NCBI GenBank assembly: GCA_902591565.1
Contig: CACJBC010000006.1
Location: forward strand, 1 to 60,263
Source: an uncultured SAR86 cluster bacterium
Lineage (GTDB): Bacteria; Pseudomonadota; Gammaproteobacteria; Magnimaribacterales; D2472
Direction: 5' to 3'
Length of the DNA: 60,263 nucleotides
The position numbers and the translations under genes are program-made. Each line of letters begins with the position of its first letter. Position 1 is the stretch's first letter. The notes beneath the pieces are model-generated. The model was not told where the DNA came from, ran no database searches, and saw nothing but the letters and a program-made list of their open reading frames with translations. This document shows positions 1 to 60,263 of the stretch, one piece after another.

Positions 1-572
1 ATGCGGATGTTAACGTAGTTGGTGTTATGGGTTGTGCTGAAAATATGTGCTCATCCAAAGCCACAAAACCTGGAGATGTTGTAACTTCAATGTCTGGTCA
101 AACTATTGAAATACTCAATACTGACGCTGAAGGAAGATTAATACTTGCAGATTGTTTAACATACGTTGGAAAGTACAAACCTTCATATGTTATCGATATG
201 GCAACACTAACTGGAGCTGTTGTCATTGCTCTTGGCAGGCATGCAAGTGGAGTTATGGCAAATGATCAGCATCTTGCAGATAAAATAATTGAATCTGGTG
301 AAGAGTCAGGTGATAGAGCTTGGCAACTTCCATTATGGGATGAACATCAGTCATGTACTAAAACTAAATATGCAGATTTAGCGAATATTGGCGGTGGAAG
401 AGAAGCTGGAACAATTCATGCCGCAGCTTTCCTTTCAAAATTTACTAATGATTATAAGTGGGCACATATCGATATTGCTGCTACAGCTTCCTATAGCACC
501 CCAGTAAAAGCTGGAACTGGCAGACCAGTTCCTCTTATAAGTCAATTACTGCTTAGTAAGAAATTAAAGTAA
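1..572 (+). CDS. pepA: Leucyl aminopeptidase (cytosol aminopeptidase, M17), 3' part
   Basis: M17 metallo-aminopeptidases remove N-terminal residues from peptides in the cytoplasm using two metal ions. The reading frame is open from base 3 and enters the window in mid-gene, so the N-terminal domain and start lie outside. The visible C-terminal catalytic part opens with [12 protein letters not shown] and carries the family signature NTDAEGRL, whose Asp and Glu bind metal and whose Arg is catalytic. The later stretch [18 protein letters not shown] is also typical. valS follows after 18 bases. In Pseudomonas the order is pepA-holC-valS; holC is absent here. Identification is firm. Confidence 0.95.
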
Positions 573-590
573 TTTAAATTAAACTTCCTC

Positions 591-2807
591 ATGGATAAAC
601 AGTATTACCCTGTAGAAATCGAAGAAAAATGGTCTAAGATTTGGGCTGAGAGAGTTATTTCTAATAAGGACTCAAAAGATTCTTTTTCTCAGGTAATACC
701 GCCTCCAAATGTCACTGGCACTCTTCATATGGGTCATAGTTTTCAATATGCCATTATGGATTTCTATACAAGATATAATCATATGGCTGGAAAAGATGCT
801 CACTGGCAAGTTGGAGCTGATCATGCTGGTATAGCTACTCAGATGGTTGTAGAAAATAATCTTGCAAAAAAAGATATAACTAGAAATGAACTTGGAAGAG
901 AAAAATTTCTTGATGAAGTTTGGTCATGGAAAGATTATTCAGAAGAAAAAATTACGTCCCAAATTAAAAGACTGGGATGCTCAGTAGATTGGAATAAATA
1001 TAGGTTTACCTTAGATGATGGATGCAACGAAGCAGTTATAAAAGCATTCGTTGAGTTGCACAGAAAAAATAAAATATATAGGGGTTATAGATTAGTTAAT
1101 TGGGATCCATCTCTTAAAACTGCTGTTTCAGACCTTGAGGTAGTAAGGCAGGAAAAAGATGGCCTCCTTTGGCATATCAAATATCCAATTGAAGATTCAG
1201 AAGAGTATGTAATAGTAGCAACAACAAGACCTGAAACTATGTTTGGAGACATGGCTGTTGCTGTAAATCCAAATGATGATAGGTATAAAAGTCTTATTGG
1301 TAAAAATATAGTTCTGCCCTTTGTTGGAAGAAAGATACCTATATTAGCTGATGAATATGTTGATATGGAATTTGGAACTGGTTGTCTAAAGATTACTCCA
1401 GGCCATGACTTTAACGACTATGAAATAGGAAAAAAATATTCACTTCACGAAGTAGATGGTCAGGTAAAGACTTCGAATGACTCAAGTGATTTTGAACCTA
1501 TCAATATATTTAATGAAGATGCATGGTCAAATGAAAATGTACCTGAGCCATTTTCAAATCTCGATCGTTTTAAAGTTAGAAAGGCTGTATTAGAGAAGCT
1601 TAAAGAACTCAATCTTTTAGAAAAAGAAGAAAAACATCATATAAGCGTACCCAGAGGCGAAAGATCTAATATTGTTATTGAACCTAGATTAAGTCATCAA
1701 TGGTATGTAAAAACTGAAGAAATGGCGGCAAGAGCTAATGAGGCTGTCAATAAAGGAGAGATAAAATTTCATCCTGGCAATTGGGTTAAAACGTATTTTA
1801 ATTGGATGAATAATATTGAGGACTGGTGCATAAGCAGACAAATATGGTGGGGTCATAGAATTCCAGCATGGTACGACTCAGAAAATAATATTTACGTTGG
1901 TCATAGTGAAAAAGAAGTTAGGCAATTTTATAAACTCGACGATAGAAAACTTTCACAAGATGAAGACGTTTTGGATACCTGGTTTTCCTCAAGTTTATGG
2001 CCTTTTGCATCTTTGGGATGGCCAGAAAAAACTAAAGATTTTGAAAAGCATTTTCCAACCTCTTTATTGGTTACTGGGTTCGATATTATATTTTTTTGGG
2101 TTGCCAGAATGATGATGATGAGCCTTGAGTTTACTGATCAAATCCCTTTTAAAGATGTTTATGTTACTGGTCTTATAAGAGATGAAAATGGGCAAAAGAT
2201 GTCTAAATCTAAAGGGAATGTTATTGATCCACTAGATCTAATTTATGGTATCTCTCAAGACGATTTGGTTGAAAAAAGGACTTCAAATCTCATGCAAGAA
2301 GGTATAGCACAAAAGATTGAAAGAAAGACGAGAAACCAATTTCCAAAAGGTATTGATTCATATGGAACAGATGCTCTGAGAATGACATTCTACTCACTAG
2401 CAACACATACCAAAGATATAAGCTTTGAAATGGGCAGGCTTAAAGGATATAGAAACTTCTGTACTAAGGTTTGGAATGCAGCAAGATTTATCAATGGCTA
2501 CCCTGTTGGAAACGATTCATTTCAATCGGCTAATAAAACTGATGAGTGGATATATGAAGAATTTGAAAAATCAAAAAAACAGATCGAGAGAAATATTAAA
2601 GATTACAGATTGGATTATGCTATCAACGAAGTTTATGAGTTTTTCTGGAGTAAGTTTTGTGATGTCTATATAGAAGAATGTAAAAAAAGCGGAGAAACAA
2701 ATAACCTTAGGCCCCTTTTAAAACAAATACTAGTTATGATGCATCCTTTCGCTCCATTCATAACCGAAGAAATTCATAGCTTATTATTTGAAAGTTCAAT
2801 TATTTAA
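591..2807 (+). CDS. valS: Valyl-tRNA synthetase, C-terminally short
   Basis: Class Ia synthetase that charges tRNA-Val and edits misactivated threonine. The HIGH motif is HMGH at residues 46-49, within PPPNVTGTLHMGH. The editing domain shows TTRPETMFGD, and KMSKS lies at residues 536-540. The anticodon-binding domain begins normally after GYRNFCTKVWNAARF but the protein stops at 738 residues, just after the HPFAPFITEEI helix. E. coli ValS has 951 residues, so the end of the anticodon domain and the C-terminal coiled-coil arm are missing. The next gene starts 6 bases later, so the missing part is not encoded downstream. ATG start; no clear Shine-Dalgarno sequence. Confidence 0.96.
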   Translation: MDKQYYPVEIEEKWSKIWAERVISNKDSKDSFSQVIPPPNVTGTLHMGHSFQYAIMDFYTRYNHMAGKDAHWQVGADHAGIATQMVVENNLAKKDITRNELGREKFLDEVWSWKDYSEEKITSQIKRLGCSVDWNKYRFTLDDGCNEAVIKAFVELHRKNKIYRGYRLVNWDPSLKTAVSDLEVVRQEKDGLLWHIKYPIEDSEEYVIVATTRPETMFGDMAVAVNPNDDRYKSLIGKNIVLPFVGRKIPILADEYVDMEFGTGCLKITPGHDFNDYEIGKKYSLHEVDGQVKTSNDSSDFEPINIFNEDAWSNENVPEPFSNLDRFKVRKAVLEKLKELNLLEKEEKHHISVPRGERSNIVIEPRLSHQWYVKTEEMAARANEAVNKGEIKFHPGNWVKTYFNWMNNIEDWCISRQIWWGHRIPAWYDSENNIYVGHSEKEVRQFYKLDDRKLSQDEDVLDTWFSSSLWPFASLGWPEKTKDFEKHFPTSLLVTGFDIIFFWVARMMMMSLEFTDQIPFKDVYVTGLIRDENGQKMSKSKGNVIDPLDLIYGISQDDLVEKRTSNLMQEGIAQKIERKTRNQFPKGIDSYGTDALRMTFYSLATHTKDISFEMGRLKGYRNFCTKVWNAARFINGYPVGNDSFQSANKTDEWIYEEFEKSKKQIERNIKDYRLDYAINEVYEFFWSKFCDVYIEECKKSGETNNLRPLLKQILVMMHPFAPFITEEIHSLLFESSII

Positions 2808-2813
2808 TTAATA

Positions 2814-3755
2814 ATGAACTTGCTTAAGAATGGTTTATTTAATACCCTTTTGGCATCAAGTCCTTTAAGAGAAAAACAACAAAAAACCATACGCAAAGAG
2901 CTAAATACAAAATCTTCAAAAAAGATTTTTACATCATCCAATTCACAGTCAATTGAAATATTCGAAACAGATTTATATAAAAAGAAGGTAATTTTTTTTC
3001 CAGGATGGCTGGGTCACAAAGATTCTAAATATTTAATTCCTTTAGCTCATCTTTTGCATACTAATAATTTTGATATTATAAGAATACATCCTGTTGATCA
3101 TGGTGATACTGAATATTTAAATAAAGATTTTTTTAGAGCTACTGATATTCAAACGCTGATCGAAGTAGTTGAATTTATTGGTAAAAAATATATAGAAAGT
3201 GAAATACACTTAATTGGTTTTTCTCTTGGAGGCAATATCTCATTGAGAATATCAGCTTCTGATTCAATTAACTTTTTGAAAAGTACTATTGTCCTATCTC
3301 CAGTAATTGATCCTAAAATCTCGATGCAAGCTATGGATAATACTTCATGGATTCTAAGAAAATATTTCACAAATAAATGGCATAAATCTCTTAAAAGAAA
3401 AATTAAATTTCATAAAATTGCTAATTTGGAAGAAGTTTTAAAATACAAAAATCTTCAAGAAATGACTAAATTTTTTGCAAAAAATTTCACTCCACATAAT
3501 AGTATTGAAGAGTTATTTTCTGGATATGCAATAACTCAGAATATCATTGATCATATAAAACATAATACACTTATATATTCATCTATTGATGATCCTTGTA
3601 TACCTATTGAACCTCTCCTAAAACTAAATCAAACTGATTATGTAAAATTTATGCCCCAGCAATATGGTGGGCATTGTGGTTTTATAGATGATTTCAAGTT
3701 TTCATCTTCTCTATATGACGAAATAGTTATTAAACTAAATGCAGATAGAGTCTAA
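2814..3755 (+). CDS. Alpha/beta hydrolase of unknown substrate
   Basis: 313 residues with an alpha/beta-hydrolase core. The nucleophile elbow is GFSLGG with Ser137, the likely acid is Asp259 or Asp260 in SIDDPCIP, and the catalytic His is His287 in GGHCGF. An oxyanion-type segment FPGWLGHKDS lies near residue 65. The layout resembles the YheT-like hydrolases, but the substrate cannot be read from the sequence. It starts 6 bases after valS and probably shares its transcript. Its stop overlaps the stop of the convergent elaA gene through the four bases CTAA. The first 50 residues are Lys-rich without a signal peptide, so a cytoplasmic protein is likely. Confidence 0.75.
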   Translation: MNLLKNGLFNTLLASSPLREKQQKTIRKELNTKSSKKIFTSSNSQSIEIFETDLYKKKVIFFPGWLGHKDSKYLIPLAHLLHTNNFDIIRIHPVDHGDTEYLNKDFFRATDIQTLIEVVEFIGKKYIESEIHLIGFSLGGNISLRISASDSINFLKSTIVLSPVIDPKISMQAMDNTSWILRKYFTNKWHKSLKRKIKFHKIANLEEVLKYKNLQEMTKFFAKNFTPHNSIEELFSGYAITQNIIDHIKHNTLIYSSIDDPCIPIEPLLKLNQTDYVKFMPQQYGGHCGFIDDFKFSSSLYDEIVIKLNADRV

Positions 3756-4219
3756 TTTTCTTTTGCAGAAAGATACATTTGAATATGATCAATGTCATCT
3801 TCTAGATAAACCTCACCCCTAGCTTCAAATCCAAGCTCAACATAAAAATGCATTAACCTGTGTTGAGCTGAAATAACAATTTCATGCTCAGGATATTCTT
3901 TTGATAAAAAGTTTACTCCTTCTTTTGTAATTTCTTTTCCAATACCAAGGCCTCTTGAATTTATTTCTGTGACGATTCTCCCAAGTGAGGAACCATCGTA
4001 TTTAATCCCCGGTCTAAAAGCTCTTAGGTACCCAATCAAGTCTTTGTCGTTATATGCCAACAAATGAAATGCATCTTGATCAGCATAATCTGCATCTATG
4101 TATGGACAATCTTGTTCAACAATAAAAACTTTTTGTCTCAAATGAATCATTGCATACAATTCATCTGAAGATAGCTCTGCAAATGTTTTCCATATGTATT
4201 TAATTATTATATTACTCAT
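3752..4219 (-). CDS. elaA: ElaA-type GNAT N-acetyltransferase
   Basis: 155-residue GNAT-fold acetyltransferase matching ElaA over its whole length. The N-terminal block LYAMIHLRQKVFIVEQDCPY closely follows the E. coli block LYALLQLRCAVFVVEQNCPY. The acetyl-CoA loop is GRIVTEINSRGLGIG, and the C-terminal half has the expected AQHRLMHFYVELGFEARGEVYLEDDIDH pattern in pieces. ElaA substrates remain poorly defined. Convergent with the hydrolase gene (4-base overlap at the stops) and divergent from gpx across a 128-base gap. ATG start. Confidence 0.88.
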   Translation of the reverse strand: MSNIIIKYIWKTFAELSSDELYAMIHLRQKVFIVEQDCPYIDADYADQDAFHLLAYNDKDLIGYLRAFRPGIKYDGSSLGRIVTEINSRGLGIGKEITKEGVNFLSKEYPEHEIVISAQHRLMHFYVELGFEARGEVYLEDDIDHIQMYLSAKEN

Positions 4220-4294
4220 AACTTTTCTTAATTAAATGATTATATAGATGCTTTAAGGTTAGGTCATTTTTAAGATTTGTATCTCTTTTTTGTA

Positions 4295-4300
4295 TATAAT
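4295..4300 (+). promoter_or_regulatory. Possible -10 element upstream of the glutathione peroxidase gene
   Basis: A perfect TATAAT lies 47 bases before the gpx start, in the 128-base gap between divergent elaA and gpx (4220-4347). No convincing -35 hexamer is seen at 16-18 bases upstream, so this is tentative in so AT-rich a background. The rest of the gap holds runs of A and T but no other feature I can name. A good Shine-Dalgarno sequence (AAGGA, about 4336-4340) precedes the gpx ATG. Confidence 0.28.
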
Positions 4301-4347
4301 CATTTTTTTAAAAATCATATTTTTGATCAAAAAAAAGGAATCCAAAA

Positions 4348-4830
4348 ATGAAAACAGTTTATGACTTCAATGTTAAAGATGCAGATTTGAATGAAGTATC
4401 TCTTGGTGAATATCAAGATAAAGTTCTCTTAGTAGTTAATGTTGCCAGCCAGTGTGGGCTCACACCACAGTATAAAGGCCTTCAGGAATTATATGAAAAA
4501 TATAACTCCAATGGTTTAGAGATACTTGGATTTCCATGCAATCAATTTAAAGGTCAAGAGCCAGGCACTAATGAAGAAATACAATTCTTTTGCACTGAAA
4601 AATATAATGTTAGTTTTAAAATTTTTAATAAAATTGATGTAAATGGCCCAAACGCTGATCCATTTTATAGTTTTCTTAAAAATCAGCAGCCCGGAATTCT
4701 TGGTACCAAGAATATCAAATGGAATTTTCAAAAATTTTTAGTAAACAAGAACGGAGAAGTTATTAAAAGATACTCACCTACCACATTGCCAGAAGACATC
4801 GAATCAGATATTAAAAGTCTGCTAAGTTAA
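4348..4830 (+). CDS. Glutathione/thioredoxin peroxidase (BtuE-like)
   Basis: 160-residue peroxidase of the glutathione peroxidase family, reducing hydrogen peroxide and lipid hydroperoxides in the cytoplasm. The peroxidatic Cys is Cys36 in NVASQCGLTPQY. The second conserved block, GFPCNQFKGQEPG, supplies Cys64 and the active-site Gln, and the catalytic Trp-Asn pair is in KWNFQKFLV. Having Cys rather than selenocysteine is normal for bacteria, whose enzymes often use thioredoxin as donor. ATG start with AAGGA upstream. A small membrane-protein gene follows after 6 bases and is probably cotranscribed. Confidence 0.9.
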   Translation: MKTVYDFNVKDADLNEVSLGEYQDKVLLVVNVASQCGLTPQYKGLQELYEKYNSNGLEILGFPCNQFKGQEPGTNEEIQFFCTEKYNVSFKIFNKIDVNGPNADPFYSFLKNQQPGILGTKNIKWNFQKFLVNKNGEVIKRYSPTTLPEDIESDIKSLLS

Positions 4831-4836
4831 TTACTA

Positions 4837-5322
4837 ATGGATATTTCTTTTATTGGCTGGATTCATACATTAATAGCACTTCTAGCAATAGGATCTGGAG
4901 CGTATTCTTTAAAAAAGTATACTATTATTGAAACAAAAAACCTTTCAGCCAAAATATTTGTTTTCGCAACTATTGTTGCTGCTATAACTGCACTATTGAT
5001 ATATAAGCGTGGTTTTGGTGTGGGGCACTTGCTAGCAATAGTCACCCTTTTGGCTGTAATATTTGGATACATTAATGAAAGGGGTCTGTTTTTTGGATTC
5101 CTTACACCCTACCTTCAAACAATAAGCTATTCTGCTCTTTTTCTTTTTCATATGGTACCCGGTATAACAGAGGTTTTAAGAAGATTTCCAAGAGACAACC
5201 CAATAGTTCTCGATTCAAATATAGATCATCCGATTCTTATAAGCTTTTACATAACATTTTTTATCTCATATTTAATAATCACAACAAATCAAATTATTTG
5301 GTTAAAAAAAAGAAGTTACTAA
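4837..5322 (+). CDS. Small multi-pass membrane protein, DUF2306-like
   Basis: 161 residues, almost all hydrophobic. About five membrane segments can be seen, near residues 6-24, 38-56, 60-80, 90-112 and 130-152. Histidines lie at or near membrane segments (IGWIHTL, GVGHLL, LFHMVPG), which could bind heme or metal, but no catalytic motif is evident. The pattern resembles DUF2306-type proteins, a guess from layout rather than a match I can verify. It lies 6 bases after gpx, suggesting coexpression with an oxidative-stress enzyme. Its stop overlaps that of the convergent rimI gene by four bases (CTAA). Confidence 0.6.
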   Translation: MDISFIGWIHTLIALLAIGSGAYSLKKYTIIETKNLSAKIFVFATIVAAITALLIYKRGFGVGHLLAIVTLLAVIFGYINERGLFFGFLTPYLQTISYSALFLFHMVPGITEVLRRFPRDNPIVLDSNIDHPILISFYITFFISYLIITTNQIIWLKKRSY

Positions 5323-5753
5323 ATTGGAAGAGACATTAGCAAAGCATCTTCAGAATTGTCTTTATAGTAATTGTCCCTAATAGCATCTTTACTGAAACCA
5401 AATTTTTCATAAAAATTTATGGCCTGGGTATTACTAACCCTTACTTCAAGGAATATCTTTTTGTAATTCATGGCCTTGCATTGTTTCAGCATGCTTTGAA
5501 GCAACAAAGTTCCTATACCTTTTGATTGCATTTGTGTTCTTACAGATATACTTAATATATGAGCTTCTGGATTGACTGGAGAAAAGATAAGAAATCCTAT
5601 AATCTTGCTATCATGCATACAAATCAGGCCTTTATGGCCAACTTCAAAAGATGATAAAAAAGTTTCGTATTTCCACGGACTGGGATTAACCTCGAGCTCT
5701 ATCTTGTAGGCTTCTTCTAAATCCTTCAAACCCATCAAGGAAATCTTATACAT
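5319..5753 (-). CDS. rimI: Ribosomal protein S18-alanine N-acetyltransferase
   Basis: 144-residue GNAT acetyltransferase, close in length to E. coli RimI (148), which acetylates the N-terminal Ala of ribosomal protein S18. It has the N-terminal pattern NPSPWKYETFLSSF, the acetyl-CoA loop RTQMQSKGIGTLLL, and the C-terminal VRVSNTQAINFYEKFGF typical of RimI. The upstream neighbour is holD, as in E. coli, where holD and rimI form an operon; here the holD stop and the rimI start are 3 bases apart. That context supports the assignment over a generic GNAT. Confidence 0.85.
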   Translation of the reverse strand: MYKISLMGLKDLEEAYKIELEVNPSPWKYETFLSSFEVGHKGLICMHDSKIIGFLIFSPVNPEAHILSISVRTQMQSKGIGTLLLQSMLKQCKAMNYKKIFLEVRVSNTQAINFYEKFGFSKDAIRDNYYKDNSEDALLMSLPI

Positions 5754-5756
5754 TTT

Positions 5757-6188
5757 TTACTTTAAAAAAATCTCTTTAAGCTTTTTCCATAAAACCATCT
5801 TTGATTCTTTATCAGAAATCATTTTCTTAAGTGAGGGTGCTTGAACGAATGGTACGGGTAGCTCAAGAGAGCTTATATCAGGTATAAAACAAATTATGCC
5901 TTTAATGTCTTTAATAACTGAAATATTTTCTTTTATATCGTCAAGATTATATTTATTTTGAACTATGTTTTTATCAACAGGTTTAACTGCATCCACAATA
6001 GCAATAAGAAGCTTTGCCTCATCTTCATCCAAATCATCATATGATTGCCCAAGTAATGTTAAAATATTTCCTTTTTGATAACTAAAGATTATTTTTGAAG
6101 GCTCTGGTTCCTGTTTTGAACGAAGTTCATATCTGGTAATACCCATCTCTTTAAGAATTAAATTTGTTTTAACACTTGGAGTTATCAT
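5757..6188 (-). CDS. holD: DNA polymerase III psi subunit
   Basis: 143 residues. Two regions match E. coli psi: the N-terminal LKEMGITRYELR (residues 12-23) against LQQLGITQWSLR, and the C-terminal end with SLKKMISDKESKMVLWKKL against the E. coli ALTDLRANPTARAALWQQI. The adjacent rimI gene, as in E. coli, supports this. Psi links the clamp loader, through its N-terminal peptide, to chi and so to SSB. The partner gene holC is missing from its usual site between pepA and valS. The middle of the protein is poorly conserved and would not identify it alone. It diverges from leuA with only 32 bases between the starts. Confidence 0.75.
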   Translation of the reverse strand: MITPSVKTNLILKEMGITRYELRSKQEPEPSKIIFSYQKGNILTLLGQSYDDLDEDEAKLLIAIVDAVKPVDKNIVQNKYNLDDIKENISVIKDIKGIICFIPDISSLELPVPFVQAPSLKKMISDKESKMVLWKKLKEIFLK

Positions 6189-6220
6189 AGAAATTAAATA
6201 TTAACATTTACAAATAAAAA

Positions 6221-7873
6221 ATGGATAATCCAGTAAATAAATATAAAGCTTTTCAGCCCATTAACCTTAAAGATAGGGAATGGCCTTCAAAGGTAATAAA
6301 TCAAGCACCTACATGGTGTTCAGTTGATCTTAGGGATGGCAATCAAGCATTGATTGAGCCAATGGGTTCTGAGAGAAAATATAGAATGTTTGCTTTATTA
6401 TGCAAACTAGGATTTAAAGAAATTGAAGTCGGGTTCCCTTCTGCATCACAAACTGATTATGACTTTGTCAGATCATTAATAAATGACAAAAAAATTCCTT
6501 CTGATGTAAATATACAAGTTTTAACTCAAGCCAGAAACGAATTAATTGAAAAGACTTTTGAGTCTCTTAAAGATATTCCTAGAGCTATTGTTCATTTTTA
6601 TAATTCAACATCAACTCTGCAGAGAAAAGTTGTTTTTAATCAAGACAAACAAGGCATTAAGGAAATAGCAATTAATGGAGCATTAAAAATTAAAGAACTG
6701 GCTTTAGCAAATCCAGAGACTGACTGGAGTTTTGAATACTCGCCCGAAAGCTTTACTGGTACTGAACTTGATTACGCAGCAGAAGTCTGTGATTCAGTTG
6801 TTGATATCCTTAAAGAAGTTTCGAAACATAAGATAATAATTAATCTTCCAGCAACTGTAGAAATGTCTACACCAAATATATATGGTGATCAGATTGAGTG
6901 GATGAATAAGAATTTAAAAAATCGCAAAAATATCTCACTTAGTATTCATCCTCACAATGATAGGGGAACAGCTGTCGCCGCATCTGAATTTGGCCTTATG
7001 GCTGGTGCAGACAGAGTTGAAGGTACTTTATTTGGAAACGGAGAAAGAACTGGAAATGTTGACATAGTTACAATAGCTTTAAATATGCTGACTCAAGGAA
7101 TTGATCCGCAGCTAGATTTTTCCAACATAAATTCAATTATGAGAGAAGTTGAATATTGCAATCAACTGCCAGTTCATCCAAGACATCCCTATGCAGGAGA
7201 CTTAGTTTTCACAGCTTTTTCTGGGTCTCATCAAGACGCAATCAAAAAGGGATTCCAAGCCATGAAACAAAGCAATGATCCAGAATGGGCAGTACCATAT
7301 TTACCAATTGATCCAGCTGACTTGGGTAGAAGTTATGAAGCTGTTGTGCGTATTAACTCTCAATCTGGTAAGGGGGGCGTTGCATTTCTTTTAGAAAAAG
7401 ATCATGGCGTATCTCTGCCAAGAAGACTACAAATCAGTATGAGTCAAAAAATTCAAAAACTTGCTGATGAAACAGGAAAAGAGATTAGTAGTACTGAAAT
7501 ATGGGATATATTTGAAACAAACTTTCTGAAACCAAAAAATAATTTTGCTTATAAAAGCCATACATCATCAACTAAAGATGATGTTAATAAATTAGATGTA
7601 AAAATGATTATGAACTCACAAGAGGTTACTATATCTGGAATAGGTAATGGTCCAATAGATTCATTTGTTAACGGTCTTTCTAAAAAACTGGGCATAAATA
7701 TAAAGATTTCTGATTATCACCAATCGGCAATATCATCTGGTTCTGATGCTCAGGCTGCAGCATATATTGAGCTAGAAAAAGATGGAAAGACAAGATGGGG
7801 GGTTGGAATAAATCCAAATACTACGAGAGCTTCTTTTGAAGCTATTATTGTCGGCCTAAGTAAAATCTTATAA
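6221..7873 (+). CDS. leuA: 2-Isopropylmalate synthase
   Basis: 550 residues. It condenses 2-oxoisovalerate with acetyl-CoA in the first committed step of leucine synthesis. The TIM-barrel domain shows the metal and substrate motif WCSVDLRDGNQAL, then EIEVGFPSASQTDYDFVR and the metal-binding SIHPHNDRG. The C-terminal LeuA regulatory domain, which binds leucine for feedback control, is present (GPIDSFVNGLSKKL, then SDAQAAAYIEL). The N-terminal layout is that of the Pseudomonas/actinobacterial LeuA type rather than the E. coli type. No leader peptide or attenuator fits the 32-base upstream gap. It ends 3 bases before the convergent crotonase gene. Confidence 0.95.
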   Translation: MDNPVNKYKAFQPINLKDREWPSKVINQAPTWCSVDLRDGNQALIEPMGSERKYRMFALLCKLGFKEIEVGFPSASQTDYDFVRSLINDKKIPSDVNIQVLTQARNELIEKTFESLKDIPRAIVHFYNSTSTLQRKVVFNQDKQGIKEIAINGALKIKELALANPETDWSFEYSPESFTGTELDYAAEVCDSVVDILKEVSKHKIIINLPATVEMSTPNIYGDQIEWMNKNLKNRKNISLSIHPHNDRGTAVAASEFGLMAGADRVEGTLFGNGERTGNVDIVTIALNMLTQGIDPQLDFSNINSIMREVEYCNQLPVHPRHPYAGDLVFTAFSGSHQDAIKKGFQAMKQSNDPEWAVPYLPIDPADLGRSYEAVVRINSQSGKGGVAFLLEKDHGVSLPRRLQISMSQKIQKLADETGKEISSTEIWDIFETNFLKPKNNFAYKSHTSSTKDDVNKLDVKMIMNSQEVTISGIGNGPIDSFVNGLSKKLGINIKISDYHQSAISSGSDAQAAAYIELEKDGKTRWGVGINPNTTRASFEAIIVGLSKIL

Positions 7874-7876
7874 AAA

Positions 7877-8650
7877 TTAATCGAAATTAGGTTCGCGTTT
7901 TTCAAAAAAAGCAGTTACTGCCTCTATATTTTGTGGACTTCTAACTAAATTATTTTGAATTTCAGCTTCGTTATTATATGTATCTAAGTATGAATTAGAT
8001 AAAGAGTCTCTCATTAATTTTTTGGTATTAGCTAAGGCTTGAGGTGATCTTTTTGCAAGTTTTAGTGCCCATTCCATAGTATCTTTCTGAAGATTTTCAA
8101 CTGAACTAACTTTGTTTGCTATGCTGAATTGTAAACATTCTTTTGCTTCAATTTTTTTAGCTTCTATAGCATACTCAAATGCTTTTCCATAACCAAGGTA
8201 TTTTGGTAATAGCCAAGATAATCCTCCATCAGGAACTAAAGCTATATTGCTGAAAACAGATAAAATATATGCATCTTCTGACATTATTCTAAGATCACAT
8301 GACATAGCAAATGCTGCTCCAATACCAGCAGCAGGTCCTTGAATTGATGCAATTACCGGTTTAGGCATTGATATGATATTATCAAATGATGGCTTATAAC
8401 CCTTAAGCAAACCATCTTTAGCATTATCCCATTTAGGTTCTCGCTCTGCTAAATCAGCGCCTGATGAAAAAGCTCTTCCAGCTCCAGAGAGAATTACAAC
8501 CCTTACATCATCATCATCTTTAACGATTTGAGTTGCCTGTTGTAACTCTAATGTTAATTCAGTGTTGAACGCATTCAATACTTCAGGTCTATTTATTTCA
8601 ACCGATGCAATTTTATTTTCTATATTAAGATTAATCGTTTTAAAATTCAT
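7877..8650 (-). CDS. Enoyl-CoA hydratase/isomerase family protein, PaaG-like
   Basis: 257-residue crotonase-fold protein. The oxyanion-hole blocks are present (GAGRAFSSGADL and IQGPAAGIGAAFAMSCDL). The two catalytic glutamates of classical enoyl-CoA hydratase are replaced: the first by Ala in GIGAAFA, the second by Asn in FSNIALVPDGG. The Asp in VPDGG is kept, as in PaaG-type and delta3,delta2-enoyl-CoA isomerases. An isomerase or ring-opening role is therefore more likely than hydration. The substrate is unknown. It follows tilS on the same strand after 39 bases, where a TATAAT (8670-8675, minus strand) might serve as a -10 box. Confidence 0.85.
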   Translation of the reverse strand: MNFKTINLNIENKIASVEINRPEVLNAFNTELTLELQQATQIVKDDDDVRVVILSGAGRAFSSGADLAEREPKWDNAKDGLLKGYKPSFDNIISMPKPVIASIQGPAAGIGAAFAMSCDLRIMSEDAYILSVFSNIALVPDGGLSWLLPKYLGYGKAFEYAIEAKKIEAKECLQFSIANKVSSVENLQKDTMEWALKLAKRSPQALANTKKLMRDSLSNSYLDTYNNEAEIQNNLVRSPQNIEAVTAFFEKREPNFD

Positions 8651-8689
8651 TGCTTTTTACCCCACACTGATTATATACCTTTGTTGTAG

Positions 8690-9637
8690 TTATTTCTTTG
8701 CTATATACATACACTTATCTCTATATGATATTTTTCCACCTGATTCTTCTTTATCTGCTCTTGACCATGAAACTTCTGACTTAGGCCCAGGGTTTGAATG
8801 TAAAAAAGTTTTTATAATTTCTTCAATTACTTTTTTACTTGGCATAGCTATATTCTCTTCCTTAATTGAAAATCTTATAATATCAACTACAAATGATTCT
8901 TGAATTTCTTTGAGGTCTTTTATTTTAATTTTTTTACCAATTAAATGATGGAATTTTTCTTTAAAAAGAATTTCATAGGATTGATTTTTAGTCTTAATAA
9001 AATTTGATGAATTAGAAATTCTTGATGATGCTTTATTCCATCTTTCTTCAATAGAGGGAATAATAGTGTTTCTAATGTAATTCCTATCTTGGTCAACCTC
9101 ATAATTAGACTCATCATTGATATAACTTATCTCATTATCTTCGAGATAAGTTAAAATATCTTTCTTAGAAAGGTTTATCAAAGGTCTTACGAGATATCCA
9201 TCTCCAACACTTCGTTTTACAGCAAGAGATTCTAATCCATCTACCCCAGTGCCTCTAAAAAGTCTTAATAAAAATGTTTCAGCCACATCATCAGAATGAT
9301 GTCCAAGTAAAATCTGATCGCCCTCTTTTAGATATTTTTTAAATAAATTATATCTAGCTTTTCTTGCAGCTGATTCAAGACCATCTCCATCAACCTTAAT
9401 TTGAACAGACTCAACATTGCATCTAATACCTAAATTTTTACATACTTGTTTGCAATGATTTTTCCATTTTTCTGAATTACTTGAAAGATTATGATTAATA
9501 TGAATTGCTTCAATTTTTTTTATATCATTTGCATGAAGTAGATGCAATAAAGCAGTAGAATCTGGTCCCCCACTGTAACCAACATAGATTTTCTTACCTA
9601 AATCTAAGTTACAAATTAAATCATCAAAACTAATCAA
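8690..9637 (-). CDS. tilS: tRNA(Ile)-lysidine synthase, short form
   Basis: 315 residues. It attaches lysine to C34 of tRNA-Ile(CAU) so that it reads AUA codons, an essential step. The ATP pyrophosphatase loop is SGGPDST near residue 22, with later motifs GHHSDDVAETFLLRLFRGTG and RNYIRNTIIP. E. coli TilS has about 430 residues; the last domain is missing, as in the short Aquifex enzyme. The start is TTG at 9637: one codon further upstream in this frame is a stop (the accA TAG), and no ATG is available. Genes accA and tilS are 3 bases apart. Confidence 0.92.
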   Translation of the reverse strand: MISFDDLICNLDLGKKIYVGYSGGPDSTALLHLLHANDIKKIEAIHINHNLSSNSEKWKNHCKQVCKNLGIRCNVESVQIKVDGDGLESAARKARYNLFKKYLKEGDQILLGHHSDDVAETFLLRLFRGTGVDGLESLAVKRSVGDGYLVRPLINLSKKDILTYLEDNEISYINDESNYEVDQDRNYIRNTIIPSIEERWNKASSRISNSSNFIKTKNQSYEILFKEKFHHLIGKKIKIKDLKEIQESFVVDIIRFSIKEENIAMPSKKVIEEIIKTFLHSNPGPKSEVSWSRADKEESGGKISYRDKCMYIAKK

Positions 9638-9640
9638 AAT

Positions 9641-10630
9641 CTAAATGCCAACTTCAACTAATCTTTTATATCTTCTATCTAATAATTGTTCCATAGACAT
9701 ATTATTTAAAGTGGATAAATTTTTAATTAATGAATCTTTTATTCTAGATGAAATTAAATCATAGTCTCTATGAGCACCGCCTAGAGGCTCTTCGATAATT
9801 TCGTCAATAATTTTTAAATTTTTAAGTTCCTTTGCTGAAACTTTCATAGCTTCAGCAGCATCCGGTGCCTTTTCAGCAGTTCTCCATATTATAGAAGCAC
9901 ATGCCTCTGGTGAAGCAACAGAATAAGTTGCATATTGAAGCATTGCAATATTATCACCAACACTTATTGCCAGTGCTCCTCCAGAACCACCCTCGCCCGT
10001 AACTACAACTAAAATTGGGGTTTTTAATTCCGACATTACAGCTAAATTTCTAGCAATAGCTTCACTTTGTCCCCTTTCTTCACCCTCAATGCCAGGATAT
10101 GCTCCAGCTGTATCAATAAAAGTTATTACTGGCATAGAAAATTGTTCAGCTAACTCCATTAATCTTTTAGCTTTTCTATATCCTTCAGGTTGTGGCATAC
10201 CAAAATTCCTTCTGACTTTTTCTTCTGTATCTCTACCTTTTTCATGACCAATAATCATAACCGGCATATTTTCAAGATACGCAATACCTCCAATGATTGA
10301 TGCATCATCACCAAATTGTCTATCACCATGCAATTCATCAAAATCATCAAAAATTCTATCTATAAAATCTAATGTGTGAGGTCTTTGTGGATGTCTAGCA
10401 ACTTGAACTGTCTGCCAAATAGAAAGCTTTGAGTAGATTTTTTTTGTTTCAACATCTCTTTCTTTTCGTAGAGTATTCATTTGATTATTTAAGTCTGATG
10501 AATCTATAGCTGAATTTTTTAAAGCAGTGATTTTTTCAGATATATCCTGAATAGTTTTCTCAAAATCTAAAAATTTATAATCTTCTGAAATCTCAGGAAT
10601 ATTCATGGGATCAATTTTTTTATTTATCAT
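9641..10630 (-). CDS. accA: Acetyl-CoA carboxylase carboxyltransferase, alpha subunit
   Basis: 329 residues (E. coli 319). With AccD it transfers CO2 from biotin on AccB to acetyl-CoA, giving malonyl-CoA for fatty acid synthesis. Conserved blocks run the full length: [74 protein letters not shown] and [12 protein letters not shown] start at 10630; a second Met at codon 9 is closer to the usual N-terminus and could be used. It sits between dnaE and tilS, as in Pseudomonas. Confidence 0.96.
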
Positions 10631-10650
10631 TTTTATTTTGTTAAAAAAAA

Positions 10651-13600
10651 TTAAATTTCTAGAGCATTTTTTCCAAAAGCCTCATCTAACAAGCTTAAAT
10701 TTGATAAGGTTGGTTCAAATTTAAATTTGTCTCCTAGATCTATTATAGCCTCTGAATCATTTGTTATTACTTTTACATTTAAAATACATCCTGATGATTT
10801 CCAGAACTCTTTATTTAATTTTTCTAACTTATCAGATAATTCTTCAAGTGAAAAAAGATCAGATTTTTCAAGATTCAAAGTAACTTCCTGAATCTTTCTT
10901 AATAACTCTTCATCTAATGATTTAACTTCTTTTACTCTCATCCTGAACATTGCATCGCCAATTTCTTTGGATCTGTAATCATCAATTTCAACTGCACCTT
11001 TGACAACAAGAATTTTTCCATCTTTTAAAATTTCATGACAGTCTTCAAGAACTTCACTTGGAACTATTCCGTCCATAACACCACTTCCATCATCAAAGTT
11101 TATAAACGTTAAAGGCTTTCCTTTTTTGTCTTTAATTTGTCTAACACTATTTATTAAGACTACTAGTGAAGCTTTCTTTGTATCGTAATTGAGTTTGTTT
11201 ATTTTTATTGATCTAAGACTATTAACTTTTGTTTCAATTGCATTCACAGGATGACCAGATAAATAATACCCCAGTGATTTTTTTTCAAGTGATAGTAACT
11301 CACTTAAATTAATATCTTGGATATTTTTATACTTCTCATATGGATCAAAACTATCATTTAATGAAGAAAACAAATCTCCAGACATCCCAGCTTGCTTGGA
11401 CATATTTTTTGAACCGTCTTTCAGCATATCTTCGATACATGAAATTGCTATACTTCTTGAAGGGGTAATGCTATCAAATGCACCAGACTGAGATAATGCT
11501 TCCAAGGATTTTTTTCCTCCAAGTTTTATATCAACTTTTTTTGAAAAATCCCATAAATCATTAAATGATTTACTTTTTCTAATTTCACAAACATGTTTAA
11601 TAAAAGAATCAGCCACACCTTTTACAGCCCCAAGGCCATATTCAATGTCTCCCTTATCATTTACTAAGAACATTTTGTTGCTAGATAAAATATTTGGCTT
11701 TAATACATTAATGTTCATTCGTTCACACTCTTTAATTAATGAGTAAATTTTATCTGTATTTCCTAACTCAGTTGAAAGCACAGCAGCCATAAAATGCTCA
11801 GGATAATAAGTTTTAAGAAACGCTGTTTGATAGGAAATTACAGCATAGGCAGCTGAATGAGATTTATTAAAACCATATTCTGCAAATTGTTCAATTAGCT
11901 CGAATATTTTTTCTGCTGTTTTTGCTGGAATAGATTTTTTATCACAACCCTTAATGAAGATTTCTCTTTGCTCTTCCATTTCTTCAACTTTTTTCTTACC
12001 CATAACTCTTCGGAGGATATCTGCTTGCCCCATAGAATAGCCAGCAAGAACTCGAGCTGCTTCCATCACTTGTTCTTGGTAAACAATAACTCCATAAGTT
12101 TCAGAAAGAACGGGTTCAAGCAATTCATGTGGATAAGTAACTTGGCTTCTTCCATGTTTTCTATCTACGAAAGTTGTATGCATTCCTGAATTAAGGGGTC
12201 CAGGTCTATAAAGTGCTAAAAGAGCTGTTATTTCTTCAAATTTTGTGGGTTTGAGTTTTTTAATTAAATCTCTCATTCCAGCAGATTCCAATTGGAATAC
12301 AGCCATAGTATTACCAGATGATAATAATTCAAAGACCTTAGGATCATTTAAAGGAATATTATCTAAGTTTAATTTTACTTCGCCTTTTTGAAGAGATTTA
12401 TTGATTGATTTTAAAGCCTTATCTATAACTGTTAATGTCCTCAACCCGAGAAAATCAAATTTTACTAATCCAATTTTCTCTACATCATCTTTATCATACT
12501 GAGTCATGATTGAGGATGATTGTCTATCATTATAAATTGGGCAAAAATCTGACAAACTACCAGGAGCAATAACAACACCGCCTGCGTGCTTACCCACATT
12601 TCTTGCAATGCCTTCTAATTTATAAGCTAAATCTACAACTTCTCTAACTTCAGCATCATTTTTAGCAGCCTGAGCAAAGACTGGTTGTTCTTCTTTTGCT
12701 CTATCAAGAGTCATTCCTGGTGCAAATGGAATCATTTTTGAAATTCTATCTCCCAACGCATAGGGTTTTCCCATTACTCTAGCAACATCTCTTACAACAG
12801 CTCTAGCAGCCATCGTTCCAAAAGTAGCAATTTGCGAAACAGCTTCAACGCCATATTTTTTACTCACATACTCAATAACGGTATCTCTTTTTTCCATGCA
12901 AAAATCTATATCAAAGTCAGGCATAGATATTCTTTCTGGATTAAGAAAGCGTTCAAATAATAACCCATGATCTATTGGATCAAGCGTTGTTATACCCAGC
13001 GAATAAGCAACCAAAGAACCAGCCCCTGAACCCCGACCTGGTCCCACTGGTACGTCGTTATCCTTAGACCATTGTATGAAATCATAAACAATCAAAAAGT
13101 AACTTGAGAAACCCATTTTCTTTATTTGATTTAATTCATAATCAAGTCTTTGTTTATAGATTTCTTTTTTTTTGGTATCAAAATTTATTATTAATTGACT
13201 TAGTTTTTCATGAGAAAGCTCAAAGATATATGAATCAAAATTATGTTCTTTTGGAACAGGATACTCTGGAAGAAAATATTCTTTAGTATGAAGAGATACA
13301 TTGCATTTTTTTGCAATTTCATTTGTATTATCTATTAATTCATCAAAGCCAATAAATAAATCTTGCATTTCTTTTGGGCTTTTAAAGTATTGTTCAATAG
13401 AAAATATTTTTTCTCTATTTGGATCATTTAGCGTTCTTCCGGTATTAATACAGACCTTAGTTTCATGTACTTCATAGTCATCAGGTTCTGAAAATAAAAC
13501 ATCATTTGTTGCTATTAATGGAACACCTTTAGAACAAGCCAAAGGAAGAATATTTGAGAAATATTCATGCTCATCAGATCTATTTGTTTTTTGGACTTCA

Positions 13601-14094
13601 ATAAAAAAATCATCTTTGAAAACCTTTAAAAACTTATCAACCCGATTTACTAATTCATTATTTTTCTTTCTTTTAATTAATTCAAAAAGGTGGCTATCTT
13701 TTCCACCTGATATTGCTATTACATCATCTTTAAACTCTAGAAGATCTTTAAAATTTATAATTGGATTTTGATATGTAAAATTATTATGAGCATTTGAGAT
13801 CACTTTCATTAAGTTTTTGTGGCCATTATTATTTTTAGCTAATAAAAGAAGTTCATGGGAATTATCGTCCTCATCGAATATAACTTTTATTGATGAGCCA
13901 GAGATAGGTTTTATTCCTTGTGCTTCACACTTACTAAAAAATTTTACCATTGCAAACATATTCGACTTATCAGTAAGAGCAAGAGATGGAACAGAATGCT
14001 TCTTAGCACATTCAACCAGTTGATTAATAGTTAATAACCCTTGGGTAATGCTGTACTCTGATGAAACTCTTAAATGAGAGAATGTTTTATTCAT
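10651..14094 (-). CDS. dnaE: DNA polymerase III alpha subunit
   Basis: About 1147 residues (E. coli 1160); the replicative polymerase. The N-terminal PHP domain starts with [17 protein letters not shown], matching E. coli FVHLRVHSDYSMIDGL. The polymerase core has [20 protein letters not shown] and the catalytic aspartates in PDFDIDF, then [12 protein letters not shown] and [18 protein letters not shown]-terminal OB domain follows. I chose the ATG at 14094, four bases after the rnhB stop, because homology begins there. An in-frame ATG at 14148 would add 18 unrelated residues and overlap rnhB by 50 bases. Confidence 0.96.
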
Positions 14095-14098
14095 GCTA

Positions 14099-14644
14099 TT
14101 AATTAATGACGCCCTTAAAAGTTTTCCTATGAACTGGGGTAATGCCATATTTATTTATGGCAGCTTTATGTAGTTTAGTTCCATACCCCTTATGACTGGA
14201 AAAATAAAAATTTGGATATTTTTTATCAAATTGCATCATCAAATTGTCTCTATAAACTTTTGCAATAATTGAAGCTGCGCTTATCTCATCTATATAAGAA
14301 TCACCCTTTATTATTGTTTGTGTATCTATATCTAAATCAGGTTTATGAACTCCATCTACAAGTATTTTTACTGGCTTTACAGATAGGTTTAGTATAGCTC
14401 TTTTCATCGCCAATAAAGAAGCTTGAAGAATATTTATTTTATCAATTTCCTTTACACTCGCAGACCCAAAAGAAAAATAAGAATTTTCCATTATCATTAA
14501 AGACAATTCCTGTCTTTTTTTTATTGAGAGCTTTTTTGAATCCTTTAAACCAGGTATGTTATTTTTGAAAATTACAGCTGCTGCGATCACAGGCCCTGCT
14601 AAGCAACCTCTCCCAACTTCATCAACTCCAGCAATAAGTTTCAA
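14099..14644 (-). CDS. rnhB: Ribonuclease HII
   Basis: 181 residues. It removes ribonucleotides and RNA from RNA-DNA hybrids. The catalytic Asp and Glu lie in AGVDEVGRGCLAGPV (Asp8, Glu9), and further acidic residues are in LVDGVHKPD and DSYIDEISAASIIAKVYRD. The start is TTG at 14644, overlapping the lpxB stop in TTGA; the signature lies so close to the N-terminus that a later start is excluded. The lpxB-rnhB-dnaE order is conserved in gammaproteobacteria. Confidence 0.94.
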   Translation of the reverse strand: MKLIAGVDEVGRGCLAGPVIAAAVIFKNNIPGLKDSKKLSIKKRQELSLMIMENSYFSFGSASVKEIDKINILQASLLAMKRAILNLSVKPVKILVDGVHKPDLDIDTQTIIKGDSYIDEISAASIIAKVYRDNLMMQFDKKYPNFYFSSHKGYGTKLHKAAINKYGITPVHRKTFKGVIN

Positions 14645-15750
14645 AGCTTTAAAATTGCGTTTATATATTCTTCTTCTGTTTTACCAATTAGTAGTTCTCT
14701 TAATTGTGCAGATACAGATTGCATATCTTGAATCTCTTTTGAGGCAGCATTAATTGATATTGGATTACAGTTTCTTTGAATTAATTCAGGAAACTTGCGC
14801 ACTCCCAATAAAAGATTTGGCAAACCAATATTATCAACTTTAAGCATTCTAGAAATTATAAAATAATTTATTGGGTTGGTTTTATAGCAGATAATAGGAA
14901 AAACTCCCAAAATTGCTGACTCCAATGTTGCGGTTCCCGATGTAACAATTGAAAACTTAGAAATCGATAAAAAATCTTTAGCAGATTCAGTTTCTACTCT
15001 AATTGGAAGTGATGAGGGTATATATGAAGCTATCAATTCTAAAATTTCTTGATCTGATGCTGGAATTAAATATTTATAATTTTCATTTTCTTTTGAATGA
15101 ATCTTAATAAAATCTATATAAGTTGGTAATAAGTCTCTTATTTCAGATTTCCTGCTACCTGGAAGAATGGAAACAAATTGATCTTGTAAATCTAAAGAAT
15201 ATTCTTGAAATACCTTTTCTTTATTAGAATTGAATAAATCACAAAAGGGATGGCCTATGTGTATACTTGGTAGCTTTTTCTTTTTATAAAAGTTATCTTC
15301 AAAATTGAACAAGCACATTGTTAAATCGATATATTTTTTAATATGCTTTATCCTTCCTTCTCTCCACCCCCAAACTGAAGGGCTTACTACTTGAATATTT
15401 TTTGTTTTACCAATATTTTTTAACGCTTTATGAATTCCAATATTAAAGTCAGGTGAGTCAATGCCAAAAAAATAATCTATTTCCTCTTTTAGAAATAAGT
15501 TTATGATCTTCCTGCGTAAATACTTTAGTTCACTATAATTTAGTAAAGGCTCGATTAAACCCATTACATGAAGTTTTTCAAAATTGAATATAGGGTTTAA
15601 TCCTTCATTAATTATTTTGGGTCCACCTACTCCAAATAATTCTACTTTATGCGTCTTTTTTAAACTTGATATAATTTTTGCACCTAGTCTGTCACCAGAA
15701 TGTTCACCACAGACAACTCCAACTTTGATAATTGGTTTTTGAGAGCTCAC
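14641..15750 (-). CDS. lpxB: Lipid-A-disaccharide synthase
   Basis: 369-residue GT19 glycosyltransferase that joins UDP-diacylglucosamine and lipid X into the lipid A disaccharide at the inner membrane. It shows the N-terminal GVVCGEHSGDRLGAKII, then FGIDSPDFNIG, VSPSVWGWREGRIKHIKKY, and the nucleotide-binding LPGSRKSEI and VTSGTATLESAI. The start is GTG at 15750, directly abutting the lpxA stop. It lies between lpxA and rnhB in the standard lipid A cluster. Confidence 0.96.
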   Translation of the reverse strand: MSSQKPIIKVGVVCGEHSGDRLGAKIISSLKKTHKVELFGVGGPKIINEGLNPIFNFEKLHVMGLIEPLLNYSELKYLRRKIINLFLKEEIDYFFGIDSPDFNIGIHKALKNIGKTKNIQVVSPSVWGWREGRIKHIKKYIDLTMCLFNFEDNFYKKKKLPSIHIGHPFCDLFNSNKEKVFQEYSLDLQDQFVSILPGSRKSEIRDLLPTYIDFIKIHSKENENYKYLIPASDQEILELIASYIPSSLPIRVETESAKDFLSISKFSIVTSGTATLESAILGVFPIICYKTNPINYFIISRMLKVDNIGLPNLLLGVRKFPELIQRNCNPISINAASKEIQDMQSVSAQLRELLIGKTEEEYINAILKL

Positions 15751-16530
15751 TTATCTTAAAATACCACGTTTCGATTCTTTTATAGAGTTAATATAAATTT
15801 TTAAATAACTATCATTTTTATTTGAATGCATTTTTTCTAACTCTTCTAATGCGCTATCTAATTTAAGGCCTTTTCTGTAAATTAATCTATGTGCTTTTTT
15901 GATAATTTTTAATGATTCTTCCGGTATGCCATCTCTGGTCATTCCAGTTGTATTTAACCCAATGACTCTAGCTGGATTTGAGGCAACTTTAGTATACGCA
16001 GGAATGTCCATAGTTATAGAAGTATTCATACCAGCAAAACAATAGTCTCCTAAAGTACAAAACTGATGAACTGCAGAGTAGCCACCAAGCACTACATTGT
16101 TGCTGATACGAACATGGCCAGCAATTGCAGCATAATTTGCAAATATATTGCTATTGCCAACAAAACAATCATGAGCAACATGGGTATATGCCATCATGAG
16201 ATTTTTACTACCAATCTTCGTAATGCCTTTATCCTGAATTGTTCCTCTATGAATCGTTACACCTTCTCTGAAAATATTATTATCACCAACAATTAATCTT
16301 GTTTCCTCACCTTTATATTTCTTATCAGGAGTATCCTCACCTATTGATGAAAACTGATAAATAATATTATTTTTTCCAATTCTTGTTGGTCCTTTAATTA
16401 TGACATGACTCAAAATTTTTGTGCCTTCGTCAATCTGAACATTATCACCAATAATACAAAATGGGCCTATCTCAACAGATGAATCAATATTTGCTTTAGA
16501 GCTAATGATTGATGAGGAGTGAATATTCAT
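15751..16530 (-). CDS. lpxA: UDP-N-acetylglucosamine acyltransferase
   Basis: 259 residues (E. coli 262). First enzyme of lipid A synthesis, moving a hydroxyacyl chain from ACP to UDP-GlcNAc. The N-terminal two thirds is a left-handed beta helix of hexapeptide repeats, for example VEIGPFCIIGDNVQI. The catalytic-His region reads MAYTHVAHDCFVGNSNIF. A C-terminal helical part follows (RKGLKLDSALEELE). Its ATG overlaps the fabZ stop by one base (TAATG), so translation is probably coupled. Confidence 0.96.
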   Translation of the reverse strand: MNIHSSSIISSKANIDSSVEIGPFCIIGDNVQIDEGTKILSHVIIKGPTRIGKNNIIYQFSSIGEDTPDKKYKGEETRLIVGDNNIFREGVTIHRGTIQDKGITKIGSKNLMMAYTHVAHDCFVGNSNIFANYAAIAGHVRISNNVVLGGYSAVHQFCTLGDYCFAGMNTSITMDIPAYTKVASNPARVIGLNTTGMTRDGIPEESLKIIKKAHRLIYRKGLKLDSALEELEKMHSNKNDSYLKIYINSIKESKRGILR

Positions 16531-16970
16531 TAGGCTTTCCTGTCAGCGCAAAGAATAGAAGCTGTGCAAACAATTTTTTCATCAACTTTAGCTTCTGTAT
16601 CAAATTTCCATATACCTTTTTTTTCACTAACAACTTTACTAAAAAGGTGAACTTTATCATTCGGACCAATACGAGATTTAAATCTTGCTTTATCAATTCC
16701 TGCAAAAACATAAATAGATCCTTGCTCTGGTGTTTTATTCATAGTTTTAAAACCTAAAATTCCCGATGCTTGTGCAAGTGCTTCTACAATTAGAACCCCT
16801 GGAAAGATTGGATTATTAGGAAAATGGCCTCTATAAAAATCTTCTTCTGGAGAATTCTTTAATATGCAATGAATTTTTTTACCTATTTCAATATCTACTA
16901 TTTCATCAATGAATAAAAAAGGTTCTCTATGAGGTAAAAAATTTTTAATTTCATTAAATTGTTCTAGCAT
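16530..16970 (-). CDS. fabZ: 3-Hydroxyacyl-ACP dehydratase FabZ
   Basis: 146-residue hot-dog-fold dehydratase of fatty acid elongation. The family blocks are FLPHREPFLFIDEI, the catalytic His in GHFPNNPIFPGVL, and the catalytic Glu in VEALAQASGI. I chose the ATG at 16970 because the protein family begins there (MLEQFNEIKNFLPH) and an AGAGG Shine-Dalgarno sequence lies about 5 bases upstream. The open frame extends 25 codons further, into lpxD, but those residues are unrelated. Gap to lpxD is one base. Confidence 0.95.
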   Translation of the reverse strand: MLEQFNEIKNFLPHREPFLFIDEIVDIEIGKKIHCILKNSPEEDFYRGHFPNNPIFPGVLIVEALAQASGILGFKTMNKTPEQGSIYVFAGIDKARFKSRIGPNDKVHLFSKVVSEKKGIWKFDTEAKVDEKIVCTASILCADRKA

Positions 16971-16971
16971 G

Positions 16972-17907
16972 TTAGCCTCTTTTTTTAATAAATACAGATG
17001 ATTTTGCCCAACTTTTTTTATCTTGAGCTGGCATTGTACCAACATAATTTCCTGGTTCTTTAATATCTTTAGTAATGAGCGTATGTGCGCCGACTGTCAC
17101 ATCATCACAAATTTTTAAATGTCCAATGACTCCCGACAAACCTCCCATCCTAAAATTTTTACCAATAACTGTAGACCCAGCGATTGCACATGAGGCCGCT
17201 ATGGCTGAATTTTTACCAATAATTACGTTATGCGCTATTTGTATTTGATTGTCTAATTTAACTCCATCATGTATCTCAGTATCTGAAATAGCCCCACGAT
17301 CAATTGAACAACATGCACCAATTTCTACGTTTGAGCCTATAATTAATCCTCCAATCTGCTCTATCTTTATATAGCCATTTTTTGTTGGTGCATAACCAAA
17401 TCCATCAGATCCAAGAACAGAACCATTATGGATAATAGTACTTTCTGATATCTGAACATCCTGAACAATTGAACAATTAGATTTAATAATTACATTATTA
17501 CCAATAGAACAATTAGGCCCAATAACAACATTTGCTCCAATAGATACATTCTTACCAAGAATTGCATCATTTGAAATGACTGCTGACGGATGAATAGATT
17601 TATTTTCTAGTTCGATATTTCCACTTTTAAAAAGCTTGCTAACATGAGCATAAACCTCATAGGGATTTTCATTAACAATATAATTCCTATGATCTTCTTC
17701 AAGATTTTCTTGATTAGTAATAATTGCAAGAGATTTTGAATTTTTAAGATGCTTCCTATATTTTGTGTTAGCTATAAATGTTATTGAAGAATTTGAAGCG
17801 TTTTCTAGGGTTGATAAATTGTCGACAATAAAATCTTTATTGCCGACAATATTTGAATTTGTTAAATCAGCTATGTAACCTAATGAATAGCTCTTGTCTT
17901 TTGGCAC
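16972..17907 (-). CDS. lpxD: UDP-3-O-acylglucosamine N-acyltransferase
   Basis: 311 residues (E. coli 341). Third lipid A enzyme, adding the N-linked hydroxyacyl chain. An N-terminal uridine-binding domain is followed by a long run of hexapeptide repeats (for example SIGANVVIGPNCSIGNNVII). The active-site region contains GSDGFGYAPTKNGYIKIEQI and the His in IQIAHNVIIGKNSAIAASCAIAG, written here in part. The start is GTG at 17907, overlapping the skp TAG by one base. The C-terminal helix is shorter than in E. coli. Confidence 0.94.
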   Translation of the reverse strand: MPKDKSYSLGYIADLTNSNIVGNKDFIVDNLSTLENASNSSITFIANTKYRKHLKNSKSLAIITNQENLEEDHRNYIVNENPYEVYAHVSKLFKSGNIELENKSIHPSAVISNDAILGKNVSIGANVVIGPNCSIGNNVIIKSNCSIVQDVQISESTIIHNGSVLGSDGFGYAPTKNGYIKIEQIGGLIIGSNVEIGACCSIDRGAISDTEIHDGVKLDNQIQIAHNVIIGKNSAIAASCAIAGSTVIGKNFRMGGLSGVIGHLKICDDVTVGAHTLITKDIKEPGNYVGTMPAQDKKSWAKSSVFIKKRG

Positions 17908-18443
17908 TAATCCGTTTTTGCACCATTTTCAGAAGCAGCTACATCAAGCATTGACGTAACATCATCTGTTAAATCAAGCGCCTGATCACTGAAAAGAATT
18001 GTTTCATTTTTTTGCAGTAACATTTTAATTTGCTTTGCCTGAATTAACTCACCAATGATTTTTTGCATTGCAGCACCACTGCTAACGAATACTTTTTGAG
18101 CTGTTTCTTCTTGAGCCTGTTGTAATTTTCCTGCTAGAAATTCTATATCTTTTCCAAGTTCTTGAATATCTTTTTGCATTTTAGCAATATCTTCATTTGA
18201 TAAAGTTTCAAGTTCTTTTTGTAATTTTTCAGCTAACTCCTGTCTTTCAGATTGTAGTGCTTGCGCTTCTTCAAGATTACTTGCGTAATCAGGATCTTCT
18301 TCAAGAGCTTTAAAGGCATCACTAGCTGCTTGAGTTGAAAGAACTGCAGCTCTCATATCAATGACTGCTATCTCATCAGCATTAGCATGCTGTATCGACA
18401 TTAAAAAGATTGCTAAAAAGTTAAGTTTTAAAATATTTTTCAT
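17907..18443 (-). CDS. skp: Periplasmic chaperone Skp/OmpH family
   Basis: 178 residues with a signal peptide (about residues 1-22, cleavage near HANA-DEIAV). The mature N-terminus EIAVIDMRAAVLST matches the family start. A charged coiled coil of about 80 residues follows (around residues 50-125), forming the tentacles that hold unfolded outer membrane proteins between the Sec and BAM machines. It lies between bamA and lpxD, as in E. coli. ATG start with AAGGGG upstream, 36 bases after bamA. Confidence 0.88.
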   Translation of the reverse strand: MKNILKLNFLAIFLMSIQHANADEIAVIDMRAAVLSTQAASDAFKALEEDPDYASNLEEAQALQSERQELAEKLQKELETLSNEDIAKMQKDIQELGKDIEFLAGKLQQAQEETAQKVFVSSGAAMQKIIGELIQAKQIKMLLQKNETILFSDQALDLTDDVTSMLDVAASENGAKTD

Positions 18444-18479
18444 AGTTACCCCTTAATTGGTGATGATATTTTATATTAA

Positions 18480-20897
18480 TTAGAATACATTTCCTACTGT
18501 GAATTGGAATTCCTTAGTTCTCTCGAATTGACCTGCATTCTGTGGACTTGCAAAAGCAAAACTCATAGGTCCAAAACCGGTAATCCATGTTACACCTACT
18601 CCGAAAGAATACCTTAAATCATCAATTGCAGGCTTGTAACAATTAATTTGATAGTCTTTGCAGTTATCCGAAAATACATTACCGAAATCAAAAAAGAATG
18701 CTGATCTTAGCGAGCGTTGATCTTCAATAAAAGGTAGTTTAAATATGAGTTGGAGGCTTCCTTCTACCTTAATATTTCCACCGATGGATACTCTATTTGT
18801 ATATTCAGTATTTGCATACGGATTATAGTAAGGTGTATCAGGAATATCATCCCCATCTGTATCTATTAGATTTGGACAAGTGCCTTCAGCATAATTAAAT
18901 TCATAACATGGTGGATTAGTGCTTCGTGGACCTAATGTATTTGACTCAAAACCCCTCAAAGACCTCGGGCCGCCTGCATAAAAATTTCTAAAAAAGGGTG
19001 TTTCTTCAGTATCACCAAAAGCTTTTGTGTAACCAAGATCAATATTAAAACCAAATACATAATTCCTAGATAATGGTCTATAAAATTTATAAATATAATT
19101 AGCTCTTGCATAATCAATATCACCAACTGGAATTGTTGAAGAGATGCTAAAAACTGTTGAAGATCCATTAGTTGGAAATAGCCCTCTGTTTAATGTAACT
19201 TTCTGATATGAAATTTGAGCTGTTAGAGTCTCAAAAATACTACCCTCTGAATTAACAAAATCCCATATTTCTCTGGCTGGCCTACTACCAATATCAATAT
19301 CAGTTTTGTCGTATGTAAATCCAAAATTTAGTCTTTGAACATCAGAAATAGGATAACCAAATTGTATTCCTGTGCCTTGTGAATTTGTTAAATAGTTAGC
19401 AACGTTAAACTCACCATAATCTGTTTCTCTAAAATAAAGGTTGTAACCTCTGCTAACACCATCTTTTGTAAAGTAAGGATCTACAAATGAAAAATTGTAA
19501 CTTTCTGAATATATATTCTTGTTGATTCCAATACCAACAGTATTTCCAGATCCAAGAAAATTTTGTTCTTGTAAATTGAAGCCTAACATTAATCCAAAAT
19601 CACTATATCCAATATTGCCACCTATTGAACCTGTCGTTTCTTCTTCAACGGTATATATAACATCTACTTGATCGTCTGATGACGCTACTGGAACTGTTTC
19701 GACCTCAACTTGTTTAAAATATCCCAATCGCTCAAGCCTAACTTTTCCAGTTTCAATCTGATTATCAGATGACCAAGCTCCTTCAAACTGTCGCATTTCT
19801 CGTCTTAGTACATGATCTTGAGTGGTCTCGTTGCCTGAAAATAATATTTTTCTTGTATATGTTCTATTTCCAGCATTAACATTAAAAGTAATTTTTACTT
19901 CGCTGGTTCCGTCATCTATTTCTGTTGAGGGATTAACTTCTGCAAAAGCATACCCTTGATTCCCAAGGATGTTTATAAAAAAATCTTCTATTGATGTAAT
20001 TTGTTGTTGTGAGTATGTCTGTCCCTTGAGAGCGGTAACTACATTTTCATATGCAGATAATTCTACAGGAATATCACCAGTTACTTTGACATCAGATATC
20101 TTATGTTTTTCACCCTCAAATAGATTATAGTTAATAAAAATATCTTTATAATCTTTCGATAGGCTAACTTGAGCAGATTCAACAGAGAACTTTATATAGC
20201 CTCTGTTTTTATAGAAAGATTCTAAAGACTCTATGTCTCCTGTTAATTTTTCTTTGGAATATGCATTATCATTCCTAAGAAATGAAAAAAATGATCCTTC
20301 AGATAACTCAAATGAATCTTTAAGATCATCATCTGAGAATATTTCGTTGCCAATGATATTAATTTTCTTAATTTTTGCTCCAGTTCCTTCGTCAACAATA
20401 ATATTAATTTCAATTGTATTTCTGGGCTGATTAATTTCTTCAATCTCTACATTTGCTCCATATCTTCCATTTGATGAATAAGACCTAACCAATTCATATT
20501 TTACCTTCTCCAAAGTAGATCTTTTATAAACACTTCCTTCTTTAATACCAACTCCGTCAAGGCTTTCTAATAACTGCTCTGTTTCAAGAGCTTTATTTCC
20601 TGAAATATCAATTTTAGAAACTGAAGGCCTTTCTACAACACCTATAATTAATGTACTCTCATCTCTTGCAATTGTTATGTCATCAAATTGTTCAGTATTA
20701 AATAAAGATTTTGTAATTTCTTTAGATTTTCTTATATCTATCTTGTCGCCAACTGTAATTGGAATAATATTAAAAATACTTCCAGTTGAGACTCTTTGTA
20801 GTCCAACAACTCTTATATCACTGACTATAAATTCATCAAAAGAATATGCTTGAACTGACATGATCAGACATAACAAATAGATTTTAAACTTTTTCAA
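18480..20897 (-). CDS. bamA: Outer membrane protein assembly factor BamA
   Basis: 805 residues. It inserts beta-barrel proteins into the outer membrane. Signal peptide (residues 1-19, ending near VQAYSF), five POTRA repeats to about residue 420, then a 16-strand barrel ending in Phe (FTVGNVF). The barrel-locking motif is RGFESNTLGPRS. The loop after it carries two Cys and a DTDGDDIPD segment (residues 679-687) that looks like a calcium-binding loop. The start is TTG at 20897: an in-frame stop lies directly upstream, an AGGAAG Shine-Dalgarno sequence precedes it, and the TTG is needed for a complete signal peptide. Confidence 0.96.
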   Translation of the reverse strand: MKKFKIYLLCLIMSVQAYSFDEFIVSDIRVVGLQRVSTGSIFNIIPITVGDKIDIRKSKEITKSLFNTEQFDDITIARDESTLIIGVVERPSVSKIDISGNKALETEQLLESLDGVGIKEGSVYKRSTLEKVKYELVRSYSSNGRYGANVEIEEINQPRNTIEINIIVDEGTGAKIKKINIIGNEIFSDDDLKDSFELSEGSFFSFLRNDNAYSKEKLTGDIESLESFYKNRGYIKFSVESAQVSLSKDYKDIFINYNLFEGEKHKISDVKVTGDIPVELSAYENVVTALKGQTYSQQQITSIEDFFINILGNQGYAFAEVNPSTEIDDGTSEVKITFNVNAGNRTYTRKILFSGNETTQDHVLRREMRQFEGAWSSDNQIETGKVRLERLGYFKQVEVETVPVASSDDQVDVIYTVEEETTGSIGGNIGYSDFGLMLGFNLQEQNFLGSGNTVGIGINKNIYSESYNFSFVDPYFTKDGVSRGYNLYFRETDYGEFNVANYLTNSQGTGIQFGYPISDVQRLNFGFTYDKTDIDIGSRPAREIWDFVNSEGSIFETLTAQISYQKVTLNRGLFPTNGSSTVFSISSTIPVGDIDYARANYIYKFYRPLSRNYVFGFNIDLGYTKAFGDTEETPFFRNFYAGGPRSLRGFESNTLGPRSTNPPCYEFNYAEGTCPNLIDTDGDDIPDTPYYNPYANTEYTNRVSIGGNIKVEGSLQLIFKLPFIEDQRSLRSAFFFDFGNVFSDNCKDYQINCYKPAIDDLRYSFGVGVTWITGFGPMSFAFASPQNAGQFERTKEFQFTVGNVF

Positions 20898-20905
20898 TTA
20901 ACTTC

Positions 20906-22267
20906 CTAAAAAAATCGAGATATATCATTAAAAATTGCAAATATTATTAATGCGCCTACAAGTAGTGCTCCGCTTGTATATATAAAATTTTCTATTTTTT
21001 CTTCTAAAGGTTTGCCTCGAATTGCCTCTATGCTTAAAAGCACTAATTGTCCTCCATCTAAAACTGGAATTGGAAGTAAGTTCAACACCCCTAAACTTAT
21101 ACTAAGCAAAGCCATTAAATACATAAAAGGTATAAATCCAGCTTGTGCAGTATTCCCTGCCATTTGTGCGATTCCAATTGGACCACTTAAATTTTCTGTG
21201 CCCATATTTCCTGTAATCATTTTTCCAATAAACTGAAGAGTCTTAAGGCTGAGGTTATATGTTTCATAAATTGCTTTAGAAAAAGATTCAAATATAGATC
21301 TGCTTGTACCAAAAGAAACTCCTATGATTCCATACTCTTTACTATCGTCTTGTATAGATGAACCAATTTCTACAGGTAGCTGAATTAACCTATCATCTCG
21401 ATATATATCAAAAAATGCCGTTTCATTGGGTAGCTTCGAGACGACCTTTCTTATATCGCTGGCATATTCAATTTCAATATTATTAATCCTTGAGATGACA
21501 TCATTTGCTTTCAGGTTTGCATTATCTGCGGGACCATTACTAATTACAGAGCCTATTATTGGTTTCATTTTATACTCTAAATCTAGCCCAAGATGTTTTA
21601 TAGGATTAGCTTGGGATTCTGAAGTTGGTAAAAAGTTCTCAACATTGATACCAATATTTATGTTGCTATCAATATCTACTCTTTTTATAACAAGGTGAAT
21701 TGTGCCTGAGTATCCAGCATAGGATAATAACTCAAGGCTAATATCTTTTGGATCAGATATATTTGAAGAGTTAATAGCAACTATTTCATCTCCAGGCAAA
21801 AGAAAGTCATTAGATGATTCAAAACTTAGAGAGCCATCAATGCCTTTAATAACTGCTGTTGTTTGTGGGTCTGGTGTGTTAAAGAATATAAGTGAAAAAA
21901 TTAATATTGATAATAGAAAGTTTGCAAGAGGTCCGGCAAACATGATTATTGCTCTTTGCCATTTTGGCTTAGAATCAAATGTATTCTTTATTTGGTCTTC
22001 AGTTAATTGCTCTTTAGTTTCGGGTTCTAGTTCTATTAGTTTGTCAGTGATCATTGAGACATATCCACCAAGTGGAAGAGCAGATATAGCAAACTCAGTG
22101 CCATGTTTATCAAGTCTCTTATAGATTACCGGACCCATGCCTATAGAAAATCTTTGCACATGAACATTAAAGATTCTAGCAAATTTGAAATGCCCATATT
22201 CATGTATAGTCACTAATACACCAAGCAATGCTATAAAAGAGACAATGTATATAATTGATGTTGTCAT
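20906..22267 (-). CDS. rseP: Site-2 protease RseP
   Basis: 453 residues, the usual length. Inner-membrane zinc protease that cuts RseA and other proteins within the membrane in the envelope stress response. The zinc motif HEYGH is at residues 22-26 in the first membrane segment; the third ligand lies in PIPVLDGGQL near the C-terminus. Two PDZ domains lie between (around residues 120-310; for example GPADNANLKANDVISRI). It is followed by bamA after 8 bases. Confidence 0.95.
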   Translation of the reverse strand: MTTSIIYIVSFIALLGVLVTIHEYGHFKFARIFNVHVQRFSIGMGPVIYKRLDKHGTEFAISALPLGGYVSMITDKLIELEPETKEQLTEDQIKNTFDSKPKWQRAIIMFAGPLANFLLSILIFSLIFFNTPDPQTTAVIKGIDGSLSFESSNDFLLPGDEIVAINSSNISDPKDISLELLSYAGYSGTIHLVIKRVDIDSNINIGINVENFLPTSESQANPIKHLGLDLEYKMKPIIGSVISNGPADNANLKANDVISRINNIEIEYASDIRKVVSKLPNETAFFDIYRDDRLIQLPVEIGSSIQDDSKEYGIIGVSFGTSRSIFESFSKAIYETYNLSLKTLQFIGKMITGNMGTENLSGPIGIAQMAGNTAQAGFIPFMYLMALLSISLGVLNLLPIPVLDGGQLVLLSIEAIRGKPLEEKIENFIYTSGALLVGALIIFAIFNDISRFF

Positions 22268-22271
22268 AATT

Positions 22272-23435
22272 TTAAGAAATGGATTTTACCACCTTCTTGG
22301 CCTCTATGCGTGTTTGATTATCTATTTCATAAATCGTTTCTAAGTCAATACTTTTAGACAAAGAAACAGTATCAAAAGTTCTATAAATTACCTCATAAAT
22401 TTTATCAAAAGTGATCTGTTCGTTTAAAAAACTTTGGACAGCAATTTCATTTGCTGCATTAAAAATGATTCCAGAAGATCCTCTATTGTTACATATATAT
22501 CTTGCTATATTAAATATTTGAACTCTATCTTCAGGAATTTTTTGAAATGTAAGACTTAATGATGAAAAATCTATTTTAGAGAAATCAAGATTTAGCCTAC
22601 TATCATTAACTGATAATGCGTGGGCAATGGGAACCCTCATATCCGGATTACTCATCTGACAAATACTTGACCCGTCTTTATAAGTAACAATTGAATGTAT
22701 TATGCTCTGGGGATGAACTACTATTTCAAAAAATTTCTCGTCCAAATCAAATAAATATCTCGCCTCAATCAATTCAAGGCATTTATTAACTAAAGATGCA
22801 GAGTCAATTGATATTTTCGCACCCATTTCCCAGTTTGGATGACTTAGTGCTTCTTTTTTTGTAACCTTTGAGAGTTGAGAAATCTTTTTATTTAAGAAAG
22901 GGCCTCCAGAAGCAGTAATTACAATTTTTGATACATCGTCTGTTTTTTTATCAAAGCCTAAACATTGAAAAATAGCGTTATGTTCGCTATCAATAGGTAC
23001 TATCTCAGTACTATGTTTTTTTGCTAAAGGAAGGATGACATCTCCTGCAGCTACAATGCTCTCTTTGTTAGCCAGCAAAATTGTTTTTCCAGTTTTTGCT
23101 GCCATTATCGTGCTTTCAAGACCAGCAAAACCAGAAATTGCAGATACTATGATGTCTACATCATCTTCATTAAGCAATTCCTCTAATTCAGATTTATCTT
23201 TCAGGATATTTAATTCATAATTATTTTTAAATGCATGCTTAAGAGATTTATGACTTTCATCAGATTCTGAATAAACATTTTTTAATCTAAATTCATTAAT
23301 AATATATTTTGCTTTAGGTATATTTGAGTTAAAAGATATCCCTAAAAGATTTAATTTATTTTTATTTTGTTTGATTACGCTAAGAACGCTATCTCCAATA
23401 CTACCAGTAGCACCCAATAAAATAATATTTTTCAT
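22272..23435 (-). CDS. dxr: 1-Deoxy-D-xylulose 5-phosphate reductoisomerase
   Basis: 387 residues. Second enzyme of the MEP isoprenoid pathway, making MEP with NADPH. The NADPH loop GATGSIGDSVLSVI is at residues 8-21. LLANKESIVAAG and the metal and substrate motif VPIDSEHNAIFQCL follow, then SGGPFLNKK and HPNWEMGAKISIDSASLVNK in part. Its ATG overlaps the cdsA stop (ATGA). Placement between cdsA and rseP is as in Pseudomonas; in E. coli it precedes uppS. Confidence 0.96.
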   Translation of the reverse strand: MKNIILLGATGSIGDSVLSVIKQNKNKLNLLGISFNSNIPKAKYIINEFRLKNVYSESDESHKSLKHAFKNNYELNILKDKSELEELLNEDDVDIIVSAISGFAGLESTIMAAKTGKTILLANKESIVAAGDVILPLAKKHSTEIVPIDSEHNAIFQCLGFDKKTDDVSKIVITASGGPFLNKKISQLSKVTKKEALSHPNWEMGAKISIDSASLVNKCLELIEARYLFDLDEKFFEIVVHPQSIIHSIVTYKDGSSICQMSNPDMRVPIAHALSVNDSRLNLDFSKIDFSSLSLTFQKIPEDRVQIFNIARYICNNRGSSGIIFNAANEIAVQSFLNEQITFDKIYEVIYRTFDTVSLSKSIDLETIYEIDNQTRIEAKKVVKSIS

Positions 23436-24133
23436 AAGATAACTATCAAAATAAAAAGTAAAAGCATTACGGGTGTTGCTAGTAAATGAGAGTCTATTCT
23501 ATCTAAGATTCCACCATGTCCGGGAAGAATATTGCCAGTGTCTTTTATTGACTTATCTCTCTTGAGAAAACTTATAAGTAAATCTCCATAAAAAGCTAAT
23601 ATTCCACCAAAAAAACATATTAAAACAGACCAATAACTAATATTAAGCAGATAACTTATCAAAAAGCCAAACAGTATATTCCCAATTAAACCCCCTATTA
23701 GACCCTCTAGAGTTTTGTTTGGACTTATATTTGGAGAAATATGAAGTTTTCCAAAGTTTGATCCGACAAAATAAGCAAGAATATCAAAAAGAGCTGTATT
23801 TATTATTATTATAAGAATAATGTGATAAACAGAGACTACATTTAGTTCATGTAAATCATAAAATTCTTTTAGAGCAAAAGAAGGTTCAGACAAAAGTCCA
23901 ACCAAGAAGCAGATTGAAAACCAAAAATATATAAAAATTAAGTTAAAACCCCATAAAACTGGTTGTCTAAAACTATTTTTAATCCACTCATAAAATCCTG
24001 CTATTGAAAAAATTGAAATTAAAGACAGAAAAATCCAATAGTTTTCTGCAATTATTATAAAGATTAAAGGTAAAGCAATTATCAACCCTGAAATAGTTCG
24101 CCTTAATAAATTTGATTTATATTCTTTTGCCAA
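23432..24133 (-). CDS. cdsA: Phosphatidate cytidylyltransferase
   Basis: 233 residues (E. coli 285), very hydrophobic with about six or seven membrane segments. It makes CDP-diacylglycerol for phospholipid synthesis. The C-terminal signature is complete: SFLKRDKSIKDTGNILPGHG followed by GILDR. The start is TTG at 24133, which overlaps the end of uppS by 17 bases. No later Met or credible start is available before the first membrane segment, so this overlap is probably real. Confidence 0.9.
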   Translation of the reverse strand: MAKEYKSNLLRRTISGLIIALPLIFIIIAENYWIFLSLISIFSIAGFYEWIKNSFRQPVLWGFNLIFIYFWFSICFLVGLLSEPSFALKEFYDLHELNVVSVYHIILIIIINTALFDILAYFVGSNFGKLHISPNISPNKTLEGLIGGLIGNILFGFLISYLLNISYWSVLICFFGGILAFYGDLLISFLKRDKSIKDTGNILPGHGGILDRIDSHLLATPVMLLLFILIVIL

Positions 24134-24845
24134 ATCTTCTACTCACTGTCTTAAAGTTATCTATGCATTCTACAAAATCTTCTTTTGTAAAATCTGGCCA
24201 GTATTTATTTACAAATGATATTTCAGTATAGGCTATTTGATAGAGTAAGAAATTACTTATTCTTCTATCTCCTCCAGTTCTAATTAGTAAATCTATATCT
24301 TCAACAGGAGAAGAGGAAAACTCAGAAATCATTTTCTCATCTATTTGGTCTAATGTTATTAGATCATCTTTCACTTTTGATGAAATTTTTTTGGTCAAGT
24401 TAACTATATCTTGTCTGCCTCCATACCCAAGAGCAACATTTAAATTCAGTACTGATTCATATTCGCTAGTTGCAGTTTCTGCTTCATAAATTTTAGATAA
24501 AATTTTTGAGCCAAAATCTTCTATTTCACCAAAAAACTTTAGTTTAACTTTTTGTTTTTTTAAATCTGGCACTTGTTCGTTAATAGCTTTTACTACAAGC
24601 TTCTTTATTGCATCTATCTCAGATTTTGGTCTGGACCAATTTTCTGAACTAAAAGCATATAAAGTTAAAGAAGATACATTTTGTTTTACTGATTCTTCAA
24701 CTATTTCTTTGACAACTTCAACACCTTTGCTGTGACCTTTGCTAATATTTAGAGAGTTTGAGATCGCCCATCTACCATTGCCATCCATAATAATAGCAAT
24801 ATGTTTGGCGATGTTTTTCTGCTTATCTTTTGATGAGTTAGCCAT
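24117..24845 (-). CDS. uppS: Undecaprenyl diphosphate synthase
   Basis: 242-residue cis-prenyltransferase that makes the lipid carrier precursor for peptidoglycan and other envelope polymers. The diphosphate-binding motif is IIMDGNGRWA near residue 18, followed by HSKGVEVVKEIVEES, LTLYAFSSENWSRP and the C-terminal LIRTGGDRRISNFLLYQIAY. One base beyond ten separates it from frr. ATG start at 24845. Confidence 0.96.
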   Translation of the reverse strand: MANSSKDKQKNIAKHIAIIMDGNGRWAISNSLNISKGHSKGVEVVKEIVEESVKQNVSSLTLYAFSSENWSRPKSEIDAIKKLVVKAINEQVPDLKKQKVKLKFFGEIEDFGSKILSKIYEAETATSEYESVLNLNVALGYGGRQDIVNLTKKISSKVKDDLITLDQIDEKMISEFSSSPVEDIDLLIRTGGDRRISNFLLYQIAYTEISFVNKYWPDFTKEDFVECIDNFKTVSRRFGKRI

Positions 24846-24855
24846 TAGGCTTATT

Positions 24856-25410
24856 TTAAATTTCTAAAAGATCAGATTCTTTTGCTTTTAATTCTGAGTC
24901 AACAAGCCCAATATACTTGTCCGTTTCTTTTTGAATTAAATCTTCCACTCTTCTTAAATCATCTTCTGATATTTCTCCAGATGACTGAAGCTCTTTGCAT
25001 GATTGGTTTGCATCTCTTCTAATATTTCTTATAGATACCCTTGAATTCTCAGCTTCAGCTCTAGCCTGTTTAATATAATCTTGCCTTGTTTCTTCAGTTA
25101 ATGCAGGCATTGTAATTCTAATTAAATCAGATGACGTACTTGGATTTAATCCCAAATTTGAATTAGATATTGCTTTTTCTATTTCAGGTATGAGGCTTTT
25201 ATCCCAAGGAGAAATAACCAAAGATCTCCCATCTTCAACGCTTATACTTGCAGTCTGATTTAAGACTGTAAGATTGCCATAATAGTCAACTTTGATATCA
25301 TCTAAAATAGCAGGATTTGCCCTTCCAGTTCTAATCTTATTAAACGCCTGACCCAAGGATGCAATAGATTTGTCCATTCTTGAGGTTGCATAATTTAGTA
25401 TTTCGTTCAT
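24856..25410 (-). CDS. frr: Ribosome recycling factor
   Basis: 184 residues (E. coli 185). It splits post-termination ribosomes together with EF-G. Full-length match to the family: KIRTGRANPAILDDIKVDYYG in part, SPWDKSLIPEIEKAI, RITMPALTEETR and the C-terminal helical part RRDANQSCKEL. It starts one base after the pyrH stop, so coupled translation is likely. Confidence 0.96.
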   Translation of the reverse strand: MNEILNYATSRMDKSIASLGQAFNKIRTGRANPAILDDIKVDYYGNLTVLNQTASISVEDGRSLVISPWDKSLIPEIEKAISNSNLGLNPSTSSDLIRITMPALTEETRQDYIKQARAEAENSRVSIRNIRRDANQSCKELQSSGEISEDDLRRVEDLIQKETDKYIGLVDSELKAKESDLLEI

Positions 25411-25411
25411 T

Positions 25412-26125
25412 TTATGATATTAACGTACCTATTTTTTCACCGCAAATAATATCTTTTAATGCATTTTGAGTATTTACATTAAAAACTGTTATTGGAAGAT
25501 TGTGGTCTCTAGCTAAGGTCAGTGCTGTAGCATCCATTACTTTTAAATTTTTTGTAATTGCATCATTAAAAGATAGTTCTGGAAAAAATTCTGCACTTTC
25601 ATTAATCTCAGGATCTGAATCGTAAACTCCATCAACTCGTGTAGCTTTTAACATTAAATCTGATTGAGTTTCTATTGCTCTAAGGCATCCGGCGGTATCA
25701 GTCGTAAAAAATGGGTTACCGGTTCCTGCTGTAAAGATTACAACATATCCATCATCTAATAGTTGAATTGCAAGTCTTCTATCGTAATGCTCGACTATTC
25801 CTGACATTGAGATAGCAGACATTACCCTAGTCTTAATACCAGCTCTTTCCAGGGCATCTCTAAATGCAATTCCATTCATAACAGTAGCCAACATGCCCAT
25901 ATGATCGCCTGCAACTCTATCCATTCCTGCTTTATTTAGCTTCTCACCTCTAAAAAGATTACCGCCACCTATGACAATTCCTATTTGAGCACCTAATTCT
26001 TTGCATGATGCAACTGAAGATGCCATTTGATCTAGAATTTTGGGATCTATACCATGCTCATCATCACCAGCAACAGACTCTCCACTAAATTTAACGAGAA
26101 TACGCTGATGTTTTAGATTTGACAT
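25412..26125 (-). CDS. pyrH: UMP kinase
   Basis: 237 residues. It phosphorylates UMP to UDP; a hexameric, UTP-inhibited member of the amino acid kinase family. It shows VKFSGESVAGDDEHGID, the glycine loop IVIGGGNLFRG, AGMDRVAGDHMGMLATVMN, GTGNPFFTTDTAG and LKATRVDGVYDSDP. Four bases separate it from tsf. ATG start at 26125. Confidence 0.96.
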   Translation of the reverse strand: MSNLKHQRILVKFSGESVAGDDEHGIDPKILDQMASSVASCKELGAQIGIVIGGGNLFRGEKLNKAGMDRVAGDHMGMLATVMNGIAFRDALERAGIKTRVMSAISMSGIVEHYDRRLAIQLLDDGYVVIFTAGTGNPFFTTDTAGCLRAIETQSDLMLKATRVDGVYDSDPEINESAEFFPELSFNDAITKNLKVMDATALTLARDHNLPITVFNVNTQNALKDIICGEKIGTLIS

Positions 26126-26129
26126 AAAT

Positions 26130-26987
26130 TTATTTTAACTGCTCAGCAACCTCATCAGCAAAGTTTTTAGTTTCAACTTCAATGCCTTCACCAACTTTTA
26201 ATCTTGTATAAGATTCAATTTTTGCATTATTTGAATCTAAAAGATTTTGAATTGTAACTTCAGGATCTTTAACAAAATTTTGTGACAATAAAGAAACCTC
26301 TGAAAGAAATCTTTTCAGCTTACCTTCTATCATTTTTTCCATAATCTCTTTAGGCTTTCCTGATTCTTCAGCTTGAACCATATAAATTGCCTTTTCTCTT
26401 TCAAGAATTTGTGGGTCGATATCAGCTTCTGACAAACATAAGGGATTGAATGCAGCAACATGCATTGCGATATCTTTTGCCAAAGTTTCATCTCCACCGG
26501 AAATAACCACAATAGAACCAAGCTTTGAGTCTGAGTGGACATAAGAACTAGTATTCATTTCGGAGCTATATTCAATTGTCTCCAGTCTTCTTAATTGGAT
26601 GTTTTCTCCAATTGTTTGAACAAGTGCTTTTCTTTTATCTTCAACCTCAGATGCTTGAATATCAGCAATATCGGTTAATTTATTTTCTGAAATAAATTTT
26701 TGGACATCATCAGCAAATTTAGTGAAGTTTTCATCCTTTGCTGCAAAATCTGTTTCTGAATTAATTTCAATTAATGTTGAGTAGTCATCTCCAACATGAA
26801 CTCTCAGCACACCATCAGCGGCAACTCTAGCCGCTTTCTTCTCTGCTTTTAATGCGCTATTTGATCTTAACAAATCAAGAGCCTTTTCAATATCTCCACT
26901 GCACTCGACAAGTGCTTTTTTGCACTCCATCATTGCAACACCTGTCATGTCTCTTAATTGTTTTACTTGAGATGCCTTAATTTCCAT
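26130..26987 (-). CDS. tsf: Translation elongation factor Ts
   Basis: 285 residues (E. coli 283). Nucleotide exchange factor for EF-Tu. The N-terminal UBA-like domain has QLRDMTGVAMMECKKALVE, and the EF-Tu-contacting motif NSETDFAAKDENF lies near residue 80. Its single-copy partner gene tuf is not in this window. It starts 2 bases after rpsB, as in the widespread rpsB-tsf operon. Confidence 0.96.
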   Translation of the reverse strand: MEIKASQVKQLRDMTGVAMMECKKALVECSGDIEKALDLLRSNSALKAEKKAARVAADGVLRVHVGDDYSTLIEINSETDFAAKDENFTKFADDVQKFISENKLTDIADIQASEVEDKRKALVQTIGENIQLRRLETIEYSSEMNTSSYVHSDSKLGSIVVISGGDETLAKDIAMHVAAFNPLCLSEADIDPQILEREKAIYMVQAEESGKPKEIMEKMIEGKLKRFLSEVSLLSQNFVKDPEVTIQNLLDSNNAKIESYTRLKVGEGIEVETKNFADEVAEQLK

Positions 26988-26989
26988 TT

Positions 26990-27910
26990 TTACTTTTCTT
27001 CCTCTTTAGAATCATCATTATCAACTTGCCCTTCATCTGAAACTTTTTCTATTGATTCAGACATTTCAGATTGATTTTCATCTTCAGATGTTTCTTGTTT
27101 TAATTCATCAGCCGCTGGCTCTTCTTTAACTTCTTCATTCTTATCTACTTCTGCTTCAACTGGCTCTTCCTTTTTAATGGTTTCAATAACTGGTGTCTCA
27201 GAGTCTGTTTTGGGCATATAGCCTTTTGAAGACTCTAGGCCTCTTGCACAAGAGTCAGCAATTATTTTTGTTATAAGCCTTATTGATCTAATTGCATCGT
27301 CATTTCCAGGAATGACCATATCAATTCCATCTGGATCAGAGTTAGTATCTACAAGTGCGATTACAGGTATTCCCATTTTTTTTGCTTCTAAGACTGCAAT
27401 TTTTTCATATTTAACATCAATAACAAATATTGCATCGGGTAAGCCTTTCATGTCTTTAATGCCACCAACACTTGCTTCAAGCTTTGTGTATTCCTTTTGA
27501 ATTTCTACTGCTTCTTTTTTAATAAGTTTTTCAATTCTTCCAGAAGATATCATTTCTTCAATATCTTGAAGTCTTCTAATTGAGCCTCTTATTGTTTTCC
27601 AATTAGTTAGCGTTCCGCCCAACCATCTTTTATTTACATAAGGAAGGCCAATTGCTGATGCTTCTTCTTTAATCGTTTTACTAGCTGATCTTTTTGTACC
27701 TACAAATAGAACTTTGTTACCTTTTGAACAAATATCTTCAACTTTTGATGCAGCAGCACTAAGATGCTCCTGAGTCATGTCTAAATTTATTATGCTTATT
27801 TGTTTTCTGGTATCAAAAATAAACTTCTCCATTTTAGGATTCCAGAATCTTTGTTGATGACCAAAATGAACGCCTGCATGTAACAGGTCTTTAACAGAAA
27901 CTATACTCAA
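26990..27910 (-). CDS. rpsB: 30S ribosomal protein S2 with acidic C-terminal tail
   Basis: 306 residues against 241 in E. coli. The globular part (about residues 1-230) matches well: [52 protein letters not shown] and [20 protein letters not shown]. The last 75 or so residues are a low-complexity Glu/Lys/Asp tail. The start is TTG at 27910, supported by a strong AAGGAG sequence 7 bases upstream; the next Met is at codon 26, inside conserved sequence. A leader hairpin and promoter lie upstream. Confidence 0.95.
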
Positions 27911-27917
27911 TTTAATT

Positions 27918-27973
27918 CTCCTTGGGGTTATTCTCCAATCCTTATAAAGCTGACTCTATATTGAGCACCCCAA
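27918..27973 (-). promoter_or_regulatory. rpsB leader: hairpin overlapping the Shine-Dalgarno sequence
   Basis: On the transcribed strand the leader contains TTGGGG (27968-27973) and, 40 bases later, CCCCAA (27922-27927). The second arm runs into the AAGGAG of rpsB (27918-27923) and shares two bases with it. Pairing would bring a structured RNA to the start site. In E. coli, S2 represses rpsB-tsf through a conserved structured leader, so this is a plausible S2-binding element. The pairing is seen; the function is inferred. Confidence 0.5.
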
Positions 27974-28012
27974 CTTTAAATAACTAGGATTTTCGTGTTA
28001 AAAAGTTGTTGT

Positions 28013-28041
28013 ATTCTATAGGCAAAGTAGATAAATTTAAA
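28013..28041 (-). promoter_or_regulatory. Possible sigma-70 promoter of rpsB-tsf
   Basis: On the minus strand TTTAAA (28036-28041) and TAGAAT (28013-28018) are spaced by 17 bases. The -35 box matches four of six consensus positions and the -10 box five of six. It would give a leader of about 95 bases containing the hairpin next to rpsB. It lies in the 138-base gap between dapB and rpsB, the largest protein-free gap in this half of the window. Confidence 0.42.
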
Positions 28042-28048
28042 GTAATTT

Positions 28049-28699
28049 CTACATAAAAAAGTCTTGAGTTGTGTACATTCCTGGAGAAATACCAGTCATT
28101 GATTTTGCAATTGATATAGCACCGTCTGCAAATATTTTTCTTGATAAAGCTTCGTGTTTAAAACTTATATGATTAGCATTATTAAAGAAGGTTACTTCAT
28201 GGATTCCAAAAACATCTAATATTCTTTTAGATTCTATTTCAACTGAGGTTATATATTTCTTATTATTATTTAACTCAATAAACTTTTTTAGCTCGATAGC
28301 AGTTCCAGATGGTGCATCAACCTTTTGAGTATGATGTGTTTCAGAAATTAAACATTTCATAGAATCTGAGTTATCTTTTAAAAATTGTTTAATGTTTTTT
28401 TTAAAATAAAAGATGCCCTTACTCATATTAAAGGAGAGCATGATAGGAATTTCATTTGAAGCTTCTTCTATTTGTTTGAGTTCAATATCCGTAAAACCTG
28501 TTGTACCAATAATTAATGGCTTTTTATACTCCTTAGCCTCTTGAACAAGAGATATTGTTGATTCAGGTCTTGAAAAATCAATCACTATATCTGAATCGCT
28601 GACTGTTTTTACAATCTTAAGATCAGGATCATCAAGAACTATATCCTTTATAGCTATGCCCATCTTTCCAGATAAACCATTAACAAAAATATTTTTCAT
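28049..28699 (-). CDS. dapB: 4-Hydroxy-tetrahydrodipicolinate reductase, compact form
   Basis: 216 residues against 273 in E. coli. Second enzyme of the lysine/diaminopimelate branch. The nucleotide loop GLSGKMG (residues 9-15), IIGTTGF and the catalytic block ETHHTQKVDAPSGTA are intact. About 30 residues are missing from the nucleotide-binding fold between the glycine loop and VIDFSRPE, and the usual RAGDIVGEH segment is shortened to DVFGIHEV. A similar length is known for Thermotoga DapB, so the gene is likely functional. It follows dnaJ after 3 bases, as in Pseudomonas, but carAB does not follow. Confidence 0.92.
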   Translation of the reverse strand: MKNIFVNGLSGKMGIAIKDIVLDDPDLKIVKTVSDSDIVIDFSRPESTISLVQEAKEYKKPLIIGTTGFTDIELKQIEEASNEIPIMLSFNMSKGIFYFKKNIKQFLKDNSDSMKCLISETHHTQKVDAPSGTAIELKKFIELNNNKKYITSVEIESKRILDVFGIHEVTFFNNANHISFKHEALSRKIFADGAISIAKSMTGISPGMYTTQDFFM

Positions 28700-28702
28700 T
28701 AA

Positions 28703-29806
28703 TTAATCCTTAATTTCGTTACAAGCTTGATTAAAGGCGTCTGTGCCAGGAAAGTTTTTATGCTGAGATAAGGAATCAGTAAAGGACTTTAAAAGTTTTA
28801 ACTGTTTTCTGTCTAAATTTGATGGAGTTTCAACTACAACTCTGCAAAGAATGTCACCTCGTCTGCTATTTCTTACTACTGTGGCACCTTTCCCTCTTAT
28901 TCTAAATACCTTTCCTGTTTGTGTTTGTGCTGGAATTTTTAATGAAATTGGGCCCTCTAAAGTTGGTATTTGTATTGATCCACCTATAATTGACACTTCA
29001 AACGGGATTGGAGATTCAATATATAAATCTTTACCATCTCTTTCAAATAAGGGGTTTTCTAAAACTCTTATTGCAACGTATAGATCTCCTGATTGACCAC
29101 CTTTTTGCCATTCACCCTCCCCACTTAGTCTAACTTTATCCCCATTATCAACCCCTGCTGGAATGTTAACTGATAAAGTTTTATTCTCTTTGATAGCACC
29201 TATACCTCCACAAGTTCTGCACTTATCTTTAATTACTTGGCCTGTACCAGAGCAAACTGAACATGTTTGTTGAACTGAAAAAAATCCCTGTTGCATTCTA
29301 ACTTGGCCTGCTCCATTGCAATTCGAACAAGTTACAGGACTTGTTCCTTTTGCAGCACCACTTCCATTACAATCATGACACTCTTTGTGAGATGGTATCT
29401 TTATTTTCTTTTGGGTACCAAGAACTGCTTCTTTAAGGGAGAGATCTAAATTGTATTGAAGATCAGATCCTCTTCTTTGCCTTCTTGATGATGATCTGGT
29501 TCCAAAAACATCTCCAAATATGTCACCAAAAATATCATTGATATTTATATCGTTAAAATTAGGGCCTCCGCCACCCATGCCCTGCACTCCTTGATGACCA
29601 AACTGATCATAAGCTGATTTTTTTTGAGGGTCTGATAGAACATCATATGCCTCTGCTGCTTCTTTAAATTTTTCAGCAGCTTCAGGATTATCTGGGTTTC
29701 TATCTGGATGAAATTTCATTGCCTTCTTTTTGAAGGCTTTTTTTAACTCAGCGGCAGAAGCGTCTCGAGAGACTTCTAAAGTTTCATAATAGTCTCTCTT
29801 AGACAT
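28703..29806 (-). CDS. dnaJ: Chaperone DnaJ (Hsp40)
   Basis: 367 residues with all parts of a type I DnaJ. The J domain carries HPD in [12 protein letters not shown] Gly/Phe-rich linker follows ([12 protein letters not shown]), then four zinc-binding repeats [24 protein letters not shown] and CRTCGGIG, then the C-terminal substrate-binding domains. It stimulates DnaK ATPase and delivers substrates. It lies 7 bases after dnaK in the grpE-dnaK-dnaJ-dapB run. Confidence 0.97.
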
Positions 29807-29813
29807 TTTTGAT

Positions 29814-31724
29814 CTATTTATTTTCTTCTTTTACTTCTTCAAATTCAGCATCAACCGTATTGTCAGAGTTTTCAGCAGAACTCTCGTCTTGAGGTTGAGC
29901 ATCTCCTTCTGGTGTATATAGCTTTTGCGTCAAGGGAGTCAGAACATCATTTACACCCTTAGTTGCAACTTCAATAGACTCGATATTTTCTGAAGTTATA
30001 GCTTTCTCCAACTCTACAACAGCATCTTCTACTTGTGATTTTTCATCATCAGTTAACTTGTCACCTGACTCTTCAATAGTTTTTCTTGTAGCGTGCACTA
30101 GCATATCAGCATTATTTTTTGTTTTTACTAGCTCTTCGAATTTTTTATCATCCTCTGCGTTAGCTTCTGCATCTTTAACCATCTTTTCAATATCTTCATC
30201 TGAAAGTCCGCTTGATGCCTTAATAACAATTGATTGCTCTTTGCCAGTATTCTTATCTTTTGCTGATACATTTAAAATACCATTAGCATCTAGATCAAAC
30301 GATACCTCAATTTGTGGAACACCTCTTGTTGCAGGAGGAATATCTGTAAGATTGAACTGCCCTAGTGACTTATTTTGGGCTGCCTGAGTTCTTTCACCTT
30401 GGATAACATGCACGGTAACGGCAGTCTGATTATCCTCAGCAGTTGAGAATACCTGTGATTTTTGAGTTGGAATAGTAGTATTCTTCTCAATTAGCGGTGT
30501 TGCAACGCCACCCAGTGTCTCTATACCGAGAGTTAAAGGCGTAACATCTAATAATAGAACATCAGTAGTGTCTCCAGAGAGAACAGAACCTTGTATTGCA
30601 GCACCGACGGCTACAGCTTCATCTGGATTGAGGTCTTTTCTTGGATCTTTACCAAAAAACTCAGAAACCTTCTTTTGTACTAGTGGCATTCTTGTCTGTC
30701 CACCAACAAGAAGAATTTCAGATATCTCATCTTTAGAAATCTTTGCATCTTTAAGTGCAAGTTTTAATGGTTCTAAACTTTTATCAACTAAATCCTCAAC
30801 CAATGATTCTAATTTTGCTCTAGTAATTTTATGAACAAAATGTTTTGGTCCTGAGCTGTCAGCAGTTATATATGGAAGATTAACCTCTGTTTGTTCTGAA
30901 GAAGATAATTCAATTTTAGCTTTTTCAGCAGCCTCTTTAAGTCTTTGCAAAGCAAGAGGATCGCTTTTCAAGTCAAAGCCTGATTCATTCTTGAATTGTT
31001 CTACAAAATAATCAATTAATCTTAAGTCAAAATCTTCACCACCTAAGAATGTATCTCCATTTGTAGATAAAACTTCAAACTGATGCTCTCCATCGACATC
31101 GGATATTTCAATAATTGAGATATCAAATGTTCCTCCACCAAGATCATACACAGCAACAGTCGAGTCGCCTTTATGCTTATCAAGTCCGTATGCAAGTGCA
31201 GCAGCTGTTGGTTCGTTTATAATTCTTTTTACGTCCAAACCTGCTATCTTTCCAGCGTCTTTAGTTGCCTGTCTTTGTGAATCATTAAAGTAAGCAGGCA
31301 CAGTAATAACTGCCTCCTTTACTTCATGTCCAAGATAGTCTTCTGCAGTTTTTTTCATTTTCTTTAAAACCTCAGCAGCTACTTGAGGTGGTGCTAGTTT
31401 TTTATTAGATGCTTCCACCCAAGCATCTCCGTTATCTGCTTTAATAATTTTATATGGCACCATATCAGCATCTTTGCTTACAACCTCATCATCAAAAGTT
31501 CTACCAATGAGCCTTTTAATTGCATATAAAGTATTTTCAGGATTGGTTACAGCTTGTCTTTTTGCTGGTAATCCAACAAGTACCTCATCATTATCTGTGT
31601 AAGCAATAACTGATGGGGTGGTTCTCCCACCCTCAGCATTTTCAATAACTTTTTGTTGTTGTCCTTCTATCACAGCAACACAGCTATTTGTGGTACCTAA
31701 ATCAATTCCTATTATTTTTGACAT
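29814..31724 (-). CDS. dnaK: Chaperone DnaK (Hsp70)
   Basis: 636 residues (E. coli 638). The ATPase domain opens with [17 protein letters not shown] and includes [15 protein letters not shown] and [13 protein letters not shown]. The interdomain linker is [10 protein letters not shown], followed by the substrate-binding domain and an acidic end ([12 protein letters not shown]). ATG-started, 12 bases after grpE. Probably expressed from the sigma-32-type promoter upstream of grpE. Confidence 0.98.
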
Positions 31725-31736
31725 AATATTTTTCCT

Positions 31737-32291
31737 CTAATTTTTTATTACTGTAACTCTTGCTGGTCTTACTACCCTTGAGTGCAATTCCCAACCTCTT
31801 TGAAACACATTTCCAATAGAACCATTCTCTTTATCCTTATTCTGCTCCATTGTTACAGCTTCATGTTTTTCTGGATTAAATTCTTCATTAACAGGATAAA
31901 TGGGTATCATTCCAAATTTATCAAGGGCAGACTCAAAAGACTTTAAAGTTAATTCAATGCCTTCTTTATCTTCTTTGGTAGCATCTTTGGATAAATTATT
32001 TAATGCGTGTTCTAAATTATCAATTACTGGCATTAATTCAATAAGAAGCTTTTCAACCCCATATTTATGGGCTTTTTCTACCTCATTTACAGTTCTTTTT
32101 AAAGCATTATCTAAGTCAGCATTAGCTCTTAAAACTGATTTTTCTAATTCTTCATTAATATCAACTAGCTCCTCATAAGTTGGAGAACCAAGATTTTCTT
32201 TTTTAGAATCATCAGGATCAACTGCTGATTCATCAGTATTTATGATGTCATTTTCAGCATCAGTTTCTTTGACTTTTTTTTCTTTTGGCAT
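31737..32291 (-). CDS. grpE: Nucleotide exchange factor GrpE
   Basis: 184 residues. It releases ADP from DnaK. The N-terminus is acidic and probably disordered (residues 1-40). A long coiled coil follows (LRANADLDNALKRTVNEVEKA in part), then the beta domain with the family pattern NPEKHEAVTM and the C-terminal LHSRVVRPARVTV. First gene after the sigma-32-type promoter. In Pseudomonas recN lies between fur and grpE; here only 63 bases do. Confidence 0.95.
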   Translation of the reverse strand: MPKEKKVKETDAENDIINTDESAVDPDDSKKENLGSPTYEELVDINEELEKSVLRANADLDNALKRTVNEVEKAHKYGVEKLLIELMPVIDNLEHALNNLSKDATKEDKEGIELTLKSFESALDKFGMIPIYPVNEEFNPEKHEAVTMEQNKDKENGSIGNVFQRGWELHSRVVRPARVTVIKN

Positions 32292-32313
32292 ATTTAAATC
32301 CTATTTGATTCAT

Positions 32314-32341
32314 ATATTGGGATTTAAATTTTCAGTTCAAG
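32314..32341 (-). promoter_or_regulatory. Sigma-32 (RpoH) heat-shock promoter for grpE-dnaK-dnaJ-dapB
   Basis: On the minus strand CTTGAAC (32335-32341) is followed after 13 bases by CCCAATAT (32314-32321). The sigma-32 consensus is CTTGAAA, 13-14 bases, CCCCATNT, so both boxes and spacing fit with one or two mismatches. It lies in the 63-base gap between fur and grpE, directly upstream of the Hsp70 genes where heat-shock promoters usually sit. Transcription would begin near 32307, giving a leader of about 15 bases. Confidence 0.75.
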
Positions 32342-32354
32342 TGCAGAACTTGAT

Positions 32355-32774
32355 TTATGATTCTATTTTTCTTACATGAAGAATCATGCTGTGATCAACT
32401 AACTCATATCCTTTTTTATTAGCTATTTCATGTTGTAATTTCTCTAACTCTTCATCATGAAACTCCATAACTTTTCCTGTATCAACATCTACCATATGAT
32501 CATGATGTTCGTCAGAGTTAATTTCATATACTGCTTTACTATTTTCAAAATGATGTTTTGTTACCATTCCAGCAGCTTCGAACTGTGTAAGAACCCTGTA
32601 TATAGTTGCTAAGCCTATATCCTCATTTTTAGAAATTAATTCTTTATAAATATCTTCAGCGCTAAAATGCGCTTCTTCTTGAATTGCTGTGGAGGCAAGA
32701 ACTTCCATTATCTTTATTCTAGGCAGAGTAGCTTTTAAACCAGCTTTCTTTAATTCTTCGTTTTGATTCGGCAT
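32355..32774 (-). CDS. fur: Ferric uptake regulator Fur, cysteine-free
   Basis: 139 residues. The winged-helix DNA-binding half has KKAGLKATLPRIKIMEVL and GLATIYRVLTQFEAAGMV. The metal-binding half keeps the histidine cluster HHDH and the C-terminal dimer part. The position of the CxxC that binds structural zinc in E. coli Fur reads DHMVDVDTGKV, and the whole protein has no cysteine. Pseudomonas Fur also lacks part of this site, and the sequence around it is similar (GYELVDHSMILHVRK). The bamE gene upstream is divergent, as in Pseudomonas. Fur is the best call within the family. Confidence 0.9.
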   Translation of the reverse strand: MPNQNEELKKAGLKATLPRIKIMEVLASTAIQEEAHFSAEDIYKELISKNEDIGLATIYRVLTQFEAAGMVTKHHFENSKAVYEINSDEHHDHMVDVDTGKVMEFHDEELEKLQHEIANKKGYELVDHSMILHVRKIES

Positions 32775-32844
32775 GCTATGAAATTTTTAAAATATTTTAT
32801 TGTCATATTCAATTAAGTGAACAGACTTTAAACTTATAACAAAG

Positions 32845-32850
32845 TATAAT
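32845..32850 (+). promoter_or_regulatory. Possible -10 element for bamE
   Basis: A perfect TATAAT lies 11 bases before the bamE ATG, in the 87-base divergent gap between fur and bamE (32775-32861). No good -35 box is seen at 16-18 bases. If used, transcription would start only a few bases before the ATG, leaving almost no leader. I see no convincing Fur box in the gap. Confidence 0.28.
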
Positions 32851-32861
32851 CCAAAATAATT

Positions 32862-33197
32862 ATGAAACAACTTGCTTCAATATTCTTTATAACAATTTTT
32901 ATCATTTCTATGAGTTCCTGCTCATCTTTAAGTCCTTATAAGGTTCCAGTACTGCAAGGAAATATATTTGCAGATGAAGATCTTGAAAAATTATCTGAGG
33001 GCCTAACAAAAGAACAAGTTAAATTTATATTTGGTACAGCACTTATTCAGGACCCTTTTAGAGAATCAAGATGGGACTATTTCAATTCAATTAAGGTTGG
33101 TGAAAAAATAATTGCTGAGAACAAACTAACAATCTTTTTTGATGAAAATGATTTAGTTGAAAGTTGGGTTGTTGAAAAATCTGATAATAAGGATTAA
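32862..33197 (+). CDS. bamE: Outer membrane assembly lipoprotein BamE (SmpA/OmlA)
   Basis: 111 residues. A lipoprotein signal peptide ends at the lipobox Cys in ISMSSC (Cys20). The mature protein has the BamE start YKVPVLQGN, then LTKEQVKFIFGTALIQDPF and RWDYF, the family core. It supports BamA and BamD in outer membrane protein assembly. It diverges from fur and converges on rnfH, sharing a TTAA stop overlap of four bases. Confidence 0.93.
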   Translation: MKQLASIFFITIFIISMSSCSSLSPYKVPVLQGNIFADEDLEKLSEGLTKEQVKFIFGTALIQDPFRESRWDYFNSIKVGEKIIAENKLTIFFDENDLVESWVVEKSDNKD

Positions 33198-33472
33198 ATC
33201 TTATTAAGCCTTCTTTGTTTAGGATCTTGATTTAGTGGTCTAAGTAATTCAACCCTTTCACCTTCTTTAAGCCGATATTTATTAGGAAGAGCTTTAAAGT
33301 TTCCGTCAAGTAACTCACTATTAACAGCAATTATTAAGTCATGATCTAAATTTGATATGATCTGATTGATCTCATCGAACTCAATAAGCTCGCTTACAGT
33401 TATACTTGAAGAAACATCAAATTCATAGAAATACTTTTTATTAACTCCTTGATAAGTAAAAAAAACTTTCAT
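33194..33472 (-). CDS. rnfH: RnfH/RatB family ubiquitin-like protein
   Basis: 92 residues with a beta-grasp fold. The C-terminal signature LKEGERVELLRPLNQDPKQRR matches E. coli RnfH (GDRVEIYRPLIADPKELRR), given here in pieces. The cellular role is not settled. It forms an overlapping pair with ratA (ATGA overlap), a conserved arrangement, and its stop overlaps that of bamE. Confidence 0.88.
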   Translation of the reverse strand: MKVFFTYQGVNKKYFYEFDVSSSITVSELIEFDEINQIISNLDHDLIIAVNSELLDGNFKALPNKYRLKEGERVELLRPLNQDPKQRRLNKI

Positions 33473-33888
33473 GAAACTCTTTTAATGAATGATTCAATGA
33501 TATTCTTGGAAAAATTATCAACCAGTTGTTTTGGTGTAATAGCATCTAATAAAAATGGTAATTCATAAGTTGCATTAAAATTTATTTGGCATGAGCTTTC
33601 ATTTATGCTCTCTACAGTCCATTCGCCCTCAAATTTTTTAAAAGGGCCTTTTAGTTGTTTAATAATAATAGAACTTTCATTAATAATATTTTCAGATTCA
33701 ATAAAATAATCTTTACCTAGTAAATTAAATTCAAGCCTACCAATTTCTTTTGGAAATTCTCTTGACAGCAATATTGCACCAGTGCATCCAGGTATAAAGT
33801 TCGCATAGTCATTAAAATCAGTAACAACTTTTAAAACTTTTTTTGGATCAGCGTTTAAAACTTTTCGAAAATATATTTTTCTTGTCAT
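33469..33888 (-). CDS. ratA: RatA/Coq10-like START-domain protein
   Basis: 139 residues of the polyketide cyclase/START superfamily. The N-terminal pattern VLKVVTDFNDYANFIPGCTG is the family hallmark. Relatives are reported either as the ribosome-association toxin RatA or as ubiquinone-binding Coq10-like proteins; the sequence alone does not separate the two. It usually neighbours smpB, but here two membrane-protein genes lie between. Confidence 0.87.
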   Translation of the reverse strand: MTRKIYFRKVLNADPKKVLKVVTDFNDYANFIPGCTGAILLSREFPKEIGRLEFNLLGKDYFIESENIINESSIIIKQLKGPFKKFEGEWTVESINESSCQINFNATYELPFLLDAITPKQLVDNFSKNIIESFIKRVS

Positions 33889-33894
33889 GGAATA

Positions 33895-35244
33895 TTAAAA
33901 AATTTGACTATAAAAAATATATCCAACACACAAAGGAGCAACAAACTTTACAAAAAGCCTCCAAAGTAGATATAAACCATTATTTATCTGGCCTATTTCA
34001 TCCTTGATTAAAGATTTCTTCATAAACCAACCAACGAAAATAGCAATCAACATACCTCCTAAAGGAAGCAATATTTGGTTTGCAATAAAATCCATAGAAT
34101 CCAAAAAGTTTTTGCCTAAGACTATTTCTACATCTGACCAAATATTGAAACTTAGTGCAGAACCAATACCTAACACCCATATAAAAAATGAAATGATTTC
34201 AGCTGATCTTTTTCTGGATAAAATTCCTTCTTCTGAAAGATAGGCTACTCCAGGTTCAAGTAAAGAAATTGAAGAACTCAGAGCAGCAACCGATAATAGA
34301 ATAAAAAATAATGGACCAATTAATTGTCCAAATTGCATCTGGTTGAAAGCAGACAGCATTGAAACAAAAACCAATCCTGGGCCACTGTTAGGCTCTAGGT
34401 TAAATGCAAAAATGATAGGAAAAATTGCTAAACCAGCCAACATTGCTATTAAAGTATCTAATGAAGCAACCGTAAAAGATGAGCTTACTACTTTTTGATC
34501 TTTTGGCATGTATGCTCCGTAAGCCATAATTGAACCCATCCCAAGACTTAAACTAAAAAATGCTTGTCCCATTGCTTGTAATAAAGTAGCAGATGTAACG
34601 TTAGAAAAATCAGGAGCAAATAAGAATGACAAAGCTTTGGTAAAGTCTCCGTTAATCATAGAGTAAATAACCATAAATATCATTAAAAAACCAAGCATAG
34701 GCATCAAGATTTTCACCATTCTTCCAATACCATCTTTAATTCCTGCAGATACTATAAGTGCCGTCATCATCATAAAAATTGTATGCCATATAATTAAATT
34801 GACTGGTGATGAAATTACACTTGAAAATTGCTCAGGAGAGCTAATAGTTCCGCTTGAAGTTGCTGAAATGAAAATATAGTTCAAACATATTCCAGCAATA
34901 ACACTGTAAAAAGATAGAATCAGAATTCCAGCAAATATGCCACTCCAGCCTACAACTTGCCACATACTGCTCTTTTTAGATTCTAAAGCAACATTTTTCA
35001 TAGCATTAATGGGGCTATTACCAGCTTTTCTTCCAATGATAATCTCACTTATCATAATCGGCAGCCCTATAATTAATATGCATCCCAAATAGATTAATAC
35101 AAAAGCTCCTCCGCCATTTGTGCCTGCTTTATATGGAAATCCCCAAATATTACCAAGACCCACCGCAGATCCAGTTGCTGCTAAAATAAAAGTCCATTTT
35201 CCAATCCATGCACCATGAGATTTAAGTTGTTTTTGTATTTCCAT
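33895..35244 (-). CDS. Sodium:neurotransmitter symporter family transporter
   Basis: 449 residues, about 11 membrane segments, LeuT fold. The N-terminal signature is clear: WTFILAATGSAVGLGNIWGF followed by PYKAGTNGGGAFVLIY, which forms the sodium and substrate site in the unwound first helix. The central GQAFFSLSLGMGSIMAYGAY is also typical. The substrate is probably an amino acid or similar small molecule, but cannot be named. It lies 6 bases before ratA and 7 after the DUF3429 gene, so the three may be cotranscribed. It interrupts the usual ratA/smpB pair. Confidence 0.92.
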   Translation of the reverse strand: MEIQKQLKSHGAWIGKWTFILAATGSAVGLGNIWGFPYKAGTNGGGAFVLIYLGCILIIGLPIMISEIIIGRKAGNSPINAMKNVALESKKSSMWQVVGWSGIFAGILILSFYSVIAGICLNYIFISATSSGTISSPEQFSSVISSPVNLIIWHTIFMMMTALIVSAGIKDGIGRMVKILMPMLGFLMIFMVIYSMINGDFTKALSFLFAPDFSNVTSATLLQAMGQAFFSLSLGMGSIMAYGAYMPKDQKVVSSSFTVASLDTLIAMLAGLAIFPIIFAFNLEPNSGPGLVFVSMLSAFNQMQFGQLIGPLFFILLSVAALSSSISLLEPGVAYLSEEGILSRKRSAEIISFFIWVLGIGSALSFNIWSDVEIVLGKNFLDSMDFIANQILLPLGGMLIAIFVGWFMKKSLIKDEIGQINNGLYLLWRLFVKFVAPLCVGYIFYSQIF

Positions 35245-35251
35245 ATAATTA

Positions 35252-35713
35252 TTAATTTAGAGGGTTACTATAAGGATTAATCCAATAAGCTGTTGATATT
35301 AAAAAACTTATCGCTACTAGTAAAGAAAGCATTCTTCTGAATTTCTGATAGTCTTCATTTTTGTATTTAAAATCATATGTTGATTTTTCAAAGTAATAAA
35401 AAGATTGAAAACTTATAACTGATATTAATAGTGCAAACAGAATCAAATTTAAATAAATTAATATCAACATTGAACAGGAAATAAGACTGTAAATAATACC
35501 AATTGAAAGATTTTTCTTTTGCTGCGGCTGATCGTCACGCCAGCCCCACGAAATACCCCCTAAAAAAGTTAAAATTATTGAACCATAGGCTATTTGAAAA
35601 ATAATAGCTATTTCACCAATATAGCCACCTGTTATCCATGGAGTAATTGAAAATAAAGCAAATGGGGTAAACCCAATGTAGCCATAAGTTGATTTAATAG
35701 TATTAATGTTCAA
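35252..35713 (-). CDS. DUF3429 family membrane protein
   Basis: 153 residues with about four membrane segments. The N-terminal YGYIGFTPFALFSI and the motif IILTFLGGISWGWRDDQP match DUF3429, a family of unknown function. The start is TTG at 35713; an in-frame stop lies three codons upstream and no ATG is available. It diverges from smpB with 53 bases between the starts and precedes the SNF transporter gene by 7 bases. Confidence 0.75.
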   Translation of the reverse strand: MNINTIKSTYGYIGFTPFALFSITPWITGGYIGEIAIIFQIAYGSIILTFLGGISWGWRDDQPQQKKNLSIGIIYSLISCSMLILIYLNLILFALLISVISFQSFYYFEKSTYDFKYKNEDYQKFRRMLSLLVAISFLISTAYWINPYSNPLN

Positions 35714-35732
35714 TGTTATTTATAAGTTTTTC

Positions 35733-35760
35733 TTGCACTGGGCGCATCTAAGGACATAAT
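35733..35760 (+). promoter_or_regulatory. Possible promoter of smpB, giving a leaderless message
   Basis: TTGCAC (35733-35738) and CATAAT (35755-35760) are spaced by 16 bases on the plus strand. The -10 box ends 6 bases before the smpB ATG, so the expected transcription start falls on or beside the A of the ATG. There would be no room for a Shine-Dalgarno sequence, and none is seen. Tentative. Confidence 0.35.
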
Positions 35761-35766
35761 AAAGAC

Positions 35767-36231
35767 ATGTCCAAAGATAAGCCTCCATTAATTGTAAGAA
35801 ATAAAACAGCAACAAGAAACTATAAACTTGGAGAATCTTTTCAGGCAGGAATAGTTTTAGAAGGTTGGGAAGTCAAATCTTTAAGAAACGGAAAAGTAGA
35901 TATTAAAGATTCATATGTAACTTTTAAAAATAATGAAGCGTGGCTAATTGGAACTAAGATAGATCCACCAGCTTCACTAAAGAATTTTGATACAGATCCC
36001 ACTAGATCAAGAAAGCTTCTATTACACAAAAAAGAAATATCTCAGCTGCAAAAATTGAAAGGAGAAAAAGGTTTAACAGTTGTTCTTACTTCAATATATT
36101 GGAAAGAAAATCATATCAAATGTGATATAGCAACTGGTAAAGGTAAGAAGCTTTATGACCAGAGACAAGATATTAAAAAAAGGGATTGGGAACGAGATCA
36201 GGGAAGAATTCTTAAAAATTCAAGAAAATGA
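35767..36231 (+). CDS. smpB: SsrA-binding protein SmpB
   Basis: 154 residues (E. coli 160). It binds tmRNA and rescues stalled ribosomes. It shows RNKTATRNYKLGESFQAGIV, GWEVKSLRNGKVDIKDSYV and RSRKLLLHKKEI, each a family block. The C-terminal tail that enters the mRNA channel ends KKRDWERDQGRILKNSRK. It lies 29 bases upstream of its RNA partner ssrA, an arrangement found in many bacteria. Confidence 0.96.
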   Translation: MSKDKPPLIVRNKTATRNYKLGESFQAGIVLEGWEVKSLRNGKVDIKDSYVTFKNNEAWLIGTKIDPPASLKNFDTDPTRSRKLLLHKKEISQLQKLKGEKGLTVVLTSIYWKENHIKCDIATGKGKKLYDQRQDIKKRDWERDQGRILKNSRK

Positions 36232-36242
36232 CATTAATAATG

Positions 36243-36248
36243 TATAAT
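36243..36248 (+). promoter_or_regulatory. Possible -10 element for ssrA
   Basis: TATAAT lies 12 bases before the mature tmRNA 5' end and 11 bases after the smpB stop. The -35 position would fall inside the end of smpB, where only a weak hexamer (TCAAGA, 36220-36225) is seen. Cotranscription with smpB and RNase P processing is an alternative. Confidence 0.35.
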
Positions 36249-36260
36249 TCTGCACCCCAT

Positions 36261-36608
36261 GGGGGCGAACAGGGTTCGACGTTTCTACTGGACTCCGAAG
36301 CGCATGCCAAGATTGTGGTAACTCTTGTAAAACATACTACAAAAAATTTAGTTGCAAATAACGACAACTACGCTTTAGCAGCTTAATGCTAACCGATGCA
36401 AAAATTGACTATGGTTTGAAGCATCGGCAAATCACATAGTCTAGCCAAGCTGTGTTGCTTGGACGCAGTTTGGTTAAAATTAATCAAGCTCGCTTTTATA
36501 CCCTGCTCTTCGGGTCATAAAAGTTAAAAGCTAATAGAATGAGCTATGCATGTAGAAGTTAGGCTGAAGGATTAGCGGACGCGGGTTCAATTCCCGCCGC
36601 CTCCACCA
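36261..36608 (+). ncRNA. ssrA: Transfer-messenger RNA (tmRNA, SsrA)
   Basis: One-piece tmRNA of about 348 bases. The 5' end GGGGGCGAACAGGGTTCGAC matches the conserved start. The 3' end has a T arm with stem GCGGG/CCCGC and loop TTCAATT, and an encoded CCA. The acceptor stem GGGGGCG pairs with CGCCTCC. The tag reading frame begins at the GCA resume codon at 36354. Sequence between the tag and the 3' end is compatible with the usual pseudoknots, which I did not fold. It acts with SmpB to release stalled ribosomes and tag their products for proteolysis. Confidence 0.97.
36354..36386 (+). other. tmRNA proteolysis-tag reading frame
   Basis: Inside ssrA the codons from 36354 read ANNDNYALAA followed by TAA. 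With the alanine carried by tmRNA itself, stalled proteins would receive A-ANNDNYALAA. The E. coli tag is A-ANDENYALAA, so only positions 3 and 4 differ (D to N, E to D). The terminal ALAA recognised by ClpXP is kept. Confidence 0.93.
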
Positions 36609-36653
36609 TTTGATATAATAAGTATTATTTAAATTGCAATTAATATAAATTTT

Positions 36654-37163
36654 ATGAAAAATATAAAAATATTCACATTATTTACAATCTTATTAACTTC
36701 AACAAATATTTATGCATTAAGTGATGACGAACAAAGTTATTGTTTTTCAACAGATCCTGAATTAGGTGATTCAGCATATTGGGCATCTGCTGCAATTAAT
36801 TTTTATAATTCAGGCCAGCATGAAAAGGCAATTAGTGTTGTTGATAATTGTTTTGAATATTATGCAGAAGACGCTATATATCAGCAAAGTCAATTAAAAA
36901 AAGCAAAAATACCATCTCCACCAATTGGAAGAGTTGATTTTAGAGAAAAAGAAAAAGTCTTTGCAAATTATGCAGTAAATGATGTTTCAATGGCTTTATG
37001 GACTAAAGCTGTTGCAGCGGAAAAAATTGGTGAAATTGATATGGCTATGGATGCATATTCAAAATGCATTTATTTGGATTATGGCAGAGCTTGGGATCCA
37101 AATGGATGGTTCTGGAATCCATCAGCTGATTGCGTCAAAAGGGCTAAAAGATTAATTAAATAA
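36654..37163 (+). CDS. Secreted small protein with TPR-like helices, function unknown
   Basis: 169 residues, not recognised. A clear signal peptide ends near IYA-LSDDE (residues 1-21), so it is probably periplasmic or surface-exposed. The mature protein has four cysteines (30, 66, 138, 160), suggesting two disulfides. Two helical stretches look like TPR or Sel1-type repeats: SAYWASAAINFYNSGQHEKA (40-59) and ALWTKAVAAEKIGEIDMAMD (114-133). An aromatic segment WDPNGWFWNPSADC ends the protein. It stands alone between ssrA and rpsT, 45 bases after tmRNA. A protein-binding role is only a guess. Confidence 0.7.
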   Translation: MKNIKIFTLFTILLTSTNIYALSDDEQSYCFSTDPELGDSAYWASAAINFYNSGQHEKAISVVDNCFEYYAEDAIYQQSQLKKAKIPSPPIGRVDFREKEKVFANYAVNDVSMALWTKAVAAEKIGEIDMAMDAYSKCIYLDYGRAWDPNGWFWNPSADCVKRAKRLIK

Positions 37164-37230
37164 TTTTGCATCAATATAGACATATCCTGATTTCATTATT
37201 AAACTACGCACCTATTTTTTAAAAACAATT

Positions 37231-37494
37231 ATGGCAAACTCTAAACAAGCAATAAAAAGAGCAAAACAAAATGCTGAAACATATAAGTTAAAGCATGCAC
37301 AAAGATCAAAGGTAAGAACTGCTGTAAAAGCTGTTCGCGCTAGTATTGAAGCTAATGATGCTGTTAAAGCAAAAGAGCTGCTGACTAATGCTGAAAAGGT
37401 TTTAGACTCCTCCGCTTCAAAAAAAGTAATACACAAAAATGCAGCTGCAAGAACCAAAAGCAGACTTTCTAAAGCTGTAAAAGCTTTAAATTAG
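37231..37494 (+). CDS. rpsT: 30S ribosomal protein S20
   Basis: 87 residues, the same length as E. coli S20. The basic helical start MANSKQAIKRAKQNAETYK and the end HKNAAARTKSRLSKAVKAL are typical. It binds 16S rRNA as a primary assembly protein. Its last 9 bases overlap the end of the convergent obgE gene. I see no clear promoter in the 67-base gap upstream (37164-37230). Confidence 0.95.
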   Translation: MANSKQAIKRAKQNAETYKLKHAQRSKVRTAVKAVRASIEANDAVKAKELLTNAEKVLDSSASKKVIHKNAAARTKSRLSKAVKALN

Positions 37495-38508
37495 ATCTAA
37501 TTTATTTTTTGATACAGATTCTTCTAGAGCATTCAAAAGCTCTTTCGTACCCTGTCCTGTAGCAGCGGATATAAAAAAGATATCTCCATTTGGTATATTT
37601 AGTTCATTCTGAATTGATTTGGTATATACAGATAAATCTTCAGATTCAAGTAAATCTATCTTATTGCAAACAACCCATGAAACTTTTTGTGTTAAGTCAT
37701 CTTTATATGCTGCTAGTTCATTTTTCAAAAGTTTTATCTGCTCAACTGGCATAAGCTGCTCTGATGAAAACAAATCAACAAAAATTAATAAAAGACCGGT
37801 CCTTGAAATATGTTGTAAAAATTTTATTCCAAGTCCTGCACCCTCTGATGCGCCTTCTATAAGACCAGGTATGTCTGCAATTACGAAACTAGAATCGTTT
37901 CCTTTTATTGTACCTAGATGAGGCCTTAGCGTGGTAAAAGGATAGCTACCAATTTTAGGCTTTGCAGATGATACTTTATTTAAGAAAGTTGATTTACCTG
38001 CATTTGGAAAACCTACTAAACCAACATCAGCTAGCGATTTTAACTCTAATCTTATGAATCTAACTTCACCTTCAAAGCCTAATGTATACTTTCTTGGAGC
38101 TTGATTAGTACTTGATTTAAAACGAGCATTGCCTTGACCTCCATCACCACCTTTTGCAATAACATATGAAGCGTTATCATCACAACAATCTAGCAGCTCA
38201 TCATTAGAAATATCATCATAAACTACAGTACCTTTCGGGATATCTATTATTAAATCTTCAGCTGCTGGTCCAGATTTATTTTTACCTGCTCCAGGTTTTC
38301 CATTTTTTGCAATGAAAACTTTTTTATTTTGAAAATCAATTAAGGTATTTTTATTTGAATTCACTTTAAAAATGATATCGCCGCCTTTACCTCCATCTCC
38401 GCCATCAGGGCCTCCAAATGGAATATACTTTTCTCTTCTGAAACTTGAGGCACCGGCACCACCGTTCCCTGCCCTAACTTCGAGAAAGGCCTCGTCAATA
38501 AAATTCAT
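37486..38508 (-). CDS. obgE: GTPase ObgE/CgtA
   Basis: 340 residues. A large-subunit assembly GTPase. The glycine-rich Obg domain (residues 1-158) contains FVDEAFLEV-like FIDEAFLEVRAGNGGAGASS and RREKYIPFGGPDGGDGGKGG. The GTPase domain has the P loop GFPNAGKSTFL, switch II DIPGLIEGASEGAGLG and the NKID specificity motif in CNKIDLLE. It lies 15 bases after rpmA, as in the common rplU-rpmA-obgE operon. The C-terminus is short, as in many small genomes. Confidence 0.96.
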   Translation of the reverse strand: MNFIDEAFLEVRAGNGGAGASSFRREKYIPFGGPDGGDGGKGGDIIFKVNSNKNTLIDFQNKKVFIAKNGKPGAGKNKSGPAAEDLIIDIPKGTVVYDDISNDELLDCCDDNASYVIAKGGDGGQGNARFKSSTNQAPRKYTLGFEGEVRFIRLELKSLADVGLVGFPNAGKSTFLNKVSSAKPKIGSYPFTTLRPHLGTIKGNDSSFVIADIPGLIEGASEGAGLGIKFLQHISRTGLLLIFVDLFSSEQLMPVEQIKLLKNELAAYKDDLTQKVSWVVCNKIDLLESEDLSVYTKSIQNELNIPNGDIFFISAATGQGTKELLNALEESVSKNKLDLI

Positions 38509-38523
38509 GAGATAAAGGAAATG

Positions 38524-38781
38524 TTATTGTGGAATAACGTTTGCAGTTTTTCTACTTTTTGGTCCTTTGTATGTGAATTGAACAACACCAGCTGCTTTTG
38601 CAAAAAGAGTATCATCTTTACCAATACCAACATTAATACCAGGATGAGTATTTGTACCTCTTTGTCGTATTAAAATTTCACCAGCTTTTACAACCTGGCC
38701 ACCAAATCTTTTTACGCCAAGTCTCTTAGCATTCGAATCTCTACCGTTCTTACTAGAACCACCTGCTTTCTTATGTGCCAT
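38524..38781 (-). CDS. rpmA: 50S ribosomal protein L27
   Basis: 85 residues (E. coli 85). The flexible N-terminus [20 protein letters not shown] reaches the peptidyl transferase centre. The rest includes [20 protein letters not shown]. Its ATG overlaps the rplU stop by one base (TAATG). Confidence 0.97.
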
Positions 38782-39101
38782 TATTTACTCTCTAATTTAA
38801 TATCTTTAATCTCAACCTGTGAATGTCTAGCTCTATGACCAGTTTTTGTCATACTGTGTTTTCTTCTTCTAAAACGTAATATAGAAATTTTATCTGATTT
38901 AACTATATCAACTATCTCAGCGGTAACTTTCACATTAGATAAATATGGTTGACCAATTTCAACATTATTATCATCAACATACAACAGAACGTTATCAAAA
39001 GTTATTTTTGTTCCAGGCTCATCTTTTAATAAATCTACAGGCAAAGTCATGCCTTTTTCAACTTTATGTTGTTTTCCACCTGATTCAATTACTGCATACA
39101 T
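38781..39101 (-). CDS. rplU: 50S ribosomal protein L21
   Basis: 106 residues (E. coli 103). It begins [18 protein letters not shown] and carries [20 protein letters not shown], the conserved rRNA-binding end. First gene of rplU-rpmA-obgE, preceded by a good promoter and divergent from ispB, an arrangement common in gammaproteobacteria. Confidence 0.97.
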
Positions 39102-39124
39102 ATTAATATTCCTAAAGGTGGCAA

Positions 39125-39153
39125 AATATACGCTTTAATGAGGAATTTATCAA
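39125..39153 (-). promoter_or_regulatory. Sigma-70 promoter of rplU-rpmA-obgE
   Basis: On the minus strand TTGATA (39148-39153) is followed by 17 bases and TATATT (39125-39130). Each box matches the consensus at five of six positions and the spacing is ideal. Transcription would start near 39118, about 17 bases before the rplU ATG. A ribosome-binding AGGAAT-like stretch lies between. Confidence 0.6.
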
Positions 39154-39161
39154 TAGTTATG

Positions 39162-39167
39162 TATAAT
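39162..39167 (+). promoter_or_regulatory. Possible -10 element for ispB-fabA-fabB
   Basis: TATAAT lies 24 bases before the ispB ATG in the 89-base gap. The -35 position (about 39139) has no good match and would interleave with the opposing rplU promoter, so the two promoters would compete for the same DNA. Tentative. Confidence 0.35.
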
Positions 39168-39190
39168 TTTGCATAAAATATTAGGCTTTT

Positions 39191-40144
39191 ATGAAAAACA
39201 CTCATTCATTACAAAAAGAATTAAATATTGTAAAAAGGCTCATTAAAGATGAGGTCATTGCAGAAAAAACTATTTCAGACCTCTATAAATATATTTTTAA
39301 ATCAGATGGTAAAAGGCTAAGAGCAAAATTAAGCCTAATAACATCTTCGTTAAATAAAAGAAAAAATAAAAAAAGGCTCAAGTTGGCTGCAGTTATTGAG
39401 CTTCTTCATACAGCAACTCTAGTTCATGATGATGTGGTTGATGAGTCTCAAACAAGAAGAGGAGTTAAATCTGTAAATACGCTTTGGTCGAATGCTCACG
39501 GTGTTTTAATCGGAGACTATATATATTCTAAAGCTTTTATTTTAATGGTAGAAATTGCAGAGCCTAAAATTCTTCATGAACTTGCAAATGCAACTAATGA
39601 CATATCAAAAGGTGAATTAATACAACTTGATGCACTAAATAATGTTTCAGTTGATTTAAAAAAACTTGAAGCCATCAGTTATTATAAAACAGGCAGACTT
39701 TTTGAAGCTTCTGCAAAAACAGGTGCAATACTTTCTGGTGGTGACAGAAATTTTGTAAACAATGTTTCCAGATGTGCTAAAAACCTTGGAGTTTTATTTC
39801 AAATAAAAGATGATCTTTTAGATTACTCTTTAGATGAAAAAGCTATTGGCAAGCCTGTGTTTCAAGATATTAAAGAAGGCAAACTAACTTATCCATTTTA
39901 TTTTGCCTACACTAATGCAGACAAGAAGAATAAAGAAAAACTATTATCCTATCTAGGAAAAAAAAGACTAAATATAAAATCTATTTATAACTTAATTCAT
40001 AATTTAAATGGCATAAAAAAAACAGAATTGCTAGCTACTAAATATCAAAATAAAGCAATAAAACATGCAAATTCAATAAATCATAAACATATCAAAGCAG
40101 AAATGTTAAAATTAATTGACTCTGCATTTTATAGGAAAAAATGA
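39191..40144 (+). CDS. ispB: Polyprenyl diphosphate synthase (octaprenyl type)
   Basis: 317 residues. Trans-prenyltransferase that makes the ubiquinone side chain. The first Asp-rich motif is [15 protein letters not shown] and the second is [24 protein letters not shown] near residue 37 is also conserved. Divergence from rplU is the usual context for ispB. The exact chain length (seven to nine units) cannot be read from the sequence. It overlaps fabA by four bases (ATGA). Confidence 0.92.
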
Positions 40145-40665
40145 GCTTTATACCCAAGTCTAGTTACAGTAAAACTGAACTAATAGACTGCTCTAATGGA
40201 AAACTCTTCACCAAAGCTGGAGATGGAAGATTGCCATCAGACAATATGCTAATGTTTGATGAAATTCAAAATATCAATAGTACTGGTGGAGAATTTGGCA
40301 AAGGGAGTGTTGTTGCAAACCTAAGTATTAATCCAAATCTATGGTTTTTTAATTGTCATTTCAAAGAAGACCCTGTTATGCCAGGATGCCTTGGATTAGA
40401 TGCTATGTGGCAATTGCTTGGCTTTTATCTCTTATGGTCTGGCATGCCAGGCATTGGTAGAGCCTTGGGTGCGGAAAAAGTTAAGTTTTTTGGACAGGTT
40501 CTTCCAACTGCTAGAATAGTTCGATATGAGTTAGATATTAAAAGAGTTATAAATAGAGGTGCTGTTTTAGGCTTAGCAAATGGTAAAATGTATGTTGATG
40601 ATAAACAAATTTACAGTGCTGAAAAACTTAAAGTAGGCTTATTTGATGATCCAAGCAATTTTTAA
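40141..40665 (+). CDS. fabA: 3-Hydroxydecanoyl-ACP dehydratase/isomerase
   Basis: 174 residues (E. coli 172). It introduces the double bond for unsaturated fatty acid synthesis at the C10 stage. The active-site His is in [20 protein letters not shown], whose later Asp is the second catalytic residue; [12 protein letters not shown] near the N-terminus and [17 protein letters not shown] are also typical. It overlaps ispB and lies 3 bases before fabB, with which it works. Confidence 0.96.
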
Positions 40666-40668
40666 AAA

Positions 40669-41877
40669 ATGAGAAATGTAGTTATAACTGGTGTTGGTAT
40701 TAAATCATGTATAGGTAATACATATGATGAGGTTTTAGATAGTCTTAAAAATGGTAAGTCAGGTATTACAGCAGATGAAACGCACAAAGAAATGGGTTTT
40801 CGAAGCCAAGTATCTGGTTCTGTTGATCTAAATTTTTCAGAATTAATTGATCGAAAGCTCTACAGATTTATGGGTGAATCAGCTTCATATGCATATTTAG
40901 CTGCCCAGGACGCTATTGAAATGGCTGGCATTTCTGAATTGCATTTGAATTCAGATAGAACTGGAATAGTCGCTGGTTCTGGTGGAGCATCAACAAGAGT
41001 AATGGTCTCAACATCAGATATTACAAGAGAAAAAGGCCCAAAAAGAATTGGACCGTATGCTGTTACTAAGTCAATGGGAAGTTCTATTTCTGCTATTTTG
41101 GGTACTGCATACAAACTTAAAGGTATAAATTATTCAATTTCTTCTGCTTGTGCAACAAGCGCTCATTGCATTGGTCATGGTGCAGATTTAATTAAATCTG
41201 GTCAACAAGACATAGTAATAGCTGGTGGTGGTGAAGACCTTCATTGGAGTTCTTCAAGTCTATTTGATGCTATGGGAGCTCTATCATCTAATTTTAATGA
41301 TAATCCATCTATAGCTTCCAGAGCTTATGATAAAAATAGAGATGGGTTTGTTATTTCTGGAGGTTCTGGAATGGTGATTCTAGAAGATGAGGAGCACGCG
41401 TTAAAAAGGAATGCTAATATTCTAGCAAAATTGACAGGCTATTATGCTACCTCTGACGGTTATGACATGGTTGCACCATCTGGTGAAGGAGCATTGAGAT
41501 GTATGAAAGGCGCCATGCATAATCATGGGTCTGAGGTTGATTATATTAATACTCATGGTACCAGCACTCCAGTTGGAGACGTAGCTGAGTTAAAAGCAAT
41601 AAAAGAGCTTTTTAAGAATGACATACCAGTCATAAGCTCCACAAAATCAATGACTGGTCACTCTCTTGGAGCAACAGGAGTTCAAGAAGCGATTTATTCA
41701 ATAATGATGATGAGGGAAAAATTTATTGCTCCATCAATTAATATTGATGAATTATGTGATGAAGCTCTTGGATTAAACATTGCCACACAAACATTAGAGA
41801 AAGATATTAATTCTGTTCTTAGTAATTCTTTTGGCTTTGGTGGAACGAATGCCAGTCTTGTTTTATCAAAATATTAA
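40669..41877 (+). CDS. fabB: 3-Oxoacyl-ACP synthase I
   Basis: 402 residues (E. coli 406). Condensing enzyme that extends the unsaturated chain made by FabA. The catalytic Cys is in [16 protein letters not shown], the two His are in [11 protein letters not shown] and [11 protein letters not shown], and the C-terminus has [14 protein letters not shown]. Paired with fabA as in Pseudomonas. It ends 12 bases before the convergent ssb gene. Confidence 0.96.
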
Positions 41878-41889
41878 TCAATAAGTTTT

Positions 41890-42327
41890 TTAAAAAGGTA
41901 TATCGTCGTCTGTTAAACCTTGTCCTGAATCATCCTCAGGAAAAGGTGATTCAGACTGATCAGATGCCATAGAGCTATTTGAGCCTGAGGATCTTGAACC
42001 AAGCATAGTTAATTCACTTCCAACAATTTCAGTTGTCCATCTATCAGCACCATTTTTATCTTGCCACTTTCTTGTTTGCAGTTTGCCTTCAATGTAAACA
42101 CTGGATCCCTTATCAAGATATTTCTCAACAATTTCAGCAAGTTTTCCAAAATATACAACTCTGTGCCACTCTGTTTTATCTCTCATCTCACCACTTTCTT
42201 TGTCTTTCCATGATTCTGTGGTTGCAACTGAAAGATTAGCTACTGCAGACTGGGTAGCTGTATATCTCATTTCAGGCTTTTGACCTAAATTACCTACTAA
42301 AATTACTTTATTTACGCCTCTACTCAT
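41890..42327 (-). CDS. ssb: Single-stranded DNA-binding protein
   Basis: 145 residues. The N-terminal OB fold starts [20 protein letters not shown] and includes [19 protein letters not shown] Ser/Gly-rich linker leads to the acidic tip DDDIPF, which docks repair and replication partners. It diverges from uvrA across 69 bases, as in many gammaproteobacteria. I see no LexA box in that gap. Confidence 0.96.
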
Positions 42328-42396
42328 AATTACCTCTTATAATAATCTTAGAAGTTTAACCTAAATTAATTTTTTCATCACGGTATTTTATTTTAA

Positions 42397-45213
42397 ATGG
42401 ATAGTATTTTTATCAAAGGAGCTCGCACTCATAATCTTAAAAACATCAGCATTGAAATACCAAGAAATAAAATTATCGTAATCACAGGTCTTTCTGGTTC
42501 AGGTAAGTCTTCATTAGCATTCGATACACTCTATGCTGAAGGTCAAAGGAGATATGTTGAGTCCCTATCTGCCTATGCTAGACAGTTTTTATCTATGATG
42601 GAAAAGCCAGATGTCGATCAAATTGAAGGTCTTTCACCAGCGATCTCTATTGAACAAAAGGCAACGTCGCACAACCCAAGATCAACTGTTGGAACAGTTA
42701 CTGAAATATATGACTATTTAAGATTGCTTTATTCAAGAATTGGTACTCCTATATGCCCAGATCATAATGAAGAGTTAAGAGCGAAGACGGTGTCGGAAAT
42801 ATGTGACGAAATATATAAATTGAAAGATAATTCAAAAATTATGATTTTATCTCCAATTATTAGAGGTAAAAAAGGTGAACATTTAGCTGTTTATGAAGAC
42901 TTAAGAAAAAGTGGTTACGTCAGAGTAAAAGTAAATGATGTTGTATATCCTATAGAAGAGTTTCCTGAGTTAGATAAAAATAAAAAACATGATATCTCCG
43001 CTGTAGTTGATCGTTTAGTAATTAAAAGCTCAGAAGAAGATAGATCTAGGTTGGCAGAATCGATTGAAAGTTCATTATACCTTTCTAATGGATTGGTTGA
43101 AGTTGAAGAAATTGATGAAAAAGTTACAGCACTATATTCATCTAATTTTTCTTGTTCAAAATGCGGTTATGCAGTTGCCGAGCTAGAGCCTAGAATGTTT
43201 TCTTTTAATAATCCGTACGGAGCATGCACTAAATGTGATGGTCTTGGCGTTATTCAATATTTTAATGAAAAAAGATTAATCCAAGATGAAGATGTTTCAA
43301 TATCAAATGGTGCTATTAAAGGTTGGACAAGAAGGAACAGGTTCTATTTTTATCAACTAAAATGTCTGGCTGCTCATTATGATTTTAGTCTGACAACTAA
43401 ATGGAAAGATTATAGTCAGGAGATAAAAGATATTATTCTTTGGGGATCAAAAGATAAAGTTGATTTTTCCCATAGATTTCGAAGTGGCAGCAGAATAGTT
43501 AGAAAACATAAATTTGAAGGTATTATTCCTAGCACTGAGAGGCGATTTAAAGAAACTGATTCTGATTTTATAAGAGACGAATTGTCTAAATTAATGTCGA
43601 AAAGTACTTGTGACGAGTGTGACGGATCAAGATTAAATACTCAATCAAGAAATGTTTTCATCAATAGTACGCCAATACATGCAATAACAAGTATGAGAAT
43701 TAATGAAGCTTTAAGCTTTATAAAAACTATGAAGCTCGATGGTGCAAAAGAAAAAATTGCCGAAAAGATTTTAAAAGAAATCAGAGAGCGTCTTACTTTT
43801 TTAGAAGATGTAGGATTAAATTATCTTACACTTGATAGAAGTGCTGAAACATTATCCGGCGGTGAAGCGCAAAGAATTAGATTGGCAAGTCAAATAGGCT
43901 CAGGTCTAGTTGGAGTGACATATGTTCTTGATGAACCATCTATCGGTCTTCATCAGCGGGATAATGAAAAACTTATAAAAACACTTAAAAACCTTAAAAA
44001 TCTTGGCAATACAGTGATTGTAGTTGAGCATGATGAAGAAGCTATTAGGTGTGCTGATTTTATAATTGATATTGGTCCTGGTGCTGGTGTACATGGAGGT
44101 GAAATATGTGCCAAAGGTTCTCTAGAAGATATATTAAAAAATAAGAAATCAATCACTGCAAAGTATTTATCTGGAAAAAAAGAAATTAAGGCACCTAAAA
44201 AAAGACTTACGCCAAATGAAAATAAGATAAGAATAATTAATGCACATGAAAATAATTTAAAAAATATCTCTACTGAAATACCTGTGGGTTTATTTACCTG
44301 TATTACTGGTGTTTCAGGATCAGGTAAATCTTCCTTGATAAATCAAACGCTTTTGCCACTAAGCTCTTTTATTTTGAATAAATCAAAATTATCAAAAGAA
44401 ATTAAATGTGAAAAAATTGAGGGTCTGGAAAATCTTGACAAAGTTATTAGCATTGATCAATCTCCAATTGGAAGGACTCCAAGATCTAATCCCGCTACTT
44501 ATACTGGTTTATTTTCTTATATAAGAGATTTACTTTCAGAAACTATAGAAGCTAAATCCAGAGGCTATAAACCCGGAAGATTTAGTTTTAATGTTAAAGG
44601 TGGAAGATGTGAGGCTTGCCAGGGCGATGGAATGATAAAAGTGGAAATGCATTTCCTTGCTGATGTATATGTTAAATGTGATGTATGTGACGGTAATAGA
44701 TACAACGAACAAACGTTGGAGGTTAAATACAAAGAAAAAAATATTAGCGACATACTAAATATGACGGTTGAAGAAGCATTAATATTTTTCGAAGCTATCC
44801 CATCGATAAAGAAGAAATTAATAACTTTGAATGATGTAGGACTTGGATATATAACTTTAGGGCAATCAGCTACCACCCTCTCTGGTGGTGAGGCACAAAG
44901 AATTAAGCTTGCTAAAGAGTTATCAAAAAGAAGTACAGGAAAAACTCTATTTGTTCTTGATGAGCCAACAACAGGATTACATTTTGCTGATATTGAATTG
45001 CTACTCAATGTTTTAAATCGCTTAAAAGATCAAGGCAATACTATTGTAGTGATTGAACATAATTTAGATGTTGTAAAAACTGCTGATTGGATTATAGATC
45101 TAGGCCCAGAAGGTGGAAGCGACGGAGGTAATATTGTCGCCTCTGGAACACCAGAAGAAATTGCAAAGGTTAATCAATCCTTTACGGGACAATTTTTAAA
45201 GAAAATGTTATGA
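42397..45213 (+). CDS. uvrA: Excinuclease ABC subunit A
   Basis: 938 residues (E. coli 940). Damage-recognition ATPase of nucleotide excision repair. Two ABC modules: Walker [13 protein letters not shown] and [12 protein letters not shown], and signatures [12 protein letters not shown] and [12 protein letters not shown]. Zinc modules are seen as [15 protein letters not shown] and CDECDGSR in the first half, and CEACQGDG with CDVCDGNR in the second. ATG start without a clear Shine-Dalgarno sequence. It ends one base before the convergent rplQ gene. Confidence 0.98.
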
Positions 45214-45214
45214 A

Positions 45215-45628
45215 TTAGGCAGCCGAGTCTTCTTTTAATTCTGGAGCTTCTGTTGGCTCAGTATCATCAAGGTTTCTGTCAACTAATTCTATATATGCCA
45301 TATCAGCTTTATCACCTGGTCTAAATCCGGCCTTAATTATTCTTGTATAACCACCGTTTCTTTCTTTTGCATTAATTGCAATTTCTGTAAAAAGCTTTGC
45401 CACAGCTGCATCAGACCTGAGCTTATTAAAAGCCAACCTTCGGTTAGCAACTGTATCTTCTTTTCCAAGAGTAATAAGAGGCTCGATAACCTTTCTTAAC
45501 TCTTTTGCTTTAGGCAAAGTAGTTTTAATAATATCTTGTTCTATCAAAGCTATAGCTAGATTTTTTAATAGAGCTTTTCTATGTGAAGAATTTCTATTTA
45601 ACTTTCTTCCTGCTTTTCTATGTCTCAT
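45215..45628 (-). CDS. rplQ: 50S ribosomal protein L17
   Basis: 137 residues (E. coli 127). The start [20 protein letters not shown] is near-identical to the family, and [20 protein letters not shown] closes the fold. A short acidic tail (residues about 120-137, ending KEDSAA) is extra. Last gene of the alpha operon, three bases after rpoA. Confidence 0.97.
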
Positions 45629-45631
45629 TTT

Positions 45632-46597
45632 TTATCCTACTGGTGGCCAATTTTCTACATTCATACCCAATGAAAGATCTTTAGATGCCAATACATCTTT
45701 AATCTCATTTAAGGATTTTTTACCAAGATTTGGTGTCTTTAATAAGTCAAACTCTGATCTGTGTATTAAGTCTCCGATTAAGAAAATACTCTCAGCTTTA
45801 AGACAATTTGTTGATCGCACTGTTAACTCAAGTTCTTCAATAGATCTTAATAATATAGGATCAAAGTCATTTTGATCTTTTTTAGCTTCTTGTTCGGCAA
45901 TAGCATCTAAATCAACAAAAGCGCTTAGTTGTTGCTGAAGAATAGTAGCAGAATGCTCTATTGCTAGTTTTGGATCAAGAGTTCCATCAGTTTCTAACTC
46001 TATAACTAATTTATCTAAGTCAGTTCTTTTTTCAAACCTAGCATTATCAACAGTATAAGAAACTCTTCTTACTGGACTGTATGAGGCATCTACTTTTAAA
46101 GCTCCAACAACTCTATCTTCATCATCTCTTAAATCTGCTGGCTCATACCCTCTTCCTGTTCTTACTGAAAGAGTCATCTTCAAATTAACCTTATCTACTA
46201 TAGTAGCAATATGAAAATCTGGATTTACTAATTCGACTGTTCCAGGAACCTCAAATGAAGATGCAAGCACATCACATGGCCCAGTAACATCTAATGTTAT
46301 CTCTGCATGATTGCCCTCAATTACGTTAACTGGCATATCTTTGATATTCAACAAAATATCTATAACATCCTCTCTAACGCCCTCGATTGTGCTGTATTCA
46401 TGAGAAATACCATCAATAGCCACGTCTGTAACTGCAGCACCTGGCATTGAAGATAATAAAATTCTTCTAAGAGCATTACCTAGAGTATGTCCAAAACCTC
46501 TTTCCAGAGGCTCTAAAGTAATCTTTGACAGATTTGGTGTTACGTCATCAACTTGAATTTCAGTTGGGACTAAAAGATCTATAACTGATATTTGCAT
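45632..46597 (-). CDS. rpoA: RNA polymerase alpha subunit
   Basis: 321 residues (E. coli 329). The N-terminal dimerisation domain has [20 protein letters not shown]. The C-terminal domain keeps the UP-element-binding stretch [16 protein letters not shown] and ends [17 protein letters not shown] and [12 protein letters not shown] chose the ATG at 46597: homology begins there (MQISVIDLL), a GGAG sequence lies upstream, and the open frame's 15 extra codons would run into the intergenic stretch after rpsD. Confidence 0.97.
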
Positions 46598-46619
46598 AAT
46601 TTTCTCCGTCTTTAATATT

Positions 46620-47243
46620 TTATTTTGAGTAAAGCTCAACAATAAGATTTTCGTTAATTTCTGTACTTAAGTCAGTTCTATCTGGTACTGATTTATATAC
46701 GCCTTTAAGATTCGACTCATCTACTTCAATCCAATCGCAATCTTCACGAGTTGCAGCAATTTTTAAAGCAGAAGCAATTCTTAATTGACCCTTTTTTCTA
46801 TCTCTAACTTGAATCTCATCACCAGGTTGAATTTGATAAGAAGGAATATTTACAACAGAACCATTTACTTTGAAGGCTTTATGAGAAACCATTTGTCTTG
46901 CTTCCGCTCTTGTTGATCCAAAACCCATTCGGTAAACAACGTTATCCATTCTGGATTCAAGCAGACTTAATAAGTTCTCTCCTGTATTACCTTTTGATGA
47001 CGCAGCTTTTTTATAATAATTTCTGAACTGCTTCTCTAAGACTCCGTACATACGTCTTACTTTCTGCTTCTCTCTTAACTGTAAACCATAATCTGAAAGC
47101 CTACCTCTTCTTACTCCACCTGCAGCACCTGGAGGAGAATCCATATTACATTTTGATTCAATAGCCCTAATGCCACTTTTTAAATATAAATCTGTTCCCT
47201 CTCTTCTAGAAAGCCTTAATCTTGGTCCTGTATATCTAGCCAT
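46620..47243 (-). CDS. rpsD: 30S ribosomal protein S4
   Basis: 207 residues (E. coli 206). It has the start [20 protein letters not shown] and the S4 RNA-binding domain with [20 protein letters not shown]. Primary 16S rRNA-binding protein; in E. coli it also represses the alpha operon. ATG start with GGAG upstream. A 22-base gap to rpoA is among the larger ones in this cluster. Confidence 0.97.
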
Positions 47244-47254
47244 TTAATACTCCG

Positions 47255-47632
47255 TTAAACTCTTCTTTTCTTCGATGGACGACATCCGTTATGCGGAAGC
47301 GGTGTTACATCGGTGATGCTTTTAATTTTCAATCCACATGCATTTAAAGCTCTTATAGCAGACTCTCTTCCACCGCCAGGCCCTTTCACTTTGACATCTA
47401 AATTAATCATTCCAAATTCTTTTGCAGCATTTCCAGCTTTATCTGCTGCAATTTGAGCGGCGAAAGGTGTGCTTTTTCTTGAACCCTTAAAACCAGATCC
47501 ACCTGAGGTAGCCCAACATACAGCATTACCTTGTTTATCAGTAATCGTGATAATTGTATTGTTAAATGAAGAGTGAACATGAGCCACTCCATCAGTAACA
47601 ATTTTTTTACCTTTTTTTCCTTTTACTGCCAT
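47255..47632 (-). CDS. rpsK: 30S ribosomal protein S11
   Basis: 125 residues (E. coli 129). It contains [20 protein letters not shown] and the C-terminal [18 protein letters not shown], part of the platform near the mRNA exit. The N-terminal extension is slightly shorter than in E. coli. Eleven bases before rpsD. Confidence 0.97.
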
Positions 47633-47636
47633 TTAT

Positions 47637-47993
47637 CTATCCTCTCATCGGCTTTTTAGGGCCTTTTCTTGTTCTTGCATTATTTTTAGTATTTTGGCCT
47701 CTTGTAGGCAACTTTCTTCTATGTCTAATACCTCTATAACTTCCAAGATCCATTAATCTTTTAATATTAGTACTTATATTTCTTCTTAAATCACCCTCAA
47801 CAACTATGCTTCCTATAGCAGATCTTAAGCTTTCTATTTCTTCTTCAGATAAATCAGAAATTTTTCTTGTGTAATCAATTTTTAATTCAGTACAAATATT
47901 TTGCGCTGTCTTCCTGCCAATTCCAAAAATATGTGTAAGCGATATTTCAACATGCTTATTTTCTGGAACGTTTACTCCTGCGATTCTAGCCAT
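47637..47993 (-). CDS. rpsM: 30S ribosomal protein S13
   Basis: 118 residues, as in E. coli. Head protein touching the P-site tRNA and the B1 bridges. The start [20 protein letters not shown] and the basic end [18 protein letters not shown] are typical. Three bases after rpmJ. Confidence 0.97.
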
Positions 47994-47996
47994 AAA

Positions 47997-48113
47997 TTAA
48001 CCTTGCCTCTGCTTATGTTTTTGATCTGTTTTACAGATTACAAATAAGACACCATTACGTCTTACAATTTTGCAATTTCTGCATATTTTTTTTACTGATG
48101 CTTTAACTTTCAT
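47997..48113 (-). CDS. rpmJ: 50S ribosomal protein L36
   Basis: 38 residues, found by reading the minus strand between secY and rpsM. It begins [20 protein letters not shown] and ends KHKQRQG, almost identical to E. coli L36. The zinc ligands Cys11, Cys14, Cys27 and His33 are all present, so this is the zinc-binding form. It sits one base after secY, its standard position at the end of the spc operon. Confidence 0.95.
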
Positions 48114-48114
48114 A

Positions 48115-49416
48115 TTACCTTTTATAATTTTTTAAATTAGCTTTTTTCATTAATGACGCATATTGCGATGACATCATATGAGACTGAACTTGTGCCATAA
48201 AGTCCATTAACACAACTACAATAATCAAAACAGATGTTCCGCCAACAGAAATTGTTGGTGATATTCCTGCAAAATTAATTAATGCTAAAGGAAGCAAACA
48301 TATTAACGTTAAGTAAATTGCCCCAAAAACAGTCAATCTTGCTAGAACAGAATCTATATAGCTTGCAGTCTGTTCACCAGGTCTAATTCCTGCTATGTAA
48401 GCACCTGAACGTTTTAAATTATCTGAAACTTCTCTGGTATTAAATGTAAGAGCAAGCCATATAAAACAGAAACTTATAATTAATCCAGCAAAAACAAGAA
48501 TATATAGTGGCTGTCCTGGATTTAATGCTAGTGAAAAACTCTGAAGAAATCCAAATGATTCACTTTGTCCAAACCATGTTGATAAAGAAGCTGGGAATAA
48601 CAGAAAGGTGCTTGCAAAAATTGCAGGAATAACTCCTGCCATGTTTACTTTAAAAGGTAGATGACTTGTCTGGGCTTGCATAAGCTTTCTACCCTGTTGT
48701 CGTTGAGCATAATTTACAGTTATTCTTCTCTGTCCTCTTTCAATAAATACAACAACTGCAATAACAGCCATTGATAACAAACCTATAGCAATTAGCAGTA
48801 ATACACTAATGTCACCCTGTCTTGACTGCTCAAGTGCTTGTCCTATTGCACCAGGTATACCCGTTAATATACTTGTTGCAATAATTATAGAAATACCGTT
48901 ACCTATGCCTCTTTCAGAAACTTGCTCTCCAAGCCACATTAAGAACATGGTTCCAGCTACAACAGAAAATACTGCTGATACAAAAAATGATGGGCCTGGT
49001 GTATATGCTAAACCACTAGCTGAAAGGGTTACGGCTAATGCTGAAGCTTGAATAAATGCTAATACTGCTGTTCCATATCTTGTGTACTGAGTTATGGTAT
49101 TTCTTCCAGCCTGACCATCTTTTTTAAGTTCTTGTAAATAGGGGATAGAATTGGAAAATAACTGCATAATAATTGCAGAAGATATATATGGCACAACATT
49201 TAGTGCAAAAATACTCATTCTTTCTAGAGCACCACCAGAGAAAAGATTAAACATCTCGATGATTGTGCCTTGGTTTTGATCAAATAAAGCGGCTAATCTA
49301 TCAGGATCTATGCCAGGAATAGGTATATGAGTTCCAATTCTGTAGACTAGAATTGCAACAAATACAAAGCGAAGTCTTTTCCAAAGATCGCTCATTCCTT
49401 TGCCCTGATCACTCAT
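48115..49416 (-). CDS. secY: Protein translocase subunit SecY
   Basis: 433 residues with ten membrane segments. The channel of the Sec system. It shows [30 protein letters not shown] and [18 protein letters not shown], and the plug and pore regions look normal. Its start directly abuts the rplO stop, as is common in spc operons. It serves export of the lipoproteins and outer membrane proteins encoded elsewhere in the window. Confidence 0.97.
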
Positions 49417-49914
49417 TTACTTTTCAGACTCCTTTTTTACATTATTTGAGTCAATATTCTTTTCGACTTCAACAACAGTGCCGCCAGCTTTTTCTATAGA
49501 CGCTTTAGCTCCCTTGGTAACCTTGATACCCTCAACTGTTAATTTTGATTCAAGATCGAAAGTACCAAATATTTTTACCTTCTTTACAGAATTAGGGATT
49601 ATTTTGCTTTCTTTAAGAGTTGCTAAACTAACAACACCCATGCCATTTAAATTTTTAATATTAACTTCTTTCAAATAATTATTTTTTCTTGATGAAAAAC
49701 CAAATTTTGGCAGTCTCATCTGTAAAGGCATTTGCCCACCTTCAAAACCAAGTCTTACACCTCCACCAGATCTTGACTTTTGACCTTTATGTCCTCTGCC
49801 TGCTGTCTTACCATTTCCTGAACCCATGCCTCGCCCTACTCTTTTTCTATTCTGAGCAGTGCCTTTGTTAGACAAAGAGTTTAAGGACATTGTATTTGCT
49901 TCACTTTCACTCAT
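49417..49914 (-). CDS. rplO: 50S ribosomal protein L15
   Basis: About 165 residues (E. coli 144). The core has GRGMGSGNGKTAGRGHKGQK and GFEGGQMPLQMRLPKFGF. I chose the ATG at 49914, one base after the rpmD stop, because an AGGA sequence is well placed before it. The ATG at 49890 matches the E. coli N-terminus more exactly (MSLNSLS) and could be the true start; the longest frame, from 49935, overlaps rpmD and is unlikely. A charged tail of about 15 residues is extra. Confidence 0.93.
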   Translation of the reverse strand: MSESEANTMSLNSLSNKGTAQNRKRVGRGMGSGNGKTAGRGHKGQKSRSGGGVRLGFEGGQMPLQMRLPKFGFSSRKNNYLKEVNIKNLNGMGVVSLATLKESKIIPNSVKKVKIFGTFDLESKLTVEGIKVTKGAKASIEKAGGTVVEVEKNIDSNNVKKESEK

Positions 49915-49915
49915 T

Positions 49916-50104
49916 TTAACTTTCCTGAATTTCAATCATGTCAGCTATCTTATTAACCAACCCACGATTACTTGGAGTATCTAAAACTGTTACGGTTTGG
50001 TTTAGTTTTTTAAAACCTAAGCCTTTAATACATAATTTATGCTTCTTCATTCGGCCTATTCCGCTCTTTACAAGTTTAATAGTCATTGTTTTTTCTTTAC
50101 TCAT
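49916..50104 (-). CDS. rpmD: 50S ribosomal protein L30
   Basis: 62 residues (E. coli 59). It has the ferredoxin-like core [20 protein letters not shown] with [10 protein letters not shown] and [12 protein letters not shown]. Its ATG overlaps the rpsE stop (ATGA). Present between rpsE and rplO as usual. Confidence 0.95.
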
Positions 50105-50610
50105 GATGCTTGCTCTACTTTTTTGCCTCTTCTTGCAGAAACTGTATCAGGAGACTCCATTGCACTTAGTGCGTTAATGGTAGCTCTAACAACATTTACT
50201 GGATTAGTTGATCCATAACATTTAGCAAGAACATTTTGGACTCCAGCTAATTCTAAAACCGCTCTCATGGCTCCACCAGCGATGATTCCCGTTCCTTCAG
50301 ATGCTGGTTGCATATATACATTCGCAGAACCATGCTTGGCTTTAACTGGATACCACAAAGTTGTATTATTTAATTCAACTTCAACCATGCTTCTTCTAGC
50401 ATTTTCCATAGCCTTTTGAATTGCAATTGGTACCTCTTTAGCCTTACCTCTTCCAAAACCAACTCTTCCGTTTCCATCACCAACAACAGTAAGAGCTGTA
50501 AAGCCAAAAATTCTTCCACCTTTAACAACTTTTGCTACTCTATTAACTTGAACTAACTTTTCTTCAAGAGCATCAACTTGTTGATTATTTGCTACATTGT
50601 TATCTTTCAT
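50101..50610 (-). CDS. rpsE: 30S ribosomal protein S5
   Basis: 169 residues (E. coli 167). It contains [20 protein letters not shown] and [19 protein letters not shown], then [19 protein letters not shown]. Body protein at the mRNA entry channel involved in decoding accuracy. Seven bases after rplR. Confidence 0.97.
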
Positions 50611-50617
50611 AATTTAA

Positions 50618-50965
50618 TTAAAACTCCAGTCCAGCTTGTCTTGCAGAATCAGCTAAAGCTTTTATTCGGCCATGATATTTATATCCAGATCTATCAAAAA
50701 CAACTTTTTTAACCCCATTTTCAATTGCTCTTTCAGCAACCTTCTTACCAACAGCTTCAGCACCAGCAACGTTATTTGCTTGCTTATCCATATCTTTTTC
50801 AGCTGTTGATGCAGATGCAATAACAGTTGTGCCTAGGCTATCAAAGACTTGTGCATAGAAATGCTTTGATGATCTGTAAACACTTAATCTTGGAGTCTCT
50901 TGACTCTTAATGTTCATTCGAGTTTTTTTAGCTCGTCTTAATCTAGATGTATTTTTAATACTCAT
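50618..50965 (-). CDS. rplR: 50S ribosomal protein L18
   Basis: 115 residues (E. coli 117). Binds 5S rRNA with L5. It has RLRRAKKTRMNIKSQETPRL and LSVYRSSKHFYAQV, ending DRSGYKYHGRIKALADSARQ and AGLEF. Four bases after rplF. Confidence 0.97.
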   Translation of the reverse strand: MSIKNTSRLRRAKKTRMNIKSQETPRLSVYRSSKHFYAQVFDSLGTTVIASASTAEKDMDKQANNVAGAEAVGKKVAERAIENGVKKVVFDRSGYKYHGRIKALADSARQAGLEF

Positions 50966-50969
50966 TTTT

Positions 50970-51512
50970 TTATGCTCCAGCAGCTTTTTTAGCTTCTTTT
51001 CTTCTTACATTTTCATCAGAGTATCTAACTCCCTTACCTTTGTATGGCTCAGGTGGTCTAAAGGCTCTAATTTCAGCAGCAGCTTGACCTAGTATTTGTT
51101 TGTTATGGCTCTTTAAAACAACTTCTGTTTGAGACGGTGTTTCAACTTGTACCTCATCAGGAAGTTGATATTTAACAGGATGTGAAAAGCCGAGAGTCAG
51201 CTCAAGCAATTTTCCAGATGCCTTTGCTCTGTAACCAACGCCTTTTAATTCAAGTTTCTTTTCAAAACCTTGAGATACACCAATAATCATATTATTAACC
51301 AGTGCTCTGGTGGTTCCTGCTAGTGCTACTGACTGTTGATTGTTTTCATCATATTTAACAGTTATTACATTATCTGCTATATCTAATGAAACAGTTTCAG
51401 GAAGATCAAATTTTAATTCGCCGACCTTTCCTTTAACATCTAAACAACCATCATTAAAATTAACAGTTACGCCATCTGCAATTTCAATTGGGTTTTTTGC
51501 TACTCTAGACAT
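50970..51512 (-). CDS. rplF: 50S ribosomal protein L6
   Basis: 180 residues (E. coli 177). Two similar domains; the C-terminal signature RPPEPYKGKGVRYSDENVRR is conserved and contacts the sarcin-ricin region. N-terminal MSRVAKNPIEIADGV is typical. Two bases after rpsH. Confidence 0.97.
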   Translation of the reverse strand: MSRVAKNPIEIADGVTVNFNDGCLDVKGKVGELKFDLPETVSLDIADNVITVKYDENNQQSVALAGTTRALVNNMIIGVSQGFEKKLELKGVGYRAKASGKLLELTLGFSHPVKYQLPDEVQVETPSQTEVVLKSHNKQILGQAAAEIRAFRPPEPYKGKGVRYSDENVRRKEAKKAAGA

Positions 51513-51514
51513 TA

Positions 51515-51910
51515 TTAAAATACCTCACAAAGAATTTCACCACCAACGTTCTTGGACTTGGCATCTGCATCAGTCATAAGACCTTGGTTGGTTGAAACAA
51601 TATATGAACCTAAACCATTTTTTACAGATTTAAGTTCATTAGAAGCAGAATACTTGCGTAAACTTGGCTTGCTTATTCTTTTTAAAGTTTTAATGACTGG
51701 AGAGGAGTTGTGATATTTAAGAACTACTTTTAAAGATGGTTTACCATCAATCTCATCTTTGCTACAGCTTTTAATATATCCTTCTGTAACTAAAACATTA
51801 ACAAGTTCATGCTTTAATTTTGAATATGGAACATCCACATCAACCTTACCTCGCATTAAACCATTACGAATTCTTGTTAAACAATCTGCTATAGGATCTT
51901 GAAAACTCAT
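51515..51910 (-). CDS. rpsH: 30S ribosomal protein S8
   Basis: 131 residues (E. coli 130). Primary 16S rRNA binder; in E. coli it represses the spc operon at the rplE start. It shows DPIADCLTRIRNGLMRG and YIVSTNQGLMTDADAKSKNV with GGEILCEVF at the end. Four bases after rpsN. Confidence 0.97.
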   Translation of the reverse strand: MSFQDPIADCLTRIRNGLMRGKVDVDVPYSKLKHELVNVLVTEGYIKSCSKDEIDGKPSLKVVLKYHNSSPVIKTLKRISKPSLRKYSASNELKSVKNGLGSYIVSTNQGLMTDADAKSKNVGGEILCEVF

Positions 51911-51914
51911 ATTA

Positions 51915-52220
51915 TTACCAACTTGATTTAACTAAACCTGGAATATCGCCTCTCATTGCAGCTTCTCTTAATTTGATTCTGCTCAAACCAAATTTTCTAT
52001 AAACAGCATGAGGCCTACCAGTGACCTGACATCTTCTTACAACTCTCGATGGACTAGAATTTCTTGGAAGTTTTTGAAACTTTATAGAAGCTTCATATCT
52101 TTCTTCGCTGCTAGCATTTTGATCATTCATAATTGCCTTTAACGCAGCTCTTTTTTCAGCATACTTTGCAACCATTTTTATTCTCTTGTGCTCTCTAGCT
52201 ATCATTGATTTCTTTGCCAT
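51915..52220 (-). CDS. rpsN: 30S ribosomal protein S14
   Basis: 101 residues, as in E. coli: the long form without the CxxC zinc ribbon. It has [20 protein letters not shown] and [20 protein letters not shown]. Ten bases after rplE, one of the wider gaps in this run. Confidence 0.97.
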
Positions 52221-52230
52221 ACTTTTTTAC

Positions 52231-52770
52231 CTACTTTTTAAATGGAAACTCTAAAACCTCTAATAAAGCTTTAGCGCCCTCTTTATCTGATGCAGAGGTG
52301 TTAATACATACATCCATACCTCTAATAGTGTCAACATTATCAAACTTAATTTCTGGGAAAATTATTTGTTCTTTAATTCCAAAATTATAGTTGCCCTGTC
52401 CATCAAAAGATTTAGGATTCATACCTCTAAAATCTCTTTCTCTAGGAATTGCAATATTTATTAATCTTTCCATAAATTCATACATTTTTTCGCCACGTAA
52501 TGTAACTTTACATCCAAGAGGCCAACCTTCTCTGATCTTAAAGCTAGCTACTGATTTCCTAGCCTTTGTAATGACTGGTTTTTGACCAGCTATAGCTGTT
52601 AAGTTTTGAACAGCTGATTCTAGATGCTTCTTATCATTAGCAGCCTCTCCAACACCCATGTTGATCACAACTTTTGTTAACTTTGGAACAGCCATAACAT
52701 TCTTAATTCCTAACTTCTCTTGAAGTACAGCCTTAAGCTCAGTATTGTATTTTTCTCTTAAATTTGACAT
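52231..52770 (-). CDS. rplE: 50S ribosomal protein L5
   Basis: 179 residues, as in E. coli. Binds 5S rRNA in the central protuberance. It includes [36 protein letters not shown] and the C-terminal [20 protein letters not shown]. It starts directly at the rplX stop. Confidence 0.97.
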
Positions 52771-53097
52771 TTACTTTATCTCTTTACTATCAGATTTAAA
52801 TAATCTTATTTTCTTTCCATCTTTGTTAGTTGAATAAGAAATCTTATCTTTTGACTTTTTACTAGGATTCCATATAGCTAAGTTAGAAAGTGCAATAGCA
52901 GCCTCCTGTTCAACCACGCCACCTGTAACACCCATTTCAGGATTAGGTTTAGTATGTTTTTTAACCATATTAATTCCAGTTACAATCCCCTTATTCTTGG
53001 ACTTTATAATTTTTCTTAAAGTACCTTTTTTTCCAAGGTCTTTACCAGCAACAACAATAACCTCATCACCAGTTCTCAATTTAGTTGGAGTAATCAT
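52771..53097 (-). CDS. rplX: 50S ribosomal protein L24
   Basis: 108 residues (E. coli 104). Early assembly protein with a KOW motif: TGDEVIVVAGKDLGKKGTL. NMVKKHTKPNPEMGVTGGVV follows. Two bases after rplN. Confidence 0.96.
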   Translation of the reverse strand: MITPTKLRTGDEVIVVAGKDLGKKGTLRKIIKSKNKGIVTGINMVKKHTKPNPEMGVTGGVVEQEAAIALSNLAIWNPSKKSKDKISYSTNKDGKKIRLFKSDSKEIK

Positions 53098-53099
53098 TT

Positions 53100-53468
53100 T
53101 TAGAGAACCTCCGGTGCTAAAGATAATATTTTCATGTGTTTTCCATCTCTAAGCTCTCTAGTTACTGGCCCAAATACACGAGTTCCTATGGGAGCTTTTT
53201 GATTGTTAATTAGCACAGCTGCATTTTCATCAAATTTAATCAAAGATCCATCTCTTCGTCTTACACCTTTTTTTGTTCTTACAATTAATGCATCAACTAC
53301 TTGTCCTTTTTTAACTTTTCCAGTTGGTATAGCCTCTCTGACAGCAACTTTAATAATATCGCCAATATTTGCATACCTTCTCTTTGATCCACCCAGGACC
53401 TTAATACACATAACACTTCTTGCTCCGCTGTTATCAGCAATTTTTAAAAGCGATTGCATCTGAATCAT
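53100..53468 (-). CDS. rplN: 50S ribosomal protein L14
   Basis: 122 residues (E. coli 123). It starts [20 protein letters not shown] and contains [20 protein letters not shown] and [13 protein letters not shown]. It forms part of subunit bridge B8. ATG overlaps the rpsQ stop by one base. Confidence 0.97.
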
Positions 53469-53746
53469 TACTCACTCTCCTCAGATTTTGTTTCTTCAAT
53501 TGACGGATTGTTTTCTACAAGCACCCAAGTCTTGCTTTTTGAAATTGGTCTACACTCTTTTACAGTTACAATATCGCCTATTGATGCAGAATTGTTTTCA
53601 TCGTGAGCATGAACTTTTGTAGCCCTTTTCATAACTTTCCCATAAAGAGGATGCTTAACTTTTCTCTCAATTCTTACAGTTATTGTTTTGTCAGCTTTAT
53701 CGCTTGTAACAACACCTGATAGAACTCTTGGATTAGTTGTATTCAT
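53468..53746 (-). CDS. rpsQ: 30S ribosomal protein S17
   Basis: 92 residues (E. coli 84). OB-fold 16S rRNA binder: [39 protein letters not shown] and [20 protein letters not shown] short acidic tail ([11 protein letters not shown]) is extra. ATG overlaps the rpmC stop by one base. Confidence 0.97.
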
Positions 53747-53952
53747 TATTTACTATCCTGTATTTTTAATTCATTCATTAAAGTTTTTATCCTAGCAATT
53801 TTTTTTCTAGCAGCATTCAACTGATTAGTCTCATTCAGCTGACCTGTTTTGTGCTTTATTCTGAGATTAAATTGCTCTTGCCTTGTAGCAATAAGTTCAG
53901 AATTAAGTTGCTCTAAATTTTTCTTTCTAAGCTCTACTAAATCTTTATTCAT
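53746..53952 (-). CDS. rpmC: 50S ribosomal protein L29
   Basis: 68 residues (E. coli 63). Two-helix protein at the polypeptide exit: [20 protein letters not shown] and [13 protein letters not shown], then [14 protein letters not shown]. Directly abuts rplP. Confidence 0.95.
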
Positions 53953-54363
53953 TTAGACATCCTTACTTATAAAATGTGTTTTTATAGGAAGTTTTGCAGA
54001 TGCTAATTTAAAAGCCTCTCTTGCTAATTCTTCTTCAACACCAGCCATTTCAAACATCACCTTTCCAGGCTGAACAAGCGCAACCCAATATTCAACATTA
54101 CCCTTACCTTTACCCATACGAACTTCTAAAGGTTTTTTCGTTATTGGTTTGTCAGGAAATATTCTTATCCAGATATTTCCACCTCTTTTAATATGTCTTG
54201 TCATAGCTCTTCTTGCGGCTTCGATCTGACGAGCAGTTATTCTTCCTCTGTCTGATGCAACAAGACCAAATCTTCCAAATGCCACAGTGTTACCATTTTG
54301 AGCAAGGCCTCTGTTACGACCTTTGTGCATTTTTCTAAATTTTGTTTGCTTTGGTTGTAACAT
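53953..54363 (-). CDS. rplP: 50S ribosomal protein L16
   Basis: 136 residues, as in E. coli. It starts [20 protein letters not shown] and has [20 protein letters not shown], and [20 protein letters not shown]. It sits by the A-site tRNA and the 5S rRNA. Two bases after rpsC. Confidence 0.98.
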
Positions 54364-54365
54364 TT

Positions 54366-55025
54366 TTAATTAACTCCAACTTCTGTTTTAAATGGATCTT
54401 CAGTAATTTCACCTTTAAATACCCAAACTTTTACACCAATAATTCCGTATGTAGTTAGTGCTTCTGCAGTAGCATAGTCAATATCAGCTCTTAATGTATG
54501 CAAAGGAACTCGCCCTTCCCTATACCATTCAGTTCTTGCAATCTCAGCACCATTTAATCTTCCAGAAACTTCAATTCTTACACCTTTAGCACTTTGTCTT
54601 AGAGCGCTTTGTACTGTTCTTTTCATAGCCCTTCTAAACATAACTCTTTTTTCTAATTGTTGAGCTACTCCCTCAGCTAAGATTTGAGCATCTAAATCTG
54701 GTTTTTTAACTTCCTTAATATTGATTTGAGCAGGTCTTTGAACGATTTTCTCTACTGCTTTTTTAAGATTATCTATTTCCTCACCACGTTTACCAATAAT
54801 AATTCCAGGTCTTGATGTGTAAATAGACACTACAAAATTTTCTGCAGATCTCTCAAGTTCAATTCTGCTAATTGAAGAATTTTTCAGTTTTTTCTTGAAG
54901 TATTCCCTAACTTTTAAATCTTGAATTAAATTTGTAGAAAAGTCTTTGCCTTTAGCATACCAATTAGCGTTTTGCTTTTTAGACGTTCCTAATCTAAAAC
55001 CTGTTGGATTTACTTTTTGTCCCAT
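54366..55025 (-). CDS. rpsC: 30S ribosomal protein S3
   Basis: 219 residues (E. coli 233; the C-terminal tail is shorter). Start [22 protein letters not shown] domain with [20 protein letters not shown], and C-terminal [19 protein letters not shown]. Part of the mRNA entry helicase. Overlaps the rplV stop by one base. Confidence 0.98.
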
Positions 55026-55363
55026 TACTTACTTCCCTCAGCTAATATTATTTCTATATGGCATGTAGGCTTGATAATTCTATCGGCTCTACCTCTAGCT
55101 CTTGGTTTCATTCTTTTTAATCTCATTCCTTGATTAACAATTATTGATTTAACTGATAATAAATCTACGTCTGCCTTATTATTATGTTCAGCATTTGCAA
55201 TTGCTGATTCCAGCAACTTTTTGATGACTGCAGATCCTTTTTGCTTATTAAAATTTAAGAAGTCCATAGCATCTTGAACAGACTTTCCTCTTATAGCATT
55301 GGCAACTAGACCAGCCTTTTGTGGTGATAATCTAGTACCTTTCAAATAAGCTCTTGTTTCCAT
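55025..55363 (-). CDS. rplV: 50S ribosomal protein L22
   Basis: 112 residues (E. coli 110). Its beta hairpin, including [20 protein letters not shown], lines the exit tunnel. N-terminal [20 protein letters not shown] is typical. Overlaps the rpsS stop by one base. Confidence 0.97.
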
Positions 55364-55635
55364 TATTTAGCCTTCCTATCGCCAGAGTGCATTTTAAAAG
55401 TTCTTGTTATAGCAAATTCACCAAGCTTATGACCGACCATATCTTCATTAATATAAACAGGTACATGTTGTCTACCGTTGTGAACTGCAATAGTTAAACC
55501 GACCATAGACGGATTAATCATTGATCTTCTGGACCATGTTTTTATAGGTCTTTTATCATTAGACGCCAAAGCAGCCTCTACTTTTTTCTCAAGAGATAAG
55601 TCTATGAATGGTCCTTTTTTTAATGATCTTGGCAT
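55363..55635 (-). CDS. rpsS: 30S ribosomal protein S19
   Basis: 90 residues (E. coli 92). Start [20 protein letters not shown], then [20 protein letters not shown] and [14 protein letters not shown]. Head protein near the A-site finger. Five bases after rplB. Confidence 0.98.
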
Positions 55636-55640
55636 ATTAT

Positions 55641-56468
55641 TTACTTCCTACTTCCTCTTCTTCTAATAATTAGGTCATCAGTTCTTTGATTTTTTCTTGT
55701 CTTGTAACCTTTAGTCGGAACACCCCATGGAGTAGATGGATGTCTTCCTCCTGACGTTCTTCCTTCACCACCACCGTGTGGATGGTCAACTGGGTTCATA
55801 GCCACACCTCTTACTGTAGGTCTAACACCTCTCCATCTTTTAGCGCCGGCTTTACCTAAAGACTTAAGATTATTTTCTTGATTTGATACAGTTCCTAAAG
55901 TTGCTCTGCATTCCCATAAAACTTTTCTGGTTTCGCCAGACTGAAGTCTTAATGTTGCATATATCCCCTCTTTAGCTACCAATCTTGCAGAAGTTCCAGC
56001 ACTTCTTGCAAGTTGTGCACCTTTTAAGGGTTTTAGCTCAACACAATGAACGTTAGTACCTAATGGTATATCTTTTAGCTTCATTGAATTGCCAACTTTA
56101 ATCTCACAATTGTCAGCTGATATAACCTCGTCACCAACTTTTAATTTTGAAGGGGCGATAATATATCTTCTTTCACCATCTTTATATAACAATAGTGCTA
56201 TGTGAGCAGATCTATTAGGGTCATATTCAATTCTCTCAACAACTGCAGGGATATCAAACTTATTACGCTTAAAGTCAATGACTCTGTAATGCTGTTTGTG
56301 GCCTCCGCCTTGATGTCTAACTGTTATTCTTCCGTTATTATTTCTTCCACCATTCTTCGATTTGACTCGAGTGAGTGACTTTAAAGGCTTGCCTTTATAC
56401 AAGTCAGCCTTTACTGCTATTACACCCCGTCTTCCAGGACTAGTAGGTTTTGCTTTTATGACTGCCAT
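55641..56468 (-). CDS. rplB: 50S ribosomal protein L2
   Basis: 275 residues (E. coli 273). Needed for subunit joining and peptidyl transfer. It contains [39 protein letters not shown] and the His-containing loop [20 protein letters not shown]. Two bases after rplW. Confidence 0.98.
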
Positions 56469-56470
56469 GA

Positions 56471-56767
56471 TTAATTAATTCCCTCAAACTGTATTTCAGA
56501 ATCTTTGCTTATCGAAACAAATGCTTTTTTATAGTCTGATCTTTTATACATACCAAATCTGTTACGCTTCCTTTTGCCTTTAACAATAGAAGTAGTGACT
56601 TTTAAAACTTCAACTTTAAATAGTTCCTCAACAGCCTTCTTTATCTCTCTTTTATTTGAATCAAGATCAACTTTAAAGACTATCTGCTTTAAAGACTCGC
56701 CAATTCTTGCTGATTTTTCAGTAACAATAGGAGATTTAATTAATGTGTATAGTTTTTCGTTATGCAT
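56471..56767 (-). CDS. rplW: 50S ribosomal protein L23
   Basis: 98 residues (E. coli 100). Docking site at the tunnel exit for trigger factor and SRP. It shows [36 protein letters not shown] and [20 protein letters not shown]. Its start overlaps rplD by 8 bases. Confidence 0.97.
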
Positions 56768-57374
56768 CTATCCACTCCTCAATTTTCTTAAAAGCATCAG
56801 CAGTAACAGCAACCTTTTGAGCTTTTAATAGATTTACAGGATTGATTTCTCTTACTGTAATAATGTCAACATTTGGAATATTTCTAGCTGACAAATATAA
56901 ATTAACATCTAATTCATCAGTAATTATTAGAACCTTGCTTAAAGAAAACTCTTTTAAGAAATTAGCTATCTCTTTTGTTTTAGGTTTTTCTAAAACAGGT
57001 TTTTCTATTGCAACCAATCTTCCTTGCCTAAGAAGTTCAGAAAATATAGATCTTATGGCAGCTCTATACATCTTTTTATTAATTTTCTTACTGTAATCTC
57101 TAGGTGTGGCTGCAAATGCTATACCACCACCTCTCCAAAGAGGGCTTCTGATAGTACCTGCACGGGCTCTACCAGTTCCTTTTTGTCTGTAAGGTTTTTT
57201 TCCTCCGCCGCGAACTTCAGATCTTGTCTTTTGTTTTGAAGTGCCCTGTCTTGACCCAGCAAGAAAGCTTACAACAGCTTGATGTACTAGTGCTTCATTA
57301 AAATCTTTGCTAAAAGCATTTTCAGATATATTTATATCTTGATTTTTTGTTGATGAGAGTAATTCTATTTTCAT
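56760..57374 (-). CDS. rplD: 50S ribosomal protein L4
   Basis: 204 residues (E. coli 201). The tunnel loop is recognised by [20 protein letters not shown] and [19 protein letters not shown]. In E. coli L4 also represses the S10 operon by acting on its leader; the leader here is much shorter. ATG overlaps the rplC stop (ATGA). Confidence 0.97.
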
Positions 57375-58006
57375 GATTTTTTCAGGGCTGGTTTGATTTT
57401 TAAATCAGATCCATTGAAACCTGGAACTGCACCTTTGAGATAAATGACGTTATTTTCTACATCTAAATCAACTATTTTTAAACTTTGAACTGTCTTCTGG
57501 ACATTACCCATGTGACCAGACATCTTTTTTCCTTTCCAAACTCTTCCTGGAGTTTGACATTGACCAATTGAACCATGTGCTCTGTGCGATAGTGAATTAC
57601 CATGCGTTGCATCTTGCATTGAGAAATTATGTCGTTTAATTACACCTGCATAACCCTTACCTTTAGATGTTCCAGTAACATCGACATACTGTCCAACTTC
57701 AAAAATATCAGCTGTTAAATGTTTGCCTACTTCATATTCTTCTGATATTTCTTCGGATGATCTAAACTCGGCAAGTATTCCTGGCTCTAAGTTAATTTTT
57801 TTATAAAACTCACTCTTAGCTTTGTTGATATTATTTGATTTGGTGGTTTTTGATACAACAAATGCATTGTAACCATCTCTTTCAGATGTCTTTATATCGG
57901 CAATGAAATTACCACAAACAGAAACTGCAGTAACTGGTACAGATTCACCGTCTTCAAGAAAAAGACGAGACATTCCAGATTTTTTTCCTATTAAGCCTAT
58001 GCTCAA
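57371..58006 (-). CDS. rplC: 50S ribosomal protein L3
   Basis: 211 residues (E. coli 209). It starts with [18 protein letters not shown] and includes [20 protein letters not shown] and [20 protein letters not shown], whose Gln region is next to the peptidyl transferase centre. The start is TTG at 58006 (TTG-AGC-ATA), with a strong AAGGAG about 7 bases upstream; no ATG is available before the conserved sequence. It is preceded by a 60-base gap with an inverted repeat. Confidence 0.96.
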
Positions 58007-58023
58007 TTTATTCTCCTTTTACG

Positions 58024-58073
58024 GGGCTAATCACCCTCTATGGCCGCTATCGCGTTAAAATTTGGACTAGCCC
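58024..58073 (-). promoter_or_regulatory. Inverted repeat between rpsJ and rplC
   Basis: On the transcribed strand GGGCTA (58068-58073) begins within the rpsJ stop region and pairs with TAGCCC (58024-58029), about 38 bases later and some 17 bases before the rplC start. A smaller CGC-GATA-GCG hairpin sits in the loop. No T tract follows, so it is not a simple terminator. It could be a processing site or a regulatory RNA element. The pairing is seen; the role is inferred. Confidence 0.42.
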
Positions 58074-58378
58074 AGGCTTATCTGAACATCTACCCCAGAG
58101 GATAGATCTAACTTCATTAAAGCATCAACTGTTTTATCAGTTGGCTTGACTATATCCATTAGTCTTTTATATGTAACTATCTCATATTGATCTCTTGCAT
58201 CTTTATCTTTATGCGGTGATTTCAATATAGTTGTTCTCTCTTTTTTAACAGGAAGAGGAATAGGTCCATTAATTACTGCGCCTGTCTTCTTAACAGTCTC
58301 TACAATTAATTTGGCTGAAGCATCTATCAGTCTATAATCAAAAGCCTTAAGCCTAATTCTGATTGATTGATTCTCCAT
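58067..58378 (-). CDS. rpsJ: 30S ribosomal protein S10
   Basis: 103 residues, as in E. coli. It contains [40 protein letters not shown] and [15 protein letters not shown]. In E. coli it also binds NusB for antitermination. First gene of the S10 operon, preceded by a likely promoter. ATG start with AAAGGA upstream. Confidence 0.98.
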
Positions 58379-58443
58379 TTTTTCCTTTATTTATCCTATT
58401 ATTTCTTTAAAAAATTAATTTCGCTAATTGCAAAATGTGGCGT

Positions 58444-58473
58444 ATTCTAAGCCCCTTATGGCTATACTGTCAA
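58444..58473 (-). promoter_or_regulatory. Sigma-70 promoter of the S10 operon
   Basis: On the minus strand a perfect TTGACA (58468-58473) is followed by 18 bases and TAGAAT (58444-58449, five of six). It lies in the 124-base gap between fusA and rpsJ, where tufA is found in E. coli and Pseudomonas. Transcription would start near 58437, leaving a leader of about 60 bases, much shorter than the E. coli S10 leader. No clear terminator of the fusA operon is seen in the gap, so read-through from fusA is likely too. Confidence 0.58.
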
Positions 58474-58502
58474 CAATATTAGAAAGTTTATTAACCCCTT
58501 AT

Positions 58503-60263
58503 TTATGAGGTTTTTAAACCCTCTGCAATGTTGCTTGGAACTTCACCATACTTAGTAAATTCCATAGTAAATGTAGCCCTACCCTGGGTTGCAGATCTAA
58601 GATCAGTTGCATATCCAAACATTTCAGCTAAAGGCACTTCTGATGAAACTTCTTTGCCTGAGGTAATATCTTCCATTCCTAATATAATTCCTCTTCTTCT
58701 GTTTAAATCACCAACAACGTCACCCATATGTTCCTCAGGAGTTACTACAACAACCTTCATAATAGGCTCTAATATTGCAGGTTTAGCTTTGTTAGCGCCT
58801 TCTTTAAGTGCCATTGAACCAGCAATTTTAAAAGCCATTTCATTTGAATCAACATCGTGGAATGATCCATCATACAATGTTGCTCTTAAAGCTAATAAAG
58901 GATATCCAGCAATCACACCATTTTGCATTTGTTCTTGAATTCCCTTGTTAACTGCAGGTATATATTCTTTAGGTATTACACCACCAACAATTTTATCTAC
59001 AAATTCATATTCATCATCAAGTCCTAAAGGCTCAAGTTTTAACCACACATGTCCGTACTGACCTTTACCACCTGATTGTCTTACAAACTTTCCTTCAACC
59101 TCAACCGTCTCTTTGATTGTCTCTCTATAAGCTACTTGAGGTTTGCCAATATTTGCTTCAACTGAGAATTCTCTTTTCATTCGATCAACAAGCACATCTA
59201 AATGCAACTCACCCATACCAGAAATTATGGTTTGTCCGGATTCCTCATCACTAGCTACTCTAAATGATGGATCCTCTTGAGCAAGCTTACCTAGTGCTAA
59301 CGACATCTTTTCTTGATCTGGTTTTGATTTTGGTTCGACTGCTACTGAAATGACTGGTTCAGGGAAATCCATTCTTTCTAATACAATTGGCTTATCTGCA
59401 TCAGACAATGTATCACCAGTTGTTATATCTTTTAAACCAATACAAGCTGCAATATCACCAGCTCTAACTTCTTTAATTTCTTCTCTATTATTTGAATGCA
59501 TTTGCACCATTCTTCCAACTCTTTCTTTTTTTGACTTTGTTGAATTAATAACTGCATCACCAACTGATAAGACACCAGAATATACTCTTATGAATGTAAG
59601 GGTTCCAACAAATGGATCAGTAGCAATTTTAAATGCAAGCGCAGAAAATGGCTCTTCGTCTGATGATTTTCTAGAGTCCTCAACTTCATCTTCTTGTGAG
59701 TTATTTGGAATAACACCTTTTATTGCTTTAACTTCATCAGGAGCTGGTAAGAAATCAATTATAGCGTCAAGCATTGCTTGGACACCTTTATTCTTGAACG
59801 CTGAGCCACACAAACCAACGATTAACTCATTTGCTAACGATCTTATTCTTAAACCTTCTTTTATTTGTTCTACTGAAAGCTCACCAGATTCTAAGTAAGC
59901 ATCCATTAGCTCTTCATTTGCCTCAGCTGCTGCTTCAACCATTTCTTCTCTTAGTTGAGAACATTTATCAACTAGTTCAGCCGGAATTTCTTTTGAATCA
60001 AAAGTAAGACCCTGATCATCTTCATTCCAGTAGATTCCTCTATTATTTATAAGGTCAACAACCCCTTTGAAATCTTCTTCAGTGCCGATATTATATTGAA
60101 TTGGAACAATATTCGCTTGAAGTCTTGTTTTAATTTGCTCTACAACCTTTTCAAAGTTTGCTCCTGCTCTATCCATTTTATTAACAAATACTACTCTTGG
60201 AACTTCATATCTATTAGCCTGTCTCCATACTGTTTCAGACTGTGGTTCAACACCAGAAGTACC
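58503..60263 (-). CDS. fusA: Translation elongation factor G, 3' part
   Basis: 586 of about 700 residues are visible; the gene runs off the right edge of the window, and the P loop with switch regions lies outside. The first visible residues are [20 protein letters not shown], then the guanine-specificity motif [12 protein letters not shown]. Domain II follows ([20 protein letters not shown]), then domains III-V with [20 protein letters not shown] and [15 protein letters not shown] drives translocation and, with Frr, ribosome recycling. An in-frame ATG at 60176 is internal, not the start. Confidence 0.97.

Follow-up and report, generated by a model that had tools for sequence, protein, structure and literature searches.

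The window, by which we mean the whole 60,263-nucleotide stretch of SAR86 DNA that was analysed, carries on its minus strand an 805-aa ORF with a TTG start that encodes BamA, the outer membrane protein assembly factor. The ORF matches TIGR03303 with an E value of 4.6e-230 and 765.9 bits (cut-off 297.15), and it contains the Pfam Omp85 and POTRA domains above the curated cut-offs, which places it within BamA. One genome search found a BamA match in 58 of 61 genomes, and the nearest named record among the 80 matches listed is that of the SAR86 isolate AG-917-O19, at 88% identity. The neighbours of bamA are ordinary: an rseP-like protease with a Peptidase_M50 domain is encoded upstream (20906-22267), an OmpH/Skp-like chaperone is encoded downstream (17907-18443), and beyond the latter are ORFs that we take to resemble lpxD, fabZ, lpxA, and lpxB. 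There were also four genomes (G003, G032, G091, and G119; loci L057, L044, L196, and L197) in which BamA is spread over several frames or has internal stops, probably due to sequencing errors. The features of the gene are collected in Table 1.

Table 1. Features of bamA and its extracellular loops in the window.
Feature	Position	Strand	Basis
bamA	18480..20897	-	ORF, TIGR03303, Pfam
RGF barrel-lock motif, residues 648-650	18948..18956	-	sequence
Enlarged part of extracellular loop L6, residues 655-708 (LGP...GGN)	18774..18935	-	sequence comparison
L6 Cys pair C664 + C674 (C-x9-C)	18876..18908	-	likely disulphide, presumed bond
Predicted metal loop DTDGDDIPD, residues 679-687	18837..18863	-	conservation; geometry inferred from PMC3123361
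Predicted small beta-hairpin, residues 676-689	18831..18872	-	AlphaFold barrel model
Second Cys pair C746 + C753, next extracellular loop	18639..18662	-	alignment of 54 sequences

A first-pass annotation of this locus had pointed to a DTDGDDIPD stretch after the RGF motif and to a further Cys pair in a later loop, and both are indeed present in the minus-strand sequence, with the later pair corresponding to C746/C753. Along L6 of the window's BamA, the order is RGF, the C664/C674 pair, and then DTDGDDIPD. The spacing from GP to GG in this loop has a median of 8 aa in 80 rows, nearly all of which are from other Gammaproteobacteria and which include three loci in the wrong reading frame (L201, L216, and L225) and one locus (L202) of family f3. 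L6 in the window's own family (f1) and its sister family (f4) is some 40 residues longer than in most of the class sample. C664 and C674 are invariant in 94/94 distinct f1 and f4 proteins (of the 19 f4 loops read separately, two are ambiguous at one Cys position), and two Cys were found in 0 of the 60 L6 loops from the other two families of the order, f2 and f3. The pair is likely to form a disulphide. The C746/C753 pair is nearly invariant (at least 90%) in a 54-sequence alignment (A1) that includes families without the motif, and PDB chain 9pxj likewise has a Cys pair at this place. Judging from these alignments, the second pair is therefore not tied to the motif loop, and it looks older than the L6 pair.

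Aligning the acidic residues of close relatives had been proposed as a test of the loop, and no loss was seen. Among the 107 f1 genomes searched, 99 had a BamA match and 97 were read at the loop, since the BamA fragments of two (G009 and G117) stop short of it. The pattern is present in 93/93 of the f1 loci that are fully readable at the motif, the remaining four of the 97 having ambiguous bases inside it, and in 18/19 f4 loci (19 of 21 genomes had a BamA match), the single exception being an Asp-to-Glu replacement at position 9, which is still a carboxylate. The motif was found in 0/30 f2 loci (from 31 matched genomes, 35 searched) and in 0/30 f3 loci (23 + 7, from 37 matched genomes, 40 searched). 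Elsewhere in the Gammaproteobacteria it was found in 0/86 loci. Of the 276 genomes in that search, 271 had a match, and the loci were picked from the top-scoring rows, which makes the sample a biased one. For this sample, 75 loci were parsed together (L201, L216, and L225 in their correct frame, L203 being misplaced), 10 more were legible, and L203 and L260 were read separately. L203 (G171) is a gammaproteobacterial BamA-like ORF of 1206 aa; the insert in its L6 is far longer than 250 residues and contains several Cys as well as stretches rich in Asp and Gly, but not the nine-residue motif. On the tree, f1 and f4 form one clade (support 0.999) and the motif-less f2 and f3 form another (0.987). 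Most simply, the motif would have arisen once, before the split of the two SAR86-order families f1 and f4. The f2 and f3 proteins share with the window's BamA the gene and a loop running from RGF to GG, and in f2 and some f3 proteins L6 is fairly long and has DxxGN turns and an NPY end, whereas they have neither the motif nor a loop with two Cys. Specifically, DNEGNPI or DSDGNPI turns lie near the same place in f2 and part of f3, with the shared NPY after them. This hints at, without establishing, an origin of the putative metal loop from a DxxGN-type turn.

Amino-acid changes were counted for each column on a FastTree phylogeny of the 94 distinct f1 and f4 proteins, a set that lies apart from the f4 locus with Glu at position 9. 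D679, D683, and D687 exhibited 0 changes, and residue 681 changed four times, always between D and N, while the five other motif columns changed 16, 10, 9, 21, and 14 times. The codons of D679, D683, and D687 underwent 13, 9, and 14 silent third-base changes, respectively, indicating that neither time nor mutation was lacking at these invariant residues. Across the 38 columns of residues 666-703, the only ones that never change are C674, D679, D683, D687, and N692. When the 1-3-5-9 spacing was slid over 30 registers, the register starting at 679 was the lowest with 4 changes in total, the runner-up (675, which shares 679 and 683) had 6, and the third had 23; 0.19% of random four-column sets reached 4 changes. 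A wider set of 178 readable f1/f4 loci gave the same picture: all 178 have D at positions 1, 5, and 9, and either D or N at position 3. This set derives from 182 loci, four of which have ambiguous bases; it includes eight f4 loci as well as the 77 legible loci of 80 from another release, which largely repeat the same genomes. Position 6, which is Gly in the Dx[DN]xDG motif, is Gly in 158/178 loci and non-Gly in 20/178, the window's copy having Asp. The residues D, E, L, N, or S at this position (18846-18848 in the window, minus strand) occur mainly in the window's own genus (g1), with the ligand Asp residues fixed, and a weakening or retuning of the putative site in this genus is possible. N692 (18822-18824, minus strand), five residues past the motif, is invariant in 94/94 proteins and could serve as an additional ligand or belong to the turn. 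As it lies outside the motif, a metal-binding loop leaves one conserved column unexplained.

The window's stop-to-stop ORFs of at least 100 aa add up to 21,648 residues, in which the pattern D-x-[DN]-x-D-x-x-x-D matches once, in BamA. Genome-wide, we found no enrichment of this pattern, with 11 DNA matches (one contains a stop codon and some sit in short frames) versus 18 in the reversed control. Thus, the presence of the pattern alone is not significant; its conservation, by comparison, is far beyond chance. One further match, DYDGDGYAD (L367, G000:C1:39989-40015, minus strand), falls in a frame that we presume to resemble an MltB-type lytic transglycosylase; members of this family are known to have a calcium site resembling an EF-hand.

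Known Dx[DN]xDG loops offer a template for the motif. According to the available text of PMC3123361, calcium is bound in such loops by the side chains of positions 1, 3, and 5, by a carbonyl after the motif, and by one or more acidic ligands further along. In the integrin and other 'calcium blades', which are located at the tips of beta-propeller blades, this additional ligand is an Asp or Glu two residues on, at position 9. The terms 'BamA' and 'outer membrane' each occur 0 times in the main text of that paper. The nine-residue spacing of the SAR86 loop is of the integrin 'calcium blade' type. The first-pass annotation had assigned the stretch to thrombospondin type 3 or EF-hand-like loops and proposed that calcium stabilises it. 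Conservation lends good support to a putative metal-binding surface loop, but the family label was off the mark, as there is no significant match to the thrombospondin type 3 or EF-hand profiles and the ligand expected at the 12th position is missing. An EF-hand would have an acidic residue at position 12 (residue 690), which is Y, A, G, or F in 94/94 proteins; the AlphaFold barrel model places no helix next to the motif; and the best EF-hand_5 match had an E value of 0.14 and 12.2 bits versus a cut-off of 25.9. Among thrombospondin type 3 profiles, the best E value was 0.014 for TSP3_bac (3/18 loops) and 0.057 for TSP_3 (2/18 loops), and the highest TSP3_bac score was 14.9 bits versus a cut-off of 25, with the window's loop matching neither. 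No Pfam calcium family gave a significant match. Solved structures were similarly at chance level. A single-sequence search with the loop returned the adhesins 8dj2 (E 0.13) and 8f90 (E 0.26), and a loop profile search returned eight matches, consisting of 8f90 at E 0.023 and 7uc3, 9e5c, 4mkm, 4yqy, 1sw8, 8dj2, and 1ggz at E 0.93 to 8.2, two of which are calmodulin-type. The word 'calcium' is absent from the main text of PMC12679949, a paper mentioning 8f90.

We modelled the protein with AlphaFold both at full length and as the barrel only. The full-length model (54 sequences) has the BamA fold, with mean pLDDT values of 72 and 67 in the two blocks covering the motif; near the motif it has only isolated bridge residues (673 and 691), and the hairpin strands are absent. 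The barrel model (77 f1/f4 sequences) has a mean pLDDT of 80 for residues 677-686, and DSSP assigns it a strand at 676-678 and a two-residue strand at 688-689, such that the turn consists of exactly the nine motif residues. Each of these is the top-ranked of five models, and the five barrel models ranged from 79.6 to 72.3 in mean pLDDT. With moderate confidence, then, the motif is predicted to be a hairpin turn in one of the two models. This placement bears only indirectly on whether the aspartates would converge on one site, which the first-pass annotation had named as a check. In fold comparison, the barrel model matched 6fsu with a Z score of 37.6 and an rmsd of 2.4 over 353 aligned residues, which identifies it as a BamA fold. 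The best 50 fold matches of each model were all BamA or BAM entries, and they are uninformative on the loop itself.

From these results, we consider it probable that residues 679-687, as the tip of a short hairpin, form an integrin-type metal loop and that, together with the disulphide, this loop pins the L6 insert. The side chains of D679, D681, D683, and D687 and the backbone carbonyl of I685 would bind one divalent cation, most likely Ca2+, with Mg2+ as the alternative. The ion and the C664-C674 disulphide would then pin the roughly 40-residue insert into a compact cap, and the capped insert would keep the RGF-bearing loop ordered above the barrel. An ordered outer part of L6 would be a reasonable benefit, since the RGF lock sits in this loop, whose importance in E. 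coli was concluded from loop deletions (PMC3871556). At the concentrations of seawater, about 10 mM Ca2+ and 50 mM Mg2+, even a low-affinity site should be occupied, and the fit of a calcium-type loop to seawater that the earlier annotation proposed is plausible. Counting against a metal loop are the full-length model, with its missing hairpin and modest pLDDT, the Asp at position 6 in the window's copy, and the lack of both a significant Pfam calcium match and a genome-wide enrichment.

The same conservation could be produced by a tight Asp/Gly-rich turn that binds no metal, uses Asx hydrogen-bond caps, and goes back to a DxxGN hairpin in an ancestor, of the sort that f2 and some f3 proteins have. 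The DNEGNPI and DSDGNPI turns with their NPY end, as well as a DPDYDYECA stretch in L6 of E. coli, make such an origin plausible; however, a turn of this kind would not be expected to hold a carboxyl or amide at each of positions 1, 3, 5, and 9 when positions 4 and 6 are variable. Swaps at the four fixed positions are limited to D/N at position 3 and one D-to-E at position 9, and the f2 turns lack this spacing (0/30). We therefore regard the metal-free turn as unlikely. Returning to the metal loop, a more ambitious version of it is that ion occupancy serves as a lock, closing when the tip of the loop becomes surface-exposed and fixing either the insertion of BamA or the position of L6 during client folding. 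We find this very unlikely, but if it were true, outer-membrane assembly would depend upon seawater calcium. The Asp residues could also be a conserved acidic interface for a partner, such as a SAR86 lipoprotein, LPS, or another BAM subunit. Such a role has a precedent in Flavobacterium johnsoniae, where BamA loop L5 is a platform for BamM, which has modelled calcium (available text of PMC12611786), yet the free variation between the ligand positions (16, 10, 9, 21, and 14 changes) is less expected of an interface, and we consider this reading highly improbable. Lastly, a chance Asp-rich stretch in a functionless surface loop, to which the 11 versus 18 pattern counts would lend themselves, is contradicted by residues that stay invariant in 94 distinct proteins although their codons have changed silently, and has a negligible probability.

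Both the motif and the protein are known, and their combination is described by none among the literature matches listed. These matches likewise included no paper that places calcium in a loop of BamA or Omp85, with subscription papers largely outside their scope. SAR86 is one of the bacterial groups that abound in the surface ocean. If the metal loop is real, an essential outer-membrane machine of such a group would have gained a metal site, the loop of an outer-membrane barrel would be an added setting for the Dx[DN]xDG-type calcium motif, and the divalent ions of seawater would be tied to outer-membrane assembly. It would also constitute a rigid, near-invariant surface feature on hard-to-culture cells.

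One of the known systems near the SAR86 protein is E. coli BamA (6fsu, 9cs2, and others), with which it shares the barrel fold, the RGF lock, and a Cys pair in L6. In E. coli the latter consists of C690 and C700, and the authors concluded from loop deletions that L6 is important (available text of PMC3871556). The first-pass annotation had correctly credited E. coli with this pair and had also denied it the Asp pattern, which is true of the full pattern but not of spaced Asp residues as such: the E. coli-type chain 9mgf_F reads DPDYDYECA just before the first L6 Cys, with Asp at positions 1, 3, and 5 but Ala at position 9. This stretch is located on the opposite side of the Cys pair from the SAR86 motif, and nothing motif-like follows the second Cys in the 9mgf_F alignment. 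We know of no report of calcium at DPDYDYECA, so Asp residues at positions 1, 3, and 5 in this loop need not mean metal, and our confidence in the SAR86 metal loop is slightly lowered as a result. In F. johnsoniae, it is the enlarged loop L5 of BamA that provides the platform for the lipoprotein BamM, and calcium ions are modelled in BamM, the partner, and not in BamA (available text of PMC12611786). Outside BamA, a Lactobacillus PepX has a loop with the same spacing as here (xDxDxDGxxD) that is a calcium-binding loop in a crystal structure, even though PepX is an alpha/beta hydrolase unrelated to BamA (available text of PMC10536834). The integrin-type loops differ from the SAR86 loop in residing in a beta-propeller rather than an outer-membrane beta-barrel loop, and in having Gly at position 6, where the window's copy has Asp. 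Nonetheless, the two share Asp/Asn at positions 1, 3, and 5 and an acidic residue at position 9; the turn between two strands is predicted for SAR86 by the barrel model and not by the full-length one. Both are found outside the cell, as in most known contexts of the motif.
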